NCBI RefSeq assembly: GCF_002934625.1
Contig: NZ_PTJD01000021.1
Coordinates: 1-41,890 of the forward strand
Source: Kineococcus xinjiangensis
Lineage (GTDB): Bacteria > Actinomycetota > Actinomycetes > Actinomycetales > Kineococcaceae
DNA: 41,890 bases
Direction of reading: 5' to 3'
Shown: piece after piece, positions 1 to 41,890 of the stretch
How positions within the stretch are numbered: the stretch's first letter is position 1
How the letters are laid out: each line of letters begins with the position of its first letter
The notes under the pieces: model-generated
Told to the model about the DNA's origin: nothing
Databases searched by the model: none
Seen by the model: the letters and a program-made list of their open reading frames with translations, nothing else
Made by a program: the position numbers and the translations under genes

Positions 1-1032
1 AAGCTGCGGTCGGGGAGCTACTTCCCCGACTGGTTGCTGGAGCGGCGCAAGCGGTCCGAGCGGGCACTGACCAGCGTGGTCGCCACCTGCTACCTCCTCG
101 GGGTCTCTACCCGACGGATGGAGAAGCTCGTCGAGAGCCTGGGCATCACCAGGCTGAGCAAGTCGCAGGTCAGCGAGATGGCCAAGGACCTCGACGCCCA
201 GGTGAAGGCGTTTCGCACCCGCCCGCTGGACGCCGGGCCCTACACCTTCATCGCCGCCGACGCCCTGACCATGAAGGTCCGCGGGGACGGGCGCGTCATC
301 AACGTCCACGCCCTGCTTGCCGTCGGGGTCAACGCTGATGGCCACCGCGAGATCCTGGGCTTGCAGGTCTCCTCCGCCGAGGACGGAGCCGGCTGGCTGG
401 CCTTCTTCCGCGACCTGACCGCCCGCGGTCTGACCGGTGTCCGGCTCGTCACCTCTGATGCCCACCGCGGCTTGGTCGCGGCCATCGGAGCGACGCTGCC
501 TGGGGCTAGTTGGCAGCGGTGCCGGACGCACTACGCCGCCAACCTCATGGCCGTCACCCCCAAGAGCAGCTGGCCTTGGGTCAAGCCTCTGCTGCACAGC
601 GTCTACGACCAGCCTGACGCGACATCCGTCCACGCCCAGTTCGACCGGGTCTTGGACGCCGTGGCGGAGAAGCTCCCCGTCGTCGCCGAACACCTCGACG
701 CCGCCCGCGCCGACCTCCTCGCGTTCACCGCGTTCCCGAAGGAGGTCTGGCGTCAGATCTGGTCGAACAACCCCCAAGAACGGCTCAACCGGGAGATCCG
801 CCGCCGCACCGACGTGGTCGGCATCTTCCCCGACCGTCACGCCCTCATCCGCCTCGTCGGCGCGGTCTTGGCCGAACAGCACGACGAGTGGACCGAAGGC
901 CGCCGCTACCTCGGCCTCGACGTCCTCTCCCGCTGCCGCCTCACCCTCCACACCGGCGACGCCCCCGACATCAGCAGCGACACCGCCACGGAGGTGAACA
1001 CCGACACCACCTTGCAGGCCATCACCGCCTGA
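1..1032 (+). CDS. IS256 (Mutator-type) family transposase, 5' end cut by window edge
   Basis: DDE transposase that would cut and join the ends of its own insertion sequence. The frame is open from base 1, so the N-terminus lies outside the window; 343 residues remain of a family usually near 400. Counting from the TTG at 34, the catalytic triad reads as D76 (FIAADAL), D142 (LVTSDAHRG) and E249 (NNPQERLNREIRRR). The family's C-x2-H segment (CRTHYAANL) is also present. The region seen has no internal stop, so the copy may be intact. The family call is firm; the exact IS name cannot be given. Confidence 0.93.
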   Translation, partial: KLRSGSYFPDWLLERRKRSERALTSVVATCYLLGVSTRRMEKLVESLGITRLSKSQVSEMAKDLDAQVKAFRTRPLDAGPYTFIAADALTMKVRGDGRVINVHALLAVGVNADGHREILGLQVSSAEDGAGWLAFFRDLTARGLTGVRLVTSDAHRGLVAAIGATLPGASWQRCRTHYAANLMAVTPKSSWPWVKPLLHSVYDQPDATSVHAQFDRVLDAVAEKLPVVAEHLDAARADLLAFTAFPKEVWRQIWSNNPQERLNREIRRRTDVVGIFPDRHALIRLVGAVLAEQHDEWTEGRRYLGLDVLSRCRLTLHTGDAPDISSDTATEVNTDTTLQAITA

Positions 1033-1060
1033 CCATCACAAGATCACGCGAGAAACCGCC

Positions 1061-1085
1061 GTACACCACACCCCTGGACTTGACC
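1061..1085 (+). mobile_element. Candidate right terminus of the IS256-like element
   Basis: About 30 bases after the transposase stop, the sequence GTACACCACACCCCTGGACT and the next few bases resemble the ACACCAC...GGAC type of terminus common in actinobacterial IS256-family elements. The left end is outside the window, so neither the inverted repeat nor the target duplication can be checked. Confidence 0.4.
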
Positions 1086-1293
1086 GACGCCTCGGTGCCC
1101 GTCCATGACGCGCCGCCCGCTGGGGTGCCAGGGAGAGGAGCAGCGACTCCAGCCCAGGAGGCAGAGGCAGGCCTGTCACCGCCCCGAAGTCGACACCTAT
1201 CGGCTCGTGCTCCTGCATGTCACCACCATGAGCCACCAACTCTCCCCATACAGCTTGGACGGTTGCCTAGACGCCCGCTCATGGCGCTGATGG

Positions 1294-1347
1294 AGCGCGA
1301 TCATGGCGGCCGGCGATCTCCCACTAGATCGATGACCGTGCAATCAC
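1294..1347 (+). repeat. GATC-core dispersed repeat, copy 1
   Basis: Shares a 16-nt identical block (TCATGGCGGCCGGCGA, 1301-1316) with the copy at 4640-4655. Similarity continues on both sides of the block. Confidence 0.6.
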
Positions 1348-1359
1348 AGAGTGGGCGTG

Positions 1360-1417
1360 TCACCCGTTCGGAGGATCAAGCGCAGTGGCTCAAGTGCCGA
1401 TGGGTGAGTGCCGATAG
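1360..1417 (+). promoter_or_regulatory. Candidate FliA/WhiG-type (sigma-28) promoter with upstream box
   Basis: CTCAAG at 1389-1394 is followed, after exactly 15 nt, by GCCGATAG at 1410-1417. This fits the sigma-28 consensus of actinobacteria (TAAA or CTCAAG, 15-16 nt, GCCGATAA). Just upstream, TCACCCGTTCGG (1360-1371) recurs upstream of the CAP-LGFP gene at 28750-28761. Transcription would begin about 40 nt before the ATG at 1467. Confidence 0.5.
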
Positions 1418-1466
1418 AAGGCGGGACCGCGCGTGATCGATCCGCCTACGGCCGGCAGGAGCCTGC

Positions 1467-1874
1467 ATGAACATCTCCGGCGCCAGCACCACGAACGCTG
1501 CGTGGGGGGTCAGTGCGACGTCCTCCACCTCTCGCGCCAGCGCGAGCAGCGCAGACGGCGGTGACGACACGCTCGCCCGGCTGAAGGAGTCGGACTGGCA
1601 GCTCATCGAGCACGCCACCGGCTGGACTCGCCCGGCTGACTTCGACCCCCGCCACCCCGACGGCCCCGTGCCCCTCCTGGCCGGCACCATCGCCATGTCG
1701 CGCGGCACGGACCAGCTCGGCACGAACCAGGAGATCACTGGAGCCTGGTTGAAGGCGCAGGCCATGCGCTACCAGCAGGCCGCGATCGCCGATCACCCCT
1801 TCTCCGGCGCAGTCATGGAGCGGGCCCTGGCCTACCTAGACAGCAAGGGCCGCGGCACGGACCTCAACCTCTGA
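1467..1874 (+). CDS. Conserved hypothetical protein, possibly in a motility regulon
   Basis: A 135-residue soluble protein whose family I do not recognise with certainty. The first ~35 residues are Ser/Ala/Thr-rich and probably flexible. A globular part follows (about 36-128) with an acidic-aromatic helix (DWQLIEHATG) and a C-terminal helix (AVMERALAYLDSK). There is no signal peptide or membrane segment. The ATG is preceded by AGGAG at 1457-1461 with 5-nt spacing. The candidate sigma-28 promoter upstream suggests co-expression with flagellar genes, which is inference. A strong hairpin follows the stop. Confidence 0.7.
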   Translation: MNISGASTTNAAWGVSATSSTSRASASSADGGDDTLARLKESDWQLIEHATGWTRPADFDPRHPDGPVPLLAGTIAMSRGTDQLGTNQEITGAWLKAQAMRYQQAAIADHPFSGAVMERALAYLDSKGRGTDLNL

Positions 1875-1892
1875 CGCCGCCCGCCACGATCG

Positions 1893-1929
1893 AGGCCCCG
1901 CAGCCAACTACACAGTCGGCTCGGGGCCT
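1893..1929 (+). terminator. Hairpin after the 1467-1874 gene
   Basis: AGGCCCCG (1893-1900) pairs with CGGGGCCT (1922-1929), and AGCC/GGCT extends the stem inward past one bulged base. The hairpin starts 18 bases after the stop. It has no clear T-run, as is usual for high-GC terminators. Confidence 0.6.
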
Positions 1930-1960
1930 TCGTCGTCCCAGAGCATCCGCACGCTCATGA

Positions 1961-1998
1961 CGCGCTCAGTGCGCGATCATGGGCGTTGGTGAGCGTCC
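1961..1998 (+). repeat. GATC-core dispersed repeat, copy 2
   Basis: Shares GTGCGCGATCATGGGCG (1969-1985) exactly with 8453-8469, and CGCGCTCAGTGCGC (1961-1974) exactly with 4733-4746. Confidence 0.65.
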
Positions 1999-2082
1999 TG
2001 ATCAGCCGGGTAGGCCATTGGCGGAGCCTCAGGACGCCGGATGCGCCGAGCATCGTCGTGGTGGAGTCGCGGGTGAGGCGGG

Positions 2083-2973
2083 TCAGGGCAGGGGCATGTC
2101 GGTCAGCTCCGGTGAGGTGACCAGCGCCTCGAGGGCGGAGGTGGTGAGGGGGGAGCCGGGAGGCAGGACGCTGCCGATGCCGGGGGTGTCATCGGAGCCG
2201 AGGATCACGCTGCGGGCGTCGATGAGCCGGCCGGGCATCGCCGCCACAGCGAAGGGCGGAGTGCTGGTGACGGGGACGCCGTCGGCGTCCTCGGTGCCCA
2301 GGTCACCCAAGCCGCTGATCACGACGGTGCCGTCAGCGAGGGTGCGCTGGGTGCAGGAGGTCTCGGCTCGGGCCCGGCAAGCATCGTCGTCGGGTGATGC
2401 CCCTGCACCACTGGAGGTGAGGGAGACGCTCAGCCGCGTCAGGGGGGTGGAGGGATCGGTGGCGGTGAAGAGCCACCCGATGTGACTCCCTGAGGTGTCC
2501 AGGAGCGGTTCGCCGTAAGCGGGCGCCCAGCCGGGCACGGCGGTGGCCAGCGCCTGGTTGAACTGCACGGCCAGCTCCGATGCGCGCTGGGCGAGCTCTT
2601 CCGGCGAGGCCGCCGGAGGCGTCGAGTAGGCCGGGGCCGGTGGCGTGACAGGCGCCGTGGTGGGGACGGTGGAGGGGGTGGCGACCGGGGAGAGCTGCTG
2701 GGTGCTGAGCGCACCACCTGCACCGGGCAACGTGACGGTGAGCAACACCGCGAGACCCACGAAGGAGGTCGCTGCAGCAGCCGCACCGATGCGGCGGCGC
2801 CGGATGCGCCGCTGACCGGCGCGGACAGCGCGCTTGAGGACGCCACCCAGGGCCGGCACCGGAGCGACCACCTCGGGTAGGGCGCGACGCAAACGCTCCT
2901 CCACTCCGGCCCGAACATCGGCCCGAAGGTCGACCTCGATGCCGGCTGCGGTGTCGCGGCGGTCTTGGCGCAT
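2083..2973 (-). CDS. Membrane-anchored anti-sigma-like protein, partner of SigE-family sigma factor
   Basis: A 296-residue single-pass protein. The N-terminal ~60 residues are basic and cytoplasmic, one hydrophobic segment spans about 62-84, a Pro/Thr/Ala-rich linker runs to about 125, and an extracytoplasmic domain follows. Two cysteines close together in the outer domain (CRARAETSC) could form a disulfide. No zinc-binding HxxxCxxC is present, so it is not a classical ZAS protein. Its ATG overlaps the stop of the sigma gene by one base (TGATG), implying translational coupling. Function as an anti-sigma factor is inferred from topology and this coupling. Confidence 0.75.
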   Translation of the reverse strand: MRQDRRDTAAGIEVDLRADVRAGVEERLRRALPEVVAPVPALGGVLKRAVRAGQRRIRRRRIGAAAAATSFVGLAVLLTVTLPGAGGALSTQQLSPVATPSTVPTTAPVTPPAPAYSTPPAASPEELAQRASELAVQFNQALATAVPGWAPAYGEPLLDTSGSHIGWLFTATDPSTPLTRLSVSLTSSGAGASPDDDACRARAETSCTQRTLADGTVVISGLGDLGTEDADGVPVTSTPPFAVAAMPGRLIDARSVILGSDDTPGIGSVLPPGSPLTTSALEALVTSPELTDMPLP

Positions 2974-3488
2974 CAGCTGCGGGTTCCTTCCGCGGGAGCG
3001 GGGGCGGGGGCGGGGGCGAGATGCCGCAGCCGGGTCAAGGCTCGCGAGGTCTGGCTCTTGACGGTGCCGACGCTGATGTCGAGCAGGTCGGCCACCTCCT
3101 GCTCGCTGCGGTCCTCGAGGTAGCGCAGGGCCAGGACGGCGCGCTGACGTACCGGCAGGCTGGCGAGGTCACCGATCAGGTCCAGTCGCTCCTCCACCCC
3201 GGCGTGAGGGCTCACCTGCGGGTGAGAAGTGCCTGCGTCCTGCCGCTCCTCCCAGGAGGTCTCCCGGCGTCGCCCGTGCCGGCGCCAACGAGAGTTCGCG
3301 GCATTGGCCAGCACCCGGCGGGCGTAGGCATCGGGCTCATCGACGCGCGACCAGTGCGCGAAGACCTTCTCCAACGCGTCTTGCAGCAGGTCCTCAGCCG
3401 CATGTGCATCGAGCACCAGCAGCCGTGCGATCCGGTACAGCTGTGGAGAGGCCACCTCGGCCCACGTGCTGAAGTCCTCACGACTCAT
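2973..3488 (-). CDS. SigE-family RNA polymerase sigma factor
   Basis: A 171-residue sigma-70 family protein. Region 2 is the stretch LYRIARLLVLDAHAAEDLLQ and onward; region 4 includes LPVRQRAVLALRYLED followed by the helix-turn-helix VADLLDISVGTVKSQ. It is the short actinobacterial SigE type, paired with a one-pass membrane protein. The ATG at 3488 was chosen because the protein then starts MSREDF just before region 2; the open frame runs further upstream but encodes an unusual basic leader. GGAGAG lies about 11 nt upstream. The membrane partner overlaps its stop codon. Confidence 0.88.
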   Translation of the reverse strand: MSREDFSTWAEVASPQLYRIARLLVLDAHAAEDLLQDALEKVFAHWSRVDEPDAYARRVLANAANSRWRRHGRRRETSWEERQDAGTSHPQVSPHAGVEERLDLIGDLASLPVRQRAVLALRYLEDRSEQEVADLLDISVGTVKSQTSRALTRLRHLAPAPAPAPAEGTRS

Positions 3489-3640
3489 GCCCTGCTGCTC
3501 TCCACACTGCCCTGACGCTCCAGGACCCGGAAAGGTTGCCAGTGGATTCCGCCCGGTCCAGTGTCGGTGTGAGCGCCTGCGCCCGCCTCGTCCCATCAGA
3601 GCGACCGCTCACAGCCCGCCACGGACACTGCCTTGCCCCC

Positions 3641-3695
3641 GAACGTCACCCCTTGTCGCGCTGCGCGAGGCGAGCATGACCACTCGTCGACGTCT
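3641..3695 (+). repeat. GATC-core dispersed repeat, diverged copy 3
   Basis: Reads GAACGTCACCCCTTGTCGCG, then GCGAGCATGACC and GACGTC, in the same order and spacing as the copy at 4717-4768 (AACGTCCGCATTTGCCGCG ... CATCATGACC). The core GATC is changed to GAGC. Confidence 0.45.
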
Positions 3696-3775
3696 GCCTC
3701 TGCGAGTTGAGGATGTTGCTCTGAGCTTTCATGTCGGCCGGTCAACCGGTGATCGGTTCCGCGCGTGTCACTTCC

Positions 3776-4606
3776 ATGAGGCGCAGCGGTAGGACGATCA
3801 GGCACTCCGCGATGCTGGTGGTGGCCGTACCGGTGCTGGCGACGGGGTGCGCCACGGGCAGCGCTCCGGAGCCTCCCGGTGCGCCGGCCGCGGCGGCCAC
3901 ACCCCTGTTCGAGAGCCTCGCGCCCTCGACCGCGGCCCCGGCTCCCGACCCGTCCCCGACTGCGCCGACCTCGAAGCCGTACCCGACCGAGTCCAGCGCC
4001 CCGGCGCAGGAGATGACGATCACCTACCAGGACGGCACGACGGTCACCTGGCCCGGCCCCACCCAGGGCGAGGGCTGGACGGTCGGCCCTGACGGCCTGG
4101 ACGCGCCGAGCTACGACCCGGAGGATCCGGGGCAGACGACGAACGGGGATCCGGCCACCGAGCAGGGGCAGCGATTGGGCGCCTGGGATGACCGGGTACG
4201 CGCCAGGATCGCCGGTCTCGGCTACAACGAGGAGCTGTGGATGCGCCCCAGACCCGACGGGCAGTTCTCCTTCGCGGACTCGGTGGGGCTCCACGGCTCC
4301 TTCACCTGGGCGCAGGGCCCGGAGCTGACCCGGCTGGACCTGGACCCGTGCTCGCACTGGCCTGCCTCCTCTGCCCTGGAGCAGCCCCTGGGTGGGGGCA
4401 CCTGCCGTGTCCTGATGATCGACGGGCACCCCGTGGTGACTTCCGAGCGTCCCTTCGACGAGACATCGCGTTCCGCGTTGACCTCCGTCTTCACGGTGCG
4501 CCCCGACGGCGTCGCCGTCTCCCTGGTGCAGCCGAGCCTTGAGAGAGAGCCCACCCTCACCCGTGAGGACCTCGCAAGGGCCGCCCTCACCCTCCCTGCC
4601 CCCTGA
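3776..4606 (+). CDS. Putative secreted lipoprotein
   Basis: A 276-residue protein with a typical lipoprotein signal: basic start (MRRSGRTIRH), hydrophobic stretch, then LATG before Cys25. A Pro/Ala/Ser-rich tether of about 60 residues follows. The globular domain (about 90-276) contains two cysteines (DPCSHW and GGTCRVL) that may pair. I chose the ATG at 3776 because it places the n-region correctly; an in-frame ATG at 3731 would add 15 residues. The function is unknown. It is divergent from the sigma gene at 3488, so it may belong to that regulon. Confidence 0.75.
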   Translation: MRRSGRTIRHSAMLVVAVPVLATGCATGSAPEPPGAPAAAATPLFESLAPSTAAPAPDPSPTAPTSKPYPTESSAPAQEMTITYQDGTTVTWPGPTQGEGWTVGPDGLDAPSYDPEDPGQTTNGDPATEQGQRLGAWDDRVRARIAGLGYNEELWMRPRPDGQFSFADSVGLHGSFTWAQGPELTRLDLDPCSHWPASSALEQPLGGGTCRVLMIDGHPVVTSERPFDETSRSALTSVFTVRPDGVAVSLVQPSLEREPTLTREDLARAALTLPAP

Positions 4607-4662
4607 CGAACATCCGCAATCGCCGCCGTGCGGGCGCGGTCATGGCGGCCGGCGACGTCCGA
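4605..4662 (+). repeat. GATC-core dispersed repeat, copy 4
   Basis: Starts at the stop codon of the lipoprotein gene. Bases 4621-4641 are identical over 21 nt to 8890-8910, and 4640-4655 are identical to 1301-1316. Confidence 0.65.
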
Positions 4663-4716
4663 CCATGTCGATGTGCGAACGTCGTACACGTAGGACTCAC
4701 CGCGAGCACCCACCGG

Positions 4717-4768
4717 TAACGTCCGCATTTGCCGCGCTCAGTGCGCCATCATGACCAGCCGGTGGACG
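4717..4768 (+). repeat. GATC-core dispersed repeat, copy 5
   Basis: The fullest copy: AACGTCCGCATTTGCCGCG, then CTCAGTGCGCCATCATGACC. Shares 14 nt exactly with 1961-1974. The core is CATC instead of GATC. Confidence 0.6.
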
Positions 4769-4823
4769 CGCGACTCTGGCGATCTCCGGGCACACCCTCT
4801 GGTGCTGCTGCCAGGATCCAGGC

Positions 4824-5189
4824 GTGCCGCCTGAGCCGTACCGCCCCACGGTGATCGCTGTTGCGCCCGAGTACGACGAGGACGCCTACGTCTGGGACCA
4901 CTCCCCAGGCGGGCCCGGCGGCGGACTGAACCCTGCCGTGCTGCTCGACCTGGGCGCCTGCTCCGACCTGCTCGCCCGGCTGCGGGCTTGGAACGCCGTC
5001 TACGCCCGCCTGCCGGGGACCGACTTCCAGTGGCGCGCCGAGCAGAGCGAGGAGGACTGGGAGCAGGAAGGGCTGCAGCTGGCCCTGGAGCTGCAGGGCC
5101 AGCTGCCCGACGTCGAGGTCTACTTCGGCGCCCCCGACCCCTCGCGCCCCTCGCTGCGCGAGCGGCCGGGCATGCCGCCGGGGAGTTGA
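4824..5189 (+). CDS. Conserved hypothetical acidic protein
   Basis: A 121-residue acidic soluble protein with no signal peptide or membrane segment. It reads as a short N-terminal strand (PTVIAVAPEYDEDAYVWD), a helical segment (LLDLGACSDLLARLRAWNAVYARL) and a Glu-rich helix (EEDWEQEGLQLALELQGQL) followed by a strand (VEVYFG). The start is GTG at 4824 with AGGA about 7 nt upstream. I do not recognise a named family. It sits alone between copies of the dispersed repeat. Confidence 0.65.
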   Translation: MPPEPYRPTVIAVAPEYDEDAYVWDHSPGGPGGGLNPAVLLDLGACSDLLARLRAWNAVYARLPGTDFQWRAEQSEEDWEQEGLQLALELQGQLPDVEVYFGAPDPSRPSLRERPGMPPGS

Positions 5190-5201
5190 TCACACCGGCG
5201 T

Positions 5202-5255
5202 CGACGCGCACGCTCATGTAGCCGCGCCGGGGGCACGATCTTGAGCGGTGGGGAC
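5202..5255 (+). repeat. GATC-core dispersed repeat, copy 6
   Basis: CGCACGCTCATG followed by GGGCACGATCTTGAGCGGTG. The first part matches 1950-1960, upstream of copy 2; the second matches the GGGGCGCGATCAAGAGCGGTG form at 7940. Confidence 0.5.
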
Positions 5256-5282
5256 CCGCGACCACGCCCATGGTCGTGCGGG

Positions 5283-5945
5283 TCACAGGGGGCCCGGGGC
5301 GAGGGCGACGTGATCCTCGTCGAGCAGGATGGGTGGGGTCCCGGCGATGACCACGCAGGCCCGTTCCCACGGCCGCTGCCGCTCGAGGAAGCGCAGCTCT
5401 TCAGCCATCCACTCGTGCCAGAACGCGATGGTCTCCTCGGCATCGCCGTTGACGCCCTGGGTGATGTCGCGGGCGATGCCCCGCTCCTCAGCGGCGGCGA
5501 AGTCGGACTGCACCCACACCGTCGCGTCGATCAGCTCGGCGAGCTCTCGCTGACTGGCCCCGACGCCTTCGATGACGACGAGGTCCCGTCCGGCAGGGAC
5601 GTCGATCGATCCCTGCCGGCCGTGCTGCTCCCATGCGGGTGGGCGGAAGGACACCGCCTCCCCGCGGTGCAGAGGCCGCAGGACGTGCTCGGCCAGCAGG
5701 TGACCCCATGCGAAGTAGGGCTCGTGCCAGGCGATGTCGTCGGTGTGGACGACCGTCGAGCGGCCCACCCGCTGACACAGGCGCTCAGCCAGCGTCGACT
5801 TCCCCGACGCGCCGCGACCGTCCACGGCCACGACCCTGGGCCGCCCCGTCGGCGTCCCAGCCGCCTGCAGCAGCAGCTGGACCAGTTCCCCTTCCGGCGC
5901 CGCCTTCCACGGGCCGGCGGCAGGCTCCTCTACAGGCAAGGTCAT
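5283..5945 (-). CDS. Uridine-kinase-like P-loop NTPase
   Basis: A 220-residue cytoplasmic kinase-type protein. Walker A is GRGASGKST (residues 43-51), preceded by the strand RVVAVD. Asp residues in VVHTDDIAWHEP probably serve substrate binding, as in uridine kinase and phosphoribulokinase-type enzymes, and RDLVVIEGVGA is the Walker-B-like strand. The substrate cannot be read from sequence; nucleosides are only the family default. I used the ATG at 5945. An in-frame GTG at 5987 has a better-placed GGAG and would add 14 residues. Confidence 0.8.
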   Translation of the reverse strand: MTLPVEEPAAGPWKAAPEGELVQLLLQAAGTPTGRPRVVAVDGRGASGKSTLAERLCQRVGRSTVVHTDDIAWHEPYFAWGHLLAEHVLRPLHRGEAVSFRPPAWEQHGRQGSIDVPAGRDLVVIEGVGASQRELAELIDATVWVQSDFAAAEERGIARDITQGVNGDAEETIAFWHEWMAEELRFLERQRPWERACVVIAGTPPILLDEDHVALAPGPL

Positions 5946-6030
5946 GGACACGACCCCAGCCTTCCCCACCAGAGTGCCCCAAGCCACGCGACTGCTCCGA
6001 CACGCAAAACAAATCGTTGTGACGCCCCTC

Positions 6031-6057
6031 GGACGCGATCACGGCCGCCGCCCGACG
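6031..6057 (+). repeat. GATC-core dispersed repeat, partial copy 7
   Basis: GGACGCGATCACGGCCGCCG matches the repeat core with small changes. The flanks are poorly conserved. Confidence 0.4.
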
Positions 6058-6153
6058 CGTTGATCTGCCGATGAGCAGACAGTCTGGATAGGTCTGGGCA
6101 GGTACGGCGTCCGGGTCGATCGGTCGCGGGGGCCTGCCTTCAGGTCGGACTCG

Positions 6154-7236
6154 TCATGGCGCGGGCGGCGCGATGGTCGCGGCAGGCACCTGCCCACCGT
6201 CCAGTAGTGCCCGGCCGCCGATGGGCTCTGACAGCTGGAGCAGGTAGGGCGTCGCCGGGTTGCCGGGGCAGGTCTGGGCACCGCCGAGGGGGTCGACGCG
6301 GATGGTGATGACCACGGCGTCGGGCCGGTACTCCACGACGGGTTCTTGAACGCGACCCTCCGAGGATTGTCCGCCGGCACAGTCTCTCTCGGTCACCAGC
6401 AGCGGTAGGGAGGTGTCCTGCGGGCCGGGTGGCGCGGCCGGTCGCCACTCCGCCACCCGCGCGCTGGGCTCCACGTGCGTGCTGCACGCGTCGTTGAACG
6501 GCGAGGGGCAGTAGGGCGCCTGCAGGACGACGGTGGGGACGTCGGGCCCGGTGAGGGTGAGTCGTTGCGGCTCGCGGCCGTCTTCTGCGGAGACCAGGGC
6601 GGCGTTGTCGCGAACGGCAACGCTCGCGCCGGAGCCGGTGACCTGCTCGTAGCCGTCGGGGACGAGGACGACCACTCCGCGGGGCTCCATCTCGCGGCCG
6701 GTGGGGTCCTCGTGGCGCATCACGAACCCGGTGGTGAGCAGGGTGGAGCGCGGCAGGCAGGCACCCATCGAGCCGCCGTGCTCGACGAGCGAGGTCAGAC
6801 AGAGGCTGCCGTCGGTGCTCTCAGCGAGGTAGTACTCGGTGCCGTCCGGGGTGGTCAGGACCAGGCTGGCCTGACCGGGGTGGACGAGCCGGCGCTGGGC
6901 GGAGTCGAGAGGATCCTCGTCGATGGTGCGCACCGGCGGGTCGTAGCTGAAGAAGCCGACGTGGTCCACGGGCACCCGCCGCTGCAGCACCGACAGCTCC
7001 AGCGGCACTTGCGCCGGCACCTGCACCGGCAGCGCCGGTTGTGCCCGATCCGCCTCCCGGTCCATCAGCAGGGAAATCCCGACGCCGGCGGCGGCGAGCA
7101 CAGTCGCTGCGACCGCCGCGACTGTCCTGCGGGTGCGCCGGCGCCGGCGTGCCGTGCGCAGGACGGCGGCGGGGTCGAGACGACGTGAGGGCTCCGGAAC
7201 CGCCTCCTCCAGGAGCTGCCTGAGGTCACCGCTCAT
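6154..7236 (-). CDS. Membrane-anchored anti-sigma-like protein, partner of second SigE-family sigma
   Basis: A 360-residue single-pass protein. The cytoplasmic N-terminus (MSGDLRQLLEEAVPEPSRRL) ends in an Arg-rich stop, a membrane segment spans about 39-57, and a large extracytoplasmic domain of about 300 residues follows. The outer domain has six or more cysteines, some likely paired (for example CLTSLVEHGGSMGAC and CPSPFNDAC). The ATG has a good GGGGAG Shine-Dalgarno and overlaps the sigma stop by four bases (ATGA). The outer part presumably senses a cell-surface signal. The layout copies the 2083-3488 pair, but the outer domains do not look alike. Confidence 0.75.
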   Translation of the reverse strand: MSGDLRQLLEEAVPEPSRRLDPAAVLRTARRRRRTRRTVAAVAATVLAAAGVGISLLMDREADRAQPALPVQVPAQVPLELSVLQRRVPVDHVGFFSYDPPVRTIDEDPLDSAQRRLVHPGQASLVLTTPDGTEYYLAESTDGSLCLTSLVEHGGSMGACLPRSTLLTTGFVMRHEDPTGREMEPRGVVVLVPDGYEQVTGSGASVAVRDNAALVSAEDGREPQRLTLTGPDVPTVVLQAPYCPSPFNDACSTHVEPSARVAEWRPAAPPGPQDTSLPLLVTERDCAGGQSSEGRVQEPVVEYRPDAVVITIRVDPLGGAQTCPGNPATPYLLQLSEPIGGRALLDGGQVPAATIAPPAP

Positions 7237-7757
7237 GTCGCACTCCCCTGGAGTCGCAGGTCGCCGAGCTGGGGATGGCGGCGCAGAGCGGCCAGCGCCC
7301 GCGACGCGTGGGTCTTCACGGTGCCGACGCTGCAGTCCAGGACCGCGGCGGTGTCCGCTTCGGTGAGGTCCTCGAAGTAGCGCAGGACGATGACGGCACG
7401 CTGCCGCGGCGGCAACGTCCGCAGCGCGGAGACCAGCACCAGGTGCGTCTCCCGGGCCGGGCCGCCCGGGACCGGCGCGTCGGGCAGCTCGGCAGTGGGC
7501 ACATCCCCGCGCCAGCGCCGCCGGCGCCAGTCCAGGGCCTTGTTGACCATGGTGCGGCGCACGTAGGCGTCGGCACCTTCGCGACCCTCGAGGCCTTGCG
7601 TGCCGCCGATGCGCTGCCACTGCGGCCAGACCCGCACCAGTGCGGTCTGCACCAGGTCCTCCGCCGTGGCCCAGTCCCCGGTCAGCAGCCATGCCGTGCG
7701 CAGCAGCGATCGCTCCCTCGCAGCCACGAAGAGCTGGAAGTCCTCGTCCGCATCCAC
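7233..7757 (-). CDS. SigE-family RNA polymerase sigma factor
   Basis: A 174-residue sigma factor. Region 2 includes LLRTAWLLTGDWATAEDLVQTALVRVWPQW; region 4 includes LPPRQRAVIVLRYFEDLTEADTA and the helix-turn-helix VLDCSVGTVKTHASRAL. The GTG start at 7757 has an excellent GAGGAGG Shine-Dalgarno. The anti-sigma-like gene follows with an ATGA overlap. This is the second such module within 5 kb. Confidence 0.92.
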   Translation of the reverse strand: MDADEDFQLFVAARERSLLRTAWLLTGDWATAEDLVQTALVRVWPQWQRIGGTQGLEGREGADAYVRRTMVNKALDWRRRRWRGDVPTAELPDAPVPGGPARETHLVLVSALRTLPPRQRAVIVLRYFEDLTEADTAAVLDCSVGTVKTHASRALAALRRHPQLGDLRLQGSAT

Positions 7758-7896
7758 CCGGTCCTCCTCGCCGCCTCACCTGCTTCAACCGGCCGTGCCC
7801 CGCAGAAGGCTGATCGCCGTCTCCGCCCACTATCGGGGACGGCCCGGAGCTGACTTCATACTGATCATCAGCTTCGCGTGCACCTGACGCGACCGC

Positions 7897-8026
7897 CGCG
7901 CGATCATGACCGGTGACGGACATCCACTTTTGCGCGAGTGGGGCGCGATCAAGAGCGGTGTCGTGCTCGGGGCAGTCCCATCCGACCGTGACGCAGGTGG
8001 GGCGAGATCAAGGTCGGCGACGGACG
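7897..8026 (+). repeat. Cluster of three GATC-core repeat units (copies 8-10)
   Basis: GCGCGATCATGACCGGTGACG (7899 on), GGGGCGCGATCAAGAGCGGTG (7940 on) and GGGGCGAGATCAAGGTCGGCG (7999 on) lie 40-60 bp apart, each followed by a GACGGAC or GTCGTGC type end. They fill most of the 295-bp gap between the sigma gene start and the next gene. Confidence 0.6.
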
Positions 8027-8052
8027 CCATCAGGCACCAAGGAGCGCGTGGA

Positions 8053-8376
8053 TCAGCGGACGGGGGCGCACGTACCGCTGTCGACCTGCCAGGTCCCCTC
8101 CGGTCCCTGCACGACGTGCAGGACGGTCCGGCCCTGGCGCACGGACGCAGCGGCGTCCGATCGCTCGATCTCCTCCCATGCCCCGGTCAGTCCGCTCACC
8201 ACGCTTCGATGACGCACGAGGTGCTCAGCCGCTTCGACCGGTGAGGGCTTGCCACCTCGGTCGGAGACCAGGCTGACGGCGAAGTCAGAGCACGACGTCT
8301 CAGAGCGAGGAGCTGACCCGATCGCCACGACCAGGCCCAGGGCGAGCGTGGCCATGCTTGCCAGACGTCGTCTCAT
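8053..8376 (-). CDS. Small putative secreted protein
   Basis: A 107-residue protein with a signal-peptide-like start (MRRRLASMATLALGLVVAIGSAP) and a small domain containing two cysteines (SCSDFAV near the start, GTCAPVR at the end) that may form a disulfide. The domain has the look of a short beta/alpha fold (LHVVQGPEGTWQVDSG). The ATG at 8376 sits inside a small hairpin (8369-8388, 7-bp arms) and lacks a clear Shine-Dalgarno. Function unknown. Confidence 0.6.
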   Translation of the reverse strand: MRRRLASMATLALGLVVAIGSAPRSETSCSDFAVSLVSDRGGKPSPVEAAEHLVRHRSVVSGLTGAWEEIERSDAAASVRQGRTVLHVVQGPEGTWQVDSGTCAPVR

Positions 8377-8453
8377 GGAGCTGAGACGTCGACGTTGGTG
8401 CCGCGGTTCCCCGCACCGCCCGGGCCTGGAACACCCCACTCTGACGCCGGTCG

Positions 8454-8483
8454 TGCGCGATCATGGGCGGCGGTGACGTGCTC
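8454..8483 (+). repeat. GATC-core dispersed repeat, copy 11
   Basis: 17 nt identical to copy 2 (8453-8469 against 1969-1985), followed by GGCGGTGACGTGC. Confidence 0.6.
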
Positions 8484-8545
8484 TGCTGACAGCGGTCACG
8501 TCGTGATGACTACAGGCCGAGACTGCGATCGACCTCCGCCTGCGG

Positions 8546-8821
8546 TCAGACGTGGACCGGTCCCAGCTCCTCGCGCATGTGCGCTACGTCGTCGGGAGTG
8601 AGGGCACCGGAGCCGTCTGCATCGGCGTGGTCGCTGTCTGCGCACTCGAGAGACCAGGCGATGCGACAGGGGCCGTTGTGATCGTCGGGAGCGGCGCACA
8701 ACGCCTCACCGATCACCGTCTGCAGCCGCTCCACCTGTCCAGGCGTGGCGAGGACATCCACAGAGAGCCGGAACGGACGGCGTCGATCAACGGCCAGCTG
8801 CTGGTCAGCGTCACCACTCAC
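8546..8821 (-). CDS. Small hypothetical protein with an EF-hand-like loop
   Basis: A 91-residue acidic protein. The reading frame is protein-like only downstream of 8821, where a GTG gives a start that avoids overlap with the next gene; no good Shine-Dalgarno precedes it. Residues DADGSGALTPDD match the 12-position EF-hand loop pattern (Asp1, Asp3, Ser5, Gly6, Leu8, acidic 12), flanked by a helix (DVAHMREEL). One loop alone is weak evidence for calcium binding. Two cysteines lie near CRIAWSLEC. No family recognised. Confidence 0.5.
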   Translation of the reverse strand: MSGDADQQLAVDRRRPFRLSVDVLATPGQVERLQTVIGEALCAAPDDHNGPCRIAWSLECADSDHADADGSGALTPDDVAHMREELGPVHV

Positions 8822-8888
8822 CCTGGGGACCGTAGCCGCACCGTCGTGCGACCGGCCGCCCGCTTCCGCGGATGATCTTGCGCTCGCG

Positions 8889-8911
8889 CCGCCGCCGTGC
8901 GGGCGCGGTCG
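8889..8911 (+). repeat. GATC-core repeat fragment, copy 12
   Basis: 8890-8910 is identical over 21 nt to 4621-4641. The GATC core itself is replaced by GGTC followed by an unrelated flank. Confidence 0.5.
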
Positions 8912-8937
8912 CAGCCGGGCTTCGCTGCTGGAGGAGG

Positions 8938-10074
8938 TCAGCTCCTGGCAGTGGGAGCCAGGGTGATCGTGAGGTGGCAGGTGCCGTCGGAGGGTCGATC
9001 GGCGTGGCTGCTGCGCCGCTTCCAGTTGAGTGGAGCGCTCAGGTGCACCGTGCCCGCGGCGGCGTGCACGACGGTGATCAGCCAGCCCGGGAAGTCCGCC
9101 CGGCAGGCACCACCGGCGAACTCCTGCCCCGGGGGCAGGGGTGGCCAGCCGAAGTCGATCGCGGGCCCGTCGGCGGCGTCGGCGACCACCAGAAGGTCTC
9201 CATCGCTGAGCACGGCCGCTCCCGGCTGCAGCCACCCCCTGGCATGGCCGTGCTCCTCAGCAGGCTGGACCTCGACGCTGAGGCAGAAGTGACCGGGCAG
9301 GTCACCACGCTCCTCCAGGGCCGTGGCCCCGTCCAGGGGGGTGATGCGCCCCAAGCCCACCGCGACCGCAGGAGCCGCTTCGGCCGGATCCTCAGGAACC
9401 ACCTCGGCGCGGACCGTGACCGTCCAGCCCTCCAGCGACGCCGCGGCCGCCTCCCGCGGGTCCGAGGCCGCCCCCCTTCCCGTGAGCACCTCAAGCTGCG
9501 GGTCCGTGCCCGGGTGCGCCCGCGCGGCGGCGGCGGCTACCTCCTGCACGCGGCGGAGCTTCTCCTCCCGCTGCTGCCGGTGGCGGCGGTGACGCTCGTC
9601 CAGCACCGCCAGGTCACTCTCCTGCGGCGGTGTCAGGGTCAGCGGCGCGATCTGCTGCTGCACCGAGCGGGCTTCGCCGGGAGTCAGGCTGGCGCTGATG
9701 CCGCTGCCGGCATCGCGGACGGTGAGGATGCGCATGCCGACCTCGTCGAAGGCGGCGAGGTAGCGGCACCAGCCGGCATAGACCAGCAGCGCCAGCCAGT
9801 GGGCCTCCGGATCCGCCAGCTCCCTGACGGTGTCGTTGCTGTGCCGCACCCCGGCACCGCCGGCCATGCGCAACCGGATCTGCGCCTCCATGGCCAGCAC
9901 GTCGAAGTCGTCGCGGTGGTCGGAGTGCACCTCCACGTGCAACCGCTGGATGCGGGGACGGACCGTCTGCAGCAGCACGGCGCACACCTGCTGCGCGACC
10001 ACCGGACCGCTCAGCTCCTCCACCACCACGTACGGCACCTGCTGCACAGTCGGCACCAGGCCATGCTGACCCAT
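8938..10074 (-). CDS. Conserved hypothetical protein with a charged central helix
   Basis: A 378-residue protein without signal peptide or membrane segment. The N-terminal half is an alpha/beta domain (VPYVVVEELSGPVVAQQVCAV; IQRLHVEVHSDHRDDFDVLA). The middle is a strongly charged, probably coiled-coil helix (LDERHRRHRQQREEKLRRVQE). The C-terminal part (about 230-378) is beta-rich and ends LTITLAPTARS. The start ATG at 10074 follows GGGG closely and is uncertain. No family recognised. Confidence 0.6.
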   Translation of the reverse strand: MGQHGLVPTVQQVPYVVVEELSGPVVAQQVCAVLLQTVRPRIQRLHVEVHSDHRDDFDVLAMEAQIRLRMAGGAGVRHSNDTVRELADPEAHWLALLVYAGWCRYLAAFDEVGMRILTVRDAGSGISASLTPGEARSVQQQIAPLTLTPPQESDLAVLDERHRRHRQQREEKLRRVQEVAAAAARAHPGTDPQLEVLTGRGAASDPREAAAASLEGWTVTVRAEVVPEDPAEAAPAVAVGLGRITPLDGATALEERGDLPGHFCLSVEVQPAEEHGHARGWLQPGAAVLSDGDLLVVADAADGPAIDFGWPPLPPGQEFAGGACRADFPGWLITVVHAAAGTVHLSAPLNWKRRSSHADRPSDGTCHLTITLAPTARS

Positions 10075-10091
10075 CCCCGACACCACCGACC

Positions 10092-10163
10092 GAACGTCCG
10101 ACTTCGACGCACTGCGGGCGTGATCGTGGCCGTCGTTTCGGGGCCGATCAGGATCGGTGCAGT
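10092..10163 (+). repeat. Two GATC-core repeat units (copies 13-14)
   Basis: GAACGTCCGACTTCGACGC ... GGGCGTGATCGTGGCCG, then CGGGGCCGATCAGGATCGGTG. The second unit matches the GGGGCGAGATCAAGGTCGG form at 7999. The pair lies between the 8938-10074 gene and the sigma gene at 10216. Confidence 0.5.
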
Positions 10164-10215
10164 CGGGGATGCACCCTTTGGTCGTGGTGTGCGTCTTCAG
10201 GGTGTGGGAGGCGAC

Positions 10216-10852
10216 GTGGGAGCAGCGGGGTCGGTGCTGAGCCAGGCTCCGCTGCTCGACGTGGAGGCGGCCGAGGTGGAGGAGGACTACCGGGGCCTCT
10301 TCGTCGTCCACTTCGTGTCTCTGGTCCGTCTGGCCCAGCTCTGTGGCGCCGATGACCCCGAGGACATCGCCCAGGAGGCGCTGGTGCGTCTGCACCAGCG
10401 GATGCACCGGCTGCAGGACCCGGCGGCAGCGTTGGCCTACGTCCGCCGCAGTGTCATCAACCTCTCCACCTCCCGCCTGCGCCGGCTGCTGCTGGAGCGG
10501 CGCACCCCTGGTGAGGTCCCGCGGGAGGTGCCGTCTCCGGAGACGCAGGTGCTCACCGAGCAGCGTCGCCTGGCTCTGCACGCCGCACTGGGGCAGCTCC
10601 CGGCGCGGCAGCGCCATGCCCTGCTGCTGCGGTACTGGCTGGACCTGCCGGTGGCTGAGGTCGCCGCTGTCCTCGGCTGCCGGGTGGGCAGCGCCAAGTC
10701 GATCCTTGCGCGGCGCTCTCATCGCCATGGACGACGTCCCACCTGGTTCCGCAGCCGACTCCAGGTCCCCGACACCCACCAGCACATCCCCGCTCATCAC
10801 GGAGGGCCACGGCGCACGACCATCCGACGTCGACGCCGAGCCGGCGCGATGA
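10216..10852 (+). pseudogene. SigE/ECF-type sigma factor gene with a frameshift near its 3' end
   Basis: Codes for a sigma factor: region 2 around FVVHFVSLVRLAQLCGADDP and EDIAQEALVRLHQRM, region 4 around LPARQRHALLLRYWLD and AAVLGCRVGSAKSILAR. The GTG at 10216 has GGGAGG a few bases upstream. After SILAR the frame runs on open across the antisense strand of later genes, which is implausible. Removing one base near 10711-10716 gives SILARALIAMDDVPPGS and a stop at 10852, a natural sigma C-terminus. The frameshift may be real decay or a sequencing error. An ATG overlaps the restored stop (ATGA, 10849-10852), as in the other modules, but no anti-sigma gene follows. Confidence 0.65.
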
Positions 10853-10911
10853 GGGGTCGCCGGCGTCGCATCCACCTTCCCGCGAGGCGGTGCCTGGACG
10901 GGCCGGGGACC

Positions 10912-11328
10912 TCAGCGATCCGCGGCGCCGCGCGCGCGGTTCGAATGAGCGCGCATCACGCGTTGGCTGTCGTCCGCAGACAGCTCCGGCAGGGTGATCA
11001 CGCGACCCCGGGCACAGGTCACGTGGAGCAGGCGGGGGCCACCCGATGGGTCAAGGCGTACGTGCTCGACGCTTCGCCAGGGCAGACGCCGCTTCCAGGG
11101 GGTGCCGTCGTAGATGACCAAGCCTTCGGGGCTGAGCGCCACGTGGGCCCGTCGCCGGAGCAGTCCCTGCACGATCATGCCCAGACTGATGATGAGTGGA
11201 CCTCCGAGCGAAAGCGACTCGCGGTACCACATCGCCGCCGCAACGATGATCGTGCACGCCGCGCCGACGCCCATGAGCCACGTGCTCGCTCGCGACGGGA
11301 TCGCACGGAGGACGGTCACCTGCGACAT
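10912..11328 (-). CDS. Bacterial PH-domain-like membrane protein
   Basis: A 138-residue protein. Two hydrophobic segments at about 15-33 and 40-56 form a membrane hairpin. A small beta-rich domain follows (HVALSPEGLVIYDGTPWKRRLPW, then VEHVRLD and LLHVTCARGRVITLP), the arrangement of DUF/PH-type proteins in actinobacteria. The function is unknown beyond likely membrane association. The gene occupies the place where the anti-sigma partner of the 10216 sigma gene would be expected, but on the opposite strand. Confidence 0.65.
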   Translation of the reverse strand: MSQVTVLRAIPSRASTWLMGVGAACTIIVAAAMWYRESLSLGGPLIISLGMIVQGLLRRRAHVALSPEGLVIYDGTPWKRRLPWRSVEHVRLDPSGGPRLLHVTCARGRVITLPELSADDSQRVMRAHSNRARGAADR

Positions 11329-11375
11329 GGGGTCATCGTGCAGCCGACGATGACTCGTCGCACCCGATCACGGGC

Positions 11376-11418
11376 GAACGCCCGCGTCTGCCGCCGCTCA
11401 AGCTGGGTCGTGACCGGA
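11376..11418 (+). repeat. GATC-core dispersed repeat, diverged copy 15
   Basis: GAACGCCCGCGTCTGCCGC, CGCTCAAG and GTCGTGACCGG follow the same order as the 4717-4768 copy. GATCACGG lies just upstream at 11366. Confidence 0.4.
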
Positions 11419-11541
11419 CGGCGGCCCGTACGAGCCCTGCCCTCACGGTCATCTCGCGACGTCAGTGCGCCCGCGAGCTGCCGCGGTGGGCTTCCGGTGG
11501 CCCAGAGGGCTCAGCCGTGCGGGGTCGGCGCGCCGGCTCGG

Positions 11542-12858
11542 TCAGGGGATGTCGCGGCTGGCCAGGATGAGCTCGACGGCGGCGACGGGCTCGCGGGGGA
11601 CGTGCAGGGCCATGCGGTACCAGACGCCCCCGCCCGGCTCCGTGGGTGCGGCGGGGCCCCGCCTGGTCCAGCCGATGCGGGTGTGCCCGGGCAGGCTGTG
11701 CTGCACGCCGAGGCGGCTGCCGTTGACGGTGATGCCGGTGTAGGCGCCGGCCGGCTCGGTCAGCGAGGTGGCCCGGCGCCCACGTTCCTCCTGGGGGGCG
11801 CGCGTGAAGGGGGAGTAGCCCACCGAGCCGACGACCCAGCCCTCCTCCTCGGCGTCGTGCAGGGCGACTCGTGTCAGGTCCGCCTCCGCAGGCGCCCAGA
11901 GCAGGTAGATCTCCAGTTCCATCGGTTCACCGTTGGGCAGGGAACTGCCGCGCGCGGGGAGCGGATCCGCGTCGCTGGTCCAGAACATCCTGGACGTCAG
12001 GCACAGCAGGCGCCGCCCCGCCTTCTCCAGCGGCGTCAGGGACGGCAGGGCGAAGCCGAGCCAGTCCTCCACCTCCGCGCGGGTGTGCTGGTGCATGGTC
12101 CGGCTGATGCTGTTGGCTCCTCCGTCCTGGCGACGGGAGCGGCGCGTGAGCCTGGGGGTCATGCGCCGGCCGGGGCGCAGTGCGCCCAGCGCCCGGCGCA
12201 GGTGCTCGTTCAGCGGCAGCTGCGCCACCGGGTAGGGGTTGGCGTGGGCGGCGCGGGCGATGGCCGCCTCCTCCTCAGCCGCCGGGTGCAGCGCGAGGTG
12301 CTCCTGCCGCCACGGCTCGCCGGCGGCGTCCGCACGCCGGCTGCGGTCGCCGACGCCCGTCTCGACGCCGTACGGGTCGTCCTCGGGATCCAGGTGCACC
12401 TGCAGGCTGCGGCAGGCCAGTGCACCGCCGTACCCGGTCGCGGCCAGGGCCTCCAGCCAGTCGATGCGCGCCCGCGGTCGCGCGTCGGGGTCGTCCGGGT
12501 GCGGTGGGCTGATCTCGATGAAGCCGGCCGCGTCCATCGCGCTGAGCCAGTTGCTGGTGCGCTGCAGCAACCGCACCGCGGCCGGCGGGCCGCTGAGCTC
12601 GCTGAAGGCCCGCTCCAGCGACTCCGCCAGCTCCCGCTCGTCCCTGCATCGTCGTCCCGTCGAGCATGCAGCAAACGTCAGCCTCCTCGCCGCAGTCCGG
12701 CTGGCCGACGCGGTGATTCCCCGCGTGGACGGCCTGCGCGGTGAGCGCCTCGCGCCCTGTTCCTCGTGCGCGACGACGGCCCCGACTCTGTAGAGGCACG
12801 ACCGGACCCGTTCGTCCCCGATGTCGAAGGGCCGTGCCTCCACGTCGCCGGTCTCCAC
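11542..12858 (-). CDS. Hypothetical protein
   Basis: A 438-residue protein with no recognised family. There is no signal peptide or membrane segment. Residues about 40-75 are basic and probably disordered. The central part is helical and acidic (DERELAESLERAFSEL; NWLSAMDAAGFIEISPP). The C-terminal ~150 residues look beta-rich (LEIYLLWAPAEADLTRVAL; GVWYRMALHVPREPVAAVELIL). The GTG start at 12858 has no clear Shine-Dalgarno, so the true start may be further in. The gene is divergent from the methyltransferase at 12971. Confidence 0.6.
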   Translation of the reverse strand: METGDVEARPFDIGDERVRSCLYRVGAVVAHEEQGARRSPRRPSTRGITASASRTAARRLTFAACSTGRRCRDERELAESLERAFSELSGPPAAVRLLQRTSNWLSAMDAAGFIEISPPHPDDPDARPRARIDWLEALAATGYGGALACRSLQVHLDPEDDPYGVETGVGDRSRRADAAGEPWRQEHLALHPAAEEEAAIARAAHANPYPVAQLPLNEHLRRALGALRPGRRMTPRLTRRSRRQDGGANSISRTMHQHTRAEVEDWLGFALPSLTPLEKAGRRLLCLTSRMFWTSDADPLPARGSSLPNGEPMELEIYLLWAPAEADLTRVALHDAEEEGWVVGSVGYSPFTRAPQEERGRRATSLTEPAGAYTGITVNGSRLGVQHSLPGHTRIGWTRRGPAAPTEPGGGVWYRMALHVPREPVAAVELILASRDIP

Positions 12859-12909
12859 CGGCTCGCGTGCCGGCCCCGCGCAGCGCCGCCGGGGGCCGCG
12901 GCAGTCCCA

Positions 12910-12960
12910 TAGTGTGGTCCCTCCACCGGCGGACCTGAGACGTCGTCACGACACCTGGAG
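12910..12960 (+). promoter_or_regulatory. Promoter -10 and ribosome binding site for the methyltransferase gene
   Basis: TAGTGT at 12910-12915 fits the actinobacterial TAnnnT -10 box. GGAG at 12957-12960 lies 10 nt before the GTG start and decides the choice of that start over earlier in-frame codons. Confidence 0.45.
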
Positions 12961-12970
12961 CGGCAGACCC

Positions 12971-13672
12971 GTGCACGACGACTTGCGAACCGGCGGAGCG
13001 GGGTCCGAGGAGGACGAGGCCATCGCGCTGTACTACGACGACTTCGCCCCGCACTACGTGTCGGGCTGGCGGTCCCTGGAGCACTACGGCCCCCTCGTCG
13101 CGGACTTCCTGCTGCGCACCGTGACGCCGGAGTGCCGGGTGCTGGACGTCGGATGCGGCCCGGGACAGCTGACGAGGAACCTCGCGCCGAGCGTCTCCGT
13201 CACGGGCATCGACCTGTCGCCGCGGATGCTCGCGGTCGCCGGCCGGGAACGACCCGGGGGCCGGTACGAGCAGCACGACTTCCACGACCCGCTGCCGGAG
13301 AGCTGGGGACGCTTCGATGTCGTCATCGCCGTGGGGTGCCTGGAGTTCTGCCGCGACCTCGCCTCGACGCTGCGCAATCTCGCCGACGTCTGCGCACCCG
13401 GGGCGCGCCTGCTGGTGGGAGTCGTCGAGGACCGCGCCAGCCGGGAACCGGGCCGTTCCCGGCGTGCGTTCTCCGACGCCGGCCTGCCCGGGGTCGACAT
13501 GCACTGCTACGACGCCACCGCGCAGTTGAGCGCGGTCACGTCCGCGGGGCTGGCGCCGTGGTCGTACCGGTTCGTCCCGGCGTGGCGGCACGAGGAGTAC
13601 TCCTACGTCGTGCAGTACGGGCTGTGGGAACTCCGCAAGGAGGTGACCGGCTCCTCGTCGACCGGTTCTTGA
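12971..13672 (+). CDS. Class I SAM-dependent methyltransferase
   Basis: A 233-residue enzyme expected to transfer a methyl group from S-adenosylmethionine to an unknown acceptor. Motif I is VLDVGCGPGQL, the acidic residue after the second strand is in VTGIDLSPRML, and the later strand FDVVIAVGCLEF and motif LLVGVVED complete the Rossmann-like core. The N-terminus (YYDDFAPHYVSGWRSLEHYG) is the usual substrate-side lid. The GTG start is set by the GGAG ten bases upstream. Neighbours give no hint of substrate. Confidence 0.85.
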   Translation: MHDDLRTGGAGSEEDEAIALYYDDFAPHYVSGWRSLEHYGPLVADFLLRTVTPECRVLDVGCGPGQLTRNLAPSVSVTGIDLSPRMLAVAGRERPGGRYEQHDFHDPLPESWGRFDVVIAVGCLEFCRDLASTLRNLADVCAPGARLLVGVVEDRASREPGRSRRAFSDAGLPGVDMHCYDATAQLSAVTSAGLAPWSYRFVPAWRHEEYSYVVQYGLWELRKEVTGSSSTGS

Positions 13673-13690
13673 CAGCGCCGGACGACCTGA

Positions 13691-13792
13691 GGACGTCCGT
13701 CTCACGACGTCCATCGGCTCGCGCTGCGGCGGGCCGTCCCCTCCGCCTCGTTCCTCTGTCGCGTCGACGAAGTCCGCGCCAGACGGACGTCC
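13691..13792. repeat. 12-bp inverted repeat with 78-nt spacer
   Basis: GGACGTCCGTCT (13691-13702) and its exact complement AGACGGACGTCC (13781-13792). Each arm contains the 8-bp palindrome GGACGTCC. It sits in the gap between the methyltransferase and the c-di-GMP gene and could be an operator pair or the edge of a small decayed element. Confidence 0.5.
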
Positions 13793-13832
13793 CGTCGGGA
13801 CCACCCCGGGGTGTGGCGGGGGAGAGGTGGAG

Positions 13833-13985
13833 ATGGACCTCGGCCCGGACCTCCTCGTGCCGGACGGCGTTCTGCGCGACATCTGGGTGCTCGACACGCG
13901 CACCGGCGACGTCACCTTCTGCGGATCCCGATGCCGGCCAGTGCGGGTCCTGTTGGGACCGTCGGTCGCATCTCTCGCTGTGGTG
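13833..13985 (+). pseudogene. Possible 5' fragment of a truncated gene
   Basis: After a strong GGGGAGAGGTGGAG ribosome binding site, an ATG opens a frame that begins MDLGPDLLVPDGVLRDIWVL, which looks like a real protein start. It then loses protein character and runs antisense into the GGDEF-EAL gene. This suggests that only the beginning of a gene is left. The family is not recognised and the end coordinate is arbitrary. Confidence 0.3.
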
Positions 13986-15863
13986 TCAGGAGCGGTTGTA
14001 GTGGGTGACGAGGCGGGTGACGTCATCGACGGTTTGGGGGCGGGCGAGGTGGTAACCCTGGAGCAGGTGACAGCCCGCGCCGGTGAGGTAGACCTTCTGT
14101 GCTTCGGTTTCCACGCCTTCTGCGATGACCCGCAGGTCGAGACTGCCGGCGACAGTGAGGACGGCGTTCAACAGGCTGCGGCAGCGGGCGTCGTCGGGGA
14201 GGCCTGCGACGAAGGACTGATCGATCTTGGCGTAGGACACGGGGAGGCCGATGATGCGGGACAGGGAGGAGTACCCGGTGCCGAAGTCGTCGACGGCGAG
14301 GGGATGCCCTGCGCACGAGTAGTCGCCGAGGACGGAGGCCAGGGCCGGGTCGGCGAAAGCATCCTCGAGGACCTCCAGGCCTATGTCGGCCGTCTTCAGC
14401 TCGTGCGTGCTGAGGCTGATGGTGATCGCCTCGCGCAGGGCCGGGTCGGCCAACTCTCGCGGGCCGACGTTGCAGAAGATCACACGTGGCGCGGATTCGC
14501 CCAGCTCGCGGCGCCAGGTGGCCAACTGGGCGCACGCGGTCTCGACGACCCAGGCCGCCAGCCGTGAGAGGAAGCCGTTGCAGCCCGCGTGGTGGATGAA
14601 CTGCTGGGCAGTGAGGAGGCCGTGTTCGGGGTGCTGCCAGCGGAGCAGGGCCTCCACGGCCTCGATGCGCTCGTCGGTCGCGTCGAGGATCGGCTGGTAG
14701 TGCAGCAGCAACTGCCCGCTCTCCAGGGCCTTGCCGAGGTCACGTTGCAGGCGGCGGCCGAAACCCACTGTCGCGCCCCGGGTGTGGTCGCGGACGACGA
14801 CGGTGTTGCGGCCCCGCTCCTTCGCCGCGTACATGGCGACATCAGCGTCTTGGAGCAGTTCCTGCGCGCTGGGCCCGGCGTGGGAGACGGCGATGCCGAT
14901 GCTGGCTGAGACCACGAGATCCTCGCCGGCCACCCGGACCGGTTGACTCAGGGCCGCCCGCAGTCGCGCGGTGATGGCGGCGACCGTCCGGTCCAGTTCC
15001 GGCGCCTTCGCGGGCAGGTCCTCGCACAGCAGGACGAACTCGTCCCCGGCGAGGCGGGCGAGGGTGTCTCCGGCACGGAGCGTGGCGTTGATCCGGCGGG
15101 TGATCTCGATGAGGACGTCGTCTCCGGCGGCGTGACCGAAGGTGTCGTTGACCTCCTTGAAGCGGTCCAGGTCGAGGAAGGCCACCGCGAGGACCCTGTC
15201 GCGGCGGGTTGCGGTGGCCAGGGCGTGCTCGATGCGGTCGTGGAGCACACTGCGGTTGGGCAGCCCGGTGAGCTGGTCGTGCATGGAGCGGTGTTCGATC
15301 TCCAGGTGGGCGAGGTACGCGGCGTCACGGTCGGAGGCCATCACCAGGTAGGAGGCTGCCACGTCGGCGAGCAGCCGCGCGACGGCGAGTTCCCGCTCCG
15401 GCCAGGCGCGCGCACGGGTTCGGTACAAGTCGAGGACGCCCCAGACTCGGCCGCGGGCACGCAGCGGCACCGCGGCCACGGCACGGAGGCCCAGCGCCGA
15501 GGCCTCCGCAGCGAACTGCGGCCAGCGCTGCTGCTGGGCGGCGATGTCCGTGACGGTGACCATCGCGTCCCAGTCGACCGCGTCACGGCAGGGGCCCTGC
15601 TGCAGCTCCTCCTGCAGCCTCTCCAGGTCGGTGACCTGCTCGTCGGAGTGTGCGACGCGGGCGCAGGCGCTGCCCGCGGATTCCCGCACGGCCATCACCG
15701 CGACCGCGGTACCGGTTCCGCCCAGGGCGACCGCCGCGGCCTCGCGCAGCTCGCGCAGGATCCCTCCGCTGCTGAAGTCTCGGATGGCGGCGTCGGCGAG
15801 ACGCCCTACAGCCGTCGTCAAGGCCTGTTCCTTGTTCATCGTCGTGCTCGACTCTTCGCCCAT
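13986..15863 (-). CDS. GAF-GGDEF-EAL protein (cyclic di-GMP turnover)
   Basis: A 625-residue cytoplasmic signalling protein. GAF domain about 30-175; GGDEF about 195-355 with signature AGDEF (272-276) and an intact product-inhibition site RxxD (RAGD, 263-266); EAL about 375-615. The EAL part keeps EALLRW (404 on), the Asn of FCNVGPREL, DDFGTGYSSL (525-534), the Lys of AKIDQ and the Glu of AEGVET, so phosphodiesterase activity is likely. The AGDEF form is usually active in cyclases. The ATG at 15863 is used; 15839 is an alternative. Both activities in one protein make the net direction of c-di-GMP change uncertain. Confidence 0.93.
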   Translation of the reverse strand: MGEESSTTMNKEQALTTAVGRLADAAIRDFSSGGILRELREAAAVALGGTGTAVAVMAVRESAGSACARVAHSDEQVTDLERLQEELQQGPCRDAVDWDAMVTVTDIAAQQQRWPQFAAEASALGLRAVAAVPLRARGRVWGVLDLYRTRARAWPERELAVARLLADVAASYLVMASDRDAAYLAHLEIEHRSMHDQLTGLPNRSVLHDRIEHALATATRRDRVLAVAFLDLDRFKEVNDTFGHAAGDDVLIEITRRINATLRAGDTLARLAGDEFVLLCEDLPAKAPELDRTVAAITARLRAALSQPVRVAGEDLVVSASIGIAVSHAGPSAQELLQDADVAMYAAKERGRNTVVVRDHTRGATVGFGRRLQRDLGKALESGQLLLHYQPILDATDERIEAVEALLRWQHPEHGLLTAQQFIHHAGCNGFLSRLAAWVVETACAQLATWRRELGESAPRVIFCNVGPRELADPALREAITISLSTHELKTADIGLEVLEDAFADPALASVLGDYSCAGHPLAVDDFGTGYSSLSRIIGLPVSYAKIDQSFVAGLPDDARCRSLLNAVLTVAGSLDLRVIAEGVETEAQKVYLTGAGCHLLQGYHLARPQTVDDVTRLVTHYNRS

Positions 15864-16244
15864 CACGGGTCCCGTCTGCGGCGCCGCCCGAGCATCGCCA
15901 CGGCGCCTGCGCCGGTCCACCTGCGGCGCGCGAGGCGGCGGCGGAGGCTCACCGGGCAGCGCCACCGGCAGAGGAGCACGCGGCGGCAGCGTCATGAGGG
16001 TGGGAGGTGATGCTCGTTCGGAGATCCGCTCCAAGCGGCGTCTCAGAGACGTCATCCGCGAACGGCACTGCGTCGAAGTTCCAGTGCACGGCAAGCTCCC
16101 GGTACTACGTACTGTACGGCTGTCGCCACGCAAAGTCACTACGGGTGGCGCCATCGGCCCTGGGTGCCTCCTCTGACACGGCAGCCCCGGCGGCGGGCCC
16201 GGTGCCGACGGTCAGTGGTTCAGGGCAGCGCCCGGCCTGTCGGG

Positions 16245-18326
16245 TCAGGCGACGGTGAGGGTGGGTCGGGGCCGGCCGAGGGCGTAGCCCTGGCCGTGGT
16301 CGCATCCGAGGTCGTGCAGCCGTTGTTGTTGGTGGCTGGTTTCGATGCCCTCTGCGGTGACGGACAGGCCCAGGCTGTGGGCGAGGCCGATGACGTGGGC
16401 GACGATGACGTCCCCTGCGGAGGTGGTGGTCATCGTCTTCACGAACGACTGGTCGATCTTGAGGGTGTCCACCGGCAGACGGTGCAGGTAGGCCAGTGAG
16501 GAGAAGCCGGTGCCGAAATCGTCGACGGCGACGCGCACTCCCAGGTCCCGGATCTGCTGGAGCACCGCGGAGATCTCGCCCAGGTCGGAGATCAAGCTGG
16601 CTTCGGTGACCTCCACGCACAATCGGTGCGGGTCGACGTCCGCGGCACTCATGGCCTGACGCAAGGACGTCACGAACTCCGGGTGGTGCAGCTCACGGGG
16701 TGAGGCGTTGACCGCCAGGCGGAAACCGGCGGCCGGTAGCGCCGTGTCGGCCGCGTGCAGGCTCCGGCAGGCGGCGTTGGTGACCCACCGGCCCAGCGCG
16801 GTGATCTGTCCGGTGACCTCGGCGGCGGGCAGGAAGGCGGCAGGGGTCAACAGTCCGCGGACGGGGTGCTGCCAGCGGATGAGAGCCTCCGCTCCGGCCA
16901 CGGCGCCGGAGCGCAGGTCGAGGACGGGCTGGTAGTGCAGGCGCAGCTGCCCGCCCTCCAGTGCGGTGCTGAGTTCTGACTCCCATTGCAGCAGACTCGG
17001 GGCGCCCGTCGGGCGGCGGCGGTCGGCGACGGCGATGCGCTCCCCACCGCGACTGCCCCCCTCCTTGGCCTCGTACATGGCGGTGTCAGCGGCGTGGAGC
17101 AGCGACTCGGGGGTGTCGCCGGGCTCGGCGTAGGCGATGCCGATGCTGGCGGCGATGCACACGGGGTGGCCGTCGATGCGGATCGGGCGGTCCAAGGCGG
17201 CGAGGAGCCGCCGGGCCAGCCCGGTCGCGGTGCCGCTGGGGCGGCGCGTGGGGTGCTGGTCGCCGGCCAGGACGACGAACTCGTCACCCGCCAGCCGCGC
17301 CAGGGTGTCGCCGGGGCGCAGCACCGACTGCAAGGCGTCGGCGACGCCGATGAGGAGGCGGTCCCCGGCGGCGTGGCCGAAGGTGTCGTTGACCTGCTTG
17401 AAGCGGTCCAGGTCCACGAAGAGCACCGCCAGGGCCTTCGAGCTCCGGCTGGCCGCGGCCAGCGCCAGGCTGAGGCGGTCCAGCAGCAGCACCCGGTTGG
17501 GCAGTCCCGTCAGCGGGTCGTGCATGGTCTGCACCCGCAGCGCGTCCTCCGCGGCCTGGCGGCTCTCCCGGTCGCGGGCATGCAGGATGTAGTTGGTGGC
17601 CACGTGCGTCAGCAGCCGGGCAGCGGCCAGATCCTCGGCGTTCAACAGCAGCGGGGCGCGGGAGTACAGCTCCACCGCACCCCAGATCCGTCCCCGCGCC
17701 GCCATCGGCAGCGAGGTGACCGCGGCGACCCCAGCGGCCAGGGCCGCGGAGGTGAAGCGGCGCCAGCGGGTCTCTACGCGCAGGTCGGGCACCTGAACCG
17801 CCTCGGCGCTGAGCACGGCCTCGAAGCAGGGTCCCTCACCCAGGTCGGCCTGGGCACGTTCGGCCATCGCGAACTCGACAGTCGTAGCCTCGGCGTAGAG
17901 CAGCCGGTCCTCGTGCAACAGGGAGACCGCGGCCCCGTCGACGGGCAGCACCCTCGGTAGGCGCTCACACAGCCGCCGCAGCACCTGCTCCACGTTGAAC
18001 CCCGTCAGCAGCTCTTCGGCGAGGCCGGCCATCACCTCGGCCAGCTCGAGCCGATGCCCTGCCGCGACCACCTCGTCAGCCGCGACCTCACCCGAGGTGC
18101 GCCGCTCACCCTGTGACTCCAGCGTGCCGGCCCCCGGGACGGGTGGTGCGGGCGTAGCGCGCGCGGCGCTTCGCGCGTCTCGGTCTCGAATCCTCTGCGG
18201 GAGGGCATCCTCGGGCACCCCGGAGGCACCAGCCTTCTGAGGCCCCGCAGCGCCACCCGCCTCGGAAGCGGCTTCCACCGGGCGCTGTCCCTGCGGATGA
18301 CCGGGAAGCTCGGGACCGGAGTTCAC
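16245..18326 (-). CDS. GAF-GGDEF-EAL protein (cyclic di-GMP turnover), second copy
   Basis: Up to 693 residues, same domain order as its downstream neighbour and probably an old tandem duplicate. The first ~95 residues are low-complexity; the GAF domain starts around MAGLAEELLTGF, so the true start may be near 18071 or 18032. Counting from 18326, AGDEF is at 346-350, RPGD (I-site) at 337-340 and EAL at 480-482. The EAL residues in LAVNASPREL, CVEVTEASL, VAVDDFGTGFSSL, LKIDQSF and AEGIET are intact. The two proteins differ most in the GAF domain, implying different inputs. Confidence 0.9.
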   Translation of the reverse strand: MNSGPELPGHPQGQRPVEAASEAGGAAGPQKAGASGVPEDALPQRIRDRDARSAARATPAPPVPGAGTLESQGERRTSGEVAADEVVAAGHRLELAEVMAGLAEELLTGFNVEQVLRRLCERLPRVLPVDGAAVSLLHEDRLLYAEATTVEFAMAERAQADLGEGPCFEAVLSAEAVQVPDLRVETRWRRFTSAALAAGVAAVTSLPMAARGRIWGAVELYSRAPLLLNAEDLAAARLLTHVATNYILHARDRESRQAAEDALRVQTMHDPLTGLPNRVLLLDRLSLALAAASRSSKALAVLFVDLDRFKQVNDTFGHAAGDRLLIGVADALQSVLRPGDTLARLAGDEFVVLAGDQHPTRRPSGTATGLARRLLAALDRPIRIDGHPVCIAASIGIAYAEPGDTPESLLHAADTAMYEAKEGGSRGGERIAVADRRRPTGAPSLLQWESELSTALEGGQLRLHYQPVLDLRSGAVAGAEALIRWQHPVRGLLTPAAFLPAAEVTGQITALGRWVTNAACRSLHAADTALPAAGFRLAVNASPRELHHPEFVTSLRQAMSAADVDPHRLCVEVTEASLISDLGEISAVLQQIRDLGVRVAVDDFGTGFSSLAYLHRLPVDTLKIDQSFVKTMTTTSAGDVIVAHVIGLAHSLGLSVTAEGIETSHQQQRLHDLGCDHGQGYALGRPRPTLTVA

Positions 18327-18406
18327 GACGCCCAGCGTGGCACTGGAAGGAAAGCCCGGCCAAGTCCTGGCCCGGAGCCCGGGCGGCTTCGATTCCCCAC
18401 GTCGCA

Positions 18407-18438
18407 GACGCCCGGCGCCGGCGCCGGCGCCGGGCGTC
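18407..18438. repeat. 32-bp perfect palindrome
   Basis: A fully self-complementary stretch that starts GACGCCCGGCGCCGG and is symmetrical about its centre, made of repeated GGCGCC. It lies between the divergent GAF-GGDEF-EAL and RsbW-like genes. In RNA it would form a very stable hairpin, and it could also be a protein-binding site. Confidence 0.8.
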
Positions 18439-18544
18439 CGCCTCTTGGGCCCGCCGGGGCAGTCATCCAGACGGTGCTCCGTGGTGGAATGAGGATGGAG
18501 CCGTCCAGGCGCTCGGCCGGTGGAGCGGTTCCAGTGCACCGGCG

Positions 18545-19138
18545 TTGACCACGAGGGGGTGGGCAGCGGTTCGTCTTTCAACGTCGCCTGACAGTGCGCG
18601 CCAGGCACGGCAGAAGGTGACCGGCTCGCTGAGCGCGATGGGGCGTGCCGATCTGGTCGACCACGCGACCCTGGTGGTCTGCGAACTCGTCGCCAACGCT
18701 GTGATGCACACCCGCACCGAGCTGGACCTCTCGGGGGAACCCGCGGGAGCAGATGTTCGGGTCGCCGTCTCCGACGGATCCCCCGTCCTGCCCCGCTGGA
18801 CACCTGCCTCCGCGACCGCGAGCATGCGCCTCCGACTGCGCCGCGACGATGCCGTCGCCGCCCGGGAGTGGCTGGCGGCGCTGGACGAGGCGGAGGACCC
18901 GACGAACCACGGCACGCTGCTGCTGCCGCCGTTCCCCCAGTCGATGGTGGTGTTCCGCCGCGACTACATCGCCGCCGTCATCGCCGAACTCGAGCCCCTC
19001 GTAGTGCCGAGCCGCTGCAGTGGGAGGTCCGGCACGCGGGCCCGACGCGCAGGAGAGCAGGAGTCGGTCCCCGGCTGCGGGACCGGCGCCCGTGACCGCG
19101 CCGGGCGAGCCCGCCCGGCGCGAGGGGGAGGCGCGTGA
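18545..19138 (+). CDS. RsbW-like HATPase domain protein, apparently shortened
   Basis: A 197-residue protein of the anti-sigma/serine kinase ATPase type. The N box is CELVANAVMH (Glu47, Asn51) and the G1 box is VAVSDGSP (Asp77, Gly78). The glycine-rich G2 box that normally follows (GRGL type) is missing; the sequence passes from TPASATASMRLRLRR into a C-terminal part (LDEAEDPTNHGTLLLPPFPQSMVVFRRDY). ATP binding may therefore be impaired. The last ~45 residues are low-complexity. The TTG start at 18545 is the best available but has no strong ribosome binding site. It probably acts with the phosphatase encoded next on the same strand. Confidence 0.7.
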   Translation: MTTRGWAAVRLSTSPDSARQARQKVTGSLSAMGRADLVDHATLVVCELVANAVMHTRTELDLSGEPAGADVRVAVSDGSPVLPRWTPASATASMRLRLRRDDAVAAREWLAALDEAEDPTNHGTLLLPPFPQSMVVFRRDYIAAVIAELEPLVVPSRCSGRSGTRARRAGEQESVPGCGTGARDRAGRARPARGGGA

Positions 19139-19163
19139 CTGGGGGTCCGGGGTTCAGTGTCGC

Positions 19164-19169
19164 TAGCAT
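19164..19169 (+). promoter_or_regulatory. Candidate -10 box (TAGCAT) upstream of the phosphatase gene
   Basis: A TAnnnT box in the 187-bp gap before the SpoIIE-type phosphatase. The rest of the gap contains only very short open frames. Confidence 0.3.
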
Positions 19170-19325
19170 CGACAGGATGCGACCAGGGCGTCCTCGACGT
19201 CTTCGGTGGTGACCGAGGAGTGGATCGGGAGTCGAGCGCGAAGGGGGCTGCGGTGATGGCAGGCGTCGACCTGCTCAGCCGGCGGGGGCGTCGTCGTCAC
19301 GGGCGAGTCGGCGTCGGGGCGCAGC

Positions 19326-20747
19326 ATGGACGCTGAACGGGGCCCGGTGGGTCCGGTTCCCGGTTCGGCGTTCACCTCGACCACGCCGGCGCGGTCGTTG
19401 CCCCCGGGGCCCTCACCCGATGAGGCGGGGGCGCCGGGCGGTGGCGAGGCCACGTTGCGGGCCCTGCTCGAGGCGGTGGAGGGCACGTCGCCCGTGAACG
19501 CGGTCGAGGCGGTGACCCGCGAACTCGCCCACGCACACGGCGCGTCGTCGGCGTCGTTCCTCATCGCGGACCTGTCGGGCCGCGCGCTGGTGCGCCTGGC
19601 GCGCACGAGCGCCGGCTCCCTGGATCCCGGACGGGGAGAGCGCCGCGACGAGAAGGAGTCGGCGACGGTCCTGCCCTTCGACGGCGGTCCTGCGGAGCAG
19701 GCGCTGCGCACCCAGTCGACACTGGTGCTGGGCCCGGACGCGGCGTCGCCCACGGGAGCCGCCGCCGGTGAGTGGACGGTCCTCGCTCCGGTCACCGAAC
19801 GAGGTGAGGCCCTCGGCCTGCTGGAGATGGTCCTCCCCGTCGAACCGGGGCCAGCGCTGCTCGACGAGATCTCCCGCACCGCGCACCTGCTGAGCTTCGT
19901 GCTGATCGCCAACCGCCGCCACACCGACCTCTTCGAGTGGGGCCAGCGCAGCACCCCGTTCACCATGTCCGCCGAGATCCAGCGCAGACTGCTGCCGTCG
20001 GCGTTCACCTGCGAGGGCGGGGCGTTCACGCTGTCGGCGTGGCTGGAGCCGGCCTCCAGCATCGGCGGGGACACCTACGACTACAGCGTGGGACGGGACA
20101 CCCTCTTCCTGTCGATGACCGACGCCATGGGCCACGGCCTGAACAGCGCCCTGACCGCCACGGTCTGCGTGGGCAGTCTGCGCAACACCCGACGGCAGGC
20201 GACGACGCTGCTGGAGCAGGCCGAGGCCGCGAACGCCGCGTTGGTCGAGTACGCGGAGACCGTGCACGAGAGCGCCTTCGCGACCGGCATGGTCGGACGC
20301 CTGACCCTGTCGACCGGGGTCCTGTCCATCGTCAACGCCGGCCACACCGGTCCCTACCTGGCCCGCGACGGGGCGGTCACGATGCTCGACCTGCCCGCCG
20401 ACGTGCCCTTCGGCATGTTCGCGGACTCGACCTACCGCAGCACGGATCTCGCGCTGCGGGCAGGCGACCGACTGGTCATCGTCACCGACGGCATGCTCGA
20501 GCGCAACGCGTCCTCCCTGGACCTGTGCGAGGAGATCGCCGCGACGAGGGAACTGCATCCGCGCGAGGCGACCCGCGCACTCGCCGACCGCGTCATCGCG
20601 GCCTCGGGCAGCGAACTCGCCGACGACGCGGCGCTGTTCGTCCTCGACTGGCACGGCCAGCAGGACAACACCCGCACCTCTCACACCGGCGCGGACACCG
20701 CCGGGACCGACGCGGCCGGCCATCCCACCGGCCCTTCCCGCCACTGA
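19326..20747 (+). CDS. GAF/PP2C-type serine phosphatase (RsbU/SpoIIE family)
   Basis: A 473-residue protein. A disordered Pro/Gly-rich N-terminus (1-40) leads to a GAF-like domain (about 45-200) and a SpoIIE/PP2C catalytic domain (about 215-445). Metal-binding aspartates are visible in SIGGDTYDY, FLSMTDAMGHG, VIVTDGMLER and LADDAALFVLDW. Family members dephosphorylate an anti-anti-sigma (STAS) protein and so release a sigma factor. No STAS gene is present in the window, so the partner must lie elsewhere. The RsbW-like protein just upstream is the natural antagonist. Confidence 0.9.
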   Translation: MDAERGPVGPVPGSAFTSTTPARSLPPGPSPDEAGAPGGGEATLRALLEAVEGTSPVNAVEAVTRELAHAHGASSASFLIADLSGRALVRLARTSAGSLDPGRGERRDEKESATVLPFDGGPAEQALRTQSTLVLGPDAASPTGAAAGEWTVLAPVTERGEALGLLEMVLPVEPGPALLDEISRTAHLLSFVLIANRRHTDLFEWGQRSTPFTMSAEIQRRLLPSAFTCEGGAFTLSAWLEPASSIGGDTYDYSVGRDTLFLSMTDAMGHGLNSALTATVCVGSLRNTRRQATTLLEQAEAANAALVEYAETVHESAFATGMVGRLTLSTGVLSIVNAGHTGPYLARDGAVTMLDLPADVPFGMFADSTYRSTDLALRAGDRLVIVTDGMLERNASSLDLCEEIAATRELHPREATRALADRVIAASGSELADDAALFVLDWHGQQDNTRTSHTGADTAGTDAAGHPTGPSRH

Positions 20748-20937
20748 ACCCGACCGCGACGGCTCGCCCCGGGATGCCCGCGCCGCAGGCGCCACTCCGA
20801 GGCAAACCACGCACCCCTCGGCGGTGCAGTGCCGTCCACGGCGCCGAGGAGGACCGCCTCGTCGATCCCGAAGACGCCCGTACCTCCCCGACCGGTTCCC
20901 CCCCACGGCATGTCCGTCCTGCCGCAGTGCCCACCCG

Positions 20938-21531
20938 CTAGCGGGAGCTGACGAGCAGGTACCGCTCGTCGGTGATGTCCCCGCCCCACAGCGACGGATC
21001 CGGCAGCATCCGTACGCGCGCGTCCTCGCGGTACCGGCGCACCAGCGCCTCGCAGTCACGAGCCGTGATGCCGGCGCCGGTCGCCCAGCGCCCCTCCACC
21101 AGCAGCAGCACCCCACCCGGCTTCAGCAGCGCGATCCAGGCGGCCAGGACCGCGGCGGGGTCCTCGAACGCCCAGAGCACGTGCCGGGCCAGGACCACGT
21201 CGACCGTTCCCGGCTCCACCGGCGGTGCCGCGGCGTCGGCCACGTCGAAACGCGCAGCCAGCCCCGCGGCCGCGACCTTGGCGCGCGCCGCCTCGACCAT
21301 GCGCGGGGACAGGTCGACGCCGTGGACGTCGTGACCGGCCTCGCCGAGCAGCAGCGCCAGGCTGCCCGTGCCGCAGCCGAGGTCCACGACGCGGGCGGGG
21401 GCGCCCGGCAGCAGGGGCAGCAGCAGCCCCGCCCACGCCTCCCGGACGGCCGGGTCGCGCAGACCGTGGTCGGCTTCGTCGTCGAAGGTGGCGGCCTGCT
21501 CGTCCCAGTACCGGCGGGTCTCCTCGCTCAT
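20938..21531 (-). CDS. Class I SAM-dependent methyltransferase
   Basis: A 197-residue cytoplasmic methyltransferase. It starts MSEETRRYWDEQAATFDDEADHG, typical of the UbiE/Methyltransf_11 group. Motif I is VVDLGCGTGSLALLLGE, the ribose-binding acidic residue is in VHGVDLSPRMV, motif II region is VDVVLARHVLWAF, and motif III LLKPGGVLLLVEG. The substrate is unknown. It is divergent from the flavoprotein gene at 21694, and the 36-bp tandem repeats lie between them. Confidence 0.9.
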   Translation of the reverse strand: MSEETRRYWDEQAATFDDEADHGLRDPAVREAWAGLLLPLLPGAPARVVDLGCGTGSLALLLGEAGHDVHGVDLSPRMVEAARAKVAAAGLAARFDVADAAAPPVEPGTVDVVLARHVLWAFEDPAAVLAAWIALLKPGGVLLLVEGRWATGAGITARDCEALVRRYREDARVRMLPDPSLWGGDITDERYLLVSSR

Positions 21532-21581
21532 GCGCGCAGCCTGCCGCAGACCACCGACGTCGACGTGTCCGCCGTGCGCCC

Positions 21582-21680
21582 GGCGTGGGGTGGGGGCACC
21601 TCCCGCGCCTGGTGTCCGGCGTGGGGTGGGGGCACCTCCCGCGCCTGGTGTCCGGCGTGGGGTGGGGGCACCTCCCGCGC
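21582..21680. repeat. Tandem 36-bp repeat, 2.75 copies, in a divergent promoter region
   Basis: Identical units at 21582-21617 and 21618-21653 and a 27-bp partial at 21654-21680. Each has GGTGGGGGCACCTCCCGCGC, which contains the inverted repeat GGTG/CACC. The GGGGGCACCTCCC motif resembles a small dispersed repeat common in Streptomyces and relatives (from memory). The last partial copy abuts the -10 box of the next gene. Confidence 0.9.
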
Positions 21681-21681
21681 G

Positions 21682-21687
21682 TAGCGT
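21682..21687 (+). promoter_or_regulatory. -10 box TAGCGT for a leaderless transcript
   Basis: TAGCGT ends exactly 6 nt before the ATG at 21694, the spacing expected when transcription starts at the initiation codon. It joins directly to the end of the 36-bp repeat array. Confidence 0.55.
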
Positions 21688-21693
21688 GGGGGA

Positions 21694-22161
21694 ATGAGCC
21701 GCCCCGTCGCGACCAGCCGCAGCGTGAGCCTGCAGGAGCTGCTGGAGTTCTGCCGCCCCCGCCACCACGTCATCCTCACCACCCGCCGCGCCGACGGCGG
21801 GCTGCAGTCCTCGCCCGTGGCCTGCGGCGTCGACGGCGAGGGCCGCTTCGTCATCTCCACCTACCCCGAGCGCGCCAAGACCCGCAACGCCCGCCGCGAC
21901 CCCGACGTCAGTCTCGTCGTGCTCTCCGACGACTGGGACGGGCCCTGGGTGCAGGTCGACGGCGACGCGGAGGTCCTCGACATGCCCGAGGCGCTGGAGC
22001 CGCTGGTCGACTACTTCCGCGCCTTCGGCCGCGAGCACCCGGACTGGGAGGAGTACCGCCGCGCGATGGCCGCCCAGGGCAAGTCGCTGCTGCGCATCAC
22101 CCCGCGCCGCTGGGGCCCGGTGGCCACGGGCGGTTTCCCCGCCCGCCTCGCCGAGGACTGA
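21694..22161 (+). CDS. PPOX-class F420-dependent oxidoreductase
   Basis: A 155-residue split-barrel flavin/F420-binding protein. Family features are LLEFCRPRHHVILTTRRADGGLQSSPVAC (strand pair around the cofactor), RFVISTYPERAKTRNARRDPDVSLVVL (phosphate-binding Lys/Arg segment), WVQVDGDAEVLDMPEALEPLVDYFRAFGREHPDWEEYRRAM (helical insertion) and a final LLRITPRRWGP. In actinobacteria these enzymes reduce or bind diverse substrates with F420; the specific role is unknown. The start is probably leaderless. Confidence 0.88.
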   Translation: MSRPVATSRSVSLQELLEFCRPRHHVILTTRRADGGLQSSPVACGVDGEGRFVISTYPERAKTRNARRDPDVSLVVLSDDWDGPWVQVDGDAEVLDMPEALEPLVDYFRAFGREHPDWEEYRRAMAAQGKSLLRITPRRWGPVATGGFPARLAED

Positions 22162-22198
22162 GCGCGGCCCCGCGCGGACGAGAGGCAGGAGGCGCGGT

Positions 22199-23458
22199 TC
22201 AGGGCAGGGCGGCCGCCGCGGCCTCCTCCGCGTCGGCCTCCTCCACCTCCTCGCGGCTGATGCCCAGCAGGTGCAGCACCGCATCGAGGTAGGGCACGTT
22301 CACCGACGCGTCGGCCTGCTCGCGCACGACGGGCTTGGCGTTGAACGCCACCCCCAGTCCCGCCGCGGCCAGCATGTCCAGGTCGTTGGCGCCGTCCCCG
22401 ATCGCCACCGTGCGCGCCATCGGCAGCCCCTCCAGGGCGGCGAAGTCGCGCAGCGCGACGGCCTTGGCGGCGCGGTCGACCACCGGGCCGAGCACCCGCC
22501 CGGTCAGGCGCCCGCCGACCACCTGCAGGCGGTTGGCGCGCACGTGCGCGATCTCCAGCGACGCCGCCAGCGGGGCCACGACCTCGTAGAAGCCGCCGCT
22601 GACCACGCCGAGGGTGAAGCCCAGCCGGCGCATCGTGCGGCACAGGGTGCGCGCACCCGGCGTCAGCTCCACCGCCGCGCGCACGTCGTCGAGGACGTCC
22701 ACGCTCAGCCCCGCCAGGCACCCCACCCGCTGCACCAGCGACTGCGCGAAGTCGATCTCACCGCGCATCGCCCGTTCGGTGACCTCCGCGACCTCCGCCT
22801 CCCGCCCGGCGTGCGCGGCGAGCAGCTCGATGACCTCCTGGCGGATGAGCGTGGAGTCGACGTCCATCACGACCAGGCGCCGCCCCAGGCGGGCCAGGCC
22901 GCCGGGGGAGACGGCCACGTCCACCCCGTGGACGCCGGCCTCCACCGTCAGCGCCCGGCGCAGCTGCTCGGAGCCACCGGGGCCAGCGTCGAAGGAGACG
23001 TCGAGCTCCAGGGTGGTCACCGGGCGCCGCGACAGCCGCCGGATGCGGTCGACGTTGGCGCCGTGCTCGGCCAGGCGGGCGGTGATGGCCGCGACCGCGT
23101 CGGCGCGCAGCGGGGAGCCGAGCAGGCTCACGTGCAGGCGCCCTGGCCGGCGGGGGGCGTTGTCGCCGCTGCCGCGGCTGCACGTCAGGGCGAGGCCCGC
23201 GGCGGCGGCGGCGGGGGAGACGGCCTCCTCCACGGCACCCGGGTGCGACCCCTCCGTCACGAGCACCGCCAGAGTCAGGTGCCCGCGCACCACGAGCTGC
23301 TCGACGTCGAGGACCTCCACGCCCAGGGCGGTCAGGGAGGAGAAGACCGCCGCGGTCAGCCCGGGACGGTCGGTGCCGGTGAGGGTGAGCAGCACCGTGG
23401 TGGGGCGGCCGGGCTGGACGGGCTGGACGGGCTGGACGGGCGCAGTGTCGCTGGGCAC
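22199..23458 (-). CDS. serB: Phosphoserine phosphatase SerB
   Basis: A 419-residue enzyme that hydrolyses phosphoserine in the last step of serine synthesis. Two N-terminal ACT domains (about 20-95 and 105-185) resemble those of mycobacterial SerB2. The HAD catalytic domain follows: DVDST with nucleophile Asp199 and acid Asp201, then GVVSGGFYEV (motif II Ser) and IGDGANDLDML (motif III). The GTG start lies 8 nt after a TAGCCT box (23467-23472), possibly giving a near-leaderless transcript. The N-terminus carries a threefold VQP repeat from a 9-bp DNA repeat. Confidence 0.95.
   Translation of the reverse strand: MPSDTAPVQPVQPVQPGRPTTVLLTLTGTDRPGLTAAVFSSLTALGVEVLDVEQLVVRGHLTLAVLVTEGSHPGAVEEAVSPAAAAAGLALTCSRGSGDNAPRRPGRLHVSLLGSPLRADAVAAITARLAEHGANVDRIRRLSRRPVTTLELDVSFDAGPGGSEQLRRALTVEAGVHGVDVAVSPGGLARLGRRLVVMDVDSTLIRQEVIELLAAHAGREAEVAEVTERAMRGEIDFAQSLVQRVGCLAGLSVDVLDDVRAAVELTPGARTLCRTMRRLGFTLGVVSGGFYEVVAPLAASLEIAHVRANRLQVVGGRLTGRVLGPVVDRAAKAVALRDFAALEGLPMARTVAIGDGANDLDMLAAAGLGVAFNAKPVVREQADASVNVPYLDAVLHLLGISREEVEEADAEEAAAAALP
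23411..23437. repeat. Three 9-bp direct repeats inside serB
   Basis: GGGCTGGAC repeated three times without gap encodes the threefold VQP near the SerB N-terminus. It is a likely site of slippage variation. Confidence 0.85.
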
Positions 23459-23490
23459 GGGCAGCGAGGCTACCGCCGCCCCACCCCACC

Positions 23491-23516
23491 CGCCCCGCCC
23501 GGCGGCGGGCGGGGCG
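23491..23516 (-). terminator. GC hairpin between the LLM oxidoreductase gene and serB
   Basis: An 11-bp perfect stem (CGCCCCGCCCG / CGGGCGGGGCG) with a 4-nt loop, 26 bases past the stop of the 23542-24354 gene and upstream of the serB promoter. Confidence 0.65.
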
Positions 23517-23541
23517 ACGGCGTGCGGTGCGGCCTGGCGGC

Positions 23542-24354
23542 TCAGGCGTTCTTCTCGTCGCGCCAGGCCAGCCAGTCGCGCACCGGGGCCAGGTCGTAGT
23601 CGGGGCCGTTCAGCCCGAACGTGAACAGCCGGGTGCCCGCGGCGTGCAGCCGCTCCCCGACGTCACCCGGCTCGCCCTCGGCGCCGGCGGAGCGCTCGAT
23701 CTCACCGGGGTCGCGTCCCGTCTCGGCGCACCAGCGGTCCAGCACCGCGTGCTTGTGCGCGATGGTGTCCGGATCGCCGAAGCCGTGCCAGATGTCGGCG
23801 TGGGCCGCGACGATCCGCAGCGTCTTGCGCTCGCCCCCGCCACCGATGAGGACCGGCACCCGCCGGGTGGGGGCGGGGTTGAGCGACGCCCAGCGGGACT
23901 CGATCCGCGGCAGCGCCGCCGCCAGGTCGTCCAGCCGCCCACCGGCGGTGCCGAAGTCGTAGCCGTACTCGGCGTAGTCGCGCTCGAACCAGCCCGAGCC
24001 GATGCCGAGGATCAGCCGGCCCGGCTGCCCGTCGCGGGCGGAGATGTGGTCCACCGTGCGCGCCATGTCCGCCAGCAGCTCCGGGTTGCGGTAGCTGTTG
24101 CACGTGACCAGCGCGCCAATCTCCACGCGGCTGGTGGCCTCCGCCCACGCCGCCAGCATCGTCCAGCACTCGAAGTGCCGGCCGTCGGCGTCGCCGTAGA
24201 GGGGGAAGAAGTGGTCCCAGTTGAAGACGACGTCGACACCGGCCTCCTCCGCGGCGGCGACCGTGCGGCGGATCTGCGCGTACTCGGCGTGCTGCGGCTG
24301 GACCTGCACGCCGATGCGCACGGGACGGCCGGCGGGGGCGCTCTCGCTGCTCAT
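23542..24354 (-). CDS. LLM-class F420-dependent oxidoreductase
   Basis: A 270-residue luciferase-like TIM-barrel protein. Recognisable parts are VRIGVQVQPQHAEYAQIRRTV (first strand), VDVVFNWDHFFPLYGD, the cofactor region SRVEIGALVTCNSYRNPELLADMARTVDHIS and RLILGIGSGWFERDYAEYGYDF. These are typical of F420-dependent family members of this length. The substrate is unknown. The ATG at 24354 is preceded by AGGATG. Together with the PPOX protein it indicates that the organism makes F420. Confidence 0.92.
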   Translation of the reverse strand: MSSESAPAGRPVRIGVQVQPQHAEYAQIRRTVAAAEEAGVDVVFNWDHFFPLYGDADGRHFECWTMLAAWAEATSRVEIGALVTCNSYRNPELLADMARTVDHISARDGQPGRLILGIGSGWFERDYAEYGYDFGTAGGRLDDLAAALPRIESRWASLNPAPTRRVPVLIGGGGERKTLRIVAAHADIWHGFGDPDTIAHKHAVLDRWCAETGRDPGEIERSAGAEGEPGDVGERLHAAGTRLFTFGLNGPDYDLAPVRDWLAWRDEKNA

Positions 24355-24400
24355 GAACCCATCCTGGGCCGAGACCCGCGCCCCGGCCCGTCCGCCGCGC

Positions 24401-25153
24401 TCAGGGCAGCCGGTGCCCGTCGTGGCCGGCGCCCTGGGACAGGTCGATCACCCGCGCGCCCGCCCCCGTCACGGGCAGCGACACCGACAGCACCCCGTCG
24501 CGGTAGCCGATGTGGGCGGCGGCCGTGTCGACGTCCTCCGGCAACTGCACCTGACGTGTCACCGTCCCCACGGGGCGCTCCAGCAGCACCGCGGCCCTGC
24601 CCTGCACCAGCTGCCCGCGCCGCTCCGCGCTGATCGTCAGCACGCCCCCGGCGAACGCCACGCCCACGCTGGCCGGGTCGACACCGGGCAGGTCCAGGTC
24701 GAGGGAGTAACCCTCCGGGCCGCGCCAGACGTCGGCGGGCACAGTCATCGGCACCGCCACGGGCACCGTCACCGTCGGAGCCGGGCCGTCCTCCGCCGGG
24801 CGCTGCGCCGGCGGCACCTGCGCCGAAGCCGTCGCCCCCGCCGCGCCCGCTCCGGCGTCCGCTGCCGTGCTGCGCTCCACGCTCCACCACCCGGCCTCGA
24901 ACTCCTCCCCCGACGGACGCGCGGGGGAGAGGGTGGGAGGACCGGGACGCACCCCAGCGCCGGCGGCGCGCTGGGCACGGCGACGGGCGGCGACCCGCTC
25001 CCGCTCGAAGAGGATCTGCTCACGACGCTGCGCCCGCTCCGTGTCACCAGTGACCGGGCTCGCCGTCCGGGCGTCGCCGCTCGCGGCGTCGTGCTCGGCG
25101 CCCCGCTGCCGCTCGGGTGCAGCGGGCGTCGCCTCCGGGCCGTAGTCGTCCAT
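24401..25153 (-). CDS. Hsp20/alpha-crystallin family protein with long N-terminal extension
   Basis: A 250-residue protein with the alpha-crystallin domain at about 135-235 (VWRGPEGYSLDLDLPGVDPASVGVAF ... LTISAERRGQ ... YRDGVLSVSLPV). It lacks the usual C-terminal IxI/V anchor in clear form. The first ~135 residues are charged and Pro/Ala-rich (one segment ERAQRREQILFERERVAARRRAQ is a basic helix), longer than the 30-50 residues typical of the family. It presumably acts as an ATP-independent holdase. The ATG at 25153 follows GGACGG. Confidence 0.85.
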   Translation of the reverse strand: MDDYGPEATPAAPERQRGAEHDAASGDARTASPVTGDTERAQRREQILFERERVAARRRAQRAAGAGVRPGPPTLSPARPSGEEFEAGWWSVERSTAADAGAGAAGATASAQVPPAQRPAEDGPAPTVTVPVAVPMTVPADVWRGPEGYSLDLDLPGVDPASVGVAFAGGVLTISAERRGQLVQGRAAVLLERPVGTVTRQVQLPEDVDTAAAHIGYRDGVLSVSLPVTGAGARVIDLSQGAGHDGHRLP

Positions 25154-25273
25154 GGGCCGTCCTGGGTCGGCTGTGCAACTGCCGGGGCCGCCGCGTCATG
25201 ACGGCCCGCCCTGTGCGTACCCCGCCCCGCGGCCGGCAAACCAGCAGACCAGCCTTCCGGGCGTGTCGGCCCC

Positions 25274-25864
25274 TCAGCCGCCCTCGCCCGCCGGGGCCGG
25301 CATGTCGACGACATAGCCCCACGTGGACTGCGCCCCCAGGTGGCCGGCGTGCACCACCCGCACCGTCGTCCCCACCGCCGCGCCCGTCGCCAGCACCGCC
25401 AGCAGCACCGACGCCGCCGAGCGCGCCGGCAGCGACCGCCACACCGGGGCCGCCGGTCCCGGCGCCCCCGCCCCGGCGCCGTCCCCCCCGACCTGTCCGA
25501 GCGGGTGCCGCGCGCGCGCAGCGATCCACCACACCGCCACGCACATCAGCGCCAGCCCCACCGCCCAAGGCAGGATCGCCTCCCCGGCTGCGGCGTGGGC
25601 GGCGATGCCGGGATCGGCCGGCAGCCGCGCCATGAGGGCCTCCCCGGAACTCGTGGCCACCGGCACCAGCAGCAGGCTGCCCAGCCCCGCCACCGGCAGC
25701 AGCAGGCCCGCCCGCCGCCGCGCCGCGTCGGAGAAGGCGCACACCACCAGCAGCAGCGCCGTCAGCGGCAGCAGCACCACCACCGCGTGCAGCACCAGGG
25801 TGTGGGTGGGCAGACCGGCCGCGAACCCCGGCACCAGGCCCGAGCCGGGCAGGGCGGGCGTCAC
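25274..25864 (-). CDS. DUF2231-type four-helix membrane protein
   Basis: A 196-residue membrane protein with four hydrophobic helices at about 20-43, 52-70, 95-115 and 145-165. The first begins GLPTHTLVLHAVVVLLPLTALLL, whose two histidines resemble the conserved His positions of DUF2231 proteins, suggested to bind haem or metal. Its GTG overlaps the stop of the Rieske gene (GTGA), so the two are co-translated and probably form a membrane redox unit. Confidence 0.8.
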   Translation of the reverse strand: MTPALPGSGLVPGFAAGLPTHTLVLHAVVVLLPLTALLLVVCAFSDAARRRAGLLLPVAGLGSLLLVPVATSSGEALMARLPADPGIAAHAAAGEAILPWAVGLALMCVAVWWIAARARHPLGQVGGDGAGAGAPGPAAPVWRSLPARSAASVLLAVLATGAAVGTTVRVVHAGHLGAQSTWGYVVDMPAPAGEGG

Positions 25865-26487
25865 GCCCCCTCCACGACCACTCCGCCCTCCACCCGCACC
25901 GGCACGCGCACCAGGGGAGTGGGCGCCGGCCCCGCCAGCACCTCACCGGTGGCCACCGCGAAGCGGGAGTCGTGGCAGGGGCAGACGAACTCGTCCTCCA
26001 CGACCAGCACCGAGCAGCCCTTGTGTGTGCACTCCGCGTCGTAGGCGACCACCACCCCGGGGCGCGGCTGGGCGATGACGATGCCGCGCCCGTCCGCGGC
26101 CTGCGCCGGCACCGCCGAGCCGACCGGCACCTCCGACAGCCGCACCAGGCCCTCCCCGTCGGGCGCGGCGGCCCCGGGCTCCGGCTCCGCGCCCTCACCC
26201 GAACCCTCCGCCTCCGGCTCCGGCTCCGGCTCGGCGGTCGAACCGGAATCCGGTGCCGGCTCGGAGCCGCCGGAGGTGGCGCTCGGGCTGCCGGTGCCGG
26301 TGGGTGCGCTCTCCCCGCCGCCGCACGCGGCCAGCGCGAGGACCCCCCCGGCCGTCAGGGCGCAGCGGCGGCTGAGACGGCCCGCGGCGCTGCCGCCGTC
26401 CTCGCCGCAGCCGTGCGCGTGGAACTCCCTGCCTGTCCCCGCGCCCGGTGCGGCCGCGTCCTGACCGGTTCGCGCGTCGTCGTCCAT
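25861..26487 (-). CDS. Rieske [2Fe-2S] protein with Tat/lipoprotein signal
   Basis: A 208-residue exported iron-sulfur protein. Twin arginine (R40-R41) precedes a hydrophobic stretch and a lipobox LAAC with Cys55, so it is probably Tat-exported and lipid-anchored. A Glu/Pro/Ser-rich linker of about 50 residues follows. The Rieske domain (about 110-208) has CTH (C153, H155) and CPCH (C169, H172) as ligands, plus C158 and C171 for the disulfide of high-potential Rieske proteins. GGAGGA lies 8 nt before the ATG. The downstream DUF2231 gene is the likely partner; no cytochrome b is present. Confidence 0.92.
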   Translation of the reverse strand: MDDDARTGQDAAAPGAGTGREFHAHGCGEDGGSAAGRLSRRCALTAGGVLALAACGGGESAPTGTGSPSATSGGSEPAPDSGSTAEPEPEPEAEGSGEGAEPEPGAAAPDGEGLVRLSEVPVGSAVPAQAADGRGIVIAQPRPGVVVAYDAECTHKGCSVLVVEDEFVCPCHDSRFAVATGEVLAGPAPTPLVRVPVRVEGGVVVEGA

Positions 26488-26550
26488 GACGCCATCCTCC
26501 CCGCCGGAGGCCGCGGCCGACAGTCGCGACGGTCCGCCGGAGCAGAACGC

Positions 26551-27279
26551 TCAGCTCGCCGCGGCGGTGGCCGCGGCCGCCACGGAGGCCGTCATCGCCG
26601 CCGTCGTCGCCGTCTGCACGTCGCGCACCGCCCGGCGCACCGCCTCCGACGCCCAGTCCCCCTCGGCCAGCGCCGCGGCTCGCCGCTTCAGCTCCGCCCG
26701 GGGCAGCCCCGTGGCCGCGAACACCTTCGGCACGAGCGAGACCGAGTGCAGCAGCGACAGCAGCGCACCGCTGCGCCCGCTCCCCGGCTCCGCACCCACC
26801 AGCACCGCCGACAACCGCGCGTGCAGCGTCGCGCGAACGGCGGCGTCCGGGACCCAGCGGGTGCGGGGGATCAGACCGAGCACCAGCTCGGTGCGGGCCA
26901 CCACCTCCCCGCGCGCCGCCATCCGCTCCAGCAGCCGCGGCCGCAGCCGCCGCTGCAGCCGGTTCAGCGCCGACGCCGGGCGCAGGCCCGGCTTCCCGCG
27001 CACGAGCCGCCAGGCGCCGTCGAGGACCTCATCACCCGACGCTGGCCCCTCCAGCGCCAGCAGGCTGCCGCGATACAGCCACCCGGCGTCCGCGCCCGCG
27101 ACGTCGACGCGCCCACCCTCGGCCAGCTCCACCAGCACCGCCCCCGCCAGGGCCAGGTCCAGGCGCGTGGAGTCGGTCAGCGGGCGGCCCCCGGCGGGGT
27201 CGAGCAGGAGCAGGAGCAGGTCCTCGGCGAGGCGGCGCGGCTGCGCCGCCGTGGCGTCGGATCGACAGGGCGTGTCCAT
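26551..27279 (-). CDS. GPP34 (GOLPH3-like) family protein
   Basis: A 242-residue protein matching the bacterial GPP34 pattern: RLAEDLLLLLLDPAGGRP, LDLALAGAVLVELAEGGRVDV, a central Arg-rich helix region (LNRLQRRLRPRLLERMAARGEVV) and a C-terminal helix set ending in a hydrophobic Ala-rich tail. Eukaryotic relatives bind phosphoinositides at the Golgi; the bacterial role is unknown, probably peripheral membrane association. It has its own leaderless promoter (TAGCGT, 27286-27291, 6 nt before the ATG). Confidence 0.85.
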   Translation of the reverse strand: MDTPCRSDATAAQPRRLAEDLLLLLLDPAGGRPLTDSTRLDLALAGAVLVELAEGGRVDVAGADAGWLYRGSLLALEGPASGDEVLDGAWRLVRGKPGLRPASALNRLQRRLRPRLLERMAARGEVVARTELVLGLIPRTRWVPDAAVRATLHARLSAVLVGAEPGSGRSGALLSLLHSVSLVPKVFAATGLPRAELKRRAAALAEGDWASEAVRRAVRDVQTATTAAMTASVAAAATAAAS

Positions 27280-27285
27280 GCGCCG

Positions 27286-27291
27286 ACGCTA
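27286..27291 (-). promoter_or_regulatory. -10 box TAGCGT of the GPP34 gene
   Basis: On the minus strand TAGCGT ends 6 nt before the ATG, the leaderless spacing seen at several other genes here. Confidence 0.55.
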
Positions 27292-27448
27292 CGACGCCGC
27301 CGGCACGACCCGGATCCGACGACCGGCGCTCGCGACTCCACCCTCCGGTGCACCCACCCTCCGCCGACCGCAGCACGTCACGATCCCCGCGGCGGCAACG
27401 CCGCAGCAGGGGCGTTCAGGGACCCGCGTCCGGGGATCGACGGCCGCC

Positions 27449-28681
27449 TCAGCGGTGGGTGACCGCCACCGCGCCCGTGCCGAAGGCGTAGGTGGCCGAA
27501 CCACCCGCGAAGTCCTGCCGCACCCCGCCCGCGACGGGATACTCGCCGCTGCGGGGGTAACCCAGCCGCCCGGCCTCCCAGCCCTGCCGCGCCCACGCCT
27601 CACGGATCGCGCCGACGACGGCGTGCGCCCCGTGCGCGGAACTCCAGTACACGGAGCCGCCCTGGAAGTGGGCGAACGCGCCGCCGCGCAACCCCTGCTC
27701 GCTGCTCACGGGGTAGCCCAGACGACCGTTCTCGAAACCGGTGCGCCCGTAAGCGTCCAGGATCGCGCCCCGCACCGCCTGCGCGCCGGTGCCCGGCGAC
27801 CAGTACACCAGCCCACCCTGGAAACGCTGCAGCGCGCCCCCGCGGACGCCGGACTCCGCCCCGGTGGGGTAACCCAGCCAGCCGGCCTCCCAGCTCATCG
27901 ACGCCCAGCGCTCGCGGATCAGGCCGCGCACCGGGTGCGCACCGGCCGCGGCGTTCCAGTAGATCGAACCCGCGTCGAAGTGCTGCCCGCGCCCGCCGTG
28001 CACACCGAACTCGTTCGTGGCCGGCCAGCCGATCGCGCTGCGGTCGAGGCCCTGGGTGCGGTAGGTGTCGAGGATGGCCCCGCCGACGGTGAGGGTGCGG
28101 GTGCCGCGGCGGAACTCCATCGACGCCGGGGCGGGCGGAGCCACCGGGTAGCCGAAGTTGACGACGTAGTAGACGTCGCGGCCGATGCGGGCCACGCCGA
28201 TCCCGGCCAGCGTCATCTCCCGGATCACCATCACCCGCTGGTGCGGGGCGCTGCCGATCCAGGAACGCACCGCCACGGCGGGAGAGCCGTTGTCCGTGCC
28301 GGCCTTGAGGATGATCTCGGAGTTGCCGCCCAGGCCCGCGGGGTAGCCGAGGTCCGGGTTGTGCACGAAGCGGCCCGTGCGGGCCATCGTGTCCGCCCAG
28401 CCCTGCGCCTTCGCGTCCAGGCCCCCGTTGCGGACCAGCGTGCCCAGCCCGAGGCTGCGGCGGTAGGTGTTCAGCTCCGTCAGGGTGCCCTGGCGCAGCG
28501 CGCCGAGATCCGCTCCGGAGACGTCGATGCCGCTGACCCCGTCCCAAGCCGTCGAGGCGACCTGCGCCTGACCCGTGCCGGCCTCCGCCGGGGCGGGGGA
28601 GACCGCACCCGCGCCGAGCAGACTGAGCAGCGCAGCGGCTGCGGCGGTCAGTGCGGCACGGCGGGCGCGAGTCTTGGCCAT
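27449..28681 (-). CDS. Secreted CAP-domain protein with LGFP repeats
   Basis: A 410-residue secreted protein. Signal peptide at about 1-34 (AALLSLLGAGAVSPAPAEA). The CAP (SCP-like) domain spans about 60-185 with TELNTYRRSLGLGTL, the His of GRFVHNPD, Glu of NSEIIL, His of SAPHQRVM and the closing YYVVNFGYP. Four LGFP repeats follow (about 200-400), each of the form GWLGYP ... GG ... F.GG..YW. LGFP repeats usually bind the actinobacterial cell envelope, so the CAP domain is displayed at the wall. A TCACCCGTTCGG box lies upstream. Confidence 0.92.
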   Translation of the reverse strand: MAKTRARRAALTAAAAALLSLLGAGAVSPAPAEAGTGQAQVASTAWDGVSGIDVSGADLGALRQGTLTELNTYRRSLGLGTLVRNGGLDAKAQGWADTMARTGRFVHNPDLGYPAGLGGNSEIILKAGTDNGSPAVAVRSWIGSAPHQRVMVIREMTLAGIGVARIGRDVYYVVNFGYPVAPPAPASMEFRRGTRTLTVGGAILDTYRTQGLDRSAIGWPATNEFGVHGGRGQHFDAGSIYWNAAAGAHPVRGLIRERWASMSWEAGWLGYPTGAESGVRGGALQRFQGGLVYWSPGTGAQAVRGAILDAYGRTGFENGRLGYPVSSEQGLRGGAFAHFQGGSVYWSSAHGAHAVVGAIREAWARQGWEAGRLGYPRSGEYPVAGGVRQDFAGGSATYAFGTGAVAVTHR

Positions 28682-28689
28682 GCCGTCGA

Positions 28690-28761
28690 CCTCGGCGGCC
28701 CCCAGGGCCGCCTTGAGCGCTCGCGCGCGCCGAATGCCCCTGCGCTAGGCCGAACGGGTGA
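28690..28761 (-). promoter_or_regulatory. Upstream box and possible sigma-28-like element of the CAP-LGFP gene
   Basis: On the minus strand TCACCCGTTCGG (28761-28750) equals the box at 1360-1371. Further down, CTCAAG (28717-28712), 15 nt and GCCGAGG (28696-28690) mimic the promoter at 1389-1417. The second element ends only 8 nt before the ATG, so it may instead be fortuitous or the ribosome binding site. Confidence 0.35.
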
Positions 28762-28836
28762 GGTGATGCCGGCCGGTCGCGGGCAGCGTGCTAGCCCGCT
28801 CCGGCACCAGCCCTCCGGCGGCGGGCCGGACCGGCG

Positions 28837-30078
28837 TCAGGCCGTGACGCGCTGCCCCTTGCCCACGACCGTGATCCCCGACTTGGTGACGGTGAAGCCG
28901 CGGGCGCGGTCCTCCTCCGCGTCCACCCCGACCCGCGCGTCGTCGGGGATCACCACGTTCTTGTCGATGATCGCCCGCTGCACCACGGCGTTGCGCCCCA
29001 CCTGGACGTTGTCCAGCAGCACGGAGTCGCTCACGTGCGCCCACGAGTCCAGCCGCGCCCCCGGGGAGACGATGGACTTCTCCACCAGCGCACCCGAGAC
29101 CACCACACCCGCGGAGATGATCGAGTTCACCGCGTGGCCGTAGGTGCCCTGCCAGCCGTTGACGAACTTCGCCGGCGGGAAGAAGTTCTGCGCCGTGATG
29201 ATCGGCCAGTCGTAGTTGTAGAGGTTGAACACCGGCAGCACCGAGATCAGGTCCTGGTGCGCTTCGTAGTACGAGTCCAGCGTCCCCACGTCGCGCCAGT
29301 AGGCACGGTCGCGGTCCGTGGCCCCCGGCACGTCGTTGTCCTTGAAGTCGTACACGCCCGCCAGACCCCGCTCGACGAAGTCGGGGACGATGTCCCCGCC
29401 CATGTCGTGGGCGGAGTCCACCCGCTCCGCGTCCCGCGTCACGGCGTCGATGAGGGCGTCGGTGTTGAAGACGTAGTTGCCCATCGACGCCAGCACCTCC
29501 TCCGGGGAGTCCGCCAGCGGCCGCGGGTTGGACGGCTTCTCCAGGAACGCGGAGATGCGCCGAGGGTCCGCCGGGTCAGTCTCGATGACCCCGAACTGGT
29601 TGGCCAGCGACACCGGCTGGCGGATCGCCGCGACCGTGCACTGGGCGCCCGAGAGGATGTGGTCCTCCACCATCTGCCGGAAGTCCATCCGGTACACGTG
29701 GTCCGCGCCGACCACCACCACGATGTCCGGCCGCTCGTCGTACACGAGGTTCAGCGACTGCAGGATCGCGTCGGCACTGCCCAGGTACCACCGCTTCCCC
29801 AGGCGCTGCTGCGCCGGGACGCTGGCGATGTAGCTGCCGAAGAGGTTCGACATCCGCCACGCCTGCGAGACGTGCCGGTCCAGGCTGTGGGACTTGTACT
29901 GCGTCAGCACCACGATCTTGCGGTACCCGGCGTTGACGAGGTTGCTCAGGGCGAAGTCGATGAGGCGGTAGTTGCCCCCGAAGGGCACGGCGGGCTTGGC
30001 GCGGTCAGCCGTCAGCGGCATCAGCCGCTTGCCCTCCCCACCGGCGAGGACGATCGCGAGGACGTTCGGAGCAGCCAC
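28837..30078 (-). CDS. glgC: Glucose-1-phosphate adenylyltransferase
   Basis: A 413-residue enzyme that makes ADP-glucose for glycogen synthesis. The N-terminal signature is [27 protein letters not shown]; other family blocks are [22 protein letters not shown] and FLEKPSNP. The C-terminal part (about 290 on) is the left-handed beta-helix with [21 protein letters not shown]. The GTG start at 30078 follows TACGGT (30085-30090) by exactly 6 nt, indicating a leaderless mRNA. It is divergent from glgA, the next enzyme of the pathway. Confidence 0.96.
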
Positions 30079-30084
30079 GTGCGC

Positions 30085-30090
30085 ACCGTA
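30085..30090 (-). promoter_or_regulatory. -10 box TACGGT of glgC
   Basis: Minus-strand TACGGT followed by a 6-nt gap and the GTG start of glgC, fitting a leaderless TAnnnT promoter. Confidence 0.5.
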
Positions 30091-30284
30091 TCGGCAGCCG
30101 TCGCGGCGCGGCACTCCGCCACGGCGCAGCGCCCGGGCGTGTCGCGGACCCGGACCTCCCGCAGGCGACGCCCCCCGCGGCTCCACCCGCCCCCGGCCGG
30201 ACCCGCCGACCCGGCCGCTACCGTGGCGCCCGTCGTGGCACCGGCGGAGCGGCCGGCGGTGCGAGGAGCGGGCGAGGAGCCGAT

Positions 30285-31484
30285 GTGCGCGTCGACGTGC
30301 TGAGCAAGGAGTACCCCCCGCAGGTCTACGGCGGTGCGGGCGTCCACGTCGCGGAGCTCGTGCGCGCCCTGCGCGCCGGCGGCCGCCTCGACGTGCAGGT
30401 GCGCTGCTTCGGCGACCCCCGCGACGAGCCCGGCACCTCCGCCTACCCGGAACCGCAGCACCTCGCCGCGGCCAACGCGGCACTGCGCACCCTCGGTGCC
30501 GACCTGCCCATGGCCGCCGACTGCGCCGGGGCGGACCTGGTCCACTCCCACACCTGGTACGCCAACTTCGCCGGGCACCTGGCCTCCCTGCTGCACGGCG
30601 TGCCCCACGTCCTCTCCGCCCACAGCCTCGAGCCCATGCGCCCCTGGAAGGCGGAGCAGCTCGGCGGCGGCTACGCCCTCTCCTCCTGGGTGGAGCGCAC
30701 CGCCTACGCCTCCGCCGACGCCGTCATCGCCGTCTCCGCCGGCATGCGCGCCGACATCCTGCGCTCCTACCCCTTCCTCGACCCCGCCCGCGTCCACGTC
30801 GTGCACAACGGCATCGACGCCGACGACTGGGCACCCACCGAGGAACGCTCCCTCCTCCCCGCCCTCGGCATCGACCCCGAGGCACCCAGCGTCGTCTTCG
30901 TCGGGCGCATCACCCGCCAGAAGGGCCTGCCGCACCTCCTGCGCGCCGCCGCCCAGCTGCCCCCGGGCGTGCAGCTCGTCCTGTGCGCCGGCGCCCCCGA
31001 CACCCCCGAGATCGCCGCCGAGGTCGAGCACCTCGTCCGCGAGCTGCAGCAGACCCGCTCCGGCGTGGTGTGGCTGCAGCGCCACCTCTCCCGCGAGGAA
31101 CTCGTCCAGGTCCTCTCCGCGGCCACCACCTTCGTCTGCCCCTCCGTCTACGAGCCCCTCGGCATCGTCAACCTCGAGGCCATGGCCTGCGGCGCAGCCG
31201 TCGTCGGCACCGCCACCGGCGGCATCCCCGAGGTCGTCGCCGACGGCGAGACCGGCTGGCTCGTCCCCATCGAGCAGGTTCCCGACGGCACCGGCGCGCC
31301 CGTGGACCCCGACCGCTTCGTCGCCGACCTCGCCGCCACCCTCACCGAGGCCGTCGCCGACCCCGACCGCGCCCGCGAACGCGGCCGCCGCGGCCGTGAG
31401 CGCGCGGTGGCGCAGTTCTCCTGGGACGCCATCGCCGAGCGCACCGAAGCGCTCTACCGGGCGGTCGTGGAGGCCCGCGCGTGA
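30285..31484 (+). CDS. glgA: Glycogen synthase, actinobacterial type
   Basis: A 399-residue GT-B glycosyltransferase that elongates alpha-1,4-glucan from an activated glucose donor. The N-terminal domain begins [23 protein letters not shown], the typical start of the actinobacterial GlgA group. The C-terminal nucleotide-binding domain includes [17 protein letters not shown] and the sugar-nucleotide motif [24 protein letters not shown]. The GTG at 30285 has GAGGAG 7 nt upstream. The stop overlaps the start of the decarboxylase gene (GTGA). Confidence 0.95.
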
Positions 31485-32926
31485 GCGCGACACCCCCGAC
31501 CGGCCGCCCCACCGGCTCCGACGCCACACCCGGCACCAGCAGCAGCGGCCACCCCGGCGAATCGATGCACCGCTTCGACGCCGCCACCGAGGACCTCGCC
31601 CTCGCCGTCCTCGACCGCGCCCGCCAGCGCCTGCAGCTGGACCCCGTGCCGCTGGACGCCCCCCGCGCCTACGACGACCTCGCCACCGCCGTCGGGCAGA
31701 CCGTCACCGCCGCCGGCCTCGGCGGCAAGCAGGCGCTCGACCTGTTCTGCGACGTCCTCGCCGAGGCCTGCCTGTCCACCGACCACCCCCGCTACCTCTC
31801 CTTCATCCCCTGCGCGGCGACGGAGGCCTCCACCCTCTTCGACCTCATCGTCGGCGCCTCCTCCGTCTACGGCGGCTCCTGGATGGAGGGCTCCGGCGCC
31901 GTCTACGCCGAGAACCAGGCGCTGCGCTGGATCGCCGACCTCGCCGGCCTGCCCGCCTCCGCCGGTGGCGTCTTCGTCCCCGGCGGCACCACCGGCAACC
32001 TCTCCGCCCTGATGGCCGCCCGCAACGAGGTCCGCCGCCGCGAGGGAACCCGCCGCCCCCTGAAGGTGGCCGCCGCCGCCACCAGCCACTCCTCCGTCTC
32101 CGGCGCCTGCGACGTCCTCGACCTCGACTTCGTCTCCGTGCCGCTGGAACCCTCCGACCGCGGCCGCCTCACCGGCGCCGCCCTGCGCCGCGCCTTCGGC
32201 GACGACCGCTCCGACCTCGCCGCCGTCGTCGCCACCGCCGGCTCCACCAACCTCGGCGTCGTCGACGACCTCACCTCCGTCGCCGACTTCTGCCGCGCCG
32301 AGGGGGACCAGCCGCGCACCTGGCTGCACGTCGACGGCGCTTACGGCGGGGCCGGCCTCGCCGCGCCGAGCGTGCGCCACCTCTTCGACGGCATCGAGCA
32401 CGCCGACTCCTTCATCGTCGACCCCCACAAGTGGCTCTTCGCCCCCTTCGACTCCTGCGCGCTGCTCTACCGCGAGCCCGCCCTGGCGCGCGCGGCGCAC
32501 ACCCAGTACGCCAGCTACCTCGACGTCCTCACCGACCGCGGGGAGTGGGACCCGGCCGACTACGCCATCGGCCTCACCCGGCGTGCGCGCGGCCTGCCGT
32601 TCTGGTTCTCCCTCGCCGCGCACGGCACCGCCGCCTACACCGCCGCCGTCGAACGCACCCTCCAGGTGGCGCGCGCCGCCACCGCGATGGTCCGCGACCG
32701 CCCGCACCTGGAGCTGGTCGCCGAGCCGGAGCTGTCGGTGGTCGCCTTCTACCGCCGGGGCTGGGACACCCCCGACTACTCGGCCTGGAGCCAGCGCCTG
32801 CTCGACGAGCAGTTCGCGTTCGTGGTGCCCAGCTCCCACGAGGGGCGCACCTGCCTGCGCCTGGCGGTGGTCAACCCCCGCACCTCCGAGGACGACATCG
32901 CCGCCATCCTCGACACCCTGGACTGA
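31481..32926 (+). CDS. PLP-dependent group II amino acid decarboxylase
   Basis: A 481-residue enzyme of the aromatic-L-amino-acid/glutamate decarboxylase fold. PLP is expected on Lys317 of DPHKWLF; His203 (ATSHSS) stacks on the ring and Asp285 (HVDGAYGG) holds the pyridine nitrogen. Other family blocks are RYLSFIPCAAT, FVPGGTTGNLSALMAARN and ATAGSTNLG. The first ~28 residues are a disordered leader. The substrate cannot be decided from sequence. It is translationally coupled to glgA by a GTGA overlap, although no biochemical link to glycogen is known. Confidence 0.92.
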   Translation: MSATPPTGRPTGSDATPGTSSSGHPGESMHRFDAATEDLALAVLDRARQRLQLDPVPLDAPRAYDDLATAVGQTVTAAGLGGKQALDLFCDVLAEACLSTDHPRYLSFIPCAATEASTLFDLIVGASSVYGGSWMEGSGAVYAENQALRWIADLAGLPASAGGVFVPGGTTGNLSALMAARNEVRRREGTRRPLKVAAAATSHSSVSGACDVLDLDFVSVPLEPSDRGRLTGAALRRAFGDDRSDLAAVVATAGSTNLGVVDDLTSVADFCRAEGDQPRTWLHVDGAYGGAGLAAPSVRHLFDGIEHADSFIVDPHKWLFAPFDSCALLYREPALARAAHTQYASYLDVLTDRGEWDPADYAIGLTRRARGLPFWFSLAAHGTAAYTAAVERTLQVARAATAMVRDRPHLELVAEPELSVVAFYRRGWDTPDYSAWSQRLLDEQFAFVVPSSHEGRTCLRLAVVNPRTSEDDIAAILDTLD

Positions 32927-32959
32927 CGGCGCCGCGGGGCCCGCACCGCTCCGCCCCCC

Positions 32960-33012
32960 CGATGCGCCCGCTCCTCCGTCGCCCTGCGGCCGCTGGGGGA
33001 GCGGGCGCATCG
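32960..33012. terminator. Strong hairpin, first of two, between convergent genes
   Basis: 15-bp perfect arms CGATGCGCCCGCTCC (32960-32974) and its complement (32998-33012) enclose a 23-nt loop. It starts 33 bases after the decarboxylase stop. Confidence 0.7.
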
Positions 33013-33026
33013 GCGCCGGGGCCGTC

Positions 33027-33065
33027 GCCTCCGTCCGGCACCGGCGCTCCGTGCCGGACGGAGGC
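33027..33065. terminator. Strong hairpin, second of two, between convergent genes
   Basis: 15-bp perfect arms GCCTCCGTCCGGCAC (33027-33041) and its complement (33051-33065) with a 9-nt loop. It probably serves the convergent minus-strand gene ending at 33250 as well. Confidence 0.7.
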
Positions 33066-33249
33066 GGGGGAGTGCTGCCCTCGCTTCCGGGTCTGTCCGC
33101 TGGGACGAGGAGGTGGGGGCCGGCCCGCCCGCGACCGGAGCAGCCGCCTCAGCCGACCGTGGCAGGACCGTCGCGCAGGAGACCGCCGCCCACGGCATGA
33201 CAGCATGTACTTCCAGTTATCGGTATCAACTCGTCCCGAGACGGTGGGC
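33066..33249. other. Noncoding remainder of the 323-bp convergent gap
   Basis: No gene or further hairpin is supported. The right end becomes AT-richer and carries CAGTTATCGGT (33214-33224), repeated at 34973-34983 beyond the next two genes. Confidence 0.4.
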
Positions 33250-34035
33250 TCACGAGCCCGCATTGACGGCGACCACCAGCGCCCGCCGGGCCGTCCCGCC
33301 CACGTCGCGGAGCAGGCGGGCACGAGAGACCGCCTCGGTGCTGGTGATGGCGGCGCCGTCGTCCTCGGAGGCGAGCTCGGCGATCGCGAGCACCTGGGCC
33401 GCACTCGCGGCGACGCGAGCGGCACGCGGCTCGACCCCCTGGGGGAGGGCGTCGGGCCGCAGTGCGCCCGCGCGCAGGGCAGCGATCCGGTCGGCCGCGT
33501 CCTCGCGCCAGCGGGCGACGTCGAGGGCGGCCAGCGCCGTCGTGGCACCGGCCAGGGCCGTTCGCAGGCTGCGTTCCGCCTCCGTGAGGGCGACGGGGTC
33601 CGGGGCCCGGCGCGGGAGCGCGGCCAGGGCCCGCCACACCACCTGTGCACCTGGCTCCCACGTCGAGCCGAACTCCACGACCTCCGGCACGAGCGCCCAG
33701 CGCCGCTCACCGCCGTCGAGTTCGACCAGCACGCACTCACCGGCCTCCAGCGCCGCGGCGTTGACCGCCGGCGGCCCCGGGAGCCCCACCGGGTCACCGG
33801 GGGCGGGCAGCGCGACGACGAGACGGGCGGTGCGGGGGAGGGCCCGCAGCAGCTCGGCCGGAGTGGCGGGCGTCTGCGTCGACCCGGCCACGTCCGGGGC
33901 CTCGTCCTCCCAGAGCAGGGTGTGCGGCTCGTCGTCGCGCTCGACCGCGGAGACCAGCGCGGCGAGCGGCGCGCGGCCGGTGAGGGCGGCGTTCCCCCAC
34001 GCGGCGAGGCGCGCGGAGAGGGGCAGGTCCAGCAC
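33250..34035 (-). CDS. Conserved hypothetical actinobacterial protein
   Basis: A 261-residue protein, Ala/Leu-rich and soluble. The N-terminal half looks alpha/beta (TARLVVALPAPGDPVGLPGPPAVNAAALEAGECVLVEL; RRWALVPEVVEFGSTWEPGAQVVW). The C-terminal half is helical (ALTEAERSLRTALAGATTALAALDVARWREDAADRIAALRAG). No catalytic motif is visible. The GTG start follows TAGGGT (34042-34047) by 6 nt. It is divergent from the ABC ATPase gene with only 83 bp between. Confidence 0.75.
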   Translation of the reverse strand: MLDLPLSARLAAWGNAALTGRAPLAALVSAVERDDEPHTLLWEDEAPDVAGSTQTPATPAELLRALPRTARLVVALPAPGDPVGLPGPPAVNAAALEAGECVLVELDGGERRWALVPEVVEFGSTWEPGAQVVWRALAALPRRAPDPVALTEAERSLRTALAGATTALAALDVARWREDAADRIAALRAGALRPDALPQGVEPRAARVAASAAQVLAIAELASEDDGAAITSTEAVSRARLLRDVGGTARRALVVAVNAGS

Positions 34036-34041
34036 CGCTCC

Positions 34042-34047
34042 ACCCTA
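34042..34047 (-). promoter_or_regulatory. -10 box TAGGGT for the 33250-34035 gene
   Basis: Leaderless-type spacing of 6 nt to the GTG at 34035. It is back to back with the TAGGGT box of the ABC gene. Confidence 0.55.
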
Positions 34048-34106
34048 TGTCGGCTCCCGGGCGCGCCGACGCGCCGACCGCCTGCGAGGCGACCCGCGGG
34101 CGTCGT

Positions 34107-34112
34107 TAGGGT
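34107..34112 (+). promoter_or_regulatory. -10 box TAGGGT for the ABC ATPase gene
   Basis: TAGGGT ends 6 nt before the ATG at 34119, as expected for a leaderless transcript. The same hexamer serves the divergent gene. Confidence 0.55.
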
Positions 34113-34118
34113 CGCCGC

Positions 34119-34901
34119 ATGAGCGACGTCCTCGACCTGGCCGGCGTGACGGTGACGAGGGGGCGCACCGTGCTCCTGGCGTCCGTGAACTGGCAGGTCG
34201 CGGCGGGGGAGCGGTGGGTCGTCCTCGGTGCGAACGGGGCGGGCAAGTCCACCCTGCTCTCCATCGCGGCCGCCCGCCTGCACCCCAGCCGCGGCGAGGT
34301 GCGGATCCTCGGCGAGACGCTCGGCAGGGTCGACGTCTTCGAGCTGCGGCCGCGCATCGGCCTGGCGAGCAACGCGCTCGCACAGCAGGTCCCCGGCTCC
34401 GAGCCGGTCCGCGACGTGGTCGTCACCGCCGCCTACGGGGTGACTGGCCGCTGGAACGAGTCCTACGCCGAGGACGACCTCGCGCGTGCGGCGGAGTTGC
34501 TGGGGCAGATGGGCGTGGGGAAGCTGGCGGCGCGGCCGTACGGCACGCTGAGCGACGGGGAGCGCAAGCGCGTGCAGATCGCCCGTGCGCTGATGACGGA
34601 CCCGGAGCTGCTCCTGCTGGACGAGCCGGCCGGAGGGCTCGACCTGGGGGGGCGCGAGGACCTGCTGCGCAGGCTCACCGGACTGATCGAGGATCCCGCT
34701 GCGCCGACCGCCGTGCTCGTCACCCACCACGTCGAGGAGATCCCCGCCGGGGTGACGCACGCGCTGCTGCTGCGCAAGGGCAGGGTGGTGGCCGCGGGGC
34801 CGGTCGCCGACGTGCTGACGTCGGAGCAGCTGTCGGTCACGTTCGGCCTGCCGCTGTCGGTCAGCCGGCGTGCGGGGCGGTTCTACGCCCGCGCGCTCTG
34901 A
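34119..34901 (+). CDS. ABC transporter ATP-binding protein
   Basis: A 260-residue stand-alone ABC ATPase. Walker A is GANGAGKST (37-45), the signature is LSDGERKR instead of LSGGQ, Walker B is LLLLDEP with the catalytic Glu, and the switch histidine is in VLVTHHVEEI. The LSDGE variant and overall pattern resemble the YlmA/ModF-like single ATPases. No permease or binding protein lies beside it, so it may be soluble or pair with a distant permease. Confidence 0.9.
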   Translation: MSDVLDLAGVTVTRGRTVLLASVNWQVAAGERWVVLGANGAGKSTLLSIAAARLHPSRGEVRILGETLGRVDVFELRPRIGLASNALAQQVPGSEPVRDVVVTAAYGVTGRWNESYAEDDLARAAELLGQMGVGKLAARPYGTLSDGERKRVQIARALMTDPELLLLDEPAGGLDLGGREDLLRRLTGLIEDPAAPTAVLVTHHVEEIPAGVTHALLLRKGRVVAAGPVADVLTSEQLSVTFGLPLSVSRRAGRFYARAL

Positions 34902-34911
34902 ACGGGCCCCT

Positions 34912-34934
34912 GGGGGCCTGCGCTGCAGGCCTCC
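34912..34934 (+). terminator. Hairpin after the ABC ATPase gene
   Basis: GGCCTGC/GCAGGCC around a 3-nt loop, extended by one G-T and two G-C pairs to 10 bp, 10 bases after the stop. Confidence 0.6.
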
Positions 34935-34945
34935 CCGACGGCCGT

Positions 34946-34983
34946 CCTAGTGTTGAGCTTTCTAGGTAAACACAGTTATCGGT
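34946..34983. other. AT-rich segment with a CCTAG/CTAGG inverted repeat and CAGTTATCGGT
   Basis: CCTAG (34946-34950) and CTAGG (34962-34966) are 11 nt apart, followed by CAGTTATCGGT at 34973-34983. The role is unknown. The segment stands out in base composition from its surroundings. Confidence 0.35.
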
Positions 34984-35040
34984 CGTCATCGAACACGAAC
35001 ATTTTCTCGACCGACAAGCAGGACGCACCAGGGACGAAGC

Positions 35041-36228
35041 TCAGCGCACGAGGACGCCGGTGGTGTCCATCTCGTCGGCGATCCGCTGGACCATGGTGAC
35101 GTACCAGTCGGCGCGGTTGTAGCGGTACAGGGCGCGAGCCTCGGCGTCCCGTCCCTTGCCGCCGCCGTTGGCGCAGAGGTAGTTCGCGGCGCTGTGGACC
35201 GCGTCGGACGGTGCCCACGCGTCGCGGGCACCGTCGCCGTCCCCGTCGACGCCGTAGGCGGCGAACGTGGGCGGCATGAACTGCATGGGCCCGATCGCAC
35301 CGGCCGAGGAGGGGCCGTTGTTGCGGCCGTGGCCGCTCTCGACCTGGCCGACGGCGGCGAGGAGGCTGACGCGCATCCCGGGGCAGGTGGCGGCACCGTC
35401 CCGGTAGAGGGAGGCCCAGTCGGCGGCCACGGGGCGCGCCCGGACCTTGCCGGTGCCCTTCGCGGCTTCCGCGGTGGCAACCTCGGCGGCTGCCTTGAGC
35501 TCCGCCAGCCGGCGCGCGGCCTCTTCCGCGGCGGCGAGGTCGCGCGCCCGGGAGGACAGCGCCGCGAGCTCGTTCTCGGCGCGGGCGAGGTCCGTTCCGA
35601 GGACCTCCGCCGCGTCGGCGAGACGGCGCACCCCCGCGATGGCCTCGTAGGCGTGCTCGTCGGCGTCGGTGGATGCCCGGTCGGCTGCTGCGTCCGCGGT
35701 GGCGGTGGCGGCGGCGGCGAGCTCGTCGCGTTCGAGGAGGTCCTCGACGGCCAGACGCTGTCCTCGCTGGGCGAGGAGCACGTCGCCGCCGCTGATGGCG
35801 GTGCGCCACAGCTCCAGCTGGAGGGACGGGGCCATGGCTGCGCCGCCGGCCATGTAGAGGGCGCGGACCCGCCGGCCCTGCGCGCGCCTGCTGTTCTCGG
35901 CGGTGCTGCGTGCGGTGGTGGCGCTCGTCTCGGCGCGGATGGTGGCGCTGACGGCGCTGCTGACGGCCTCCTGCTGCTGCCGCGCGGCCTCGTTCAGTTC
36001 GGTGAGGCGGGCGCCGAGCGCGTCCACCCGCTCGCCGGCGGCCGCAGCGGCCCGGGCGGCCTGGGCGGCGGTCTCCACGGCCCCCTGGCGAGCGACCTGC
36101 CCGCCGGCGGCGGTGGCGGCGGCGGGGGCGGCGAGGAGGACGTGGAGGAAGGCGACGAGGACGACTCCGGCGGCGAGCAGGGAGGCGACCGCGGAGGTCG
36201 TCGTCCGGTGCTGCGCAGAGGTCCTCAC
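35041..36228 (-). CDS. Secreted lytic transglycosylase-like peptidoglycan hydrolase
   Basis: A 395-residue exported protein. The N-terminus has a signal or anchor segment (SAVASLLAAGVVLVAFLHVLLAAPAAATAAG). A long Ala/Glu-rich coiled-coil region runs about 45-270, as in NlpC/P60 and FtsX-activated hydrolases. The C-terminal domain (about 285-395) is of the lytic murein transglycosylase type: LLAAVGQVESGHGRN with the catalytic Glu, AIGPMQFMPPTF, and NYLCANGG followed by LYRYN. It presumably cleaves glycan strands at the wall. The GTG at 36228 places the signal correctly, but no Shine-Dalgarno is visible. Confidence 0.85.
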   Translation of the reverse strand: MRTSAQHRTTTSAVASLLAAGVVLVAFLHVLLAAPAAATAAGGQVARQGAVETAAQAARAAAAAGERVDALGARLTELNEAARQQQEAVSSAVSATIRAETSATTARSTAENSRRAQGRRVRALYMAGGAAMAPSLQLELWRTAISGGDVLLAQRGQRLAVEDLLERDELAAAATATADAAADRASTDADEHAYEAIAGVRRLADAAEVLGTDLARAENELAALSSRARDLAAAEEAARRLAELKAAAEVATAEAAKGTGKVRARPVAADWASLYRDGAATCPGMRVSLLAAVGQVESGHGRNNGPSSAGAIGPMQFMPPTFAAYGVDGDGDGARDAWAPSDAVHSAANYLCANGGGKGRDAEARALYRYNRADWYVTMVQRIADEMDTTGVLVR

Positions 36229-36263
36229 GTGGGGGGCTTCGGCACCCGGAGGAGGCACCTTGA

Positions 36264-36295
36264 CCCGCCGGGTGGGTGACGTCCCACCCGGCGGG
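36264..36295 (-). terminator. Strong hairpin after rskA
   Basis: 13-bp perfect stem CCCGCCGGGTGGG/CCCACCCGGCGGG with a 6-nt loop, between the anti-sigma gene stop and the lytic transglycosylase start. Confidence 0.75.
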
Positions 36296-36310
36296 ATCAG
36301 GCGGTGGGCC

Positions 36311-37237
36311 TCAGACGGAGGAGATGTCCGCCGCCAGCAGCGGTTCCGACGTCGGCTGCGGGGAACCGCCGGCGGGTTCCTCGGTGACGCCGAGGGTGGG
36401 GACGCCTCCGGTGTCGGGCACGTAGGCCACGTAGTGCCCGGCACCGTCGCGCTCGAGCATCCCGGCGGGGCGGATGTCCCCGCCCTCGATCAGCCACAGC
36501 TGGTAGCCGCGGTCCGGGCCGGTGGCCGGCATGTCCGCCCCCACGACCACGGCCTCCCGGCCGGCGTGGACGACCGTGGCGGTCGCGCCGCCCCGCCCGG
36601 TCACCGTCTGCACGCGACTGTCGGGGGCCGTGAGGAGCTCGTTGACGACGGCGACGTGCCGGCCGGCGTCCTGTGCGGCGCGCTGCGCCTGGGTGGCGTC
36701 CTGCTGCGCCCGGAGCGCGACCTGCTGCGCCTGGGTGGCGTCCTGCTGCACGTCCCACGCCCAGCCGCCGATCCCGACGGCCACCGCGGCGCAGGCCGCG
36801 GCGAGGGCCAGCGGCCAGCGCGGTGCGCCGCCACGGCGGGCGTCGCGCCGTTCCCGCCGCTCGGCCAGGGAGACGGGGGCGTCGTGGGCGGCCGTGGCGG
36901 TGCCGCCACCGGGCCTGTCGTCCTGGGGGGTGCGGGCGACGGCGGCGAGGACGGAGGTGCGCAGGGTCGCGGGTGCGGCAGTGGCGACGGCCTCGCCGAG
37001 GAGGGCAGCGGTGTCGCTGAACTCGGTCACGGCGCTGCGGCAGTCGTCGCAGCCGGCGAGGTGTCCGTCGAACGTCACCCGCTCGTGCGGCTCCAGGGCG
37101 TCGAGGGCGTAGGCCCCCACCAGCGTGTGCACGTCGTCCACCTCCTCCCCTCTGGGGTCCTGCTGCGTGTCGTGCATGTCGTCGTGGGGCCGCCGGGTCT
37201 CGTCCCAGGGGCCGCCGGGCGGGGGAGTGGCGCTCAT
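36311..37237 (-). CDS. rskA: Zinc-binding anti-sigma factor, RskA type
   Basis: A 308-residue single-pass anti-sigma factor. The cytoplasmic ZAS domain has DVHTLVGAYALDALEPHER and HxxxCxxC (H59, C63, C66). The membrane segment is at about 129-150 (WPLALAAACAAVAVGIGGW). A short coiled-coil stalk follows with QQDATQAQ twice, then the beta-rich RskA outer domain (YQLWLIEGGDIRPAGML). Release by regulated proteolysis is expected from the family. The ATG overlaps the sigma stop (ATGA). Confidence 0.9.
   Translation of the reverse strand: MSATPPPGGPWDETRRPHDDMHDTQQDPRGEEVDDVHTLVGAYALDALEPHERVTFDGHLAGCDDCRSAVTEFSDTAALLGEAVATAAPATLRTSVLAAVARTPQDDRPGGGTATAAHDAPVSLAERRERRDARRGGAPRWPLALAAACAAVAVGIGGWAWDVQQDATQAQQVALRAQQDATQAQRAAQDAGRHVAVVNELLTAPDSRVQTVTGRGGATATVVHAGREAVVVGADMPATGPDRGYQLWLIEGGDIRPAGMLERDGAGHYVAYVPDTGGVPTLGVTEEPAGGSPQPTSEPLLAADISSV
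36683..36749. repeat. 25-bp direct repeat inside rskA
   Basis: Bases 36683-36707 and 36725-36749 are identical (42-bp period). They encode the duplicated 14-residue coiled-coil step of the stalk. Confidence 0.85.
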
Positions 37238-37827
37238 CTGGCCACTCCCAACGCGTCGCGCAGACGGATCATCCCGTCCCGCAACCTGGTCTTGACGGTG
37301 CCCAGCGGCAGGCTGAGCTCCCGGGAGATCTCGGTGTGGGTGCGCCCGCCGTAGTAGGCGAGCGCGACCGCCTGCCGCTGCACGGGGGTGAGGCTGGTGA
37401 GGGCGCGCCGGACGTCCTCGCGCTCCATGCTCAGCTCGACGGCTTCGCTGACGCTGTCGTACGGGCGGATCTGGTCGCGCAGCCCCACCCGCTCGTCGCG
37501 GTCGGCGCTGGCCTGGGCGGAGCGGACGCGGTCCACTGCGCGGCGGTGGGCCATCGTGATGAGCCAGGTGCGGGCGCTGCCGCGTCCGGCGTCGAAGCGG
37601 GTGGCGGTCCGCCAGGCCTCCAGGTAGACCTCCTGGGTGACCTCTTCGCTCTGGGCGCGGTCCCGCAGGACGCGCAGCACGGTGCCGAAGACGGCGCCGC
37701 TGGTGGCGTCGTAGAGGGCGGCGAAGGCCTGCTCGTCTCCGTGGCCCGCAGCCTGCAGCAGTTCCTCTGCGGTGGCGGGCCCTGGGGGTTCGCCCTGCTG
37801 CTGCCGGGAGAGTGTCACGAGGGTCAC
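37234..37827 (-). CDS. sigK: ECF sigma factor of the SigK type
   Basis: A 197-residue ECF sigma factor. Region 2 contains FAALYDATSGAVFGTVLRVLRD, VTQEVYLEAWRTATRFD and ARTWLITMAHRRAVDRVR. Region 4 contains LTPVQRQAVALAYYGGRTHTEISRELSLPLGTVKTRLRDGM. The partner with an RskA-type fold and the ATGA overlap support SigK. The GTG at 37827 is preceded by a purine-rich GGGGGTGGGAGA; an earlier in-frame GTG at 37857 lacks this. In mycobacteria SigK controls secreted antigens; here the regulon is unknown. Confidence 0.92.
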   Translation of the reverse strand: MTLVTLSRQQQGEPPGPATAEELLQAAGHGDEQAFAALYDATSGAVFGTVLRVLRDRAQSEEVTQEVYLEAWRTATRFDAGRGSARTWLITMAHRRAVDRVRSAQASADRDERVGLRDQIRPYDSVSEAVELSMEREDVRRALTSLTPVQRQAVALAYYGGRTHTEISRELSLPLGTVKTRLRDGMIRLRDALGVAR

Positions 37828-38016
37828 TCTCCCACCCCCTTCCCCCGGCGTCAGCACCCCCCGCGGATCGGGGGACCAGCGGCCGCACCCTGATGTGCTG
37901 CCGTGGAGGGTTCGGACCGGCGGGGGCGGCGGATTGCCGTGCGGACGATGTCACTCGTCCGGCCCAGCAGATCGCTGGAGGTGCCGCGCCCGGCCCGGTG
38001 TGCTGCACTGATCACC

Positions 38017-39513
38017 GTGGGTCAGGACGTCGAGAAGCGCACTGTGAGCGGGGCCGACAGGCGCCGCTTCCGCGAGATGCTGCACCTGGAGCTGGAGGTG
38101 CTGCGCAAGCAGGTGGTCGCGGGCCGCCTCGCCGGCTCGGAGCCCTGCGCCGGCATCGAGGTCGAGCTGCACCTCGTCGACGAGGACATGCAGCCGGCGA
38201 TGGTGAACGAGCAGGTGCTCGAGCGCCTGGCCGACCCGCGGTTCCAGACGGAACTGGGCGCCTTCAACATCGAGCTCAACGGCCAGCCGCACCGTCTCGC
38301 CGACGACGGGCTGCCGGCGCTGCACGAGGACCTCGCCGCCGCGCTGGCCAAGGCCGAGGAGGCGGCGGTTGCGGTGGGGGCGCGCGTGGCGCCGGTCGGG
38401 ATCCTGCCCACCGTGCTGCCGGAGCACTACGAGGGCGACTGGCGCAGCGACAAGGCCCGCTACGCCGCGCTCGACGAGGCCATCGCCGCCGCGCGCGGGG
38501 AGGACATGGAGCTGCGCATCGAGGGCCCGGTGTCCGGGGAGCGGCTGGAGCTGCACCTGCCGACGATCGGGCCGGAGTCGGCCGGGACCAGCGTGCAGCT
38601 GCACCAGCAGGTGGCGCCGGAGGAGTTCCCCCGCCGCTGGAACGCCGCGCAGGCGGTGGCCGGGGTGCAGGTGGCGCTGGCCGCGAACTCCCCGTTCCTC
38701 TTCGGCCGCCACCTCTGGGCGGAGACCCGCATCGAGCTGTTCACCCAGTCCACCGACACCCGCAGCGCGGAGCTGCGCAACCAGGGCGTGCGCCCGCGGG
38801 TGTTCTTCGGTGACGGCTGGATCGGCAACGTCCTCGACCTCTTCGAGGAGGATGTGCGCTACTTCCCCTCCCTGCTTCCCGTGCTGGAGCAGGACGACGC
38901 GCTCGAGGCGCTGGACGCCGGGCGCGCACCGGAGCTGCCTGCGCTGCGCCTGCACACGGGCACGATCTACCGCTGGAACCGGCCCGTCTACGACGTCGCC
39001 GGGGAGGAGGCGCACCTGCGCGTGGAGAACCGGGTGCTGCCGGCCGGGCCGACGTCGGTGGACGTGGTGGCCGACGCGGCCTTCTTCCACGGTGTGGTGC
39101 GGGCCCTGGCGGAGGCCTCGGACCCGGTGGAGGAGCGGCTGCTGTTCACCGACGCCCACCGCTCGTTCCTGGACTGCGCCCGCCTCGGGCTGGGTGCGCA
39201 GGCGTCGTGGCCCGGGGTGGGGCGGGTGCCGGTGGGTCGACTCGTCCTCGACGTGCTGCTGCCGCTGGCCGACGAGGGCCTGCAGCACTGGGGTGTGCCG
39301 CGCGAGATCCGCGACCGGTACCTCGAGGTCATCGCCGGACGGGCCCGCAGCGGCCGCAACGGCGCGGTGTGGCAGGTGGAGGCGGTCCACGCGCTGCAGG
39401 AGTCGGGCTGCGACCGTCGCGAGGCGCTGGCGGGGATGCTGCGGGAGTACCTGCAGCGCAGGCGCAGCGACCAGCCGGTCCACGAGTGGGAGCCGCTCGC
39501 CCCGAGGCCCTGA
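38017..39513 (+). CDS. Glutamate-cysteine ligase family 2 (GCS2) protein
   Basis: A 498-residue ATP-grasp-like carboxylate-amine ligase. Family blocks are CAGIEVELHLVDEDMQPA (substrate and metal-binding Glu residues), FNIELNGQPHRL, VGILPTVLPEHY, GTSVQLHQQVAPEEF, ALAANSPFLFGRHLWAETRIELF and the Arg-rich HLRVENRVLPAGPTSVDVVAD. The length is more than the roughly 370 of YbdK, due to a C-terminal extension. It probably joins glutamate to an amine or cysteine; the true product is not predictable. The GTG at 38017 starts the conserved part; upstream in-frame codons add an unusual leader. Confidence 0.88.
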   Translation: MGQDVEKRTVSGADRRRFREMLHLELEVLRKQVVAGRLAGSEPCAGIEVELHLVDEDMQPAMVNEQVLERLADPRFQTELGAFNIELNGQPHRLADDGLPALHEDLAAALAKAEEAAVAVGARVAPVGILPTVLPEHYEGDWRSDKARYAALDEAIAAARGEDMELRIEGPVSGERLELHLPTIGPESAGTSVQLHQQVAPEEFPRRWNAAQAVAGVQVALAANSPFLFGRHLWAETRIELFTQSTDTRSAELRNQGVRPRVFFGDGWIGNVLDLFEEDVRYFPSLLPVLEQDDALEALDAGRAPELPALRLHTGTIYRWNRPVYDVAGEEAHLRVENRVLPAGPTSVDVVADAAFFHGVVRALAEASDPVEERLLFTDAHRSFLDCARLGLGAQASWPGVGRVPVGRLVLDVLLPLADEGLQHWGVPREIRDRYLEVIAGRARSGRNGAVWQVEAVHALQESGCDRREALAGMLREYLQRRRSDQPVHEWEPLAPRP

Positions 39514-39609
39514 CCCGCTGCCCGTGTGGAGCTCATCTCGGGTGGCGGGGTCACTCCCTGTGGTGTGACATCAGTTCACACCGTTCGCACGACTCCCGGG
39601 GGAACCCAG

Positions 39610-39825
39610 ATGGTCATCGAGAAGCTGCACGACTCCGGCATCCGGTCCGAGCACGCCTACGCCGCGGCGTTCGCCAGCATCGGCCTGTCCTGGCTGGCGT
39701 ACTACACCTCCAAGCACAAGCAGGGCGAGGGAACCGACCGCGCGGACCGCTGGTCGATCTTCGTGGGTCAGTGGGCCCCGACGTTCTTCGGCCTGGGCAA
39801 CGCCCTGCGCAGCTACGAGAAGTGA
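39610..39825 (+). CDS. Small conserved hypothetical protein, probably membrane-associated
   Basis: A 71-residue protein with a weakly hydrophobic stretch (AYAAAFASIGLSWLAYYTS) and a second aromatic-rich one (WSIFVGQWAPTFFGLGNALR). The ATG has GGGGGAA about 7 nt upstream. The function is unknown; the two segments suggest a small hairpin membrane protein. Confidence 0.75.
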   Translation: MVIEKLHDSGIRSEHAYAAAFASIGLSWLAYYTSKHKQGEGTDRADRWSIFVGQWAPTFFGLGNALRSYEK

Positions 39826-39844
39826 CGCAGCGGGCCTGAGGTCC

Positions 39845-39885
39845 CCGGGGGCTGTGGCGGTGCGGTGCACCGCCACAGCCCCCGG
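39845..39885. terminator. Very strong bidirectional hairpin between convergent genes
   Basis: 18-bp perfect stem (left arm 39845-39862 begins CCGGGGGCTGTGG; right arm 39868-39885) with a 5-nt loop. It lies between the small protein gene and the recombinase gene, which point at each other. Confidence 0.8.
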
Positions 39886-39900
39886 TCGCGTCCGGTGAGC

Positions 39901-40917
39901 TCAGCAGTCGCCGACCTGCCGCAGCACCTCGTAGGACGTGTTTCCCGCCGCGGCGCTGCGCAGTTCCTGCGCCCCGGCGTCGATGTACTTCTGGGACGTG
40001 TTCAGGCTCTGGTGCCCGAGGAGCCGCATCACCTCCACGGCGCTGGCACCGCTGGCCACGACACGGGTGGCGAACGTGTGCCGCAGCGCGTGCACGAGGG
40101 ATCCCCGCAGGACGCGGTCGTGGACGCCGGCCCAGCGGTAGCAGGAACGCACCAGGTACTGCAGCTGGTTGCGGGTCATCGCCCGACCGGAGCCGTCGAC
40201 GAAGAGCCACTGCGACGGCCCGGGGCGGCGCCCGTCGCCGAAACGGGCAGCGCGGGTGTCGAGGTACGAGTCGAGGACTGCGGTGAGGGCCGGCTCGACC
40301 GGCACGCTGCGTTCGGCGTTGCCTTTGCCCAGGACGTGCAGGCGCTGGTCCCCGGGGGCGCCGACGAGGTCGCCGACGCGCAGGGCGAGCAGCTCCGAGG
40401 AGCGGATGCCGCTGACGAGCAGGGTGGCGAGCACCGCGAAGTCCCGCTCGGGCCACGGGTCCCGGGCACGGCGCATGCCGGCCGCGACGGCTCGAAGCAG
40501 CACCTCCGGGGTGTCCTGGCCGCGCAGGGGCTTGGGCTCCTGCCGCTCCGCGCGGGGACGCTCGATCCCGGCCATGGGGTTGCCGGGCAGCACGTCCTCG
40601 CCGACGAGGAAGGTGCAGAAGCCGTTCCAGGTGGACCAGGCCCGGGCGATGGAGCTGCGGGCGTGGTCGACGGAGAACGCGGCGAACGCCGACCGCAGGG
40701 GACGCACGTGCAGGTCGGCGAGGCGCAGATCGCCGGGGCAGCAGCCGAGCTGGGCGGCCAGGTGACGGCTGATGACCGTGAAGTCCCGGCGCTGGGCGGC
40801 GAGGGTGTGGGGGGAGTCCTTGCGGGGCAGGCGCGCTTCGACGTAGGCGGTGAAGCCCGCCGCGAGCTCGGAACCGGGGGAGAGGTACCCGAGGGTGGGA
40901 AGAGCCGGCAGGACCAC
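39901..40917 (-). CDS. Tyrosine site-specific recombinase (integrase)
   Basis: A 338-residue phage-type integrase/XerC-D-like recombinase. The N-terminal SAM-like core-binding domain is about 15-110. The catalytic domain keeps all key residues: R172 (SGIRSSEL), K198 (GKGN), H276 and R279 (HALRHTFATR), H302 (LLGHQS) and nucleophile Y311 (QKYID). It should cut and join DNA at specific sites. The GTG start is 6 nt from a TATCCT box (40924-40929), so the mRNA is probably leaderless. The palindrome-rich DNA just upstream could hold its own site. Confidence 0.93.
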   Translation of the reverse strand: MVLPALPTLGYLSPGSELAAGFTAYVEARLPRKDSPHTLAAQRRDFTVISRHLAAQLGCCPGDLRLADLHVRPLRSAFAAFSVDHARSSIARAWSTWNGFCTFLVGEDVLPGNPMAGIERPRAERQEPKPLRGQDTPEVLLRAVAAGMRRARDPWPERDFAVLATLLVSGIRSSELLALRVGDLVGAPGDQRLHVLGKGNAERSVPVEPALTAVLDSYLDTRAARFGDGRRPGPSQWLFVDGSGRAMTRNQLQYLVRSCYRWAGVHDRVLRGSLVHALRHTFATRVVASGASAVEVMRLLGHQSLNTSQKYIDAGAQELRSAAAGNTSYEVLRQVGDC

Positions 40918-40923
40918 GACGCC

Positions 40924-40929
40924 AGGATA
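40924..40929 (-). promoter_or_regulatory. -10 box TATCCT of the recombinase gene
   Basis: Minus-strand TATCCT followed by 6 nt and the GTG start. It fits the leaderless pattern. Confidence 0.5.
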
Positions 40930-40956
40930 GCAGGCGCGGGGGAGTGGCGTCGAGCA

Positions 40957-40979
40957 AACCCCTTGCGCCGCAACGGGTT
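40957..40979. repeat. Interrupted palindrome upstream of the recombinase
   Basis: AACCC-C-TTGCG and CGCAA-C-GGGTT are complementary except for one C-C mismatch, around a 1-nt centre. Its place just upstream of the promoter suggests an operator or a recombination core site. Confidence 0.5.
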
Positions 40980-41029
40980 CACGGTGGTTCCGTTAGCGCT
41001 AGTTGAGAAGCATATTCACCATTATGCGT

Positions 41030-41041
41030 ACTTCCGGAAGT
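41030..41041. repeat. 12-bp perfect palindrome ACTTCCGGAAGT
   Basis: Lies directly after an AT-rich patch that ends CACCATTATGCGT. Confidence 0.6.
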
Positions 41042-41357
41042 GGCCCCTCGGGCGCCGCGCGGCGTGTCCAGGCGCCGCCGTGGCATCCGCCGACGTCCAC
41101 CGCCGCCGCGGGATCGTCGCCGTCGAGGGTCCGGGCGTCCGCCGTGGCGGCCCGGGCGGGACGTGCCCCGGGTGCTGGACGGTTGCCGGAGGTGGCGGCG
41201 GCCGAGCTGGCCGGGCGGTGACCGTCGGGCCGCCGGCGCCAAGGCCCGTCGATGTCCGGCCCGTCGGCACCTGCGGATCGCGACGCCTGCGGGTCGGCCC
41301 GGCGTCCGTGGGCGCCGCCGCGTCGCGCCGGGCCACTGGTGGCGCGTCGGTCGCCGT

Positions 41358-41423
41358 GTGATCCGCTGTTCGTCGACGGAAACGACAGCTTGGTGCCGCA
41401 TTCGTCGACGAACAGCGGATCAC
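41358..41423. repeat. Perfect 21-bp inverted repeat with 24-nt spacer
   Basis: Arms 41358-41378 and 41403-41423 are exactly complementary (GTGATCCGCTGTTCG... and its complement). Each arm itself contains the palindrome CGTCGACG. No gene ends beside it, so a plain terminator role is not obvious; a recombination or transposon-end role is possible. Confidence 0.85.
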
Positions 41424-41483
41424 GGTCATGGACCGCGATGTGAGCGGCCGGAGGCGTCGAGCGCCCCCTTCTCTGTAACGCCG

Positions 41484-41497
41484 ATAATCGACATTAT
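41484..41497. repeat. ATAAT-CGAC-ATTAT inverted repeat
   Basis: An AT-rich island of the form often seen at tyrosine-recombinase crossover sites. A similar string, ATATTCACCATTATG, lies at 41012-41026 on the other side of the 41-kb palindrome region. Confidence 0.45.
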
Positions 41498-41738
41498 GTC
41501 AGATCATCCTGACGGAAGCCTCCCCCGCCCTGACCCAGCCGACCCGTGCGCCGTCGTTGACGAGTCCGAGCACCCGGACGCCGCCGGTGGTCCCGCGTCA
41601 CCTCTGACGCCTGAGATCGCGTGGATGATCTTCCGCTCATGTCTGCGGGCTCAGGCGGTCATCCGCGCATCGCCGACGAGCGATCACGGCAAACGTGGGC
41701 GAGTGAGCGATGAGTCTCACTCCTTCCACGGGTCTTAG
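41496..41738 (+). CDS. Possible small protein of unknown function
   Basis: An 80-residue open frame starting at the ATG that overlaps the ATTAT repeat. The sequence begins MSDHPDGSLPRPDPADPCAV, is acidic at first and then has a short hydrophobic helix (PEIAWMIFRSCLRAQAVIRA). There is no clear ribosome binding site. It could be a gene remnant or a chance frame. Confidence 0.3.
   Translation: MSDHPDGSLPRPDPADPCAVVDESEHPDAAGGPASPLTPEIAWMIFRSCLRAQAVIRASPTSDHGKRGRVSDESHSFHGS
41648..41700 (+). repeat. Possible diverged GATC-core repeat copy
   Basis: CATCCGCGCATCGCCGACGA followed by GCGATCACGG resembles the ACATCCGCAATCGCCGCCG ... GGTCATGG pattern at 4610-4645. Similarity is weak. Confidence 0.25.
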
Positions 41739-41827
41739 CGTCATGGCTTCTGCGCTGCCGCAGCTCTCCCTTGAGGAGACCACCACCGTCACCGGGGGTC
41801 TGCTGCATGATCCGGTGTCAGATCAGG

Positions 41828-41890
41828 TCACGCGGCCTGATTGGCCGGTGCGGTCATGATGGTCTCGTACTCGATAGGGGTCAATCGGCC
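41828..41890 (-). CDS. IS3-family transposase (OrfB), C-terminal end only
   Basis: The minus strand enters the window in frame and reads GRLTPIEYETIMTAPANQAA followed by a stop. The TPIEYE block is the characteristic C-terminus of IS3-family OrfB transposases (rve integrase core). Only 20 residues are visible, so the rest lies beyond the window. The terminal inverted repeat should lie between about 41740 and 41827 but could not be fixed. Confidence 0.75.
   Translation of the reverse strand, partial: GRLTPIEYETIMTAPANQAA

Follow-up and report, generated by a model that had tools for sequence, protein, structure and literature searches.

The right-hand end of the window, by which the whole stretch of 41,890 nucleotides analysed here is meant (contig C21 of a 4.6-Mb draft genome), raises the question of why two similar AT-rich strings lie beside the gene of a tyrosine recombinase. 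The left string, ATATTCACCATTATG (41012-41026), and the right string, ATAATCGACATTATG (41484-41498), are in direct orientation, 472 bp apart from start to start, and have 12 of 15 bases in common. In the initial annotation they were regarded as crossover sites at the ends of a small excisable cassette, and an interrupted palindrome and a 21-bp inverted repeat nearby were regarded as further parts of an attachment or excision locus. Both strings, the palindrome and the repeat were confirmed in the sequence at the positions given here and in Table 1, and the recombinase is intact, as had been claimed. The right string is part of the chromosomal dif site and the left one part of a separate symmetric site (site A), and site A and the recombinase probably constitute a second, single-recombinase system for the resolution of chromosome dimers at dif.

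The recombinase and the two neighbouring sites

The pair of strings is real and above chance. A pattern built on the right string matched itself and the left string (with three mismatches) in the 41.9 kb scanned, and in 100 dinucleotide shuffles it gave a mean of 0.05 matches, with two matches in 0/100. Stronger evidence than this test is that the pair recurs upstream of orthologous recombinases. The view of the strings as crossover-type sites in the initial annotation was borne out: both are of the Xer family type and adjoin an intact tyrosine recombinase.

On sequence grounds, the right-hand string is the chromosomal dif, a site that in general is used by XerC and XerD, and the window dif would presumably be used by these two enzymes as well. 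The window dif, AACGCCGATAATCGACATTATGTCAGAT, is 23/28 identical to the Frankia alni dif, CACGCCGATAATGCACATTATGTCAAGT (as quoted in an excerpt of PMC3025954). The pattern CATAAYGNNNAWTATSG has one match each in 8/12 genomes of the host family and none in the other four (G002 to G005), and its reversed control has no match in the 12. A longer dif pattern (at most 3 mismatches) matches the same eight genomes, two of which have one further weak match. The weaker second dif-like strings, GATAATNNTTCTTAYGNCA, are found at G006 C6:67056-67076 and G009 C84:8877-8897, on contigs other than that of the terminus module. In G002, only 113 bp of the contig remain upstream of the recombinase match; G003, G004, and G005 are without dif and without a recombinase orthologue, G003 and G004 having one Xer-like match each. 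The chromosome of Kineococcus radiotolerans is described as linear (excerpt of PMC2587704), and by analogy linear chromosomes could explain the losses in these three genomes.

The recombinase is best described as a third Xer beside XerC and XerD, with a clade of its own. Residues R-K-H-R-H-Y, which we take to fill the catalytic roles (R171, K197, H275, R278, H301, and Y310 in the numbering of alignment A1), do not vary among the 18 proteins aligned, as expected of an active tyrosine recombinase. With 158.1 bits in the XerC model (cut-off 335.15) and 134.2 bits in the XerD model (cut-off 329.6; both NCBIfam), it passes neither; nor does it pass the XerS model NF003462 (74.2 vs. 267) or the integron integrase model (41.7 vs. 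265). The genome's own XerD-like gene on contig C22 (score 315) and XerC-like gene on contig C1 (289) are below the NCBIfam cut-offs too, though far nearer to them than the third recombinase. A tree of 107 proteins separates the 88 rows of the subfamily from 19 XerC/XerD-like rows (17 of 21 relatives and 2 from the same genome as the window) with a split support of 100/100; the plasmid, Acidimicrobiia, and Kineococcus groups each form one side of a branch, and three subfamily rows with long branches are of unsure placement. Among solved structures, the recombinase comes closest by profile to XerD (1a0p, E 1.7e-36), and orthologues with 62-71% identity occur in 8 of the 11 other genomes of the family.

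Two other identities were rejected. A phage integrase was discarded for want of a close viral relative, the best being at most 36% identical among the 80 of 260 viral loci that were kept and a strict scan finding none, and an integron-like array was discarded because the protein falls well short of the integron cut-off and the dif-type pattern is single-copy. Between the recombinase gene and a gene for a GCS2-like ligase lies a 99-aa reading frame (39526-39825) with no match in Pfam or NCBIfam.

The left-hand string appears from its arms to be a separate symmetric Xer-type site, tied to the third recombinase. In the host family, site A takes the form GCATAA-N6-ATATGC in 8/8 loci that also hold dif, where it lies upstream of the recombinase orthologue, 105-158 bp before the start of the protein match, with one arm departing from symmetry at the inner base; in G002, a diverged site A was seen by eye. 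In other families, its consensus is TCATGCATAA-N6-TTATGCATGA or variants, with the core form TGCATAA-N6-TTATGCA. The arms are symmetric and the six spacer bases free. Outside the host family, the symmetry of the arms continues beyond the imposed pattern, up to TCATGCATAA...TTATGCATGA (80 loci); because the pattern imposes the inner arms there, only the outer TCA/TGA bases are independent evidence of symmetry.

The interrupted palindrome, AACCCCTTGCGCCGCAACGGGTT, which was proposed as part of an attachment or excision locus, is conserved next to the recombinase promoter. CGTTGC-nnn-GCAACG is found in the window and in 7/8 family loci (not in G002), each time just before a TTGACA-like box and, as counted by eye, 18 to 44 bases from site A, and it looks like an operator. 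The 21-bp inverted repeat forms a genuine hairpin (DNA fold z -6.05), but it was dropped as a recombination site, since it is a dispersed repeat outside the conserved module. Similar hairpins are present at G000 C10:167777-167847, C10:32063-32110, and C9:199784-199839, the last being a weak match, and their common pattern is GTGATC...CGTCGACGGATGCG.

The nine family loci have no gene in common between site A and dif, as judged by gene calls and clustering. A conserved gene order around the module was also considered and rejected, the widest shared neighbour being one downstream gene in four genomes; a few other neighbouring genes are common to two genomes. At 41795-41890, the window ends in the end of an insertion sequence, the frame end of which presumably resembles an IS3-type transposase. 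The same 95-96 bases end contigs C20, C5, C26, and C10, and this is probably the reason why the contig stops.

Table 1. Positions of the features discussed (window coordinates unless a locus is named)
Feature	Position	Strand	Remarks
Third Xer-like tyrosine recombinase	39901..40917	-	338 aa; PF00589, E 3.6e-21
KOPS-like CGGGGGAG	40937..40944	+	points to dif from the site A side
Operator-like palindrome CGTTGC-nnn-GCAACG	40957..40979	-	upstream of the recombinase promoter
Site A, putative symmetric Xer-type site	41005..41032	+	core GCATAT-TCACCA-TTATGC at 41010-41027
Interval between site A and dif	41033..41476	.	no common gene, no GGGGGAG motif
Hairpin repeat	41358..41423	.	perfect 21-bp arms 41358-41378 and 41403-41423
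Chromosomal dif, as judged from its sequence	41477..41504	+	XerC arm 41477-41487, spacer TCGACA 41488-41493, XerD arm 41494-41504
KOPS-like CGGGGGAG	41520..41527	-	points to dif from the far side
Tn7-like genes	L111:15802-18573; L112:3548-4441 (G001 and G008)		both with a TnsA-like gene (PF08722); G001 also TnsB-like, with rve and Mu C-terminal domains

Co-occurrence and pairing across actinobacteria

The link between site A and the recombinase was surveyed in 298 genomes of one order, in which the recombinase was called at E <=1e-40 and the 7 best first-look candidates were scored per genome. The recombinase was found in 83 of them and the pattern TGSATAA-N6-TTATSCA in 87, mostly in one copy each, with 0/298 genomes matching the reversed pattern. 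Site A was present in 82/83 genomes with the recombinase vs. 5/215 without it (Fisher p 4e-66, with the genomes treated as unrelated and kinship ignored), and the only recombinase genome without it, G502, has the weakest recombinase match. Two to four copies are carried by G600, G618, and five genomes of family f22. Site-A-like palindromes (at least 6/7 arm bases) were absent from 80,002 bp around 21 XerC/XerD-like loci and from 400,000 bp of G007.

Of 62 loci with 1.5 kb of upstream flank, 36 have a symmetric site no more than 350 bp from the gene, its distance upstream of the protein match being 9-316 bp; dif (at most 3 mismatches) was found in 33 of the flanks and both sites in 28. When 20 loci were widened, dif and a perfect site A were found 299-952 bp apart in 15, with the recombinase gene up to 7.6 kb off or on the other side. 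The other five comprise a weaker pair 286 bp apart in G601, two loci with none nearby (G669 and G689), and two with site A and without dif (G1009 and G866). The wider stretches account for many, though not all, of the loci that lacked dif or site A in the 1.5-kb flank.

The two-site layout of A and dif recurs in dozens of actinobacteria. When each distinct site context is counted once and the two sites are no more than 3 kb apart, there are 88 distinct pairs, 276-1406 bp apart (median 490), in which site A is on the XerC side of dif in 51 and on the XerD side in 37. In searches with site A in one order, 30/30 loci among the matches listed have dif (at most 3 mismatches) at 331-1406 bp. A further 20 stretches were picked because the gene was distant, the family different, or the genome without the gene, and dif was near site A in 12. 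In G556, G646, G658, G630, G650, and G669, dif is by site A and the recombinase gene is 0.5-1.1 Mb off or on another contig. The eight stretches without dif include three on contigs of 191-216 kb (one being the G115 plasmid, and the 216-kb one having the length of a named plasmid), one in G601, where this site A is distant from the weaker pair of that genome, and four unexplained.

Two loci deserve mention on their own. In G580 (C2, locus L367, and C1:26846-27817), a contig of chromosome size has site A 935 bp from dif and the recombinase is encoded on a 191-kb contig, so that a plasmid-encoded service for the chromosome is possible. In G657, a 216-kb contig (C2, locus L372) has two A-type sites about 10 kb apart, one of them beside the recombinase.

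Relatives of the recombinase are found on 61 plasmid records, with at most 44% identity among the 40 matches listed. A neighbouring clade on circular plasmids of Mycolicibacterium and Rhodococcus shares this type of site: in 6/8 plasmid loci, one with perfect arms lies 44-1317 bp upstream of the recombinase, and the arms change in a linked manner (TGGATAA/TTATCCA, TAGATAA/TTATCTA, and TACATAA/TTATGTA). Of the remaining two loci, one has an imperfect site only and one has no site. No dif (at most 3 mismatches) was found in 7-kb stretches of the eight plasmids. In Acidimicrobiia, nine loci of the same recombinase subfamily (3.5-10.9 kb each) contain no site A and no convincing dif, and the dif-like strings in them have 4 mismatches and are chance-like.

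Motif polarity at the replication terminus

The replication terminus lies at the right-hand end of the window. Motif polarity was used for this placement because GC skew in the closed relative G007 is too noisy. In 20 stretches of 20 kb from G007, octamers with at least 60 copies were ranked without prior choice, and the one most biased relative to dif is CGGGGGAG, with 64 copies pointing toward dif and 6 away. In the window, 11/12 copies to the left of dif are on the + strand, and the single copy to the right is on the - strand. The polarity switch thus places both dif and site A at the terminus. From its likeness to KOPS, CGGGGGAG would be expected to guide FtsK.

Polarity converges on the pair in other genomes as well. 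The motif GGGGGAG, counted in 23 of 29 loci given, points toward the A-dif pair 316 times and away from it 13 times. Its density is 0.74 per kb outside the pair and 1.51 within 2 kb, and only 2 copies occur inside the A-dif intervals (12.0 kb) vs. 8.9 to 18.1 expected.

In seven related genomes of one lineage, no dif (at most 4 mismatches) was found in 22-40 kb. In five of these, the polarity switches at site A (toward:away 21:0, 18:1, 26:1, 10:1, and 15:1), and in the sixth, the best switch range (15/17) contains an imperfect site; in the seventh, G995, the contig ends before the switch. This lineage may have a diverged or more distant dif. In G1046, the perfect site that coincides with the switch is 7.5 kb away from the gene, and a poorer copy beside the gene is off the switch.

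Tn7-like transposon genes start close to dif in G001 and G008, on the side opposite site A, and insertion directed to the terminus or to dif is possible. GGGACA-type repeats adjoin dif in several relatives, as seen by eye.

Interpretation and comparison with known systems

In the preferred reading, which we consider probable, site A would serve as the cognate site for a third, dedicated Xer recombinase whose gene is adjacent. Briefly, a chromosome dimer has two A sites, to which two dimers of this one recombinase would bind; cleavage would take place across the 6-bp spacer, and one crossover at A, presumably under the control of FtsK, would separate the sisters, as with XerS/difSL and XerH/difH. 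Site A would have to sit in the FtsK convergence zone, and it would therefore stay about 0.3-1.4 kb from dif even after the recombinase gene has moved away; in one lineage, site A may serve alone at the terminus. By analogy, site A looks as a single-recombinase Xer site would be expected to look: its arms are strict and symmetric, its spacer is free, it is linked to one recombinase, and it lies at the terminus. Several points weigh against dimer resolution at A. Two adjacent resolution sites could reverse each other's effect if both fired, and XerC and XerD are present in the genome, which leaves a third system without an obvious need. The Acidimicrobiia loci without site A, the genomes with two to four copies, the eight stretches around A sites without dif, the flanks lacking dif or site A, and the departing inner arm base in the host family count against it as well. 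Since two sites firing together would cancel out, conditional or alternative use of A and dif is likely.

It is unlikely that the recombinase binds site A and makes no crossover there, helping or blocking FtsK or XerCD at dif as an accessory or roadblock factor, or regulating its own gene. Site A does lie just upstream of the protein match in 36/62 loci (9-316 bp), and the A-dif pair brackets a motif-poor zone, both of which would suit such a role, but the distance (276-1406 bp) and the side (51 XerC, 37 XerD) are too variable for a fixed geometry, and site A remains where the gene is elsewhere. The invariant catalytic residues also speak for catalysis rather than mere binding, as do strict arms with a free 6-bp spacer, which are typical of crossover sites.

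Site A might instead be an attachment site, with the recombinase being an integrase, domesticated or resident, by which plasmids or integrative elements enter the chromosome beside dif. This is rather improbable, considering that the distance to dif is at most 1406 bp in the 88 pairs (pairs over 3 kb being left out), that most site-bearing genomes have one copy, that there is no close viral relative, and that proximity to dif is kept in six genomes with no gene nearby. What recommends it is the same kind of site in the plasmid clade of Mycolicibacterium and Rhodococcus, together with G580, where the chromosome has site A 935 bp from dif and the recombinase is on the 191-kb contig.

Recombination of A and dif with each other, excising or inverting the 472-bp interval, is very improbable. 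The two strings are direct repeats with 12/15 bases equal, but the arms are of different type and the 6-bp spacers differ in 88/88 distinct loci, with at most 4/6 bases in common in either orientation. The excisable cassette of the initial annotation is disfavoured, because the spacers of A and dif never match and the interval has no conserved gene; the interval also varies from 276 to 1406 bp and lies on either side of dif. For the same reasons, differing spacers and no shared interval gene, the locus was rejected as an IMEX, in which cargo lies between two compatible dif sites. A decayed, functionless second copy of dif is scarcely credible, since the likeness of A to dif and the asymmetric inner arm position in the host family are outweighed by perfect or nearly perfect arms in several families, linked changes on plasmids, and co-occurrence with one recombinase.

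There is roughly an even chance that many actinobacteria have a two-site terminus, in which dif (with XerC/XerD) would mark one end of the motif-poor zone and the third-Xer site the other, so that translocation along each arm would meet a different system, and that in at least one lineage dif has given way to the second system. As a simple sequence rule, TGSATAA-N6-TTATSCA would help to locate the terminus in draft genomes of these families.

Among known systems, XerC/XerD-dif is represented in the locus by the right-hand string itself, and the 6-bp spacer layout, the terminus position, and the KOPS-like convergence are common to both sites; it differs in that site A is symmetric and that the third recombinase, with scores well under the XerC and XerD cut-offs, stands in a clade of its own. 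Plasmid multimers are resolved by tyrosine recombinases such as Cre/loxP, ResD, and TnpI, and the plasmid relatives of the A recombinase, with a symmetric site nearby in 6/8 loci, resemble these systems, whereas on chromosomes the system keeps to dif and the terminus.

The nearest known systems, as far as excerpts of PMC2731167 and PMC5357621 describe them, are XerS/difSL of streptococci and lactococci and XerH/difH of Helicobacter and Campylobacter, in each of which one recombinase gene is linked to its own dif-like site at the terminus. Site A is likewise linked to a single recombinase gene, though the gene has moved away in some lineages. These systems are described there as single-recombinase systems, whereas site A coexists with XerC, XerD, and dif about 0.5 kb off, and the genome of the window, with its XerC-like and XerD-like genes, is not free of another Xer pair. 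In addition, the A recombinase is below the XerS cut-off, and site A is different from difSL and symmetric. XerL/dif of Legionellales, according to an excerpt of PMC9765430, is also a single-recombinase dif system linked to plasmids, as the A system is, but it is reported from other bacteria, in which no other dif/Xer is known. The excerpts of the open-access literature that were searched do not describe a third Xer system linked to dif in Actinomycetota.

Chromosome dimer resolution is usually described with one dif per chromosome and one recombinase pair or a single recombinase. A second dedicated site and enzyme about 0.3-1.4 kb from dif, across several actinobacterial families, would show Xer systems duplicating and replacing each other.
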